64,000 nt of DNA, from assembly GCF_014356525.2 (NCBI RefSeq), contig NC_052515.1, forward strand, positions 17,644,531 to 17,708,530, read 5' to 3'. This document shows, piece by piece, positions 1 to 64,000 of this stretch. Position numbers and translations under genes: made by a program. Position 1 is the first letter of the stretch. Every line of letters begins with the position of its first letter. The notes under the pieces are model-generated. The model saw only the letters and a program-made list of their open reading frames with translations, did not search any database and was not told the origin of the DNA. The stretch comes from Nilaparvata lugens. Lineage: Eukaryota; Arthropoda; Insecta; Hemiptera; Delphacidae.

Positions 1-3000
1 ACTCTTAAAAACTGTTATTTGTTTTCTCCAAGATCAGAAACTCACTTATGTTAATAAACTCAGTTCACGTTTGAAATTGTAACCCATATGATGATTTATC
101 CAGTTTCGTGATAATCTTTCCATCTTATAAAAATATTCCTCTACTATTTTAAAATTAATTTCTACAATCAAGAATATTATAATTTCTCCAGCATTATTTA
201 CTTATTTAATCATTTTTTATTTTATTTTCAATCACCTATTAAATTTGTTTTCAAATTTGAGAATATTTATACTGATGAGCACGCACCATAAAAAATATTG
301 AAACCCTACCTTATAGAAATAGACACGGCCAGACATCTGTATAATGCATGCAATGGATGATCCACTTGTCAGCTGATTGATTATGAATAATTCTATAGTT
401 TGATTGATCCTATCTTCAAAGTAGATGATATGCATATGTATTGATATCAGAGTATGGAGGAATTCCTTTTCTTTTCATATTATCCTTAAAATGCAAAATT
501 TCAAAAAACCTTGTGTATACATCGACGCGCAGTTGAAAAAGGAATATTCCTGCCAAATCTCATCGAATTCTATCAACGCGTTTGGCCATAATCGCGTTAC
601 ATACAGACAGACAAAGGCAAATCGAGTTGAAACATAGAACTCACTACGTTCGATCAATAACAATGGAACAGAAAGAGATCTATCATTCAGGAATCAACCA
701 TAGTTTCCCTGTTATGGACAAGTTGTAGAAAGTATTCATATGGTATGGAGAGTTTTCATATGATAAATTGATAATTATCTAACGACATAACGACACGAAA
801 TACCTCGATAAGAACCTTTCCACTATCACTACCTCGATATATTAAATTATATATTCAGGCGAGGTGAACTTACGTCAGGAACTCCCCACCAATACAAGCT
901 ATACGAATATTAATATTACTACCTCGATAAGACCATTTTTGCTTGAGATTCTAAGGTTCTGTTGTACAACAGTGGAGCCTCCTAATGTAAACAAACTAGG
1001 CAAAGCTGTGATCTGTTGCTTCAGGGGGAGCGGAAGAGGTGAGACTGAAGAGGTGAATTTAGAAGTGGGTAGGAAAGGGGTAGGGGGACTAAGAGGGTGA
1101 GGGAGGTAGATGTGAGGAAGCAAAAGGGGAAAGCTCTGAGTAAAGGTTGATGAGTAAACTGAGGAGTTTGAATTCTCACCAGAGTTCTGTAGGCGTTGCT
1201 AGCTTTCTGTACGCCGTGTTTCTGTTTACATATCCTCTTCAAACCTCACGACTACCAAGCTTCTCCTTCCTTACTCCAACTCTGTCTTCCCTCTGTGCCA
1301 CTCTCTCTCTCTTTCTCATTAACACTATCTTCATCCCCTTCCCTTTCCAATCGTCTTACTATGTCTATACTTGTACAGTCCTGCACATTTCTACATGGAG
1401 ACTCGTTTTTTTCCTCATCTCTACTGATCTCTATTGACAGAATACTTCTTTTGATCAATTCTCTGATGTAGAATGTAACAAATTTTTGGATATAAGTCAA
1501 CTTAGCCAACAAGTATTGTCTTTTTTCATGCCTCTCAGCAGTTGTTTGAATGCTCTGCTCACAATGGGCGTGTCTTGTTTCAGTGACCAATGACAGACTT
1601 TCACGTCCATAATTCAACTATCTAGACCAACTGGGACAACCAGGCTAACTAGATCAACTATCGATCATATGATCCATTAATAAGTATATTATAAGCAATG
1701 TTTCTCTCCGCCAATCATGTGTGGTCTTATCCATGCATTATTATAATATTATATTCTGCGGCTCTGAGTTAAGGGTTCAAGTTCACTTTGAGATGATGTT
1801 TCAAAACCCAAATAATTCTATTCTTTATCCTTGTATCACTGACAATTGATAAGAAATTTCAGATGACAACAAACAAAACTCAATTTCCAGTTTATAGCTG
1901 TCATCAGTCAGAGGATGGATAAACTCTTCCATGATGAATTTCTCCTCTCACAAAAACTGTTTTCAAATGGATCTCACAGATTCTAGTCGTTCTATCCATT
2001 ATTGTTATCCACAACGATCTGTACACAATCAAGCAAAGTGGGAAAAAGTAATCTATTGTATTCAAATCACAGTGATAAGTCATTTGAAAATATTCTACTC
2101 CGATTTTCTCTCATGTATAAGAATTATCACCACTGGGTTGCGTGGTAATTGGATCATTCTGTATAAGAACCTTCGCTTTCACGTTTCTAGTTAAACCATA
2201 AAGTAAGTAAATATTGTTTGCTTATGTTAAAGTAAGTAAATATTGTAAATATTGTCAGATTGTTTATTTAATCTATGGTTAAACCAACCACCAATCGTAT
2301 GAAACCGGCCTTCAGTAAATTACGTTATGATGCTTGATGTTCATGGTATCAGTCTATTGTTCAACTACTAGAGCTAGCACCTCCAATTCTAAATTGCCTT
2401 TGACAACTTCAAGTCCTTTTATTCAAAACCATTCCAGTCATTAGATCAAAAATACGTTTTTCTTGAAACAATTTCGTGTTTCAATTTAATGATTGGAAGT
2501 CGAGAAGAAGTAAATTAGACTTTCTATTTAGATAAGACTAATGAATGGAGGGGAAGGGAAGAAAGAAGCATAAAAGAAGAAGAATTAGAGGTCGAAAACT
2601 AGATTGGGAAAGAGGAGCAGGGTGAGAAAGAGAAGTGAACATGAGGCGAAAGCGGTAGACCACCGAACGAATGCATAATGCATTCAGAAGCATACATTAC
2701 ACAGAATGTGACTCTGTGCTGTCTCTCTGTGGTTTGTGGTTCATTTCTGTCTCTTGTACTTAAATCACGTTTCACCAACTTTATCATTTCTCATTCATTG
2801 TTCTTTGTATATGTCTGTTGTACACTGCATGTGAACGAATAATAAGAAAATTCAATTTTCATTACTACTGCAATTTCAATTCTTTCTTCAGCATTTATTT
2901 CTCTTATTTTATCCATTTCATGATTGCTACCTTTTCCACACAATTCGGCCACTCTTCATCATGCTTTATCCAGCTACTAACCAAAACCCACTATCACTAT

Positions 3001-5329
3001 CATTTTTCTATATTGTTTTTCTTAATTCCATACTTCTTTCCTTCCATACCAATACTCCTTCGGAACGTGTTTTCTCTTTTTCTCATTTGATTGCATTTTA
3101 CGTTTCCCATTCTCTTCACTTGCTCATCATCCTACTTAACCATGTATTCTCCTATTTTCTGTACCTACCTCATGTTTCTACCTCTTTTACCTACTAGCCT
3201 CTCACTTATACCGGCGCTACATTCCATGAAGAACCTTCGCCTCCTCCACTATTTCCCTGCAATATTTTGTTGTCTAACATACTAGCTAGTATTACTTCAA
3301 AAGTGATGGAACTCACTATTACTAAACATCATAAATGTTGAATATACGATATATGAAATATGTTTAATCGTAGGCTACGTTTTGTTTCACTTCCACTTTA
3401 ATCTTGCATCTCACTACTTTGTGTGAGAAAAATCACTCCTATGTTTTTGAAGAAATCAATGAATCACATGATAAATGAAATGGATGAATTACTATCACGG
3501 GGTTCCCGTTTTTCCCAATCCTAAAAACATTCCACTGCCCCAGGACATCACTTCCTCTGCCTTTTCCTTACCTCCTCTTTCTTCATCCCATTCATTTCCT
3601 CTACCCTTCCTCCACAAATTCTCACTATCTCGCAGGTCTCCTCACCCTCACCCTCTCTCCTTTCTTCTCGAGGCAACCCTCTGTCCAAAAAATCGCCAAA
3701 GTTCCAGACTTGGATCAGAAAGCGTAAACGTTCCTTGAATTCCGATCGCCGATTGCGATGGCTGAAGGCTATCAATCTACTCAACAAACAAAGATTGACT
3801 GCGATTTCCCGACCAGATTTTCCTCACCATTCTCTACTCGTTTTCTTGGTTTTTCAGAAATTTGTAATTGTATGATGGTTTGCTTCAGAAATGAATATGA
3901 ACACCATGTAGGGTGGATGAGTGTTTGAGTTTATTTCAAGCAAGTTTTCCGATAATAGAGATTTTAAAAAAGTAATAGAGTAAAGATTGAAAGTAATAAA
4001 TATAGAAAATAATAGTACCTTTTTTAAAAATCACCTTTCACTATTTTTTTCGAAAAATAAACTTCTCGAATTAAAAAAATCATTGAATACTTTTTATGAT
4101 TTAACGTTTATGATTTATAACGTTTTTTTAAAGTGAAAAAAGATGATTCTAAAGAAGATACTTTTTCTATTTCATTTCCATTACTGAATGTAGCCGTTGT
4201 TATTCAAAATGAGTCACTAATAATTCATGTATATCAACAATATCAAATCAGAATAGACAATGAAAATCACACCATTCATGGAAACCACAATAAAATAGAA
4301 AGAGACTTTTATTCTCTTTAAACTCACTACATTCATGAAAATTTATCGTATGGTGATTGTCTTTCTAAGATTAAAGACAAAATAATGTATTTCCGTCTTA
4401 TTCATTCACCTCTTCCTATTCTATATCATCCTATTTTCATCCTCCTGCTGTAACTTCTCCTCCTCATCCTCCTTTTTCTCTTCCTCTTTCGCCAACTCTT
4501 TATCTTCCTCCTTTCCTCTTCCTAATAATCCTCCTCTTCCTCTTCCTCTACCACCAGTATCGTTCTTCTTCTCCTTCCCCTCCTCCACCTCCTCAACCTC
4601 ACACTCCAACAGACTTTTGAGGGTTGATTGAATTCAGCTCAACATGTAAGTAGCAGTGACCGAACACACTGTGGGGTTGTTTATTGTGTGTTTGGGAAAG
4701 ACGAGTGAGGGCTGAGTTTTGGTGGAAGGCTCCTGGGGGTGGAAGAGAGTGAAGCTGAGGGGTGGTAGGCGGAGGTTGAGTAATGAGGATGGTGTCGTAT
4801 AGGGAGCAAGTTGCCGAAGAAAAAGTAAATAAACTCTGAGCCTTTCGGTGTGCATTCTAATCTCATTATTCGCCACCTCCTCCTCTTACTCCTTCTCCTC
4901 CTCCTCCTAATTTTTCACCGAGGGGTTGCAGCAAGAATTCATCCGAATTCATCGGCGACGAGCTAATGAATAAATGAACCGTTCAGTGACTGTGACAAGT
5001 TATGAATAAATAGAGGGTAGCATTTAAAGGGTTGTACCTGTCACACCGCTTTAGGCGCACCCTATTCAATAACAGTTGACCTAGTGAGTCCGATATTTAT
5101 TCTTGTTAGTTGTTTTAAATGAATGAGATTCGTGAGTTTGTTTAATTTATTCTGATTCTGAAGAGAATGAGTTAGTGATATATGATTATCCTGTAAAGTA
5201 CCTTTATTTTTATAAACTTCCTCCTGATCATGAACAAGAACCTGAATATGTATATGAATCTGTTCATGAAAATGTACTTCCATTCTTATAAAGTTGATCT
5301 TCTACACTCTTGTCAGCAGTATTGAGATA
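1..5329. other. Non-coding stretch, no gene seen
   Basis: I see no reading frame with recognisable protein similarity. The short open frames are low-complexity products of pyrimidine-rich tracts (about 1255-1340, 3540-3670, 4400-4600) or their complements. A tRNA B-box-like string (GGGTTCAAGTTC) occurs near 1776 but has no foldable tRNA around it. If the third Phox2 exon lies left of the window, this stretch is part of Phox2 intron 2; that is inference. Confidence 0.6.
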
Positions 5330-5344
5330 TCTATATATAAAAGC

Positions 5345-6935
5345 TCTGAGTAGATTTTTGCCCACACCTTTCTCTATCAGAGTTCCCAGTGTCGCTCTGG
5401 GCCGGCTAAACTCAGTCGGCGACTGGGGAGGGCCGCGGCAGGGGACGGGAGTCTTGGTGGGGCGTCCGTCAACCACCCTCGCTCGGGTTGGGGGTTGAAA
5501 CAGGGTTTTGAGCGCTTTGGAGGAATGTTTCCCTCTTTTAGGATAGAGGGGCCGTGCTTTCGCACTGCCAAACAGGGTTGGTCGCGGAAAGAAGGGAACA
5601 GGAACCTTACGGTGTTAGTCGTGAGAAAGGGTTTCGTGCCGGGACTAAGTCCTAGTCCTTGGGCACCGGGTGTCTTCCGGGGTCCGGGTTGGTTGCGGAG
5701 CTCTGGTAAAGGCTTTCCCTGGCCTTCCCAGAGGTCCTCTTCCGGTTCCGCACTGGTTTAGTGCGCTGCGGCGCCCCGCGCTCTGGACTTTCCTGAGTCC
5801 TACTTGCCGGACACCAGCTGTCCTCCTGGGGTCCGGATCGGCCGCGGAGTGGCGGGAAAGGCTTTTCCACACCTTCCCAGATGTCCTCTTGCGATCCCGC
5901 ACGGGACTAGTGCGCTGCGGCGGCCAGCACTCTGGACTTTCCTAAGTCCTACTTGCCGGGCACCAGCTGTCCTCCTGGGGTCCGGATCGGCCGCGGAGTG
6001 GTGGGAAAGGTTTTTCCACACCTTCCCGGACGTCCTCTTGCGATCCCGCACTGGACTAGTGCGCTGCGGCGGCCAGCACTCTGGACTTTCCTAAGTCCTA
6101 CTTGCCGGGCACCAGCTGTCCTCCTGGGGTCCGGATCGGCCGCGGAGTTGCGGGAAAGGCTTTTCCACACCTTCCCGGACGTCCTCTCGCGATCCCGCAC
6201 TGGACTAGTGCGCTGCGGCGGCCAGCACTCTGGACTTTCCTAAGTCCTACTTGCCGGGCACCAGCTGTCCTCCTGGGGTCCGGATCGGCCGTGGAGTTGC
6301 GGGAAAGGCTTTTCCACACCTTCCCGTACGTCCTCTTGCGATCCCGCACTGGACTAGTGCGCTGCGGCGGCCAGCACTCTGGACTTTCCTAAGTCCTACT
6401 AGGTTTTTCCACACCTTCCCAGATGTCCTTTCTCGCCTCGATGCCCCACTGGTGGCCTACCAATGGGGAGTCAGGTTTCGACCAAACCTGACGTGTTGTC
6501 GTTGGTCGAAACTGGCAACCCGTCGTCCAAACAGGTTAAGTGTCGTTCAACACTCGCCCAAACGAGTGTAGAGCAGTGGAGTTCACTGTGTGAGAGGCTA
6601 ATCGACTTTAACCTCGACACAACTCCCGGTCGCTGAAGGAATCGGAGTTCACTTAGTACTGGTGTACTGTGACGTTGCTAGCTGCTCGCTGCTTCCTTCT
6701 CACCTCTCTCGACCGCTCGACTTGGCTCTCCGAACTCGACTGCCTCCTGCTGGCCTTTCTCGAGCCTCCCTCAGTGACAGAGAGGGAGGGGAGAGAGGAT
6801 GCGCAGCATCGCTGAGCGGTAGGCCAGTGGCTGGCTTGAACGTTGACCCCTCAGATTCTATGAAAGATAGCCGAGCGTCGAATAAATGAGCCCTAAATTC
6901 AATTCCTTTCTCTAGTTACGATATACATCGTGACA
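5345..6935 (-). repeat. 3' LTR of the retrotransposon
   Basis: On the + strand it starts TCTGAGTAGATTTTTGCCC and ends ATACATCGTGACA, so in element orientation it begins TGTCAC and ends CTCAGA. At 1591 bp it is one 149-bp unit longer than its partner at 13114-14556. By eye, outside the repeat number there are only a few differences, such as C/T at about 5640 and one inserted C near the CCGGGGTCC string. It contains one hairpin unit of the internal array type at 5551-5568. Confidence 0.9.
5792..6400. repeat. 149-bp tandem repeats inside the 3' LTR, four full units
   Basis: The anchor CCTRAGTCCTACTTGCC recurs at 5792, 5941, 6090, 6239 and 6388, an exact 149-bp period. The first unit is the most divergent (CCTGAG, GGACACC, CACGGGACTAG). 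Each unit contains small perfect hairpins: GGACTT/AAGTCC with a 4-nt loop, and CGCAC/GTGCG with a 7-nt loop. Since 149 is not a multiple of three, the long open frames across the array shift between units and are not a conserved protein. Confidence 0.93.
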
Positions 6936-7202
6936 CACTGTTCCTACTAAGGGAAGGGGGGGGAAAAGAGAGGGGGAGGAGAGGGGGGGGTGAGGATGGA
7001 AGGGGTAAACGGCAGACAGAATGTCCCAAATGCCTGAGTACATTCTGCCGCCTCTCCGCCGGTCAACATAGACCGAACATAAACTGGGCGCCAGGTTGGT
7101 TCCTCGCCAACCGGTGGTGATGCGTCGGCACCATCCGAAGAAATGAGCAAGCTACCCGGCCAGATCCTAGGCCCAGCTTCAGAAAAGATCTTGAAGACCT
7201 GC
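6936..7202 (-). other. Interior segment next to the 3' LTR, with a purine tract on the + strand
   Basis: The + strand carries an almost pure G/A tract at 6951-6990. A polypurine tract priming plus-strand DNA would be expected on the element's sense (minus) strand immediately upstream of the 3' LTR, but there the tract reads as pyrimidines. The rest has no recognisable coding. Confidence 0.6.
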
Positions 7203-7566
7203 GCCGTGCTTTCGCACTGCGTTGAGACGCCGTGTTCGCACACTGCAAGAGACCGCCGTGCTTCCGCACTGCGATGGGGGACGCCGTGCTTTCGCACTGC
7301 AAGAAGCGCCGTGCTTTCGCACTGCAAAGGACCGCCGTGCTTCCGCACTGCAATGGGGGACGCCGTGTTTGCACACTGCAAGAGGCCGCCGTGCTTCCGC
7401 ACTGCGATGGGGGACGCCGTGCTTTCGCACTGCAAGAAGCGCCGTGCTTTCGCACTGCAAAGGACCGCCGTGCTTCCGCACTGCAATGGGAGACGCCGTG
7501 TTTGCACACTGCAAGAGGCCGCCGTGCTTCCGCACTGCGATGGGGGACGCCGTGCTTTCGCACTGC

Positions 7567-7652
7567 CAGGAAGGGCGGGTAACACAAAAAAAAACGAGGT
7601 GAACAACACCTCAGACAGGTTCTGAGAACCTAAATAACATTGCAAGGGAAAC
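7567..7652 (-). repeat. Inter-block spacer with a GAGGTG/CACCTC hairpin, copy 1
   Basis: The spacer shares CGAGGTGAACAACACCTC, CAGACAGG and AACATTGCAAGGGAAAC with the second spacer at 7909-7990. It includes a 6-bp perfect stem with a 5-nt loop. The duplication shows that hairpin blocks were copied together with their spacers. Confidence 0.75.
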
Positions 7653-7908
7653 GCCGTGCTTCCGCACTGCAATGAGTCGCCGTGCTCTCGCACTGCAAAA
7701 ATAAGGACGCGGTGCTTGCGCACTGCAAAAGGAACGCCGTGCTTTCGCACTGCCCGGGGCGCCGTGCTTCCGCACTGCCAGGAACGCTATGCTATCGCAT
7801 CGCGAAAAGGACGCCGTGCTCCCGCACTGCAGAGTTGCCGTGTTTCCACACTGCCGAGGACGCCGTGCTTCCGCACTGCAGATGAGAGTCGCGGTGCTCT
7901 CGCACTGC

Positions 7909-7990
7909 CAGGAGGGGCGGGTGACACAAAAACGAGGTGAACAACACCTCAGACAGGCTCTGGGAACCCAAATAACATTGCAAGGGAAAC
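7909..7990 (-). repeat. Inter-block spacer with a GAGGTG/CACCTC hairpin, copy 2
   Basis: This is a near-identical copy of 7567-7652 lying between hairpin blocks two and three. Small differences include CAGGCTCTGGGAACCC against CAGGTTCTGAGAACC. Confidence 0.75.
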
Positions 7991-8256
7991 GCCGTGCTTG
8001 CGCACTGCATGTGCCGGGCTTTCGCCCTGCATGGCCGTGTTTTCACACTGCCTTGCTTCGCCGTGCTTGCGCACTGCATGTGCCGGGCTTTCGCCCTGCA
8101 TGGCCGTGTTTTCACACTGCCTGCTTCGCCGTGCTTGCGCACTGCATGTGCCGGGCTTTCGCCTGCATGGCCGTGTTTTCACACTGCCTTGCTTCGCCGT
8201 GCTTGCGCACTGCATGTGCCGGGCTTTCGCCCTGCATGGCCGTGTTTTCACACTGC

Positions 8257-10435
8257 CTTACTTTCCAGCATCAGACAGCTGGAATGAATCTCCAACACGA
8301 CCAGGAACTCGTCGTGGTCTCAGCAATAGTCAGCTGAGATACAGCTCCAATAATTCCAGGAGCTCGTCGAGGAAGTAGACTCAAGTTGCAGTCTCCATCC
8401 TCAAGAAGAAACGTGATACAAAACCATGTAACACTTCACAGGAGGCAGAAGTTGATAGAGGTGAATTGGAGTCCAGGGAAAATTACCAAGTGTCAGCATG
8501 ATGGATACTCTCAGTTAGTTCAGTGTATCAGCAACTTATTGTTCACAATAAAATATGAGAGATGATAATATGATGAGGAATACTGAATTATATGGTTGAC
8601 ATGAAGCCACTAGTTGTGATGTTACACCACATATTTCGATTTTATATCACAATTAGATGTGGTCGAAATAATAATTCATCTTCGATCTGGTATGAGGATT
8701 ACAGCCTTCTCACTATATCACCATAATAGAATCGAAAATATAAATTTCAACTCAATATTCCACTTCTCACTGATCATTTCAATAATGAAATCAATCACAT
8801 GATTTACTTATGCAAAGTAACCATCCATTGGATATAAATGACAATGTGTTTATTATAACAGACAAAATCTGCTAATTAATTCACAATCAGTGAACATTTA
8901 TTGCTCAATCTCTCTTTCTCACTTCAAGACTTATTTCACCCCGAAATAAATCTTAATTTACTTTTTCAAAGTAATTATTCACACAAGGCGTGTATAATGA
9001 CACAACAGCTGTTAATTAATTCACACTCAGTAAATATTGATTTTCCGAAAAATAATCACAACAATCAGCACAAATAGTAATAATTGAATGAATTAATGCA
9101 CCGTCAATAATAACTCATGATGGTAGGCTGAGTAAGAATTAGATTCACTCTCGAGACGTGATCTAATTCCAAAACTAACAATAGCACGATCTAACACAGA
9201 CTGACTCAATAACAGTAGAATATCAGGAAAAACTAGAATTCTCATGAATTCAATTTTATAAATTGTTATTGAAAAGGAGAAGTAATTCTCTTCTACAGAC
9301 TAGAAGCTTGGCGATAGCAGTTAGCCAGTTGAGATAACGTTTATCTTATCTGTACAGCACAGCACAAACAACTTTTCGATCCAACATAGAATCAATTCTA
9401 ATTGAAATAATAATTATTTTATTCCAATTTATAGTAAGTCCTCCGACTTTATTTTCAAGTGAAATATTAGAAAATTTAAATCATAATCTGAAGCTAATAA
9501 CCCCCGATTGTAGTACATCTCGACTCACAATCAAACGCAATTTATTCATTCCACATGAATAATTAATTGCAACGTAATTCACTTTTATCCCACAGTATAA
9601 AAACGTCTGTTAATTAACTGCACCGTAACACTTTACACGGATTAAAGCAATTACCACCAGCTTCATTAAATGATTTCAATTATTATAACCATTACCTCAT
9701 GGTTAAAATATTATTCGGATCACACCGATCTATAATATCTTCTAATATTCTCTATCCACTCATTTCGCCATCATCTATTTATGGCAAATAGAAAACAGGC
9801 TACTGCAAGTTTTGTTTGTTAACCTGTACCTGGTTACAACAATATCGGTAACATACCGATCAATAAAATTTAGTCTAGTTGGAATCGATTTTAGCTGTTA
9901 TTAACTAGTCATAGACTGTAGAAAATTTTCCTGATTATCCTTGCTTGGTCACATCTTAATATTGTAAATAAATTTCAATCTGAAATTATTGGGATTGCCT
10001 TCAGATCAAAAGAAACGCAATGATTTGTCAATAATAATTTTCTTCCATTTAATCCAGCCAGTGCTTTATGACTGATTATATTAATTAAACTGTAATGGTT
10101 GAGTTGCCATTTAGTTTAAGTAGAACTCTATTTTATGAGAAAAATTAAACGGAATATGCTGTTTCCTTTTAACAAACTATTGACCAATTTCTTTCAATAA
10201 CAATAATATTGTCAGTCTTTTAATATTTTCATCATTTTCGGAATCGTGCTAATGCTATCTTCAAAATTCGGCTAATAGATTCATGCTAATAATTCTGAAT
10301 TAATTTTCTTCAATTTCTATACAATTTTGTCTTTGATAACAAAATTTTATTTCCTCATTTTAAATGGGATAAAATATTAATCAGAAATAGCTCTAAAGCT
10401 GTGATATGATAGAACTCTATAATATTCACCCCTTC
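8257..10435 (-). other. AT-rich non-coding block inside the LTR element
   Basis: No open frame of useful length occurs on either strand. Base composition changes abruptly from the GC-richer Gag side (above about 10440) to strongly AT-rich sequence. A motif close to TTAATTAATTCACAATCAGT recurs (about 8873 and 9011). The block occupies the place where pol 3' or env coding would lie in a complete element. It could be a decayed remnant, captured DNA or a nested insertion; I could not find clear insertion boundaries. Confidence 0.6.
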
Positions 10436-10450
10436 TCGCCTCTTACCTCC

Positions 10451-10990
10451 TTATTGGCGGCGCGTGACACCTCTCTGGTATCCCATCCTCCGGATAGGCA
10501 GCGACCCTCTATGGACTCGCTCGGTCTCCTGCTGTCCATCCGCTCGGATACCGTCCACCTTTTCCGCAACTTCTCCATCACCATCCTCTTCCTCATCTTC
10601 GGGCAGGTGTGGCTGGAGCTTGGTGCCCTTCTCGTGCACAGTAAACCTCTTACCGGCACTCAACATTTTCTCGACCTCATAGAGGCCAGAAAATTCCGGC
10701 GCTAACTTCGCGGCAAGCTGATTAGCACCCGAGGACAGGTGACACTCCTTCCTGTAGACTAGCTGTCCAGAGTTCACCTTCCTTGTCCTCCTTTTCCAAT
10801 TATAATACCGGTTGGCATTATAATTCTTGTCTCCAACATCTGAAACTACTTTGAGTGTAGTTTCCAGCACCGGCAGTCTTCTAGACTGCACTACTTGACG
10901 ATTATCTCCAGCTCCTTGCTGAAAATTATCCTCCTTCTTCCGCCTCCGGTACCGCTTTTCCGGACAGTTGAACCTCCAGTGCCCAGCTCG
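10451..10990 (-). pseudogene. Integrase C-terminal tail of the LTR element, out of frame with Gag
   Basis: The frame encodes NRYYNWKRRTRKVNSGQLV and then KLAPEFSGLYEVEKML. Both resemble the end of Gypsy-type integrases, where a basic stretch and a GPY/F-like module follow the catalytic core. No catalytic core, RNase H or reverse transcriptase precedes it. Upstream in the same frame, just before about 10990, are the remaining residues (GHW...C) of a second CCHC zinc knuckle. The first half of that knuckle (CWHC) is in the Gag frame, so one base has been lost at about 10982. The tail ends in an acidic stretch (DEEEDGDGE). A large in-frame deletion of pol is the simplest explanation. Confidence 0.7.
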
Positions 10991-13065
10991 TTACAGTGCC
11001 AGCAAATGAACTTTCCACGGGCTGGAGAAATTTTCTGAGAAAGAAATTCCTCTTTTCCAGTCTTCCACACGGCTCCTACGTGTTTCTGGACTTGAGGAAA
11101 TTTCTTCTTCTCCTGCTTCTTCACAGGAATAATTCCAGGTGGCTTCCTTGACCTCCCTATGTCAGGCTGGGTTTTAACAGTAGCCAGCCTCGAGTTGACA
11201 GCTCCTTTTCCCACTTTTGGAGTGGAAATATCGTCTCCAATGTGCTTTTTGACGAGATGAGGATCCCATTCCACTGACCGGGAATAGGGGTCTATTTTCA
11301 CCCGGTGCTCACGAAGAAACTCCATACCAAGCAGAACATCTGGAGAAAGCCCATCCATTATTGTGAGTGTTGTTGATAGGGATATTCTGCCCATTTTCAG
11401 GTTGGTTATAACATCACCTCGCAGTCGTGCAGCCGCTCCGTTAGCCATAACAGCGCCGCGCTGCACAGGCTCTCGTTCCACTGCTTCCAAACTATTAAAA
11501 GCTTTAGAGCTAATATAGTTGGACTCTGCTCCGGTGTCGAGAAGAGCACTATACTGTCTGTCTCCTATTTTCACTATAGTGAAAAGACGGTTGTCATCCT
11601 GGAGCTCTGGCTCTAGCTGGATTTGAAGCCTCGTTTTAACCACTGCTGTTTTATCAGAAGTCTTCTTCTGCTCTCTCTCACAGGAACAATTGGGTCGAGG
11701 CTTCCCACACTTTGAGCAGAGTGAAGCCTCCGGACACTCTGATCTCCAGTGTCCCACCTTCTTGCACTGCCAACACACGGGGCCTTCTGGAGGTTGTTCA
11801 CTCCGACGCCGTGTAGTAGTAGTCTCCTGTCGAGGCTTGGTCTGCTTCCTCACCTCCTCCTGCTTCACAGCTCGTTGTCTCTGTTGAGCACTCTTCTCCT
11901 CGAATTTAATTCGTTCATATTGTCTCGCTAAGTGTAGCAAGTCGTCGGTGTTGTACACTTCAGCCTCCCTGATGTAGAGCTTGTAGCGTGGTAAAAGATT
12001 TTTGTACAATCTCTGTACCTGGCTACTCTCTGAAAAACCACCTCTTCTCCTCATCAGCGTTAGCAGCTCCTCAACATAGTCGTCTATGAGCTCGCCTTCT
12101 TTCTGCCGCCTGTCGAGAATTTCATTCTCAAGATCCTCCACATAAGTAGGTGGATAGTAACGAGACCGAAAGTCTCTCAGGAAATCGTCCCAGTGTCTCC
12201 ACTGTTCTCTCCTATTCCTCATCCATAAGGAACATTTCCCCGCTAACATTTCAGGTAGCGCTGGAAATAACTGTCTGCCAGACAAGCCATATGCTTGTTG
12301 CAGCTCCTCGAGCCGCTCCATAAAACTTGGAGCATCTCCACTCCCATCATATGAGAGCCGCCACCCTCGAACCTTGTCACACACGGCACCCGGGTCCATA
12401 CAGGATGTAGCAGGCACCGCTGACCTGGTAGGTGACCTCAACACATGCCTAGGCATGTTATTATGCCTCTCCGGCATCTCCGGCCTCACTAGCGCAGGCT
12501 CTGCCTCCTCGCTAACTGGTGCTGGCCTTCGCGCTCTTCGACGAAGCGCCTCCTCCCCATTATCCAGAACTGGGAGCATCGCAACAATCCGCTGTCGTTG
12601 CTCCAGTAGAGCCCTCCTCAGGCTCGTACTTGTGCTATCTGTCAGCACTGAGTCGAGTAGTAGATCAATCAAGCCTTGATCGTGCACTCTGTACACCCAG
12701 GAGTTGCTGGAGTCTCCATCAAACTCTGGAGACGTCTCCTTGGGTATTTCTTCCAGTCTGGAACATGCAGTGGCCTCCGCGACTGGTGGCCACAAAGCTG
12801 CAGCTCCTTCCTCTTCCTGACCTGTGCCAGCTCCGCCACCGATCCTGTTTAGACCGGCGGCCTCCACCATTGTCCTCCGGTGGTTTTCGACAAGAGCTCT
12901 CCTGAGCTCTGCCATGGTACCTGTTGTAGGTAGCCCTGCTGATGCTGCTAGATCCACTGCTTCATTCCGGTGGAGTTTGTAAATCCAGGACACTCCTGGA
13001 TCGCTGTTATCCTCTCGCGCCTCCTGGTCTTCTCCGGCGCGATTACATTTCTCTTCTGCACTCAT
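10891..13065 (-). CDS. Gag-protease polyprotein of the LTR retrotransposon
   Basis: I start the 724-residue protein at MSAEEK, just inside the interior; the same frame stays open into the LTR up to 13245. Domains in order: two related SAP-like motifs at residues about 26-62 and 122-158, both with W-[IV]-Y-[KR]-x-H, DL and LRRAL; a retrotransposon capsid-like region at about 232-390 (WDDFLRDFRSRYYP, LPRYKLYI); a CCHC zinc knuckle at 431-444 (CWQCKKVGHWRSEC); a second Cys-rich motif at 450-462; and a retropepsin-like protease at about 497-600 with the catalytic DTGA at 510-513 and VLLGMEFL. It would build the particle shell, bind RNA and process itself. The C-terminus is altered by a one-base loss inside another zinc knuckle at residue about 688, so the natural end differed. 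Confidence 0.88.
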   Translation of the reverse strand: MSAEEKCNRAGEDQEAREDNSDPGVSWIYKLHRNEAVDLAASAGLPTTGTMAELRRALVENHRRTMVEAAGLNRIGGGAGTGQEEEGAAALWPPVAEATACSRLEEIPKETSPEFDGDSSNSWVYRVHDQGLIDLLLDSVLTDSTSTSLRRALLEQRQRIVAMLPVLDNGEEALRRRARRPAPVSEEAEPALVRPEMPERHNNMPRHVLRSPTRSAVPATSCMDPGAVCDKVRGWRLSYDGSGDAPSFMERLEELQQAYGLSGRQLFPALPEMLAGKCSLWMRNRREQWRHWDDFLRDFRSRYYPPTYVEDLENEILDRRQKEGELIDDYVEELLTLMRRRGGFSESSQVQRLYKNLLPRYKLYIREAEVYNTDDLLHLARQYERIKFEEKSAQQRQRAVKQEEVRKQTKPRQETTTTRRRSEQPPEGPVCWQCKKVGHWRSECPEASLCSKCGKPRPNCSCEREQKKTSDKTAVVKTRLQIQLEPELQDDNRLFTIVKIGDRQYSALLDTGAESNYISSKAFNSLEAVEREPVQRGAVMANGAAARLRGDVITNLKMGRISLSTTLTIMDGLSPDVLLGMEFLREHRVKIDPYSRSVEWDPHLVKKHIGDDISTPKVGKGAVNSRLATVKTQPDIGRSRKPPGIIPVKKQEKKKFPQVQKHVGAVWKTGKEEFLSQKISPARGKFICWHCNELGTGGSTVRKSGTGGGRRRIIFSKELEIIVK

Positions 13066-13088
13066 TGCTGTTTTACTCCTCCTGCCTT

Positions 13089-13110
13089 GGGCCCCACGTT
13101 CGTGTGCCAA
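13089..13110 (-). other. Possible tRNA primer-binding site of the LTR element
   Basis: Read on the minus strand, TTGGCACACGAACGTGGGG begins a few bases inside the 5' LTR edge, where a primer-binding site belongs. It resembles the TGGCGCCCAACGTGGGGC type seen in some insect LTR elements. I cannot assign the tRNA. Confidence 0.5.
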
Positions 13111-13113
13111 TCT

Positions 13114-14556
13114 TCTGAGTAGATTTTTGCCCACACCTTTCTCTATCAGAGTTCCCAGTGTCGCTCTGGGCCGGCTAAACTCAGTCGGCGACTGGGGAGG
13201 GCCGCGGCAGGGGACGGGAGTCTTGGTGGGGCGTCCGTCAACCACCCTCGCTCGGGTTGGGGGTTGAAACAGGGTTTTGAGCGCTTTGGAGGAATGTTTC
13301 CCTCTTTTAGGATAGAGGGGCCGTGCTTTCGCACTGCCAAACAGGGTTGGTCGCGGAAAGAAGGGAACAGGAACCTTACGGTGTTAGTCGTGAGAAAGGG
13401 TTTCGTGTCGGGACTAAGTCCTAGTCCTTGGGCACCGGGTGTCTTCCCGGGGTCCGGGTTGGTTGCGGAGCTCTGGTAAAGGCTTTCCCTGGCCTTCCCA
13501 GAGGTCCTCTTCCGGTTCCGCACTGGTTTAGTGCGCTGCGGCGCCCCGCGCTCTGGACTTTCCTAAGTCCTACTTGCCGGGCACCAGCTGTCCTCCTGGG
13601 GTCCGGATCGGCCGCGGAGTGGTGGGAAAGGTTTTTCCACACCTTCCCGGACGTCCTCTTGCGATCCCGCACTGGACTAGTGCGCTGCGGCGGCCAGCAC
13701 TCTGGACTTTCCTAAGTCCTACTTGCCGGGCACCAGCTGTCCTCCTGGGGTCCGGATCGGCCGCGGAGTTGCGGGAAAGGCTTTTCCACACCTTCCCGGA
13801 CGTCCTCTTGCGATCCCGCACTGGACTAGTGCGCTGCGGCGGCCAGCACTCTGGACTTTCCTAAGTCCTACTTGCCGGGCACCAGCTGTCCTCCTGGGGT
13901 CCGGATCGGCCGTGGAGTTGCGGGAAAGGCTTTTCCACACCTTCCCGTACGTCCTCTTGCGATCCCGCACTGGACTAGTGCGCTGCGGCGGCCAGCACTC
14001 TGGACTTTCCTAAGTCCTACTAGGTTTTTCCACACCTTCCCAGATGTCCTTTCTCGCCTCGATGCCCCACTGGTGGCCTACCAATGGGGAGTCAGGTTTC
14101 GACCAAACCTGACGTGTTGTCGTTGGTCGAAACTGGCAACCCGTCGTCCAAACAGGTTAAGTGTCGTTCAACACTCGCCCAAACGAGTGTAGAGCAGTGG
14201 AGTTCACTGTGTGAGAGGCTAATCGACTTTAACCTCGACACAACTCCCGGTCGCTGAAGGAATCGGAGTTCACTTAGTACTGGTGTACTGTGACGTTGCT
14301 AGCTGCTCGCTGCTTCCTTCTCACCTCTCTCGACCGCTCGACTTGGCTCTCCGAACTCGACTGCCTCCTGCTGGCCTTTCTCGAGCCTCCCTCAGTGACA
14401 GAGAGGGAGGGGAGAGAGGATGCGCAGCATCGCTGAGCGGTAGGCCAGTGGCTGGCTTGAACGTTGACCCCTCAGATTCTATGAAAGATAGCCGAGCGTC
14501 GAATAAATGAGCCCTAAATTCAATTCCTTTCTCTAGTTACGATATACATCGTGACA
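13114..14556 (-). repeat. 5' LTR of the retrotransposon
   Basis: This 1443-bp LTR matches 5345-6935 almost base for base but has three full 149-bp units instead of four. It starts TCTGAGTAG on the + strand and ends ATCGTGACA, followed by the target duplication AAGC. A hairpin unit identical to the internal array consensus lies at 13320-13337. Transcription of the element should start in this LTR on the minus strand; I could not define a TATA box. Confidence 0.9.
13562..14021. repeat. 149-bp tandem repeats inside the 5' LTR, three full units
   Basis: The anchor CCTAAGTCCTACTTGCC recurs at 13562, 13711 and 13860, with a truncated start at 14009. The variant first unit of the 3' LTR (GGACACC type) is absent here. 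Confidence 0.93.
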
Positions 14557-15100
14557 AAGCGAAATGGCACTTACTCACTGACTGACTGACTGACTGACTG
14601 ACTCACTCACTGGCAGAACTAAAAATCTACCGCACCAAAAAAGTTCAAATTTGGTAGGTAGACTATGTTCAGTTGGCCCTTTAGAGGCGCACTAAGAAAT
14701 TTTTTGGCGATATTTTAACTCTAAGGGTGGTTTTTAAGGGTTTATAGTTCGTCTTTTAGCATGTATATTTTTCTTATTCCCATATCTTAAAATTATAATT
14801 GAAATGTCCATACCATTTATGTTAATATAGAACTATAATCTAGAGAGAGTACCTCTTCGAAACAGTTGTTCTGGTAACTAAATTAAAAATTTGGTCAGGT
14901 TGGCATTAAGTTGAGTTGACTTTGTTAGGTTTGCACCAAGTTGAAGATTGAAATGCATTTATCCAGGACCTCCTAAATACCAATTTTATTTAACCAGTAC
15001 CTCCTAGATACCTATTTAGGAGGTCCTGATTTATCGCAGAAAAAATTATTGGGTACTGCTACTTCAATCAAAGCTATTCCTGGGAATATTATATCACTAG

Positions 15101-15300
15101 CTGTCAGGCTCGCTACGCTCGCCATATCCGTTTAGCCAGACGTTTAGTCTGGACCCCCGACTGGATCGTCCTACAAATGAAAAATGCAAGCAAGCGTAGC
15201 GAGCCTGCTGATCTCATTCTTGGACGATCCAGTCGGGGGTCCAGGGGGCGGAGCCCCCTGGCTAGACGGATATGGCGAGCGAAGCGAGCCTGACGGCTAG
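15101..15300. repeat. Long imperfect inverted repeat at the Helitron 3' end
   Basis: The left arm starts CTAGCTGTCAGGCTCGC and runs through CCATATCCG and CCCCCGACTGGATCGTCC. The right arm mirrors it (GGACGATCCAGTCGGGGG, then CGGATATGGCGAGC, then GCCTGACGGCTAG). Each arm is about 75-80 nt. Canonical Helitrons have only a 16-20 nt hairpin near the CTRR end, so this foldback is unusually long. Confidence 0.8.
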
Positions 15301-15379
15301 TACATTAATATGTAACCAATGGAGGTATTTTTAACCCTACACCCTACACCCTAACATATGATAAAAATATGACTTATCA

Positions 15380-15925
15380 TTTCAAATTTGGTAGGTGTGT
15401 TCAGTTGGCCCTTTAGAGGCGCAATAAGAACGAATTTGGAAAAATTTTCAAAGATACGACCAAAATCTGCGTTTTCTAGCGTTTTCTCAGCTTTATCGAG
15501 AACAAATAAACAGAAAATGTTCAAATTTACTATAGAAGCTCAACTGGGTGCAATAATGTTGTGTTGGAAGGAATTCGAAATAACGCCAAAGATACGCCCA
15601 AAATTAGTGTTTTCTCAGCTTTTCTGCGTTTCCTCACCTTTTTCAATAATTGATGGAAATATATTAAAACAAATTCAGTACACAGGTTCAGCTGAGGTGG
15701 AAGAATTTTGTTCGCCAAAGATACGCCGATATAGTAACAGGTGTTTTTCGAGATCAAAAATTGACATAATACGTTCAAACTCGATACAGAGGTTCCGCTG
15801 AGGTCTACATGCAGGCGAGCGAAGGGAGCCCGTTGATATCATTTTTGGACGATCCAGTCGGGGGTTCAGGGGACGGAGCCCCCTGGCTAGACGGATATGG
15901 CAAGCGAAGCGAGCCTGACGGCTAG
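15380..15925 (+). mobile_element. Partial Helitron of the same family
   Basis: It opens with TTCAAATTTGGTAGGT and TTCAGTTGGCCCTTTAGAGG, shared with 14644-14690. The middle diverges. It ends GCGAGCCTGACGGCTAG at 15925, followed by T, like the neighbouring copy. The 5' TC terminus is missing. The coding-like open frames across it contain only repeat sequence. Confidence 0.7.
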
Positions 15926-16059
15926 TAATAGATATATCCAACATAATATTTGAACGATTTGAGACAACATTAAAAAATAGAAAAACTTTTGAGCGACAGC
16001 CTGTTTTTTATTTTTCGACCATTGTATGGGCTTCTTTATTGAAATTATTTAAAACAATA

Positions 16060-16237
16060 TAAATACATGAAGCACCATTAATTTAAACATTTTTAATTTT
16101 AAAACATTTCAAACAACTAGTTTCGGCCTACTTTGAACTTAAAATGATTATTAAGCTATTCAAACTTGAAAATGGCCAAAGTAGGCCAAAACTAGTTGCT
16201 TAAAATGTTTTAAATAAGAGGGTACTTCATGTATTTA
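16060..16237. mobile_element. Foldback element with a CTAGTTTCGGCC core
   Basis: The outer arms are TAAATACATGAAG and CTTCATGTATTTA. The inner arms are CAACTAGTTTCGGCCTAC and its near complement GTAGGCCAAAACTAGTTG. The whole is an imperfect palindrome of about 178 bp with no coding, as expected for a MITE-like element. A related core occurs at 23721-23888. Confidence 0.7.
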
Positions 16238-17026
16238 CTATGAATAGAGTAAATATAATCATATTCAATTTATCTCCACATCGTTGTACAAGCTTCCAGT
16301 TCAAAAACATCAATCTCATTTATAGTATAATTATTTATTAGTATTGTTGTTCTTCTTCAACTTTTATTTTGTTCTTTAAAACTTTATCATTCGTCTCACT
16401 CTCCAATTTAATAAGTGAGGAACGTATAGGAGTAATATAAAAATAGCGTATAGAAATCTATAACTCAGGTAATATTATGGTATCTCTTTTCTGTATTTTT
16501 ATTTCATTATTATTTTGTATTTGTATATTTCAAAAAGGGTACTAAGATTATTATTTTTCTTTCTATTAATATTATGGTAACTTATAATTCGTATTTTTCC
16601 AGCTGATAATGATTTTCTCAAATATAGTTAGACTTGCACTGTAAACTATCGCAATTGGATGGATGTGAATGGGACAGTAATGTTATTTTTTTAGGCAATG
16701 TTGACAGTTTAAAGAGAATCGGATTTGCGAAAATAATTGAAATATGAAAAGTAGCGTTGTTCCACAAAGCAAACTGTGTTTTATAGAAATTAGAAAACAT
16801 ACATCATAAATATTATAAATATAAATAACGAACATCAAAACAGCAAGTAGATAATAATAACATAGTTGAAAGCAGTGGATAATGAACAGTTGATGGCGTT
16901 GAAATTGAGGATGAGGAAAGTTAAATAAAATCACAAGTAATTGTATTATGTGTTCAAGCATTTCTTGAAAACCTCACCAGCTCCACAGCAATAATTTTAA
17001 GAAGATCACATAACATACAAGTGTTG

Positions 17027-17112
17027 CGTCAATTAGAATTGGAACACTTCTGGGCTTGAGCCAGTAGCAATTTTCTAAAATTTGTGTAATTCTGAATGAT
17101 TATACAATGATG
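17027..17112 (+). repeat. LINE/SINE 3'-end-like repeat, copy 1
   Basis: The sequence AATTAGAATTGGAACACTTC, then GGGCTTGAGCC, TGTGTAATTCTGAATGATTA matches 17988-18075 in order and spacing. Sequences of this form are typical ends of insect LINEs or SINEs. The rest of the parent element is not visible. Confidence 0.5.
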
Positions 17113-17540
17113 GATGTGTTTCTTTTTGTTTTGATCAAACCGAAGGATTAAATGAACTCGGAAATACTTCAATAAATGATAAAATGAGCTCCGAAATACT
17201 CCAGTAAATAATAAAATGAGCTTCAAAATACTCCAGAATAAGACGCAAATAGTTCTCGCTTGAAGCACAGTGTCAATTATTTGACATTTATTTCCTATCT
17301 CGCTTTCCTCGCCAACCCCCTAAGCACAAGGGGCTGGTCCATCTCCCTCTGTTGACTGGCAGTTTGTTTGCCAAAGGGATGAGACCAGAGAAGGCCTGTT
17401 CCACATAAGTAATTAAATAAATAAATTCCACCCCGCCTGAACAACAGAAAGATGGGGATGTCCAACTCAGCGTGAAGAATACCAAATGTTTCTCTGTGAG
17501 CTCTTCATTGTCAATTGAGATGTCAGCCGGTTGGCATGTA

Positions 17541-17552
17541 TACACACACACA

Positions 17553-17586
<34 letters not shown>
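17541..17586. repeat. (AC)n microsatellite
   Basis: About 46 bp of AC dinucleotides with one CACC interruption. The apparent reading frames of Cys/Val or Thr/His repeats here are not genes. Confidence 0.95.
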
Positions 17587-17590
<4 letters not shown>

Positions 17591-17987
17591 GCAACCCCAA
17601 TACACACGCACGCGAATGCTCGTTTTATTGCAGATGAATGTTGCAGAAGTATCACTCAAGTGGTGCTCACGTTTAATGTGGGACTTTGAGTAATTAATGT
17701 ATGGTGTATGGAGAAAGTAGCAACTAATTACTTTATATAATCAACTCGATTATCACTTCAAAATGAAAAATAATTTTAATATAAATAGTGTGTTTGTCTT
17801 TTCGGTCTCAAAATTTTATAGTTTTTTCAAAGTTTGGAATTTTCTAATTAATTGTGATTTATTTAATTTAGTTTAGAAGTATTTTTTTAATTTAAAAATG
17901 ATTTTTTGTGTTTGTGAATTGTAAATTGAGTGTGTAATTGGAGAATGAAGTGACACATAACCTCTAGCTACATTTGGACTGTTGTAT

Positions 17988-18075
17988 AAATTAGAATTGG
18001 AACCGTTTTGGGCTTATAAGCCTGTGGTACTTTTCTGTAAGTTGTGTAATTATTCTGAATGATTAAATAAATATA
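17988..18075 (+). repeat. LINE/SINE 3'-end-like repeat, copy 2
   Basis: TTAGAATTGGAACCGTTTTG, then GGGCTTATAAGCC, TTGTGTAATTATTCTGAATG and a TTAAATAAATA tail. It is better preserved than the copy at 17027-17112 and has the A-rich terminal repeat expected for a LINE or SINE 3' end. Confidence 0.55.
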
Positions 18076-18248
18076 TTATGCGTTTTGCATCTTTGTGGAT
18101 TGCGGAGTCATGATGTATTTGAAAAAAAAAACAAAACAATATAGACCATGTTTGATATTCTAATAGAAGGATAATAGTAGGCTACAAAGATAAATTCACT
18201 CTACAGACGTATATGTAGGTAACAGTTTACACAAATAATACATTTAAA

Positions 18249-18485
18249 CTATAATATGATGAAGGAATGAATTGGCTTATACACGTACGAGATACGAGAT
18301 TCACGAATGACGCATCATCACGTCTGAACTACCGAACTGATTAACTTGAAATTTTGCATACAGATTCTTTATTTACCGCGGATGGTTAATAGACCTATTT
18401 TTAATTCTTCGAGATTTCACTTGGTCAAGTTTTCAGTTCATCAATTGTTTAATTAGACACTTGTGGAGCACGGGTTACCTGCTAG
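18249..18485 (+). mobile_element. Non-autonomous Helitron remnant
   Basis: It ends GGAGCACGGGTTACCTGCTAG, followed by T: a small hairpin (AGCA/TGCT with GGT/ACC inside) next to CTAG, the Helitron 3' signature. The interior (GCATCATCACGTCTGAACTA, TTCTTTATTTACCG) matches the complete copy at 39623-39834. The 5' end is degenerate, so the start is approximate. Confidence 0.75.
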
Positions 18486-18838
18486 TAATAATTAATTCAA
18501 ATATTCAATGAAAGCTATATGAATAGAAAGAAGGACTTCTGATACTAAAAATACTGACCAAAAAACTAAATAGTAGACGGGAATTCGTTGAGCGAAACTG
18601 TTCACGGATCGGGAATCGAACACGGTACCAAATAATACAACAATCTTCCAACAAATAATACATATACTGTGAAAGGTGTGAAACTCACATATTATTTGAA
18701 TGGATGTTCGAGTTATACTAATAACATGATTACTATCTCTACAGTATTTATTTGACTTGTTATTACAATCCCTACATATTCGATTCATTTTCTCTTCGAG
18801 AATACTATATAATCAGTAGAAAAACAGCAATGACACAG

Positions 18839-19024
18839 TTAAGCTGCGTTTACACCAAAGCTATTAACAAAATGTTTATTTCTCCGTCATTATAGATTCT
18901 ATTAGATTGAACATAACTTATCATACACATGATGAACATATGTGTTTGTCAAATTCCGTTCAATCTAATACAAGGATTAAGCTATTAAAATTTTATCAAT
19001 AACTTTGGTGTGAACGCAGCTTAA
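18839..19024. mobile_element. MITE flanked by TTAA
   Basis: The terminal inverted repeats are GCTGCGTTTACACCAAAGCT and, on the complement of the right end, GCTGCGTTCACACCAAAGTT. TTAA lies outside both ends (18839-18842, 19021-19024), the target duplication expected for a piggyBac-type transposase. The interior is itself inverted (TCTATTAGATTGAAC/GTTCAATCTAATA). There is no coding. Confidence 0.8.
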
Positions 19025-22000
19025 GTTGTCACTTTGAAAATGAAATAGAACAATTCTAACATGAATTATTAACTTGCAGTTCGTGACGAAGGGTGGAATT
19101 GAAAAGTAAGAGTGTTTAAATAGTGGATGAATTCATCTATTACTTTAAAGGAGAAATGACAGAATGTTAAACAAAGCAGGACAATAAAGATGGAATGAAT
19201 GTAAACTCGCTTTTCAGTGTATTGACGAGTTGACAATGAATAGTAGCAATAATATTAGTTGAAAGACATCCAGCAAACCATAATGATAAGAATTAATTAA
19301 TGGTCATTGCGTTGAAATTGCGTGAAGTGTAGTAATGAGGAGCTCAATTGAACAATCCAGATATTGCTATTCATCGACAAACTCATATTTTTGTACAGTC
19401 ATTAGCAGTACTTGAAAACGATTTTGTAAACAAACCTGATTGAAAAACATCAACGCGTTAATTAAATTCGATGCCGCTCAAAACTACATCGACAAATTTA
19501 ATTTGCAGCCAAATTACTCGATGATCAAATTGGATTCAGCGTCGGTAATCTCAGATTTTTCACTACTTTGATAACATTATTTCGCAAATAATTCCTTCAC
19601 AAGACCATCTAGCTTAATTAGATCAGTACCGATAATCCTTAGATTAGCGATAGAGATTGTGACGTCACCCAGCTAATGATGATATTATTATTACAGTAGT
19701 TTCATAACTAACAAACTGTTTCGAGAGCCCTTTGCAGCCACTAAAACTATCCGAATTTTCAATATTGTGTTCATTATTGATGTAAATGTTGTGTTGTTTC
19801 TAATCTATCTGTTGTACCTATTGATGTAATGATAATATTATTTGAAATGTAATAATTCTCAAATTACAAATTGCCAGTAGATAATGATATCAGTTGACTA
19901 GCAACAAACTCAAATCCCAGGAATCTACAGTAATAATTATTGCTCTCACTGTTAGGAATAATCAGTATGAACGGAAGCCAGTTGGTTCCGTGGTAGCGTT
20001 GGTATCTTATCGCTCAGATGAGTTGAGAGACTAATAACATGATACTAATAGACATACATGCGTCAGCGTTGATCTCTCAAGTACCCACTCCGCTGAATAT
20101 AATTTATTTATTAGTACAAAAATCGCCTTCGGGTGCTTTGGGATACACCTTAATCAAAAGGACGATTCCAACTATCATTATATCTTACTAGATGCATCAT
20201 CATAATCATCATCATCCTCACCTTGACCCAAGCACTAGCCTGGAGCTTATGTGGGCTTCACCCTGATGAAAAAAAACGTAAAATCATCTACTACCCATAG
20301 ATCAAACTAATTGAGATTCTCTTGGAAATCCAAGATATATCCAAACAAATGAGCTTTTTCTGTTCAATTCTGTAAAAAAATATGGAAAATGGAATATTGA
20401 ATGTAAAACAGGTACTGTAAAAAAACAGAGAATCAGGAAGAGAGAGTGGCTATGTAAATCCTTCCTCTGGCGTTTTTGGAAAGCTTTTCTAACCCTGGAA
20501 ATAACTCCAGAGTATTCGTTTTCCAGTTTCAGATTTTAATCAAGTTGTGGTTGAATAAATTCATGCAGGATTTTTCTCTCCATGTGCATGCTTTCACATT
20601 TGGCATTCTTCCTGTTTTGTCTCTGTCAGACTCTGTTTTTGTCATAATTTTCTGTTCAAGTTAATTCATTCTTTATTGTTGTGAGTATCTAAACAAACAC
20701 ATGGACATCGTCAGCCACATATGAGAGCAAATATCACAGAGCAAAGCTCTTATTTATTCGGTAAAATAGTGCAATATTTCACAATCAAATGGATATTATA
20801 TATTACATTATTATTAGAAATAATGTAAAATTCGTATGTAATAGTCAAACAGAATAAAGCCTTTAGAAAATATAGATCAATTAGTATCAATGAGGAAGAT
20901 ATTGTTAGTTATATTTGTCTAAGCTCACTTTATCATTGAATGAGTATAGTCATATCCTTTGGAATAAGTATCTAACTATTTTACAATTTAATTTTAATTG
21001 TTTTGTAATGTTTTCATTTTTCCTGATCTGTTGATTATCAATCTAATGAAGAGTGATGCATCATCAATTTTTGAACTTTAATGTATTGAAACTTTCAATA
21101 TGAAGGTAGGGCCCAGGTATGTGTTCAGATTCAACATACAAACGTAAACAATCTTGTTAAAGTGAAACTTTTAAACCTACCCGGGATATCTATTCTACAA
21201 GAGCACATGAATGGATGAATGGAATTCGAGGCAATATATAGTACATATGGCAATAACAGAAACTCATAACATGAACATTTCCTGAACTCAATAAATAAAA
21301 TTCATAACAAAACATTGAATGTAGGATAACAGCCATTCAGCCAAAAAATATAACACATAGAGCTCAAAAATTGGAAGATACTTTCACCATTTAATGAATA
21401 AAAAAGCAATACCTACAATATTAAGGCAGAGAAAGTAAAAACGGAACAATAAAAAAAACAATAACTATTCGGAGAAAGGAAAAATGAGAACATAGATGAT
21501 AAAATGAGAGTGGCAGAAATAAAATAGGAGTTCACACTTGATATGGAATTGCGGAACTGCGATGATAAAATCCTGTAATACATCTCAGTAAAGGAAAATT
21601 ACAGCTTATGAATGGTGGAAGTGAAATATAGTACCTATCTACTACTTCGCACCACTTGTCATATAAATAGATATAGCTCATATATTGAGCTATAAACAAG
21701 ACTGTGGAATTCGTGTATGAGAGCATCAATAAAAACAATGCCGGAATTTGAAATTGAAGAAGTTTATTGTCTTTTATAACACATGAGATATAGCATAAGT
21801 GTTGGACAAGAGAATGTTTTTTATAGCTTAGAAAGATGGCGTCAAAGATAATAAAAAATATCTCTGAGGCCAATAAATGGATACAATACACGGATGGACA
21901 AAAATGTGGATACAAAACACGTGACTGAGCAATGAGGGTGAAAAGAGTATGAATATTGTATGGGATGGGAATATTCGTGAATTATTGTGATGTTTATGTT

Positions 22001-22423
22001 GTCAGGTCACAATTTCGGGTTAAAGTCATTTTTAATAAATAATTGTAGCACATAATATCGTTCATCAAGAGAGTAAACCAATGAATAGACAATGAAACTA
22101 CTTATTAAGTTAGTATATAGAATAAACGTTAACATGGGGATCATCCACGAAGAAAGAATAAACATCGAGAACTAGTAGATGGAGAATTAGTTGGTACTTA
22201 TTTAATCACAATTTTTCAGAGAAAAATAAGAAAACGAAATGAAAAATTCACGAGAGAGTAACTAAATAAATATTATTGACACATTGTGATATTATTATAA
22301 ATTGAAATTATCAATGAGAAACTGAGTTTTTCTCACATTGAGATTTGGCTCAAATTGCAGTTGGCCAAATGATACTCTAGCTGACACAAGCAACTAATAA
22401 AATGTAAACCAATCAGAACAATT
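19025..22423. other. Non-coding stretch
   Basis: AT-rich sequence with no recognisable gene. A repeat-like patch near 20210-20275 (CCCAAGCACTAGCCTGGAGC, ATGTGGGCTTCACCC) looks like a LINE 3' end fragment with a short CAT repeat. The remainder shows nothing I can name. Confidence 0.5.
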
Positions 22424-22585
22424 TTAAGCCTACAGACTTAAGCAGCACGAACACGCGCATTTCAATTTCCATCAGCCATTTCTGTATTTGTACAGAAACA
22501 GTTAGGTACATGTATAATAAGTATAGCATCAGCTTGATAAGTGAAATGCGCGTGTTCGTGGTGCTCAAGTCTGTACGCAGCTTAA
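22424..22585. mobile_element. MITE flanked by TTAA, related to the 18.8 kb copy
   Basis: The inverted arms contain CACGAACACGCGCATTTCA and TGAAATGCGCGTGTTCGTG, extended outward to GCCTACAGACTTAAGC on the left and GCTGCGTACAGACTTGAGC on the complement of the right. TTAA occurs at both edges (22424-22427, 22582-22585). The right terminus GCTGCGT is the same as in 18839-19024. Confidence 0.8.
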
Positions 22586-23720
22586 GAAATATAATCCTGC
22601 TGATTGGTTACAGAGCATAATTGCCCATAAAAGGCTTGTATCTGAGATAATTGACTAAGCACGTTCTTGGGAATTACCACAGAGAAACGATGGATAGATT
22701 TCTTTATTCTCATTAAGTCACTAATATTATATTATATTCTAATATAATATTCTAACTTTATTCTATTCTCACTAACTAATAAACTCCTCAATCCACCTTT
22801 CAATGCTTCCAACATAGAAAATATATTTGTCACAGAGCCAGTAAACATATGTTGGAGTTTTGTCGACAGATAACCAACAAATCACACATCTCCCTGAGAT
22901 AAAAACCTATAACAATGTGAAAAAAAACCGCGACAACCTTTCCAATACGTTTCTGTCTTGTTACATGAAAGGGGTGCAGAAGAACATTGTCCAAAAAAAA
23001 CCCACAGATTTATTAGGTAGGGTCGACTCCAGTCTGTGACAACTCACCAGCCACTGAAAGGGACTTATATTCGAGAAGTAATGGACTTGAACGAAGTACA
23101 ACTGGAACACATTTCTGCCCCTGGAAGGACTTAAATGGGGGCGCACTTGGTACTTATCATCCCTTACATCTGACCATCATCCCTACACCTGTCCCTATAA
23201 TAGTTGCAGGGGTAGTTTATTGTCAGCCTCCCTTCCATCAACAACAATACACATTCACTAACCATTATTTACTGAGCCAAGTGTTAGGCTAGACAAGTAC
23301 ATAGCATTTACACTGCAACTTCATCATCCTCGTTCACAAAGGCTGTGTAGTTCAAAGGACTTGTTATATGTGTATTTAATGACAATCTACACATTATAAT
23401 ATACTGTGCCAAGTGTTAGACTGAACATTGTAACATTTATATAACAGCTCCATCATCCTTCTTTACAAAGGTTGTGTATTGTTAACGATGACATGTTACA
23501 TGTGTATTCAATAAGAATCTGAGCTACGATGACATTTATCACGGGTTTGGATGAGCATCATGAATTGATTAGTGAAATAAAGGAAGCAGGGGTGTTAATA
23601 CAGCGTTTAGCAAGTCATGCCATAAGGTGTTGAAAGTTATAACGCATCTGGCAAGTGTTAGAAAGATAGAAGAGTGTTGTAGGAGTTGTATTGTAGAGTA
23701 TTGTTGGAGTTTAATTAGAA

Positions 23721-23888
23721 TATTAAGAAATTGTCAAAACTAAAGATTTTATTCAACGTAGAAAGATTGGTTTCGGTTGTCAATCTCTGATAAATTACTA
23801 GAGCTTATCAGAGATTGACGATGGTGTAACAACCGAAACCGGTCTTTTTACTTTAAATGAAATCTGTGGTTTTCACAATTTCTTAATA
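23721..23888. mobile_element. Foldback element with a GGTTTCGGTTGT core
   Basis: Outer arms are TATTAAGAAATTGT and ACAATTTCTTAATA. Inner arms are CAATCTCTGATAA and TTATCAGAGATTG. GGTTTCGGTTGT on the left pairs with ACAACCGAAACC on the right. It is non-coding and of the same layout as 16060-16237. Confidence 0.75.
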
Positions 23889-24180
23889 TTTTTATTCAAT
23901 ATGGATAATTACCATAATATCGACCTCTCAACTAAACAAAAAGTGTTGTTGGAGTATTATTGAAGTACCGTATGACTTTGGATTCATAGCATGCCTTTTT
24001 GTGGTTGTGGAGACTCGAAGGCTGCTCTATCTCGCCGTTGAATGAATTGAGTGAAATTTTCGAGAATATGGATAAGGTCATATTCATTATAAAAGGTTCT
24101 TGAAATTTGATAGTCAAACACGGTTACGTTGCCTTCAAACAGGAACCAAAGGGAGAACAAAACAGGTACTAATCAGAATC

Positions 24181-24387
24181 GCGAACGCACACAGCAGCAC
24201 AGACACACGTCTGCAGACGTCTACAGACAGACGAGAAAAAAATCTCTCTACAGGTGACTGTCACAATGTTACAACGCACACAGCTCTTCTGTTCTTCACT
24301 TCTGTTCTTCTGTCTCCACTTGTCAGCTCTCGTCTGCATGCAGGCATTTGATATTTTATACGTCTGTCTGCTGCTGTGTGCGTTCGC
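24181..24387. mobile_element. Foldback element with 24-27 bp arms (GCGAACGCACACAGCAGC)
   Basis: GCGAACGCACACAGCAGC at 24181 is mirrored by GCTGCTGTGTGCGTTCGC ending at 24387, and the arms extend into CAGACAGACG motifs. A diverged relative with the same internal order (CAGACAGACGGAGGAAAAAT, then CACACAG and CTGTCTCCA) lies at 59090-59270. Confidence 0.75.
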
Positions 24388-24514
24388 CGATATATATATA
24401 TGCATATGCATACATAGGCCAAAATTGAAAAAAAAACATAATTTTACACTTAATATTTCAAATACCAATAGAATTTAGAATGTTCTGGAGCCACTGACAC
24501 GCATCTTCTCCAGC

Positions 24515-24543
24515 ATCATGGAGGGCCGACAGCCCTCCATGAT
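24515..24543. repeat. Perfect 12-bp hairpin with a 5-nt loop
   Basis: ATCATGGAGGGC pairs with GCCCTCCATGAT across the loop CGACA. Four more pairs (CTCC/GGAG) are possible after small bulges. Its role is unknown. Confidence 0.85.
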
Positions 24544-24686
24544 AGGAGTGTTGTGGACACTCAGATATTAGGTGGTTCATTGATTGGAAAGTATTGCTTT
24601 CCGAAAAAAATTAAGGTACCCCAATTTCTAAATTTCTATACGTTTCAAGGTCCCCTGAGTCCAAAAATGTTGTTTTTGGGTATTGG

Positions 24687-24733
24687 GTGTGTGTGTGGTG
24701 TGTGTGTGTGTGGTGTGTGTGTGTGTGGTGTGT

Positions 24734-24772
<39 letters not shown>

Positions 24773-24844
24773 TGTGTGTGTGGTGTGTGTGTGTGTGTGT
24801 GGTGTGTGGTGTGTGTGTGTGTGTGTGGTGTGTGTGTGTGTATG
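24687..24844. repeat. (TG)n microsatellite with GTGGTG interruptions
   Basis: About 158 bp of TG repeats broken by TGTGGTGTG steps at irregular intervals. It produces spurious open frames in several registers on both strands. Confidence 0.95.
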
Positions 24845-24879
24845 AGTGTATGTGCGTCTGTGTACACGATATCTCATCT

Positions 24880-25250
24880 CCCAATTAACGGAATGACTTG
24901 AAATTTGGAACACGAACAGGATCCGACACGAACAATTTAGACCAAATGCAATTCAAGATGGCGGCTAAAATGGCGGAAATGTTGTCAAAATCAGGGTTTT
25001 TTGCGATTTTCTCGGAAACGGCTCCAACGATTTTGATCAAATTTATACTTAAAATAGTCATTGATAAGCTCTATCGACTACCACAAGTCCCATATCTGTA
25101 AAAATTCCAGGAGCTCCGCCCCATCTATGCAAAGTGTGATTTTAGATTCCCAATTATCAGGCTTCAGATACAATTTAAACAAAAAATTTCGAGTGGAAAA
25201 GATTGAGCATGAGAATCTCTACTATATTAATGTTCAGTAACATTTTCACC
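24880..25250. repeat. Probable dispersed repeat following the TG tract
   Basis: The sequence contains GGAATGACTTGAAATTTGG, TTCAAGATGGCGGCTAAAAT and TTGCGATTTTCTCGGAAACG. Strings of this type are common in invertebrate dispersed repeats next to TG microsatellites. A shorter relative (CTTGAAATTTGGAACA) lies at about 59020. Boundaries are uncertain. Confidence 0.4.
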
Positions 25251-27661
25251 TAAAATAAAAAATAAGCTAGAAATTCGAGAAAATGTTATTATTCCAATTG
25301 CAAACTGTTGGCAACTGTTGATTCTATTAAATCATTCACTATGGAGAGATAGCAGACCTTGTGTGTCTACAGCGTTATTGTCCTGTCACCAGCTGGCTCA
25401 AATCTTTGAATAGTAGACTTAAGATGCGCGGGAACACTAGCGTCAGGTGATCAATTTCCATAACGGCAAGGAAAGTTGTGTGAGTGCGCCACACCAGATT
25501 TTTAAGAATGAAATCTTTTCATGTTATACCGAACCGCTTCAGGATAATATTATAGTTTATAGGCTAAGCATTTCCAACTTCAAATTCTCACTACAAAATT
25601 AGAATATTCATGAAATTCTGATAGCTGTGCAAGAGGAAAAGAAGAAAAAGAAGAATTACTACTTCTTATAATTTGTGTTACTTACTTCATGAATATCTTG
25701 TACTCATTAATTGAGGCTATTATAGAATATTAAATACCAATTAAGGTATACTAAATATTCATGCGTTTGATTGAAAATAAAACGTTCCTAAGTGTCCCGG
25801 TTTCAGTTTTCTCCAAAAACGATATTCTAATAGGGTCGAAAATTTAAAAGTAGGTGAAAATCGAAATATTATGCATTTTGTTTCAACCATTTCATTGAAG
25901 CCATATTTGAAACAGAACATGTTTTGTTAAAAACTAAAGTGCAATACAAGCAGAAAAATAGTGTTTTTGTACTCAGAGGACCTTGGAATGTATCGGAAAC
26001 TTGAAATTGTGCGAAATCTTAATTTTTTAGGAAAGCGATATTTTACCTATCAATGGTAGTAGGTAGGGCAAGGAAGGTGAGAAAAATAGAGTATATTTTA
26101 TTTTATTTCATTCATTTATCAATAAAATTTAAAGTGATAAAGTTATGACTGGGACCAGGCTCAGCCCAAAACTGTTATTCCCCCAAATTTTTGGAACAGT
26201 AGAATTCCTAGAAGATAGGTGGTGGTTCCATTTCACTTTCAATAATCTGAGTCTAATTCAGTGTCCAAAAATGAAGAACTTTGGAAGCTGTAGGTCAAAA
26301 TGAGACAACACTTGCTAAGGAGTGTGAATGAAGGAGTCAAGGCTTAGAGGGTCGTGGAGTGTTGGGGGTGGTTTCAGGCAATTCAATGCTCATTGAGCGG
26401 AGTGGTCGCTTATTTAGGAATGTTTTTGCAAGTGAAAACCCCTGTTTTTCTACCATCAAGTAGGGGGTAGTACACTAATAAGGGTAAGTTCAAGGACCAG
26501 CAAGAAAAGCATTTGTGCTTTCTGTGAGGCTTTCTCTTATACGTCTTCTTCCTGTTCTGACTCTTCTCAGTTATTTCACTACATCCTTTCCTCTTCTATT
26601 TCATTCTCCTTTCTATTCCTTCATTATTATTTTGTTTCCTCTGGCATCCCTTCTTCATCATTTCTCTTTCCATCTCTTGATATTATCATCATCCGCACTT
26701 ATCTCTTTCGTCCTCTATCTTCTCCTCCTACGATTCCAATCTTCTTCTTCTTCTTCTTCTTCTCCTTCTTCTTCTTCTTTTTCCTCCTCCTCCTTCTCGT
26801 CCTCCTCCTCCTCCTTCGCCTCATTCTCCCCTTCCAACGTTTCTGAAAAAACAAATTGGCTCCAATTTGGAGCGCAATCAGGATGTCACTGGTCTATTAG
26901 GCGTTCTGAATAATTTGCAACTGTGAGCTGAGAGCGAAATGGAAGACATAAAAAAGAATGGAGGTAGGAGAAAATAAGAAACGTGAGACATGTGATAATG
27001 TGATCCTGTGCTCAAAGTGGAAAAGTAGAATCATTGAATGTTGAAGAATATTTACTGATTGAAACAAGAAAAGTTGATATAATCATTCATATGAATAATA
27101 AAAAAAGTAAAATGAATTATTCACTTCAGACACTCCTCTGAGACTCATCTTGTAATACATATAATTAGTGTATCATTGCTTGTTCAAGTCTTACTCAACC
27201 TGATCGGGTGAGGTTCAGATTATGTTGGGACTCAAGGTTAGTTTTTAAAGATTAGGATTAGGTAGTGTATATAGACATATAAAATCGAAACGTTATTGAG
27301 TTATTCCATTCTATTGTCTCTGCAATGTATAATCCAGCGCTTTCATATAAATATAATTATTCTAAAATGGTTATTCCTTAGGAGTAGAGCTGTTATTTAA
27401 CCTTCAATTCACTAGCTATTTGTAAAAATGTATACATAAAACCACACAATATTAACGAAAATAAATGTAGCAGTATGAGAGACCTTGAACCTTTCAAGAC
27501 TAATGTTCAAGCGTGAGCTTATATTGAGAAAAAAATCAGCTCACTTGAGTGGTGAAACTTTTTGCTTCAAAATGTTTCTTATTCATGAGATTTTCTGATT
27601 CTTCCCGATTCATGGTCAACATAAGATGATACCAGCATGCAATATAATAGTATATTTCGCA
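25251..27661. other. Non-coding stretch with a pyrimidine tract
   Basis: No gene recognised. The open frame at 26515-26913 is a low-complexity serine/leucine product of a CTT/CTC-rich tract (best at about 26740-26830) and I do not call it. Confidence 0.5.
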
Positions 27662-27884
27662 CCTAGGGCCGAAAATGGGACTTTTCTGGCTCGAAATCGG
27701 TTTTCAAGTCCGAGGCCGTAGGCCGAGGACTAGAAAAGATTGAGAGCCGGAAAAACATTTTTGCCCATGGTGAGAACGTTATTTTTCGCCACACAGGAAA
27801 ATAAACAATATATATATATATATATATGAGAATAATTGTCTATTATAAGCACTTCCGAAAGCAAAAGTGGAAGGTAATAGCTCT

Positions 27885-29899
27885 AGGAGGTTTGAGGTTA
27901 GATTCTATTATACTCTGAAAATTGAATTTGAATAGTTTATAATATCTCATTATTTGTATTTCATTCATCCAAATAAAATGATAGTATATTATTACAGAAT
28001 ACTTTATTGAATTCTAAAAGCATAAAATGATTCCGTTTATCCACCATGTTCCATGATAAACGCTGTACTAGGAGGTTTGAGGTTAGATTCTATTATACTC
28101 TGAAAATTGAATTTGAATAGTTTATAATATATATCTTATCTGTATTTTATTCATCCAAATAAAATGATAGTATATTATTACAGAATACTTTATTGAATTC
28201 TAAAAGCATAAAATGATTCCGTTTATCCACCATGTTCCATGATAAACGCTGTACTAGGAGGTTTGAGGTTAGATTCTATTATACTCTGAAAATTGAATTT
28301 GAATAGTTTATAATATCTCATTATTTGTATTTCATTCATCCAAATAAAATGATAGTATATTATTACAGAATACTTTATTGAATTCTAAAAGCATAAAATG
28401 ATTCCGTTTATCCACCATGTTCCATGATAAACGCTGTACTAGGAGGTTTGAGGTTAGATTCTATTATACTCTGAAAATTGAATTTGAATAGTTTATAATA
28501 TATATCTTATCTGTATTTTATTCATCCAAATAAAATGATAGTATATTATTACAGAATACTTTATTGAATTCTAAAAGCATAAAATGATTCCGTTTATCCA
28601 CCATGTTCCATGATAAACGCTGTACTAGGAGGTTTGAGGTTAGATTCTATTATACTCTGAAAATTGAATTTGAATAGTTTATAATATATATCTTATCTGT
28701 ATTTTATTCATCCAAATAAAATGATAGTATATTATTACAGAATACTTTATTGAATTCTAAAAGCATAAAATGATTCCGTTTATCCACCATGTTCCATGAT
28801 AAACGCTGTACTAGGAGGTTTGAGGTTAGATTCTATTATACTCTGAAAATTGAATTTGAATAGTTTATAATATATATCTTATCTGTATTTTATTCATCCA
28901 AATAAAATGATAGTATATTATTACAGAATACTTTATTGAATTCTAAAAGCATAAAATGATTCCGTTTATCCACCATGTTCCATGATAAACGCTGTACTAG
29001 GAGGTTTGAGGTTAGATTCTATTATACTCTGAAAATTGAATTTGAATAGTTTATAATATATATCTTATCTGTATTTTATTCATCCAAATAAAATGATAGT
29101 ATATTATTACAGAATACTTTATTGAATTCTAAAAGCATAAAATGATTCCGTTTATCCACCATGTTCCATGATAAACGCTGTACTAGGAGGTTTGAGGTTA
29201 GATTCTATTATACTCTGAAAATTGAATTTGAATAGTTTATAATATATATCTTATCTGTATTTTATTCATCCAAATAAAATGATAGTATATTATTACAGAA
29301 TACTTTATTGAATTCTAAAAGCATAAAATGATTCCGTTTATCCACCATGTTCCATGATAAACGCTGTACTAGGAGGTTTGAGGTTAGATTCTATTATACT
29401 CTGAAAATTGAATTTGAATAGTTTATAATATATATCTTATCTGTATTTTATTCATCCAAATAAAATGATAGTATATTATTACAGAATACTTTATTGAATT
29501 CTAAAAGCATAAAATGATTCCGTTTATCCACCATGTTCCATGATAAACGCTGTACTAGGAGGTTTGAGGTTAGATTCTATTATACTCTGAAAATTGAATT
29601 TGAATAGTTTATAATATATATCTTATCTGTATTTTATTCATCCAAATAAAATGATAGTATATTATTACAGAATACTTTATTGAATTCTAAAAGCATAAAA
29701 TGATTCCGTTTATCCACCATGTTCCATGATAAACGCTGTACTAGGAGGTTTGAGGTTAGATTCTATTATACTCTGAAAATTGAATTTGAATAGTTTATAA
29801 TATCTCATTATTTGTATTTCATTCATCCAAATAAAATGATAGTATCTTATTGCAAAAACTTTATTCAATTCTAGAAGCATAAACTGATTCCGTTTCATA
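27885..29899. repeat. 185/186-bp satellite array, eleven units
   Basis: Units beginning AGGAGGTTTGAGGTTAGATT start at 27885, 28070, 28256, 28441, 28627, 28813, 28999, 29185, 29371, 29557 and 29743. Two variants alternate. A is 185 bp with ATATCTCATTATTTGTATTTC. B is 186 bp with ATATATATCTTATCTGTATT. The order is A B A B B B B B B B A, and the last unit is diverged and truncated. Units are otherwise almost identical, so the array expanded recently. No coding. Confidence 0.97.
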
Positions 29900-29989
29900 A
29901 ACTATTTTGTAAACACGTTCACATCAAATCAGAATCAGCTGACTTCAAGGTTATTTTACAGTCCTAGGGCCGTAAAAATTTTACCGGCC

Positions 29990-32900
29990 TGGTCAGAAAA
30001 CAATCACTTTCGGCCTCCATATGACGCACGTAAACCAGCTCATTACATCCAAGTGGGGCGAAAAATATTTTATGTTCAGTCCATTGTACTTTTTCGAAAA
30101 ACTATTATGGAAAAACTCATTGATAACGACATCATGTAACTTAACCATAGAGAAACGGAAAACACTAGACTTATACAAAACAGAAACCAAATTAATTATT
30201 ACCCCATTTCTATTATTTAACCTATGATAGTGACCCACCAAGCGCGCCCTACTAGTTTGCAACTAGCTCGCGCGCGTGACTTCGCGTAGATGCACTCACA
30301 CTCATACACGTCTGCACAAAAGCAGATAACACACAAGCACACATACTCGTAAACAGAGCCGATGGGTAGGTATCCAGTTGACACCTTGATTACCCTGGGG
30401 GCTAAACGGGGTTTACCCTGTGACACACACACACACACACACTCATATATACATACATACATTGTGTAGTCCCCAAGGAGTTGCAATAGACTTTGGACTG
30501 ATCATGGAGGAATTGAAACTCACCAACACTGCGACCTCTCTATATTAGTATGGCATCTATGGTGGTGCCAGCACACCGCATCGTATCTCGCGACCTCTCT
30601 ATATGCATGGCATGGCATGCAATATCTATGCACAAGTGATGTGATTTTGAGAAGCTAACCTAGCAGACTACTTCATACTGCAGCGGCCGCTAATTGCATT
30701 ATTAGTAGTGCACCCGCCTGATTCAGTTATCACTGAATGTTGATGAGTTGGCTTGTGAAGGGGTGGCTAGGGGGTCGGAAGCACCCCCCCTTCCAAACCC
30801 ATCCATATATTGGGTACACTGTGGGTTGGTTATAGTTGGTATAAAGCTGAAGGTATATTGAAGGTGAATTGTTATAGAACAGACTTGCTATAGAGAGGAG
30901 ATTCTCAAACCAAAGTGGATATGAAACTGAAAATTATTGTTTCCTATAATAATTAGACTCAAGCTAGACTAGACATTCCTATCAGAAATATGCTTGTTCT
31001 GATGTTGTTCTAGCTTGATGGGATTCTTCAACTTGGGCTCAAGAGAATTGAAGTAGATTGTTAGTTGGTGTAGAGGTGGGTTATAGATAGATCGACTTTC
31101 TCATCAGTTGTTACTAGGCTTTTCGCCTATGGTAACATGGTAACAAAGTGTTACGAATATACAAGTAACCATGACAGATAATGCTATGGAATACAGCTTG
31201 GTAGGCCTATAGAAGAGAGTTTAGTATAGGAAAAAGTACTGTATAGAACAGTATCCATCCTAGAGAGAAGTTGACGTTGAAACAGAGTTTATTATAGAAC
31301 AAATCGGAGTATAGAAAAGAGTCTAGTATGGGTCAGAGCTTGTGAAGAACAGATATAACAGTGCTTGTAAAACCAAAGATATAATGGAGCTTGAAATTTC
31401 TTTTTAAAAGCGTTGAATATGGTCATACTCAAGAGCTTCACTGACAAAGTTAGGCATAGAAGAGAGTTTATTATAGAAAAGAGTTTATTGTACAACTAAT
31501 CAATTTGACTATAAAACAGAGTTGGTACAAATCAGATTTTGATAAACACTGATCTTTTTAAACCAAATATATTATGGAGCTAGCAATTATTATTGTTATC
31601 CTAAGCTCAAACTCAATAATATCAATATTACCCTTTATCAGAGCTGTACTAGATTTATTTGTCCTTCTAAACCCTGAAAAGTCCAATTTCACGTGATTAT
31701 TATCAAAGCTTCACGCTTATCAAAGTGATTAACTTATAAGTTATAAACTTATTATCAAAGTGATTATTCACGCTTCTGGAGGAGAAGTTAAATTCTATTT
31801 GTATCTATTTCAATAGTTATATTATGGATGGGCTTTTACTCTGTCAACCATCATACTAAAGACTCTCACATTCATTGGAGAAGATAGAAATAATATAAAA
31901 TATTAATAGTAAATATTAAAAGCTATAGGAGGAGAAAGTGAACAGGTAGGCTGCTGGTACAGTATTGTACAAGCTTGACAGCTCTCATTGGCCAGCTAAT
32001 CCAGGTGTGGAAAGTGGAAGTGACAAGTTTCAATCAATCACTGCGCTTCTATTTTAGCTTCGCCATTCAGTTTTCCTACGATGGTCAATCTGAATTCTTC
32101 ACTTCGAATGAATAATTATTGATTTTCAATCTCATGTTCGATGAACATTCGATTACTTTTTGTAGATAATAAAGGTGTCGAACTGTATTCATATAATAAA
32201 AACATTCCGGAGCTTGTATTCAGCAAAAATATTTTGAAATTCCGTCAGTAATTAGTCAAATGGAGAACTTGGAAAAATTTGTCACCCTCCCACATTGCTA
32301 TGTCCACTTTTAATTTCATTCCTGCAGAGCAACAATTTTTTTGACAAGCCTCGTGTTTCAAAAATTGCAATTCCCTTCGAATTTTTACGCCAGTTCTTAA
32401 TTGAAAAATGAAATTTAATTGATTTCATTTGCGCTCTGTCATCCCTCTCTTACCCCTTCTTTCACTTTCCGACGCTGCGTTTGATGAAAAACAAGAGGGT
32501 TGCAAAAATTTTGGGAATTCAATCAACACTTTTTCGACGTTTTAATTATTGGGGACAATTTTTGTGGGGTTGACGGTTCAATTTTGGACAAAGCTGCACA
32601 GCAAGATAACTGTTCAAAGCTTTTGAAAATACAGGATCATGATTATTTGTTCACGTTCAAGTTTGTATTTTATATGATTTGTTTTAGAATTTGTTCATTT
32701 TCCAAAAAATATTTTTCGTTCTTCAATAAATCCTTCCTTTTGTATACATCAACTACTATTCCTTCACAACACTTTACAGACTCAACTCTCTCAATTTCGA
32801 CATAATAGCCTTTTTTATTACTAGCTATCCATCTAAATACTGAAAAAAGTGAATACCACATAATTAGCTCACGTTGAATCTTCTTATCTCTTACAGTATT

Positions 32901-33070
32901 AGACACCTTCATGATTCAAAGGCAAATATACTCATTTATATTGAATATATTCACAGATAATATACTCGTATCGATATTAATTTCCATTTGAACTGTTAAG
33001 GATGGTATGTTACAAGTTACAAAAGTTGGTGTAATTTACTCGAGATTAATACATATTAGCGCCTATCTGT
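29990..33070. other. Non-coding stretch
   Basis: No gene recognised. A short (AC)n run lies at 30422-30442. Sequence at 31240-31520 has degenerate repeated strings (GAGTTTATTATAGAA) that suggest an old tandem duplication. Confidence 0.5.
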
Positions 33071-33257
33071 TTTAAGTTACACACACATCGATTTTTGGAC
33101 GTTTGAAATTCGCGGTCCTTATGATTTCTATCAGATTCAACGGAACTTGGCAAATATCATCTGTTTGACATCAATTATGTTAATTAAATCTAATAGAATT
33201 TATAAGGACGGCAAAAAATCGTACGTCCAAAAATAAATGTGTGTGTAACTAGCCTTA
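33071..33257. mobile_element. MITE-like foldback element
   Basis: The left arm AGTTACACACACATCGATTT with TTTTGGACG is mirrored by CGTCCAAAAA and AAATGTGTGTGTAACT on the right. A second nested pair is GTCCTTATGATTTCTATCAG against TTAGATTAAATTCTTATAAGGAC-type sequence at about 33190-33215. TTAA is present at the left edge only. The interior resembles that of the MITE at 18839-19024. Confidence 0.65.
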
Positions 33258-34159
33258 CAGTACATGATACACTAAAGATTTATACTGTGGCTGACCCTTA
33301 AAACTTAGGATGAAAAATCTACATCCCTGGATTACTCTAATTGTTTTTAAGACAATAATAATATTTCTCAACTAAATGTTTACTTATCATACCTTGTTAA
33401 TTCGTTAGTAATCTCATAAGATAATGTACTAATATCAATCTGTACGTATAAATTGATAAACTGATGAAATTTTACAAATATCGAAAGACTTAAAAGAGCT
33501 ATACTGTGTTATCATAGGCCTACTTCACTACAGTCAATCTGTACGTGGAAAAATTGAATACGAATTGAAAATCAGCAGAAATGAAAACTTTTTCACACAT
33601 AGTTTCAATTTGTGATATCTTTTATAAACAACAATTTATACAGTTCTCAATCCTGGAGTAAAGGGGGCTCTATCACAGAAGCTCTCTACCTAATTTCATG
33701 CTCACTCGACTCAACAACAGTGTAACCTAATCTCTTCACTCACTAAATACATCTATCAATCTTCAATCTTCCCACGCTACCCACACAAAAGATGAATGAA
33801 CACGTCAATTGATACTCGAATAACAATCACCGTAACAAACAAGATTTGTACAGTAGAAGCGTCAAAACGGAAGAACAACAATCGTTACTACAAAAACAAG
33901 CGGAACATCCCTATTGAGAGATTTACTTTGAACTGTCGGCATTGAATGAATGGGAAGCATTGATGTTGTTATTTTATAAGGAATGCTGACAGTGTGCAGT
34001 GAATCCGATCATAGATAGGTCTGTCATTCGTATAAGTGACCGTAAAATGTCTACGATTACCATACACGTGCCCATTGTCAAAAGCAGAGCAACCCCTCTT
34101 TCAAGTATCCCACGATAAGTATGTGAAGGTAATAGGCCTACTATCACTACTGATGACAA

Positions 34160-34330
34160 AGATGATTATGATGATGATGATGATGATAATGATGATGATA
34201 ATGAACACTTTGTACTGTTAGTAATGGTGTTGATGATCATGACGAGATATAAGATGATGATGATGCTGCTGCTACTGCTGATCATGATGATGATGAAGTT
34301 TCTCTTCCTTGACGATGGTGATGTCATCAT
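34160..34330. repeat. GAT-rich trinucleotide region
   Basis: Runs of GATGATGAT with small interruptions give Met/Ile- or Ser-rich spurious frames. Simple-sequence DNA. Confidence 0.85.
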
Positions 34331-35009
34331 TGGTGCTATTGTTGATGTGCCAGTCAATGAAAAAAGAAAGACAGCGTTTCAGAGCAAAAAAACCTAGAAA
34401 TGCAGGGTGTAATTGAAATATTTTTGAACTAATTGGAAGTACGATATATTCATTGAATCATGAATCACACAAGCTTCAGATAGAATTAACTTTCTATCAA
34501 ATTTTAGTAGTTGAGAGTTGTTCGAATAATTGAGAATCTGATTGGGAGTTCAGATTCGTCTTAATGGTTGAATAGAGAGAACAGGTTTCCAATCACAATC
34601 TTTATAGCATCTTCTTGATCTGATCAGATTTGATTGTGTTGTTTGCTATAGGCAAGCAAAACATGCATGACTAAAAATGTTCTCAAAAATCGTTATTCGA
34701 ACCTGTAAATACGACCCTACAGCCTCTTAAAACTTTTATAAATTTGAGTTCATCAATACAGCAATATTGATTTTAAATTCAATGATAATTTTGAAAACAA
34801 CTGCCACTATTATTAACTGCTATTGAGATGGATTTGAAGACAGTAAATATTGCATTTATATTTGATTGAAGTTCTACGGCTTATACCATTTAAAAAACAA
34901 TCGTCATATTGTTCATTTTTGAAAAGACAATTTGAAGACTGATTATATTAAAACGATGACTTATATTCGACTGAAATATGATGGCCCAATATTTTGAAAC
35001 TCTGAGCCG

Positions 35010-35215
35010 TATCCAATCAACGCATGTGAAAGCAGCAACCAATAGCGGACGCGTTAACAAAACATCAATTTTTGCCGAATTGCAATTTTCACAGGCCGAC
35101 GATAATCGTCGGCAACGAGCGATTAAAATTGGCGGGAGCAGAGCAACAAATTCAAAACGAAAATGAAATAAAGCGCCGAGCGTTGATAAGCCTCGGCGAT
35201 TTAAATTCCTAGCAC
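35010..35215. promoter_or_regulatory. CpG-richer patch with two palindromes (candidate regulatory element)
   Basis: Within AT-rich DNA this 200-bp patch is richer in CpG. It carries GCCGACGAT-A-ATCGTCGGC (35095-35113) and CGCCGAG...CTCGGCG (35174-35198), plus homeodomain-core-like ATTAAAATT. It lies about 2.6 kb from Phox2 exon 2, inside the inferred intron 2. The regulatory role is inference; a short open frame across it has no recognisable similarity. Confidence 0.3.
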
Positions 35216-38149
<2,934 letters not shown>

Positions 38150-39281
38150 CTACAAACTCAAGTTCTGTTGAGAATTTGTCAAACTCTTCAATACAAGATA
38201 GGAATATATTACAACATAATGATCACGGGACTTGAGTCCGCCTGCTTTCTACGAATATGCCACTTTATAATATTACTGTCGACTTACAACATTTTTCAAA
38301 AAACTTTCTGTATTTTAGTATTTCTCTGAGTAGAAAAAGTTGATGTATGTCACCACCATCCAATTACAAGTAATCTCTAATTTTCAACATTATCGACATA
38401 TTTTCCCAAAATACAAATAAAATCTGCACATTATGCAATGCTAATAACACAATATTATGACCTCAGTACCTGTTATCAGTGTTGATATTATATATTATAC
38501 GGGTTAGTTTGGTTTAGCTTCTCCCATCCCTTTATGTCATTTTCTCCTTATTCAGGTTCATGTATATCTTTTTTTCGGACTTCCACGGATCGCCTGTTCC
38601 GGTCTTCAAAATATGAAAGTTAAAAATTACTGAAATTTCCAGTCTATCACATTATAATGAACCTGTTAGTCCAACATTAGTGATGGTAGAATATTTTAAT
38701 GTAAGGATGATTGTATCGTGCTAGTAGTTTTATCATCCTCTTGAAAATATATAGATTTGTGGGTTCTTGTTTAGTGTACTCATATCTGATTGCTGAAATA
38801 TAATTTAAAATCATTCCAATATCAACTACATAATTAAAAGACGTATTGTAACAAACAAAATCACTCGAATTAAAACAATTGATATAGTCTACTGTTAATT
38901 TTTTGTTTTTCATCATTTGTATTTTTCCAAACTTTCCATTTACTATTTCATCTGTAAACAGTGACTCTACAGTCGCTAAACCTATATAGATTTGACAAGC
39001 AACAATGAATTTATGGATGATAATATCTCGAGAACAAGACATCATCAAGTATCCTATGGTATGATTGGCTGGAAGTAGAACCATAAATCAAAGTCCAGAT
39101 GGTGTTCTATTTACACCCGGTGCCCTTACCCGCCTGAACACTGTCCACTCGTTCTCTCTCACTCACTTTCTCTCTCTTTATCTCTTCTCTCCGGGTGAGA
39201 AATTGAGAGTGTTGAACGGTGTGACGTTGCAATATCCTAGGCCGCGGCCTTGTATTAGAGGTGGCTATGGTATTAGTATTT

Positions 39282-39590
39282 TTTGAACTTAGCTATTTTA
39301 TGAACTCAGAAGAGAAGAAATAAGGTTAACCTCAAGCTTATTTTTTGAACTCTGTTATTATATGAAAACTTAGAAAGATGAAATAATGTTAATCTTAAGT
39401 TTAATTTTTGGACTTTGAAATTTTATGGAAACTCAGACGAGAAGCAATAAGGTTAACCTTATTCATGGACTTTGCTATTTCATGAAGACTCAAAAGAGAA
39501 GAAGCTTAAGGTAAACCTTAAGCTTATTTTCGAACTTTGTTATTTTTGAAGACTCAGAAGGAAAAAAGCTCAAGGTTAACCTTACTTCTT
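39282..39590. repeat. Degenerate tandem repeat, about 62-bp period, five copies
   Basis: Copies carry TTTTGAACTTTGTTATTTT, then GAAGACTCAGAAGAGAAGAA, then the palindrome AGGTTAACCT. Copies differ by substitutions and small indels, so the array is old. Confidence 0.7.
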
Positions 39591-39622
39591 CTCCCCCAAT
39601 AATTTTTCATTATCAATTATCA

Positions 39623-39834
39623 TCTATACTAATAAAGGAAAGAACTGGATTATACATGTAAGGGATAGGAAATTCACGAATGATGCATCATCACGTCTGA
39701 ACTACTGGACTGATCAACTTGAAATTTAGCATAAAGCTTCTTTATTTACCGAGGATGATTATAGATTTATTTTAAATTCCTCATGATTTCAGTTTGTCAA
39801 GTTTTCAATTGGGCCCTTGCGGAGCACCTGCTAG
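39623..39834 (+). mobile_element. Complete 212-bp non-autonomous Helitron
   Basis: It starts A|TCTATACTAATAAAGGAAAG and ends GGAGCACCTGCTAG|T. The termini TC and CTAG between A and T, with a short terminal hairpin sequence, fit the Helitron pattern. The interior matches 18249-18485. Confidence 0.85.
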
Positions 39835-41799
39835 TCAATAATAAAATGATATTCGTTGAAATGAATAATACATGATAGAATAGGGAAAAATAAAAAATAC
39901 TGTTGGTGGTGTAGTTGCAAAATCAAGTTTCAAAATGTGAAGAATGGAGAAGAATTTTCACCCCACTAGCACAGCTTTTTCTAGAACCTACCAACCACCT
40001 CCGAAAGAAAAAGTGGGATTTTGAGTTGCGTTTTTGTGCATCAACCGTTGGAAAGTCGAACACCGGGGACAGGAAAACCGGAAAAGTGAATAAGTTCATC
40101 GAGCTTGAATGTAAACAAGCTTCCCGTCATAACACAACGATTTTTACGGCCTTCTATTCTGCTGGGGGAAATTCACTGCGCCATATTGCTTCTTCAACCT
40201 CACCCTCTCTCTCCTCATCTCATCATTCTATTGCTCTCCCTTTTTATCTTCATTATTGTTCTACTTCCCATCTCTTTGTATGGCTTGTTCTTCCATACGA
40301 ATTCTTACTTTTCTAAACCTTCTCCATTTCCTTTTTTTACCGCACTTGTCTTACTGTACCCCTGATTCTCCTTCTACTCCTTTAAAACCTTCTTCTCTCC
40401 TCCATTCTTAGTCCTCTTCTCCTTTGTTTCTTCTTCTGATCCCTTTTTCAACTTGTTTCCTCTCTCTGCACAGACCTTCCTATCCCAAAGTAGCTATCCC
40501 TAAGTAGTCTTTAGCCAACAGCCTCCTTAGCATAACAAGAGACTATTTATTATTATTGACGTTTCAAAAAGCAGAGGAATGAAGAAGTGTGTGAAAAAGA
40601 AGGACAACAGAAAAAGGAGAAGTGGGAAAGAGGAATGGTGGAAAGTGGAAGCTGTGAGTATGGGGGGGGGAAACTATAATTTTTCTTCCACCAATGTCTT
40701 CAACGCTTTTGCTTTTCCTTCTCAATGCATTGATCCAATATGCATGGTGACATCACAATATCTCAAATGATTCATTGGTCTCCAACGGGATTATCATTCT
40801 CTCAATCCATATGCATAGCTATGCATTGTAGCATCCTGATGACGGGGTGAAACGGTCCAGGGATTTACTTATGAGACCGTGACTATATTTAAAGTTGCGT
40901 TCGTACCATCAGTACAAGAGTCATTACGGCATAAAACTAACGATTGAGAAAGTGAGTTTTTCCCCAAAGAAGATTGGAAGAGGAAAAAAGTAGTTCTTTA
41001 TTCTACCACCAGATGGCTCTGATCGTGTTTGACAAAATGGTACTCGACTGTAGAATGGGCGGTAAGAGGAGAGGAAGGGTGATTCGAACCCTCTTTTTGT
41101 GCGCGCACTCACTGACGCACACAAACGCACACCCGCGTACACAAACGCACACGCACAGCAAGTAATCGACATCCTTGTCTTCTCCCTGAACCAACTCCAT
41201 TTTGTCCTCTGATTTTACTCCCTTTTTTCGATGTTTTTCCCTTTACCCACGTCCTAGCAGCCATGTGCATTCCTACCTGTACAGGTGAGGGAATAAATAA
41301 GTGGCGAGGTTCCTTTTTTCCTGACCTATGTGATGTTGAACAGACAATTTTGAAGGATTTTTCAAATTTTTAAATGTCTCCTAATCTGACATATTTTATC
41401 TGAGATATGATATGTTGAATGCCCAATGGATGTTATCTCACCAAATAATGGATTTAGGATATGAATAGGTAAATCGGGAAAATATAAATCTATAACGATA
41501 TAATTAGTTTTCATATCACAACACATTTCAGATTGTTACTCATTATTATTTGGAGGTCTCACAAATCATAGCACTAAAGAGAACCGTTATTGATGATGCC
41601 CAGTAATTTACAGGAAATGCCTTCTTTCTGTGAAAATCCGTATTTTTCGTTAAATATTTAACGAAAAACAAAAATGTTAGAAAATGTAATTCTATCAATT
41701 CATGAATGTATTAATGCAGAATTCATTTGTATGTTCAATTATTGCGCTTGATGGGAGAAATAATTATTATTTTGTGATAATAGTTATCATACTTATCCT

Positions 41800-42980
41800 A
41801 CTCTGGCTTCCGTGGCTTTGATGTATTCTCAGAACACTATTTGGTTGTTGGCAAAATAGATTTGTACACACGAAGGAAGAAAACCAGAAAAAAACGAAGG
41901 AAACAAACGCAACCCATGGAAATAAAGTTTCCAAAGTGTATCTGTTGGAGGAAGAAAGTATCAGGCATCTCTACCAGCAGCGCATGAATTCTTGCATCCA
42001 GAATACCCCAACAGGAGAAGACATTGAGACAGAATGGACCAATATAAAGAATATAATGGTAAATAGTGCATATGAAGCTGTTGGTTGCAGAATGAGATTT
42101 AGAAGTAGGAAGGGATTAAATATATGGACAGAAGAGATACAGAAAGCTATAAAAGAGAAAAATAAAGCATATAGAAAATATCTGGGATGTCAGACAGAAT
42201 GTAACAAGATCATTTATCAGATTGCTAGGGATAAGGCCTCAAGAATTGTGAAAAAAGCTCATCAAGAATCATGGAATAGATTCATAACAACTATTGAATA
42301 CAATGTACATGGGAGACAATCGTTGGCTTACAAAGCTATGGATGTCTTGAATAAGAGCCAAAGAGACAATGTGGAAGTCGATTGCATTGGAACTGACGCA
42401 TGGATCAAAAATTACAAAGAGCTTTGGTTTGATGATGTGAAGCCGAACAGGGCTGAGACAATCTGCGGGAATTGCTGTGTTGATCCAATCACGTTGGAAG
42501 AGCTATCGGATGCCCTAAAGAGTATGAAAAATCGAAAGGCACCTGGTTTGAATGGGATAAATATGGAGCTGCTAAAATATGGTGGAATACTTTTGCACCT
42601 TAGAATTCTACACTTTTTCAATATGTGTTGCGAAGACACCAAGTTCCCAAAGAATGGTTGCAGTCCAAGGTTATATCCCTATTCATAAAAGGAAATAGAT
42701 CAGACCCTCAAAATTACAGAGGTAACTTATTAGTCTTTTGGATGCAACATACAAAGTATATGCAAAAATTAATTAATAATAATTAATAATAGACTGAAAA
42801 TAAATTAATAATAATAGTTGACATATCACTTCTGAATTTAATTCAGAGAAATGAAGATTTCTTACAAAAATCAGTTTTCTTGATGGGCTTTCGAAAGGGT
42901 AAATCATGCTCTGATGCAGTTTTCCCCATGAATAGAATAATTGCGAAAAGGAAGCCGTTGAATATTGCCTTCATGAATAT
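41800..42980 (+). pseudogene. RTE-like LINE fragment A (end of endonuclease to mid reverse transcriptase)
   Basis: Reading starts near GFDVFSEHYLVVGKIDLY, the end of an APE-type endonuclease, in one frame. It continues from 41936 in another frame with the linker (WTEEIQKAIKEKNKAYRKYL) and the first reverse transcriptase blocks (LKSMKNRKAPGLNGINMELL). After a further shift, NYRG and, from about 42884, GFRKGKSCSDAV are visible, then similarity stops near 42980. Catalytic motifs A and C of the reverse transcriptase are absent. The copy is truncated at both ends and has at least three frameshifts. It belongs to a different subfamily from the fragment at 43235-45535. Confidence 0.8.
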
Positions 42981-43234
42981 CATTGCTGTTATCACAGTTA
43001 TCGTCAAGCTAGCAACGCCTATCCCCGCAAAGTACGCAATAACAGTAACAGAGGAATTTTGGAATAGACTCGGTCATTCTTTCAAGTGATCTTTCTCCAC
43101 TTCTCTCCGTTTCTCTTATTCATGGAGAGGCATTCAAACTAGATCTCAATTTCCATCCGATATCTTTCATTAACTCATTTTTCCACGTAATCTCATCAAT
43201 TTATTATATCGTTCTTTGTAGCATGTAACACAAA

Positions 43235-45535
43235 ATATACACAAATACACTTGGATTCAACCAACAAGACACTTGAAAACAGTAATAGATTATATCCTGA
43301 TGAAAGTAGGGTCACATATAAAAGTAAAGGATGTACGTGTGTACAGAGGAGCAACCTGTGGATCAGATCATTTTCTTGTAAAAGGCAAATTTCTCATAGT
43401 GCCTGCCCCTCAAAGAGATAGCAGTGACGATAGTTGTGACGAAAGTAGATATAAGGCTGACAATCCAAAATATAATTTGGAGAGTTTTAATAATGATTCA
43501 ACTGACTTTCTCTACAAGTTGAGGCTAGCAGGCAAAATGCAACATGAGAATCAGACAGAAATAGAGGTGGAGGAAATGTACAAGAAGATAAAGGGAGAGT
43601 TGCATCAAGCAGCATTAGAAGCTGTGGGAGAGGTGGAAAGCAAGGGATCATACAAAAACTCATATTGGTGGGATGAAAATCTAAAGTCGCCAATTAAGGA
43701 GAAGGAGACGTTGTATCAGAGATGGCTAACAACACATGATCCCGAAGACAGGAAGGCATATTTGAGACAGAATTACCTTGTTAAGAAAGAGGTGAAGAAG
43801 GCGAAAAACAGATTTTGGGAACTAAAGTGTTATGAAATCGAAAATATGTCAGGTAGTTCAAAGTCTAGAGAAGCGTGGAAAACTATCAGGGGGCTGAGAG
43901 AGGATCGTAAAGAAAGAAGGCGAATACAGGTTATTGATTCAACAACATGGAAGGACTATTATCGGGATCTTTTGACGGAAAAAAGACCAATATTTCAAGA
44001 AGTTGAATATTGTCATGAAGAGGAAGACCATCCTATGCCAGAAATATCTCTGGAAGAAGTGGGAAAAGCCTTGCAGGGGATGAAAAAAAACAAAGCCGCG
44101 GGTCCTGGAGGTTACCTATAGAATTGCTGAAATTTGCTCCAAGCGGCATTTTAGAATACCTGACAAAGTTGTTCAATCGATGTATTTCCACAACAACGGT
44201 GCCTAGAGAGTGGAAAGAGGCTTGGATCACATCAATATACAAGAAAGGGAACAGAGCCGAGTGTTCAAATTACAGAGGGATAAGCATAACAGCAGCTATG
44301 GGTAGACTGTACGGACGTGTTTTGAAACAAAGACTTGAACTGGAAATGAGGGAAATAGAAGAGCAAAGTGGTTTCCGTGCTGGTCGATCATGCACCGATA
44401 ACCTATTCTGTATCAAACATCTGATGGAGAAAAAATTACAGAGAGGAAGAGAACTTCATGTTTTGTTTTGGATCTGAAAAAAGCCTATGATAGTGTTCCA
44501 GTGAATAAGATATGGGAAGCTCTCAAAAAGCGAGAATTAGTACTCCCCTCATCAATGCCATAAAAACTCTTTACAAGGATAGTAGTAGCAGGATAAAGAT
44601 TGGAAACCAGCTGTCAGAAGAGTTTACTGTAAATAAAGGCCTTAGACAAGGTTGCCCCATCTCACCCACGCTTTTCAAGATATACGTAAGCCAAGCCTTG
44701 GAGGTGTGGTCACGCAAGTGTAGAAGTATGGGTGTACTACTAAATGAAGAAAATATATATACTCTACTATTTGCAGATGACCAGGTCCTCCTAGCTGAAG
44801 ATGAAGAGGATATGTCATATATGACAAGGCAACTCATAGAGGAGTATAAAAATGTGGCCTGGAAATCAGTGAAGAGAAATCGCAATATATGGTGGTTGGA
44901 GGAGAAGGAAATTCATTGAACATTGACGAAACCACGGAAATTGCAAATGTCAAAGAATGCCGGTACTTAGGTATGACAATAAAAGATGATGGACGGGATG
45001 AGAGAGAGATTGGATACAGGATTGCAAAGGGGAGAGTTTTAACCAGGAAGCTACATTCAATACTTGGACGGATGATATATCTGAAAGAGTAAAGAAACAG
45101 GTTTTCAAAACAATTGTGATGAGCTGTGTAACTTATGGGGCGGAAGTATGGACATTAACCAAGAGACTAAAACAAAGATTATTGGCTATGGAGATGAATT
45201 ACTGGAGAAGATGTTGCCAGCTGACCTTGAGAGATAGGGTGAGAAATGAGGTTATAAGGGAGAAAATGAAATTGGACAGGTCAGTGGTGGATGAGGTGGA
45301 GGAAAAACAACTGCAGTGGTACGGACATCTCAGAAGAATGAGCCCCAGTCGCATACCAAGGAAGGTATATGAGTGGATTCCGGCTGAGAGGAGGAAACGA
45401 GGACGACCACGAACGGTTTGGCAGCAAAACATAGAAGAGGCCATGGAGAGCAGGGGCATCCAACAAGACGTATGGAGAGATAGAGGCAGATGGCGTGTTG
45501 AGTGCGGGAAACGGCCGGGAAGGCTGTAAAAACCC
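43235..45535 (+). pseudogene. RTE-like LINE fragment B (end of endonuclease through reverse transcriptase C-terminus)
   Basis: It begins in the endonuclease (VIDYILMKV, then VYRGATCGSDHFLV), passes a lysine-rich linker and enters the reverse transcriptase (ALQGMKKNKAAGPGG, REWKEAWITSIYKKGN, NYRGISIT, SGFRAGRSCTDN). Motif A, LDLKKAYDSV, is at about 44468 in another frame. Next come GLRQGCPISPTLF and the catalytic FADD (LLFADDQVLL, about 44766-44795). The C-terminal region has SCVTYGAEVWTL and the typical WYGHLRRM ... RRKRGRPRTVW ending. Five or more frame changes show it is dead. It is 5' truncated, as is usual for LINEs, and a TTAGGT-rich tail follows at 45540-45560. Confidence 0.88.
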
Positions 45536-45876
45536 GCGTATTAGGTATTAGGTTAGGTAGGTGTAGCATGTAGATAATCTTGGGAGTAATGAACGATTTT
45601 TCTTTTTAAATTGGAAAAAATGACACTTCTGTCAACGGTGCTTTGCGAGTATCAGTTTTTGACTTGATTCCCACTGTATTACAACCTCGTAACCAGCGCA
45701 CAATTCATATACATATGTGGGCTTCATCAGCAAAACATCGATTGAGAAGTGAGAATTGTGTCCCAGCCATCATTTAGACAATTGGGAAAACAAAATGATG
45801 AAATGAAATGTAATATATTCTCTACTGTTATGATGTTATGATTGACAAAACATATACATAGTTGTTATATTATACA

Positions 45877-46549
45877 CTAGCCGTCAGGCTCGCTTCGCTC
45901 GCCATATCCGTCTAGCAAGGGGGCGGAGCCCCCTGGCCCCCCGACTGGATCGTCCAAGCATGAGATCAGCAGGCTCGCTTCGCTCGCCTGCATTCTTCAT
46001 TCGAGCATTTTATCATATGTTAGGACGATCCAGTCGGGGGTCCAGACTAAACGTCTGGCTAAACGGATATGGCGATCGAAGCGAGCCTTACGGTTAGTAA
46101 TATAATATTCCCAAGAATAGCTCTCTCTGATTGAAGTAGCAGTGCCCAATCAATTTTTCCGCGATAAATGCATTTCAATCTTCAACTTGGTGTCAACCTA
46201 ACAAAGTCAACTCAACTTAATGCAACCTGACAAAATTATTAATTTAGTTACCAGTTAACAACTGTTTCGAAGAGGGACTCTCTCTAGATTATAGTTCTAT
46301 ATTAACATATGGTATGGATATTTTCAATTATAATTAAGAGAATAAGAAGAATATACATGCTAAAAGACGAACTTTAAACCCTTAAAAACCACCCTTAGAG
46401 TTGAAATATTGCCAAAAGATTTCTTAGTGCGCCTCTAAAGGGCCAACTGAACATACCTACCAAATTTGAACGTTTTTGGTCCGGTAGATTTTTAGTTCTG
46501 CGAGTGAGTGAGTGAGTGAGTGCCATTTCGCTTTTGATATATATATAGA
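45877..46549 (-). mobile_element. Complete non-autonomous Helitron, inverted copy of the one at 5330-15300
   Basis: On the minus strand it starts A|TCTATATATATATCAAAAGC at 46549 and ends GGCTAG|T at 45877. Its 5' half matches 14557-14970 closely (CAGTTGGCCCTTTAGAGGCG, CCACCCTTAGAG on the + strand). Its 3' half carries the same foldback (GGCTCGCTTCGCTCGCC, GACGATCCAGTCGGGGG). It gives the empty-site sequence for the LTR insertion. No protein is encoded. Confidence 0.9.
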
Positions 46550-49500
46550 TACAAAATGGCATACCTTAAATTACATACTATATTAAAATAGTCAATTGAT
46601 AAGGCGGGGTGCGACTCAACTTCACTAAATTTTCGAATATTATCAACCCTGTTTAAACAATATATTATCTATTTATTGAGATACGATAGACAATTTTTAG
46701 GGCAGTTGATGGAGAAACAAATCTAATTTAATCGCTGTTGAATAATGTTATTTAACGGAACCAATACAACGAGTTCATTTTTAGGTGGTTGAGTTTAAAC
46801 GGACTACCATGCAACTGATCCTCAGTATATCAAATTGCTTCTCCTTGAGAGTAAAATGATGAACCATGGATCTGTTACATATCATTCATATATGATTCCA
46901 CAATGAAAAAGTTCAAGACTATGAATCGTACCTTCCGCTGATACATTGAATAAAAAGGGCATTGAAGTCATCATTTGCCAAGACTACAGCTTCCTCTAAT
47001 CAGCCGTATAGACCAACCATTCCATTCATCCACTCTGTGTTTGAGTAGACTGTATCAGGGTACAGTCACCTCCATCACTTCATCGCGATTGGGTGGGCGC
47101 TCAAAGACGGTCTCCTGACAAGAATAGAGCAAGAGCGAACATCCTTCCACCCCGGGGGACACGATAGGAGACAAAGAAAGGACGAAGAAGGATAGGAAGG
47201 ACGAGTGAAGAGGGACGGTTATTGATCGCCTACTCCTGGGTCCCCCCCTCCTGTCAAGGATCCCCTTGACTTGACTTCCTCCCCCACCCCTCCTTGCCCC
47301 TAAGGACACACAGAAGTCCTTCTTCCTTCTCTCGTCTCCTTCGATTCTCTCCTCTCCTGCCAGAAGGACCAACATGCCAGATGTGGCTCGTCCTTACTGA
47401 TATCCTTGAAGTCCTCTCTTCGAAAAAGTTGTTGCTTCATTCTTGGTGCTTATTTTTGTGTATTTATTGTGAGAGAGATATCGTTTCATGAAGTTATTAT
47501 ACGGAATATGCTGATCTGGAACCAATGTTACATTGAATTTCTTGAAAGTTGAATGAGAAAATCTGAAGAGAGTTCAGTGAAAATGTTACTTCATTTCTAT
47601 TTATGAAACCATTTTGATATATCGCGTTTGACTTATATGATTGTATTCATCGTTGATATATCAGCTCATTCTGGGAAATATGTTCAACTGTATCTCATTC
47701 TATTATTGAAATTTTTTGAAAGTTTAACGAAAAAGATTGATAGACTTATTATGAGTAGCCTTTTTCTTCTTGAAAAACATTATTATTATAACTGTGGTTA
47801 TTATTATCGATTAGTAACCAAATCAGACTAGAACCTGGATAAAACAGCTCAGCCTGATCCCAATCTTTATAAATGTAGGCTACAAACAAGAAAAATTAAG
47901 TTAAAAAATTTATTTGTCCCAACTATTTATAGAATACATGAACATCGGAAGCAACAGAATAATTGTCTAGAAATACATTATTATGGAATGACATAAATAT
48001 ACTGTGATAACAAATTATGTAACTAAAGTTCCATGATTCCAGATAGACAAAGATTTACTTTGCCAACAGCTTGCACATATAGCTAGTCACTGGTCTATGC
48101 TATCTGAACGGCTCAACAGAATTTCTATTTGTACATGATAAGAAACATAATTCAACTAATATTGAACAATAATAATTTCCACCCAAAAAAATTATGCCAA
48201 AAATATTTATGCTGAACATGCGTAAAAAATATCAAATCACATGTTCAGAAATTCAAGAATCCAATTTCAGTTGTATTTTGATTGATGTTGTGGTATCACT
48301 CCTGAATTGCTAAAAGTATATTGATGATGTGACTCATGCTACGAAAACTTGTCTCATCAATGTTAAGTAATAGTAAGATAGTTAGTTTGTTATGTTAGTG
48401 TGTTAAATATGATAAACAGTGATTGACAATTTTGACAATCATCCTATATCTCATTTCTGTTTCATTCTATTGAAAAAATCATAATTTCTATTCTTCCGCG
48501 ATGTTTTGACTGTTAATAAAAAATGGTTGGATAAACTAATAAACGAATGAATGAATGTGTTAATGAATTAATGAATCTATAAATTAATGGATGAATGGAT
48601 GTACATGAATTGAGCCTACTAAACCAATCCTCTACCATCAATGGAGCTCTTACAAAGCACATAGCTGGATAGCAGTCAGTAGCCTCCAAAAACTCTACAT
48701 GGCCGGTCAGAAACGTTGGAAAAATCCCAAACACAAGTTTAGAATTAGCAAAGGTACAAAGTCAACAGCTTTGCTTGCTTTTGAATCCCAAACCAACATG
48801 ACGTCTACATTGAAGGGTAGATAAAGAGAGAGAGAGGTATATAGAAGAAGAGATAGAGAGAGAAAGAGTGAGAGAGAGAGAGAGAGAGGTAAGGGTCAGG
48901 TAATGAACAACCTGAGAAATTGTAGAGCACAAGAGCTTAACGAACGAGCGAGTGGGAGTCAGAGCACGCTCAGTGCGGTTAGTTGACCGCGTCTAATCCG
49001 GACTGGTTTAACTGCGGTCAAAACGGGGGTTATGAAACCCCCTTACTTGCTAGGGGGGAATCAGGGGATCATTTAAGAGGAGCGGCGTTGAGGTTGAATT
49101 GGTCTTGTTTGTGTATTATCTGCTGCTTGAAATTGCTGGGTAGAGATTGAAATCCCATGTGGCTGGGCCTATCTATCCTAAGGTTGTATGTATAAACCTT
49201 GGTTATATCGTCTCTGGAGAGAGACTTGCTGATGAGCTTTGGTTAAGATGGTGATGATTATGATGATGATGATTTTGATGATCTGCTGAGGACCAAGAGT
49301 TGCTCAATCACAAAGATTCCAGGGTTGACTAGAAATCTTTTGTGAAAGTTATAAAATTTATCTATGGAAGATATTCAATCATTAACTTCTCATTCTTTAA
49401 ACTATTTATTCATAAAAGAAACGAAAACCTGTTCAGGTTTTTCCATCATAATCAATTGACAGTTAACTTTAATAATAAAACCTAGTTTTAGGTATCGACC

Positions 49501-49805
49501 TATAGGTGAGGAAGTAGAACATAGACACTGTCTATTAAGGAAAGTTTTATCAGTAAAGCATATTCACGATTCAAAGAAAAATGAAGAAACTATGTTTTAT
49601 AAACATTTCGTTTATAGACTATGAATAAGATTAATTGGATTTGATCAGGAGAATTTCTATTGATACATTGTTTCAATCATAAAGAGATTTTTATTCTATG
49701 TATCAAAATTTTAATTCAAACTTCAATCTACATTATAAAGAGCTCAGCACAGTATTATTACTGCAGATACTGCTGGTGAGATATTGTGATCGTACCTATC
49801 CATAA
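46550..49805. other. Non-coding stretch
   Basis: No gene recognised. A GA-rich microsatellite lies at about 48822-48888. The open frame at 47055-47375 is Arg/Gly/Ser-rich with no recognisable domain and I do not call it. Confidence 0.5.
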
Positions 49806-49942
49806 TGAAAACACTGGGATTTTGTCAAATCCCAATTAATGATAATCATCACACTGATGATAACAGCACCATTGGTGTCGAAACATGTTTGTTATTTTAC
49901 AATAAATAAGTGATATTGTTCGACAAAATCCCAGTGTTTTCA
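49806..49942. mobile_element. Foldback element with 21-bp perfect terminal inverted repeats
   Basis: GAAAACACTGGGATTTTGTC at 49807-49826 is the exact complement of 49922-49941, and one more base pairs outside. The 95-bp centre contains ACTGATGATAACAGCACC and GTGTCGAAACATG. There is no coding, so it is probably a MITE. Confidence 0.85.
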
Positions 49943-52900
49943 GAATTATTACTTGTAAGGAACAAGCTATATCCTTAAAGCAATCCAAGGTATTCAGGTA
50001 CGAGAACAAAAACAATAATTCAAGAACATTGAAAGATGAGTAAACGAGAAGAAGAGGGGGAAAAGGTGGAATGGGTGATAGAGAGAGACAATAATTCAAA
50101 AACTGTGGAAAGGTAGAAAAATAGGAAGATAAAGAGGAAAACATGTGTAAGAGATTGCAAAAGCGCTAAGAAAAGCCTCAGATCCGGAAAAACAGATCTA
50201 ACCAAGCAACAGTTACAACACACGTCTGTTTATTATTTTCATCTTTTCTTGAGCTTTTCCTCGCTTTTCCGCCGACTCTGCTCTCCTTTCTTCACCCCAT
50301 TTTCACGTCAACCCCCTCCCTCCATCCAAAACTTCCTCCCTGAATAAGAGAGAGAGAGCCACTCACCATTTCATAACAAATGTATGAAGAAACTGCTATT
50401 GATGCAGAAACGTTCTCTTTCAAACCCACATGATTTTCAGTGTTCTAAAACTCTCTATGAATTGATCCTCTTTTTACTTTCACAGAGTTATTAGAAGTTC
50501 AGTCTTGAATACTTGTTGTAATGTAATGAATGACAACATCCTAATCGCAGAATACATATTGCAGTAATGCAAGTATCCTTTCATTTCTTCACAACACAAA
50601 TATCTTCAACTCTTCAAGAGCCTATTTCAACTGTAAATTCCAATAGCCCTAAAGAGAAAAGTGAGTATGTGATGCAAATCATCTTATACAAGACTCATGC
50701 ATTCTCATGTTTGAAAGATGAGCACTATGAATAAATTTACCTCAATTTCACGATTTGGACAAATATTTTCTAAGTAAAATAACGGAAGTTATAACTAAGT
50801 CTCCATTATCATTGTAAGCTTTGTAACTTACTCTTTTTCTCTTATGACCGAAGAATGCTTTATCTCTTGAAAACAAGTGAGGATTCCTATAGATTCCGGG
50901 GGCTGCATTAATGAACGATTCTGAAGAGAGTCAAGAAGCAGCCTTCGTCCAGTAGTCAATAACATGAATAAATCAGAATGATTCTAGTGACTGGTTGAAT
51001 GATTTTGATTGGTTAACGAAAGTGTGCTCGACAATGAGTTCCCAGCTACATACGAGAATCAAATTCCCTTGATATCCTCTTTCCAGCTCGTATTGAAAAT
51101 TATTCAATATCCACCAATATTCCAAGTGCTTATTGTGTTTGCTTAGAGGTTCACATCATTTTTCAAACGCAAAATAAGTTATCCACTTACAAATATATTC
51201 TTTGAAGTGGAAATCAAGTGTTAAACTTTCCTTCTTTTCCGATTCGGGGTATTATCCTCAAAAGGAAAGAATTATAATTGGCAGTAGACGTCTATGGCAG
51301 GAGAAGTAAGACTATTGATTGCAGATGAATGTCTAGAGACAGCAAATGGACCAATGGACATTGCAACAAGGAAAGAAGCTGATAAAAGTGACTAGAAGAC
51401 GAATTGAGAGAATAACCAGCAGTGACATTCGTCGTTCAATGTTTTTCAATCACCCTTTCTGGGTGTCTGTCCCCTTATAGCCTACATCTTCCATCCTGGA
51501 TAGTTTTCTTCTACTTTTTATCTTTCTTGTTCTTCTTGTTTATATATTCTATTTGTTTTTCTCTTACTTCTTTTCTTCTCTTTCTTCTTGTTCCTCTCAT
51601 TGTTCTTATTTTTGTACTATTTTTCTTTTTTTCTTTTTCGTTCTTGTTCTTGATCTTGTTCTTGTTCTTGTTCTTGTTCTTCTTGTTCTTCTTCTTCTTC
51701 TTCTTCTTCTTCTTCTTGTTCCTCTTCTCCTCCCCCACCTCGTCCTTCTGCACCACCTTCTGCACCTCTTCCTCTTTTTTCATTATCCTCATTATCCTCA
51801 TTTTATTCTTTTTTCGCATCTTATTCTTTATCCTCAACTCCTCATCCAACCACTCATTTTCCTTGTTAATACTGAATGAAAACGACATGATATTGTCAAA
51901 ACGACTGATTGATTAGAACAATTCGAGATAGTAGTTTCGTTTATTACACCAACATCAATCGCTAGTGAACCTTGAACAATCTGTTATTATTCCCATAATG
52001 TATCCTTGAATTCAGTTCCTGTGAACTCAATTGAGGTCCACGTTATAATTGCAATGCTATCCTTGTCTATCATTCAACAAAGCGGATAGCGCTATCTCTT
52101 TCTCGCTTTGCTCTGTTGCCAGATTTGTTTTTAACAATGTAGAAATATAATTAATTAACAAAATATTTTATCTTGATTACGAAAATTCAGTATGAGATCA
52201 TTGAAAAATATAATTTCTTCCTTTAAAAAATTAAATTGATTATTTTAAACGAGAATTCACAGTTAATGATCAATAAACCGGTATCAGTTACCCTCCAGAG
52301 AAGGCATTGACAAGACAGAGGATCGGCAACATTGTTCTTCTATCTTTCTCCACTGCAGCCATTGTAACGAGGACCTCACTATAGTTTATTTTCTCAGCTC
52401 ACTCTCTATTTCATTATTTTTCTTTCTCACTCGTATTCTTTTCCCACACATAGTTTTTCTTTTTTCATGTTTTTAAGTAATTTGTGTTATGTGTACAATG
52501 GAATGAATAATTTTTGTCCAATGAATCTGAGATTTCATCTCAATTTCCTCCAGCAAAACACGGTATGGAATAGATATACACTTTATGAATAATATAGACC
52601 TATCAGCATTGGTCGAATAGGAAGCATCGATGTCATTTTTAAAGGAATATAACCGGGTTGAAGTGAATTCGAGAGGATAATGCTGACGGTTCAATGTGAA
52701 ACCCACTACGCTAGTGCTACCTTCGAGCTCTCTCAGCGGTCGAAATTTAATCAACAAATCGTCAGAATCGTGTCACTCGTTTCATTGTTGGGCGCTAAAA
52801 AATTCCGTTTGTGAATTGGCAACACTGTCAATAGGATGAGGCCGAAAAGCTGCTTTCATTTGTCATTCGCAAATCAATCGGCGCTCTCCTATTGGCATAG

Positions 52901-53890
52901 AGCTGCACGGGGAAAATTGTAGCAATGGTTCGAAATCAATTGGAAAACGGCTCAGAAAGTAGAAGGATTTTGCTTGATTATTGGAGTGTTATACAGTTCA
53001 TAGATGTCCCCCTATGCAGTGTTATGCGGTTGCTGTTGAAAGCTTTTTCAAAAAGATCCTTAAGTTTATCTAATCATTATTTGTATATTATCGTTATTTT
53101 CATTTATGATAAATTCTATTATTGAGAGGGAAGCAAAATATATGATTCATTGTAATCCTCCCAAATTTCCATTATTCAAGTTGATAGATGAATCTAGAAC
53201 ATCATCAATCAGGAAAAGGGCTTGCTCTAATTCAGATCACATCACTTATATTTATTAAATTTATTGCTTGTTTAACTCCTGTTACACTTGTTATATTAAT
53301 GCATTACAACTCAACTTAACTCCAACTCACGCAATTCTCTGAAATTTAAAATTAAAAGAGTGTAATTGAAACCTCAATTTGTAAAGTGACAAAAGTCCAT
53401 TGCTCATCATCAATCTTGATCTTAAGCATCGAACGAACATTTTTGATGAGACTACTCAGAACTAGAAAAAAGTAAAATCATTCGATTGAATAAGCTAGTA
53501 TTGTGATAACGCGAGGGTTTGAGTTCAACTTAGGTGGGTAATAGATTTGGTATAACCCTAGAAATCCATTGACTACTTGAACATACTCAAACATTTCAAT
53601 AACATCACAAGCTCAGTAGCTTCCCTCCATTGGGGTTCAATTTTTACATAATAAAACTTTTTTTAAACGAAATAAATCATAACTGTTCAATAAAAAATTA
53701 GTTAAATGAATGGTTGAATAAAAATAGGCCCAAAATAGAAAAAAACACATCAATTGACTTGAAATAATTTCGGTTGTTACATCATCAGCGATTTCTCGTA
53801 AAATCGACTTTTGGCAATTTGAACCATATAACAACGCTAACCACGTTCAGTTGTAGATATGATTGAATATTATCATTGTGTTTCATACTG
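49943..53890. other. Non-coding stretch with a CTT/GTTCTT tract
   Basis: The phenylalanine/leucine-rich frames at 51422-51916 come from a pyrimidine repeat (best at 51640-51722) and are not genes. No other recognisable coding. Confidence 0.55.
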
Positions 53891-53988
53891 GTTCCAAACG
53901 AACAGCTGATATCTCTCCTAAAGACCTTAGACCCTCATGCACCATCTAGGTTTAATCGGATACATATCAGCTGTTGGTTTGTTGGAAT
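53891..53988. repeat. Imperfect inverted repeat (ACAGCTGATAT arms)
   Basis: TTCCAAACGAACAGCTGATAT on the left is mirrored by ATATCAGCTGTTGG and TTTGTTGGAA on the right. MITE-like and non-coding. Confidence 0.65.
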
Positions 53989-54000
53989 GAAAAATATTAT

Positions 54001-54055
54001 GATCAACGCAAACATAACTTACTTTATGTAAGTTAATCGTAGTTTAGCGTTGATC
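54001..54055. repeat. Hairpin with GATCAACGC/GCGTTGATC arms
   Basis: The outer 9-bp arms are perfect (54001-54009, 54047-54055), as are inner 7-bp arms AACTTAC/GTAAGTT (54016-54022, 54028-54034). It lies immediately next to the inverted repeat at 53891-53988 and about 650 bp from Phox2 exon 1. Confidence 0.8.
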
Positions 54056-54711
54056 TTATACGGTGCCAAATATTACCCTGATTAGTAAACGTTTTCAATA
54101 TGCAAGTTGTTACAACAATTTCAAATGAAATTGTTCACGTTCTCATTAAACACGTCCTCTCTGATGTTGGAGGGGCAGAATAGGCAATTATCTTTGTTTC
54201 AGTCTCTGACTATCGTCTGTTTGGTATGCTACACGAATGTTGAATTATTTGGAGAAGAACGATCACATGCAATCAACAGCAGTTTAACACTTGAATTGAA
54301 TCCATGGTTCTACATAATATTTTTATGTTTTTTTTAGAGTTTTTGTGCATGTAATATGACCCTTAAATAGTGCAATCTCTCAATATATGTGAGTTGTTAC
54401 GACAATTTCAATAAATGAACTCATTCAACACAAACATCATCCTACGTTAATGAAGGGGTAGGATAATTCAATTGTCAGAGGTATGTAGTAAATCAATAAA
54501 CTATAAAAGCTACTAAATTCCACTCCATAACTCGCTGAGAAGCCATTACGACTCAAACAGTTCCCAGGTAATAACTCTCGTTTGTTCATCTTATCTATAG
54601 CTCATCTACGCGATCACGGAACCAATCATTGCATTAATTGAACGATTGACCTTGCATTTTGATGGTATTGAAGACAACTAAACTGAGAGTGAGTTGTTAA
54701 TGTGAACTGAC

Positions 54712-55021
54712 CTTGCAAGTTGATAGCGGCGGGGAACATGGGCGCACGATGGTCCTGGTGATGCGGTCGACCCATGACGGAGCACTGGTTGGGCGCACCT
54801 GTGAGGTGATGGTGGTGTCCCATGGCGGATGCGCCCGGGTTGTAGGTGCGCGCCATGCTAGCCGCGGCCGCCGTGTAGCGGTAGGACATCTGCGAACAGG
54901 AGGTAAGGTCGCCGTACGAACAGGGTACACCCAGACCCGAGGCGTCCATGCCGGATGCGCCTAGGGAGCAGCTGGATGCGTCGAAAGTGGCCGCCGCCTG
55001 ATTTAGATAAGTGTAGTCCAT
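54712..55021 (-). CDS. Phox2: Phox2-type homeobox protein, exon 1 (N-terminus)
   Basis: The exon runs from ATG at 55021 to AAG|GTCAGT, 103 codons plus one base, which completes a Gly codon with exon 2. The start MDYTYLNQ matches the vertebrate PHOX2 start (MDYSYLN/MEYSYLN). MDASGLGVPCSYGDLTSCSQ parallels the PHOX2B acidic and SCSQ motif. Residues 69-72 are a His run, and the region is Ala/Ser/His-rich, as expected for a disordered activation region. Exon 1 is GC-rich compared with its surroundings. The ORF remains open past the donor, but the splice phase and homology break support the junction. The 5' UTR and transcription start are not defined. Confidence 0.92.
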
Positions 55022-56790
55022 TTTAGAGCCTTAGTGAAGTGTCAACACTTTAAAGCTTGGGTAAAACTTGAAAACAATGGGGTGAAACCCGACAAGCAGA
55101 TTACAACTATGATCAGTAATAGCACACTGATTAGCTGGTCAGATATTCTAAGAAGAGTCTGTGTATCTGTTATAAGGAGAACTGGAGATCACTGTACAGC
55201 ACTGTAAAGAGTTGCTTAAACTAGGAAGTACTTTTTGACATTCATATGACGGTGAAGCTAGGAAGAGTACTGGATATAACTGGGGAAATACCTTTTAAAA
55301 CCGAATTGAAGCTGTAAAGATCAGTGAATTGGAATATCTGTTCGAGAACTTGAAAACACTAAAAAATAGTAATTGAATCTGAAGATCATTGATTAGAGCC
55401 GGTGAAACACTTGAAAGATTCTTTGTGAACAAAGTGAAGCTGGAAACATCAGTGGGTAAAAATCTGTTCAACTACTCCAAAACACTAAAAAAGTCCAAGT
55501 ATTTGAAGGGTTCGTGTTTGACGAGAACTGGAGATCACTGTCGAGCACTAAAGGGAAGAAAGAGTTCACTGATCAGCTAGTCAGGACCTCCAGAAAAGTC
55601 CGTTTGCCTGATGATGTGAAAAAATAAAATTGGAGATCTTTGATTCGATAGTTGGTTTGTACCTTGGACAAGTGACAAGTCTTGAGTAAAGTACACAGTG
55701 CGAAACGATTTTAAATTAGATCTTGGTAAAACTAGAAAATGGACTTGATGAACTAGAAATGAGTCGACTGAGTTCACTGATAAGCTGATCTATATAGTGA
55801 GGATACCTGTTCTGGAATAACACTAATCTTGAATGACTTTCAAGTATGGAGAGATCACTCAGAGTAAAAATAAGATAACTCGTTGATTTCTGGTGTTTGG
55901 ATTTCACGTTTTCTCTCCAATTTCAACGACTCCTCTCCTTCGACTTGTTATCACTCTCCAGCTGCTTCAATTCTAACTTCATTCATAGCACGAACTTGTA
56001 AATTATTGATGCTTGGTTATAATGCAAAGCGTCACAGATATTGATGTCCTCATCAATAATTCGTAGGTTTCCCACAGGTTGTTTATGGTATGACGCTCCA
56101 AACAAACACTCTTGGACTGAATTAATATGGTGTTCCAGTAATGAATTAGGTAACTTTGTAGCTTCTCGAATGATTATATTCCTTATCCAAACTTGATGAT
56201 GATCACAGTAGTTCAACAAAACTTTTTCTACTCTGTTATAAGTCTAACTAGGAACGTACAGAACTGTCAGTACTCTGACAACTACTCTCTTTTCTTGCAA
56301 TATATTTAACATTTAATATATGTTTTATATCGATATATTCAACCACCATCATCTGTCTCCAAAAATCGTAGTTCTCTCCATGATCAAATCTTCACTTTTG
56401 TGTCTTCTAAACTGCGATATTAAACTGGTTCAATTCCATTCACCATAATCAACAAACTTATACTTCAGATCATTTATGTAGATTGGATTGGATTGTTGAT
56501 GGGACTTCAGTATTGTAGAATTTCTTCTATAAGGTACCTTGATCTAAATTTGAATGGAAAATCTCACTTCAAACCACAAGAATCTTGTTTGGAAATGAGT
56601 GAAGTTTTTGAATAATATCAAGGTCGGTTATGTTGGGATTTTCCACTTGAGTCCTCCTAAATTTAAAGTCTCCAGTCTTCACGTTCCAAATAATTGCTCT
56701 TATTTGACCCTCCTAATGTGTTGTATAAACAAACAGTATTATAATCAATGTTTCAACTACAATTTCAAGTAATGTTAATCAATCACTTTT
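55022..56790 (-). other. Phox2 upstream or 5' UTR region with degenerate repeats
   Basis: GAGAACTGGAGATCACTGT occurs at about 55180 and 55523, and variants of ACTGATCAGCTAGTCAG occur near 55128, 55568 and 55780. This indicates an old internal duplication. No ORF is recognisable. The Phox2 promoter probably lies here or in the CpG-rich block beyond; I could not define a TATA box. Confidence 0.45.
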
Positions 56791-56799
56791 GGCACAGTT

Positions 56800-57060
56800 C
56801 GTATCGTCGCCCCCCGGATTTTGATCCCCTCTTTCTTAGCCGCCCGCGCACACACTAGCCACGCGACGTTGATCTTATTACGGCAACCAGTCACGGCAGC
56901 TGGCCTACAAACGGTATAACACGATTCTGAGAAAATTCGACTGGTGGCCTTGAGAAAAACGCGCGGGGGGAGTGTTTCCCAAGAAACCGCCGACGCTGCA
57001 ATTTTACGACGGAAGCGATCGCCGCGCGAAGGTTTTAAGTTATTAGAACAGAGCAGACAG
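56800..57060. promoter_or_regulatory. CpG-rich block upstream of Phox2
   Basis: About 260 bp are strikingly CpG-rich for this window (TCGTCGCCCCCCGG, CCGCCCGCGC, AAACGCGCGGGGGG, CGATCGCCGCGCG), flanked by AT-rich DNA. It lies about 1.8 kb upstream of the start codon. A distal promoter, 5' UTR exon or enhancer are all possible; the sequence alone does not decide. Confidence 0.4.
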
Positions 57061-59860
57061 CCTTCCGCTAGCTGGGCCGGATAGAAATCAAATGATAGCC
57101 TTTAATTCAATAACGGCCCCTATAGAGAAGAGCATGGGGTGGCTTGGTTAGGGGTGGACCAGGTGGAGGGGGAATGTGGGAAGGGCTTACAGTCAGCTGG
57201 GGAGTTTTGATTGGCTGCCGGTTCCCCCACCACTCGCCTTCTTCGCGGCTACTCCGCAACCTCCCTTTCAGTTGAGTATGGTCCTTCTTGGATGACACAT
57301 CCCTCCCCGGGCAAGTGGGGACTACACTCACCCCTACAGCACGACGAGCCTTCCCCCCCAAACCACCCAGAAACAATCTTGATCATCAGCACCCTCTGTC
57401 GTACGTCTGTGGGACTTTTTCTTCTTCTTTTTCATTATGCTCTTCTTCCTTCATCCCTCTCATCCTTCCAACCACTCTCCTCTCACAGGAAAATCGCTCC
57501 TGGAAATTTTGTGTGTGACCACCCCCCACCCCACCCTTCTTTCTTTTTCTTCCATTCCACTCTTTTCGTGTTCATTCTCGTTTCGTTCCCCCATTCCCCT
57601 CGACAACTGGGGGTTAATCGATTCGATGTGCTTTGTTCAAAGCATTATCAGGGTTGGGGAGGGAATAGAGGTTTTGGTACGCTTTTTGTTCGGTGAGCTC
57701 ATCCAACTTATTTTTATTCGCGACAAGCAATCTTGAAGTGGTTGCATTCAAAATCGAATTCATATAAAATTCTTAGTTTATCCATAGCCAATGCACATAC
57801 TATGATTACATCATACTATGTACCATGTACAAATCTTCTCTACCACATAGGGATATTAGGTAAGGTCTGAATCAATGGAAAAGGGTTTGAAAAGAGTGGA
57901 TTAAATGCTTCTTGAACGATTCTGATATTAATTGAATGAGAGGAGGACCTAAAACTCCTGAAAACTAAAACTGTAGATAAGAAGAAACTCAGGCGATAGG
58001 CTAATTAGTTTGTTGTTGAAACATATCAATGTGTACATTTATGGTTAGACTCAAGTTTTAATCTCTATACAAAAATAATTCTCATAAAACTCATTTAGGA
58101 CATTGAAACATAGAGAAGGGAATTTGGGTGAGCAAGTTATATGATTATAATATTATGAAGAGGTTGTTCCTGACAAAAATGGTGTAGCCTATTCAACAAT
58201 TTTTCAATCCAATGATTTCGGATAGAAGAGAATACTCCGACAAATTTGTAAGAGTAATTCTTATGATTGTGAGTACTTCTATCAGATTAAATCGAAATAT
58301 TCATGTATGGGAGGATCGACGTTCTATATAAAATGAAAAGATTGAACGCATCAATGTCAATTCTTGGAAAATTATATAAAAAATGATTGAGCATAACTAT
58401 ACCATTGAGCATTACTATAATCACAAGGTCTCAAGTTTCATCTGCACGAAGATGAAAAAATGCAGTTTGATTGCGATAGGTCTACTGTAACGATGAAATG
58501 CAGTTTATTTGTGAGATGAAATACAGTTCAACTGTGAAATAGAATGCAGCCTTATTACAGTGTGTTATCCACATAGATTGGTGGAGTTGGAACGTATGAA
58601 CGGAAATGATATACGTAGAACGATATCCTTGTAATTAACTCTCGATCGGAGGAACATCCTGATCGGGAACCCAATTGCAATAAGATTACATAAAATATAA
58701 AGTCAGATACGAAGCATTAAATTAATAGAATAGAATAGATAGAGAATTGTATGTCAATCTTACTTTATATGTACACAACACAAACTACAATAGATATCAA
58801 GATCAACAATAGATTTTACCATGGAGAAAAGATAGCATAAGAAGATATACCATGGTATAGGGCGTTTATGTTGAAAATTCCACTGTTGACTTAAAATTAT
58901 AGTCATATTAGTTATTATTCGTGAAGGTACGTGACGCTATGGTATACTCTCATACTGTGCCGTTCTTACACTCTCACCCGCCCAAAACAGTAATCGGATT
59001 GAGTTGACAAAAATCGGCTTGAAATTTGGAACATAAACAACCTATAACATGGGATATATACTTATGATAATTTTTTCTATGATTCTACGTTCTACGTTCA
59101 GACGGACATAAGCAGACAGACGGAGGAAAAATCCCTCCTCAGATGTTGTATGTTGCAAAGCACACAGATGTGTCTGTCTGTCTCCATTTGTCTGCCCCGC
59201 ATAATTTTTCTCCGTCTGCAACAAGGCATCTGTCTGATTGTTTGTTTGCTCTGTGTGTTTGCCTTAAAACAAACAAATCGCAATGAAGTGATAGATGATG
59301 TAATAAGGCCAAGTATGAAGCGATAGTTGTGAAGATGAAGTAGCCTAAGGAGCGATATGTCACTGGTGAGAAAACAACGATTAAAGTCCATTTAGCATTG
59401 GCATCATCCCAGTGGAGCATCTCCATATCCCATGGGACACATCCCACCGATATGGGAATCGAACCCGTGACTTTCTCTCAGTCGCAACCCCTTCCGCCGC
59501 CAAAAATATGCTTTTTAGCCCTTCAGGAGGGCGAAATCAGAGTAGGGTGACCGGTAGATTCGCTGAGATATGGCGACATTTCCCACACTTGTAGGCGTAA
59601 CATGTGTTTCACTTGGAGTCAGTGCAATTTATCGACGAAATTCCGATCGTATGTTGTGGTCCCTGGGTAGTATTCAATGTGGCATCATCAAGTATGGTGC
59701 TAATGCATTTAGTTGATGGGAATATTGCTTGGGAAAATGGGCAAAGATTTGAATCCCCTTCATTCTGTGCATGTGGGAAGATTTCATTATTTTTCATTTG
59801 GTCAATGAGGAGGGTTCATCAATCAAGTTGCTATTAATCAAATGACATTGCTGTGAGATT
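57061..59860. other. Non-coding stretch
   Basis: No recognisable gene; frames at 57211-57696 and 57107-57376 are low-complexity Pro/Ser-rich. A CAGACAGACGG-containing repeat at 59090-59270 is related to the foldback at 24181-24387. A tRNA B-box (GGGTTCGATTCCC on the minus strand) at about 59452-59464 may mark a SINE fragment. Confidence 0.45.
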
Positions 59861-59864
59861 GAGT

Positions 59865-60014
59865 GCCGGTTGCAGAAAAGCCGATTAAATTTTAATCGTG
59901 ATTAATTCCACGAGAACCAATTAGAGAAACCGTCTTATCAAAAAGGCCTTATCTGATTGAATCTCTTGAAATTTTAATCACGGTTGAAATTTAACCGGCT
60001 TTTGTGCAACTGGG
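59865..60014. mobile_element. MITE with about 45-bp imperfect terminal inverted repeats
   Basis: The left end reads GCCGGTTGCAGAAAAGCCGA then TTTTAATCGTGATTAA. The complement of the right end reads GCCCAGTTGCACAAAAGCCG then TTTCAACCGTGATTAA. Non-coding, about 150 bp. Confidence 0.8.
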
Positions 60015-60236
60015 CCTGAATGTTCACCCATATTATTTTAGATAATTTCATATTATCATTCAATCAGATAACTTCGTTAAGTCAAACTTAACTTCACAGA
60101 TAACTTCTGTGGAGTCAAAATCAATTTTCAACTCGCGTTGTATGGAAATAGCACTCATGAATGGAATTGTATACAATAACATCACTTGAAGCAGGCCATC
60201 CTCTATCCGATTGGCTGTCCTACCTGTTGTCCAACA

Positions 60237-60260
60237 TTTTTATTTATTTATTTATTTATT
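60237..60260 (-). repeat. 3'-terminal (AAAT)n tail of the LINE
   Basis: TTTTTATTTATTTATTTATT on the + strand, that is (AAAT)n in the element's sense. It marks the 3' insertion end. Confidence 0.8.
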
Positions 60261-60642
60261 CCTTGAAAAAGCATTACAATAATTCACAATTTAGAAATAT
60301 AACAACAAAATGAATCAATAGGAAATACAAATAAACATAAGGAACTACTTCCCCAAAAGAGCAAGCTCGAGCTTGGGGAAGGAGCAGCCGTACTTTGACT
60401 ACTTACTTATTATTAATTAACATTACAGTATATACATTAACAACTAAAATCAAATCCTTTCAATAAACAAGATAAATCAGTGATGCTATAATAGATCAAT
60501 ATATTTACATACAATATGTGTTAGATGCAACAAAATTTGTAAATTATAATAAATTATAATAATGACCTGACATTGCCTAGCCCAGTGTATAACATGATAT
60601 AAGATGTGGTACAAAATGAAATCTATTCAATTGGAATAATTA

Positions 60643-63600
60643 CTATACTAATGTAATCCAGAAATTCTCGGCACTATCCCAGCCATGAGAGCTAACCAGA
60701 TACTTTTTCAAATGTAGTCCAAAGTTTTTTTGGGCGAGTAAACCTCTCAAATTACTTGGAAGAATATTAAAAAATAATGGAGATAAATATATGAAGCTAC
60801 GCTGACCAGCAGTAGTCAATAATCTAGGAACAGTAACCAGACCTGACTCCTCCCGTCTTGTAATAGCACAATCCGTTCTATTAATGAAATGAAAAAGTGA
60901 TAGCTTCTTATAATATAATATGATGTGTTTCAGGTATATCTGTCTAATCGGTAGAACTGAAAATTCCAAAAAAAACCAATCTTGTTGAATACATTCTATT
61001 CTTTTTCAGAATAATTTTTAATATTAAATTTTGTATTGTTTTTACTGGTTTTAGAACATTTGTATATGCACCACCCCAACCCACAATACCATATTGGAGC
61101 AATGACTGTGCCAGTGCATAATACACCATCTTCATGACTTTCATAGGCAAAACAGAACGTAATTTCACAAATAAATAAATAAGTTTTCTAGATCGTGTAG
61201 TAAGCTGCGACAAATGTACATCCCACTTTAAATGCTGATCAACCATTACTCCAAGATATCTGATACTGCTAACCTTCTCTATTTTATTACAATTAACTGA
61301 ACACCCTAAATCTACATGACTAAGACAATTTGGAGAATGCAAAACAAGTGACATATTAACTGGCTGATTCTGTATATTCAAGGAAAAAGAGATGTATTTT
61401 GTTTTGGACAAATTCAGAGTCAGTTTTCTTCTATCAAGCCATTTTTTTACTTCTCCCAGTCCCCTAGCAGCTGAGTCATATGTGCTAGCCCAGTTTTCTT
61501 CATGAAAAATTAAAACTGCATCGTCTGCAAATGACAATATTTTCCCATTGATTAAATTAAGGTTACAAAAGTCATTAATATAGATCAGGAAGAGGCAAGG
61601 TCCAATCACTGTTCCCTGCGGGATTCCCATTTTAACAGATTTATATTCACTAACAGTGTTATTGACTCTAACACATTGTTGCCTATTCTTTAAATAACTG
61701 CAAAACCATCCCAGTGCCACATCCTCAAGACCAAGGCTACGGAGACAATCAAGTAGACGATCATGGCAAACTGTATCAAAGGCTTTTGCAAGATCAAGAA
61801 AAATAGCTATTTGTCTCCTACCTACATCCAAGTTTAAGATTGTTTCTTGAACAAAAGCAGCAATTGCTTCCTGTGTTCCCATCCCCTCTCTAAAACCAAA
61901 TTGATTTTTTGACAGAATATTATTCACTTCCAAAAATTTATGTAGCTGTCTCTTTACACATTTTTCAATTATTTTAGCCAAATTCGAAAGTAAACTTATA
62001 GGTCTATAGTTGGTAATTTTCCTTTTGTCTTGTGATTTGAATATTGGTTTTACTACAGTTGTTTTAAAAGAATCTGGAAAAATACCTTGTTCAAAACTTA
62101 CATTAATAATGTGTTTGAGTGGAGAGGCAACAATACTTTTAACAGATTTTAAAACAGATACAGTAATGCCATCATGACCAGGCCCAGATGCACCTCTAAG
62201 ACTCTCGATCGCCTCCACAACCTCAGTCTCTGATACATATTGAAAAGTAAAATAATCTTGCGGATTGTGGGGATTGTCTGGTTGCAAATCATCACCAGGC
62301 TCACTAGGAATATTTTGTACCATTTTCTCTCCTATAGAGATGAAAAAATCGTTAAAAGCATTAGCACATATATTGGGATTATCCCTAGCACTATAGACAT
62401 TACCATCAATTTCAATTTCTTCCAAACACTCCTTCCTTATTTTACAACCAGCTACCTCCCTAACTACATTCCAAGTCCGTTTTACATCATTTCCAGCCTC
62501 CTCAATTTTTCTGCTATAATACAATCGTTTAGCTTCTCTAATAAGGACTGTCAATCTATTTCGATAACTTCTAAAATAATTTCTCAGATTTAAATTGAAT
62601 GGTTCCTTTTTACATTTGTTAAATAGAGCTTGCTTTCTTCTAATAGAAAATACTAAACCTTGAGTAATCCATGGCTTGATTTTTTTAAACCTCGAACTAG
62701 ATTTGGCTACATTTATAGTGGATTTTTCAATATAGCTTTGTAGAGTTGCTACAAAGTTATCAGTTGAAACATTAACATCCCTACTAGAAAATACAGACTG
62801 CCAGCCCTCAGACTGGATAAGAGACAAAAGCCTATCATAATCGAGCCTGGTGGCAACAAGTGGCAACTGAGCAGCATTGTTAGTCAAGTCTATTTCACAA
62901 CGAACCCTAAGAGAAGTAACATAGTGATCAGTAATACAAGTCTTCAATACCATGGGTTCAATGTGCTTATTAGTGTGAACATTACCGAAATAATGATCTA
63001 AACACGAAGGTGTTCCCTGAAATGGAACCCTTGTAAAACAATTCACATAAGATATAAGCCCATTTTCGTTCAATAAATTCAAATAAGATTCAGTGTGGAT
63101 GTTATTTCTATTATTCAAGATATCAATATTTATATCTCCTACAAATATAATATTTTTTCCTAAATTTAAATTCGAAAGCAGCTCAGCTAAAGAGTTAACA
63201 AAGTCCTGGCAATTATCATTAGGTGATCTGTAAGCACAAACAATAACCCACTCCTCCTCAAAAATTTTCAGCTCTATCACGAGACAACTAGCCCCAACTA
63301 TTGTGCATTCCCGCACATGAACATGATCATAATCTTTTTTCAAGTAAACTACTACACCCCCATTTCTATTTGTGTGATTCATTGAATAGTACTGATTAAA
63401 ACCAGGTATATCACACCCTATGGGCCTAACACCTTGGTGACCCGTCTCAGATAATACAATCATGTCTATAAATGGCAATACATTAGCAAATTCTAAACAG
63501 AACTCGTCTAAATTCTTCCCAATGAATCTGATATTACTATGAATTATATCAAAATTTACACTGGGTTGATTAGAAATAATATTGTAATAATCATTAGAGT

Positions 63601-63658
63601 TATTCAAACATAATGTCTCAACTTCATCGAATTCATCTAAATTTTCAAAAATGTCCAT
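60643..63658 (-). pseudogene. LINE ORF2: APE endonuclease and reverse transcriptase, one frameshift near the C-terminus
   Basis: The first 904 codons (63658-60944) encode an APE-type endonuclease at residues about 35-250 (SNIRFIGKN, VLSETGHQG, CAYRSPNDN, FVGDINID, SCLDHYF, ITDHYV) and a reverse transcriptase at about 480-760 (VVKPIFKSQDKRKITNYRPI, NQFGFREGMGTQ, AIFLDLAKAFDTV, GIPQGTVIGPCLFLIYINDF, and catalytic FADD in LSFADDAVLI). After a run of eight T (sense) at about 60968-60975 the frame shifts, and the remaining 100 or so codons (RQIYLKHIILYYKK, TRREESGLVTVPRL) continue to 60643. The enzyme would nick DNA and reverse-transcribe its own RNA at the target. The single lesion could be a sequencing error in a homopolymer. 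Confidence 0.9.
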
Positions 63659-63702
63659 AATAAAATTATTTTACTGTTCATTGTTAAACAAGTCTTTAGT
63701 AC

Positions 63703-64000
63703 TTACATCTTAGAAAGGTCCACATCACTTTTAATATGTAAAACATTCTTACTGGTTTCGTCTTTTTTGACAAGAATATTACCATCACGTACCCACACAA
63801 AGCGATATCCTTTCTCCCGAGCGATTGTTCTGGTCGTATTTAGCAGTTCAAGCGTTGAAGGTATCAAATGTTCGTAAGCCATCACCCTTGTTTCAGGTAG
63901 AACAGCTGAAATGTTTTTCGCCGATATACCAGCCCCACTATTGTCCTGCGAAGATGCTAGACGAAAATGACCCATCCATGACATCTTATCTTGACGACGT
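63703..64000 (-). CDS. LINE ORF1, C-terminal part
   Basis: The frame is open to the window edge and ends 44 nt before ORF2. The sequence YRFVWVRDGNILVKK followed by a short KDE and a serine/aspartate-rich end is typical of the C-terminal domain shared by ORF1 proteins of insect Jockey-like LINEs and baculovirus FP25K-type proteins. ORF1 proteins bind the element RNA and often carry a zinc finger and coiled coil further upstream, which would be off the window. Confidence 0.75.
   Translation of the reverse strand, partial: RRQDKMSWMGHFRLASSQDNSGAGISAKNISAVLPETRVMAYEHLIPSTLELLNTTRTIAREKGYRFVWVRDGNILVKKDETSKNVLHIKSDVDLSKM

Follow-up and report, generated by a model that had tools for sequence, protein, structure and literature searches.

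A tandem array of hairpin units with paired stem changes and GNRA loops in an apparently non-autonomous LTR retrotransposon of Nilaparvata lugens

Background

The closest described systems are plant LTR retrotransposons of the Tat, Ogre and Retand groups, which carry tandem arrays between the coding region and the 3' LTR; the function of these arrays is given as not known in the main texts of PMC3305785, PMC11963269 and PMC7004042, one of which describes a soybean Tat-type array with up to 149 repeats per locus. Here we analyse an array in a comparable position in an insect genome, in which the repeated unit is a small hairpin. A tandem array in an insect LTR retrotransposon has a precedent in the gypsy insulator, where tandem Su(Hw) sites lie before gag and are read as duplex DNA by a zinc-finger protein, while repeated use of small hairpins brings to mind retroviral packaging signals such as HIV-1 psi, in which several hairpins of different kinds lie close to the 5' end. 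Our literature searches, which mostly covered papers outside subscription journals, turned up no publication describing covarying hairpin arrays in retrotransposons.

Results

The element

The window, that is the whole 64,000-nucleotide stretch of Nilaparvata lugens DNA that was analysed, contains an LTR retrotransposon on its minus strand with the following parts.

13114..14556, minus strand: 5' LTR, 1.4 kb, with four copies of a 149-bp repeat (repeat and LTR-LTR alignment)
10891..13065, minus strand: gag-protease reading frame with Retrotrans_gag, a CCHC knuckle and an aspartic protease (ORF list and Pfam)
10451..10891, minus strand: short ORF, integrase C-terminus-like by eye, with no Pfam match
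8260..10450, minus strand: AT-rich stretch that has no listed ORF of at least 100 aa on the element strand
5345..6935, minus strand: 3' LTR, 1.6 kb, with five copies of the 149-bp tandem repeat (repeat and LTR-LTR alignment)

The order on the minus strand is 5' LTR, gag-protease, short ORF, AT-rich stretch, array (8256-7203), pyrimidine-rich tract and 3' LTR. The preliminary description had called the element an LTR retrotransposon with its array in the non-coding part before the 3' LTR. Both claims hold, two LTRs flanking a gag with a CCHC knuckle and an aspartic protease. The LTRs align with each other at 96.9% over 1142 nt and at 98.3% over 906 nt, two alignments that overlap because of the tandem repeats, and a candidate 4-bp target duplication, AAGC, can be read in the flanks at 5341-5344 and 14557-14560. 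By eye, each 149-bp LTR repeat carries hairpins of the GCACT-GGACT-AGTGC and GGACTT-TCCT-AAGTCC types. A polypurine run on the plus strand at 6949-6990, just before the 3' LTR, is a polypyrimidine run on the sense strand of the element, and we saw no clear sense polypurine tract near the 3' LTR by eye. Elsewhere the window contains an unrelated satellite-like tandem repeat of 186 bp at 27883-29895 (10.8 copies, 98% match), as well as a paired-type homeodomain ORF and LINE-like ORFs that were recognised by eye.

The short ORF resembles an integrase C-terminus when judged by eye. It is separate from gag-protease in the window element, whereas in the relative L037 the two are in one frame. In the window element the ORF list, which covers intact frames of at least 100 aa, contains no reverse transcriptase, RNase H or integrase, and in L037 there is no further ORF of at least 150 aa in the 5.1 kb around gag. 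The element is therefore a gag-pro, apparently non-autonomous one, which we infer from its gag to be of the Ty3/Gypsy type. In a gag search of the same genome, 62 of 3,065 candidates were scored, all 62 at 90-100% identity (window copy included), which marks this as a successful family. A search for homologues of the gag gave one protein, with 31% identity over 33% of the query, among 7,997 candidates scored.

The hairpin unit and its array

On the gag strand (minus), 7203-8256 comprises 36 units, 35 of 18 nt and one of 17 nt at 8150-8166, in which a 1-nt deletion shortens the stem and the loop is GAAA. Together with single units in the two LTRs they are arranged as follows.

13320..13337, minus strand: one copy of the unit, GCAGTGCGAAAGCACGGC, within the 5' LTR and some 200 nt upstream of the LTR end
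7991..8256, minus strand: array part 1, twelve units, with a repeated three-unit block GTGT/ACAC, GGGC/GCCC, GTGC/GCAC; includes the 8150-8166 deletion unit
7653..7908, minus strand: array part 2, ten units, one of which is GCGATGCGATAGCATAGC at 7786-7803
7203..7566, minus strand: array part 3, fourteen units, with a 133-nt higher-order period
5551..5568, minus strand: single hairpin unit in the 3' LTR, identical to GCAGTGCGAAAGCACGGC

On the sense strand the unit reads GCA-GUGC-GNRA-GCAC-GGC, with pairs 1-18 and 2-17, a mismatch at 3-16, pairs 4-15 to 7-12 and a loop at 8-11. The inner stem has four Watson-Crick pairs in 35/35 full units, of the types GTGC/GCAC (23 units), GTGT/ACAC (8), GGGC/GCCC (3) and ATGC/GCAT (1). 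The outer two base pairs are likewise formed in 35/35, so that every full unit has all six pairs, and the mismatch between the outer pairs and the inner stem is A.G in 32 units, A.C in two and G.A in one. The loop is GNRA in 34 of the 35 full units, the exception being GATA at 7786-7803, and with the GAAA of the 17-nt unit this agrees with the 35 of 36 counted previously. The preliminary description had taken the unit for a 4-bp stem with a GNRA loop; the inner stem and loop stand, and the unit is longer, two outer pairs and one mismatch having been missed, as had one unit in each LTR and two interruptions of the array (7567-7652 and 7909-7990), which contain other hairpins. An Rfam 15 search of window positions 5000-15000, with E up to 1, gave a single sub-threshold match at 6958-7060, outside the array.

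Copies across the genome

The main form of the unit has 5,610 + 5,672 = 11,282 exact matches in the 1.085-Gb genome, and a reversed control pattern has 0. For comparison we collected 622 units from nine arrays, window 7203-8256 included (611 units before L071 was added). The collection took units with up to five mismatches to the main form, which means that strongly broken units and strongly diverged but paired ones are both undercounted. The arrays have 11 to 194 counted units, several being cut by the stretch fetched, and this range suggests that no fixed unit number is needed. In L065, L069 and L070 the stretch fetched has no array, and among viral contigs the unit pattern occurs once each in four contigs, with no array. 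Very diverged units that are fully or nearly fully paired, for example GCTGTGTGCAAACACAGC and GCAGAGCGCGAGCTCTGT, were seen in corresponding places on the minus strand of L067:1-3001 and L063:1-6001. Spacers of 5-14 nt (n=412) are 78% C or T after the first base. A coding role was considered, the array being open in several frames, and was rejected: unit spacings fall into all three classes modulo 3 in eight of the nine arrays (the ninth, with 10 spacings, has two classes), and therefore no reading frame runs through.

Paired changes in the stems

The pairs of the stem differ in how they vary among the 611 units.

Pair 1-18: G-C 575, G.T 15, other 21
Pair 2-17: C-G 578, T-A 13, other 20
Pair 4-15: G-C 551, G.T 28, A-T 17, other 15
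Pair 5-14: T-A 529, G-C 65, A-T 2, T.G 1, other 14
Pair 6-13: G-C 604, G.T 1, other 6, with no paired change
Pair 7-12: C-G 486, T-A 107, T.G 14, other 4

The earlier statement that three of four pairs covary is correct for the window, while over the nine arrays it becomes four of six pairs, with 6-13 lacking a paired change. In the 622 units all two-sided stem changes (207/207) form a standard pair, as do 37/37 among the 116 distinct types; when the partner is slid by 1-3 columns, the pairing counts are 34/68, 18/33, 2/4, 0/16, 3/8 and 8/10. Because double transitions always pair, the pairing of doubles is by itself weak evidence and it is the number of two-sided against one-sided changes that counts, although the T-A to G-C and T-A to A-T stem changes are transversions on both sides. 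At the closing pair 7-12 the 622 units include 110 with T-A, 1 with C.A and 14 with one-sided T.G (in the main form, GCAGTGTGNRAGCACGGC). Genome-wide, the paired GTGT/ACAC form, with closing T-A, occurs 1,659 + 1,637 = 3,296 times and the one-sided C.A form at the closing pair 18 + 26 = 44 times.

The arrays have a heavy block structure, with 69-nt and 133-nt higher-order periods and a block order common to different copies. With their range of sizes, this is what would be expected of an ordinary minisatellite, changing size by recombination or strand transfer, in which a few ancestral paired types were spread by block duplication with no function, and the plant Ogre/Tat arrays, in the texts of PMC3305785 and PMC7004042, offer a parallel with no known function. 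Since blocks are duplicated, relatedness is the main worry, and we therefore simulated neutral genealogies, letting units free of constraint evolve along coalescent trees. Each run had 300 units (the data have 622), and 400 runs were made at each of three mutation rates. Paired doubles make up 0.60 of all stem departures in the data, a share reached in 0/1,200 neutral runs (means 0.03-0.10). Four pairs with common paired doubles occurred in 0/400 runs at matched diversity and in 4/400 and 37/400 at the two higher rates, and four covarying pairs together with equally few broken pairs in 1/1,200 runs. A low share of broken pairs alone was reached by 51, 22 and 9 of 400 runs at the three rates.

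Block duplication is thus extensive, yet presumed orthologous units in different subfamilies differ by paired changes, orthology being assumed from block order and spacers: the first unit of the three-unit block is GTGT/ACAC in the window and in L061 and GTGC/GCAC in L063. The outcome that would have refuted the preliminary reading, all variants going back to a few duplicated blocks with no paired changes of independent origin, is thus not what is seen. In one unit of an old block that several subfamilies share, a G.U pair in six rows is A-U in L063. Within related elements the stem GTGC/GCAC has changed to GTGT/ACAC, GGGC/GCCC, ATGC/GCAT and GAGC/GCTC. Pair-preserving substitutions beyond relatedness, as in structured cis-acting RNA, are therefore found in the compared units, against the neutral runs and in the genome counts. 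The suggestion that the paired changes go beyond plain minisatellite decay is borne out, and they exceed what relatedness plus mutation gives. The neutral genealogies, the excess of T-A doubles over C.A singles, the orthologous differences and the depletion of broken pairs in amplified types described below all weigh against the ordinary minisatellite, which we regard as quite unlikely. Plain minisatellite decay explains the array poorly, and selection on a folded strand would explain it better.

Old and young changes

Unit types found in at least two arrays comprise 15 paired doubles, 9 G.U singles and 2 broken, against 15, 25 and 39, respectively, for types seen once. The broken-pair share is thus 2/26 in shared types and 39/79 in once-seen types (p = 1e-4), or 28/66 in the latter when four frame-shift-like types are left out (p = 0.001). 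Types repeated within one array only comprise 4 paired doubles, 3 G.U and 8 broken, and these 8 come from three frame-shifted types. The count omits types with more than 4 stem differences (4/116) and units more than 220 nt from the next, the LTR units among these. The contrast suggests that pair-breaking mutations arise freely and are seldom passed on.

The loop behaves in the same direction. It is GNRA in 579/622 units, in 34/38 shared types against 52/78 single-array types (p = 0.01), and one amplified loop type, GACA, is non-GNRA. Loop position 9 is A, G or C, with T in 2/622 units, a bias that a free N position would not show.

In the old block, L064 and L063 differ at 2/120 stem sites and 9/91 spacer sites (p ~0.01), and L064 and the first copy in L067 at 1/96 and 8/87 (p ~0.01), while the degraded second block copy in L067 has 10/118 and 12/91, no difference. 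A variable-column test over the old block gave p = 0.09.

The LTR unit is the same in all of 26 distinct copies; the alignment has 27 rows, the window's element appearing twice (L031 is that same element). Over the 435 nt compared there are on average 10.1 changes per 18-nt window, and the longest stretch free of change, 32 nt, includes the unit. Change-free 18-nt windows number 35/418 and form four blocks, of which one is at the presumed primer-binding region. The alignment took 26 of 30 gag loci, L033, L044, L046 and L050 not aligning over 380 nt (for L033 and L044 the part that aligns lies wholly downstream of the unit). The LTR unit is also identical in 35/35 rows of another comparison, a figure that we do not use because L001, L003 and L004 were collected by the unit itself.

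Folding and other hairpins

When base-pair span is restricted to 18, the array folds with z = -9.4 on the sense strand, 0/40 shuffles being as good, and with -9.5 on the opposite strand; unrestricted folding gives z = 0, with 5/10 shuffles as good, because each 5' arm is able to pair with the 3' arm of every other unit. Global fold energy, being no better than shuffles, was dropped as proof of structure. The predicted hairpin potential is real and local, but it is equally present on the opposite strand, so that folding energy by itself gives no guide to the strand.

We also considered G.U pairs as a guide to the strand. The excess of G.U in units was dropped as support for RNA: the frequent G.U states sit at CpG sites with an unpaired G and are transitions at these sites, and decay of CpG may account for them. 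A CpG-free wobble test at pair 6-13, using reverse-complement contexts genome-wide, was neutral, with 28 C13>T (G.U on the sense strand) and 21 G6>A (A.C on the sense strand), p = 0.39, in copies that are scattered and probably post-insertion.

The interruptions of the window array carry two further kinds of hairpin.

7956..7968, minus strand: second hairpin kind, G.U variant GGTTC-CCA-GAGCC
7934..7950, minus strand: third hairpin, second copy
7618..7630, minus strand: second hairpin kind, GGTTC-TCA-GAACC, in an array interruption; it covaries across arrays
7596..7612, minus strand: third hairpin, GAGGTG-TTGTT-CACCTC

The main form of the second hairpin is present in 17/24 copies, the other forms being GCTC/GAGC and GCCC/GGGC and the G.U forms GTTC/GAGC and GCTC/GGGC. 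Its inner four pairs are kept in 23/24 copies and its outermost pair is lost (A.C) in 6/24; the inner pairs show three G.U and no A.C intermediates. Its sequence is unrelated to the main unit, and on these alignments its covariation is independent of the main unit's sequence.

Discussion

Paired changes could also arise in one step, if synthesis in DNA replication or reverse transcription switched template within a quasi-palindrome and rewrote one arm from the other. The array would then be a neutral minisatellite with stems that correct themselves. Such a mechanism is described for RNA hairpins and genes and gives paired substitutions, according to PMC8794818. The units are palindromic and arranged in tandem, a setting in which slippage and switching are to be expected, and a one-step process would leave all two-sided changes paired and one-sided ones scarce, as is found; folding energy shows no strand preference, and 24/622 units pair through all seven positions, some of them amplified, for example GCGGTGTGGGAACACCGC. 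Template switching should, however, repair a stem mismatch, yet 596/622 units keep a non-standard 3-16, mostly A.G (26/622 lack the mismatch), and it persists even in the GCGATGC..GCATAGC type, where the neighbouring pair has changed, although the GTC..GAC type is paired there. Inversion of the loop would be expected sometimes, yet the count of sense-strand T..C loops is 0/622. Conservation of the loop G, R and A, the contrast between old and young types and the invariant LTR unit are left unexplained. We think it unlikely, though deserving of some weight, that template switching accounts for the array.

It is also conceivable that the palindromes are duplex-DNA sites of a dimeric protein, forming an insulator or enhancer array like the gypsy Su(Hw) sites, which are a known parallel for a tandem protein-site array in a retrotransposon. 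The half-site, on the other hand, varies freely (GTGC, GTGT, GGGC, ATGC, GAGC) while complementarity is kept, and the loop is asymmetric and constrained, so that we consider duplex sites very improbable.

Selection on a folded strand is, in our judgement, probable. Sequence alone does not distinguish RNA from plus-strand DNA, and the RNA form is our inference. Hairpins of single-stranded plus-strand DNA might instead be selected during reverse transcription, strand transfer or integration. DNA hairpins with a GNNA loop and a C-G closing pair are very stable too, whereas T-A closing pairs weaken DNA loops. Here T-A closing pairs are common (110/622), all units except 8/622 have a purine at loop position 10, as RNA GNRA loops need, and the G.U intermediates of the second hairpin suit RNA. 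Selection on plus-strand DNA is accordingly given a low probability.

Hairpin geometry, paired evolution, the scarcity of pair-breaking among transmitted types and an invariant LTR unit are direct observations, and we tentatively propose the following account of them, to which we give somewhat less than an even chance as a whole. The sense strand of the element, most likely the genomic RNA, would form repeated small hairpins, whose shape (stem pairing and GNRA loop, with pyrimidine-rich linkers) would be kept by selection on replicating copies. Since the unit occurs singly in the LTR and in many copies towards the 3' end, we consider a multivalent site likely, the LTR unit and the 3' array together acting as a platform for one ligand. 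The likeliest ligand would be the CCHC-knuckle Gag of the element or of a helper; given selection on a folded strand, a role in Gag binding and packaging has about an even chance. Among the roles named in the preliminary description (packaging, dimerisation, export or translation), packaging would be the one favoured by this account. Gag would bring the RNA of an element that seems to have no reverse transcriptase of its own into particles; such an element depends on being taken up by them, and multivalency would strengthen capture. Alternative ligands would be a host RNA-binding protein or other array RNAs, as any 5' arm pairs with any 3' arm. A more specific version, in which a family with gag but no reverse transcriptase of its own multiplied an LTR hairpin into an antenna at the 3' end, its GNRA hairpins numbering up to nearly 200, is possible but on the unlikely side. 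The antenna would be a polyvalent RNA ligand, selected for shape and not for sequence, through which the element competes for Gag particles or condenses its RNA. If the antenna reading were true, it would represent a new class of retroelement cis-signal, naturally evolved and resembling engineered RNA-tagging arrays. If the array captures Gag, this would explain how elements that have no reverse transcriptase compete for particles, and the array would be a natural counterpart of the engineered hairpin arrays used for RNA tagging.

Comparison with known systems

The gypsy insulator shares with the present array a tandem arrangement in an insect LTR retrotransposon; the gypsy sites, however, lie before gag and act as duplex DNA, not as hairpins. 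Whereas psi consists of a few different hairpins near the 5' end, in the present element a single type recurs dozens of times towards the 3' end. Packaging signals belong to the 5' leader or LTR, and of the units described here one, invariant, is in the LTR and most are at the 3' end. Retroviral packaging signals with tetraloop stem-loops, of HIV-1 psi and others, as presented in PMC5198506 and PMC7395439, nevertheless resemble the array in that small sense-RNA stem-loops and a CCHC-knuckle Gag occur in both. Template-switch hairpins, as treated in PMC8794818, explain paired substitutions and predict repaired mismatches and possible loop inversions, unlike the array, with its 596/622 mismatched units and no inverted loop.

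The likeness to the Tat, Ogre and Retand elements is one of layout: an array before the 3' LTR whose length varies among copies, interleaved repeat families and thousands of genomic copies, while the ORF list of the window element includes no reverse transcriptase, of the Tat lineage or otherwise. The word hairpin does not occur in the main texts of PMC3305785, PMC11963269 and PMC7004042, whereas the array described here consists of hairpins that covary and keep one class of loop, with the unit found also once in the LTR, and the genome is that of an animal. Tandem repeats close to the 3' LTR have long been known as repeats with no function assigned; in those described here it appears to be the fold that is kept and not the sequence, and this in thousands of copies within a single genome, so that a function becomes testable and compensatory evolution can be followed in a large natural data set.
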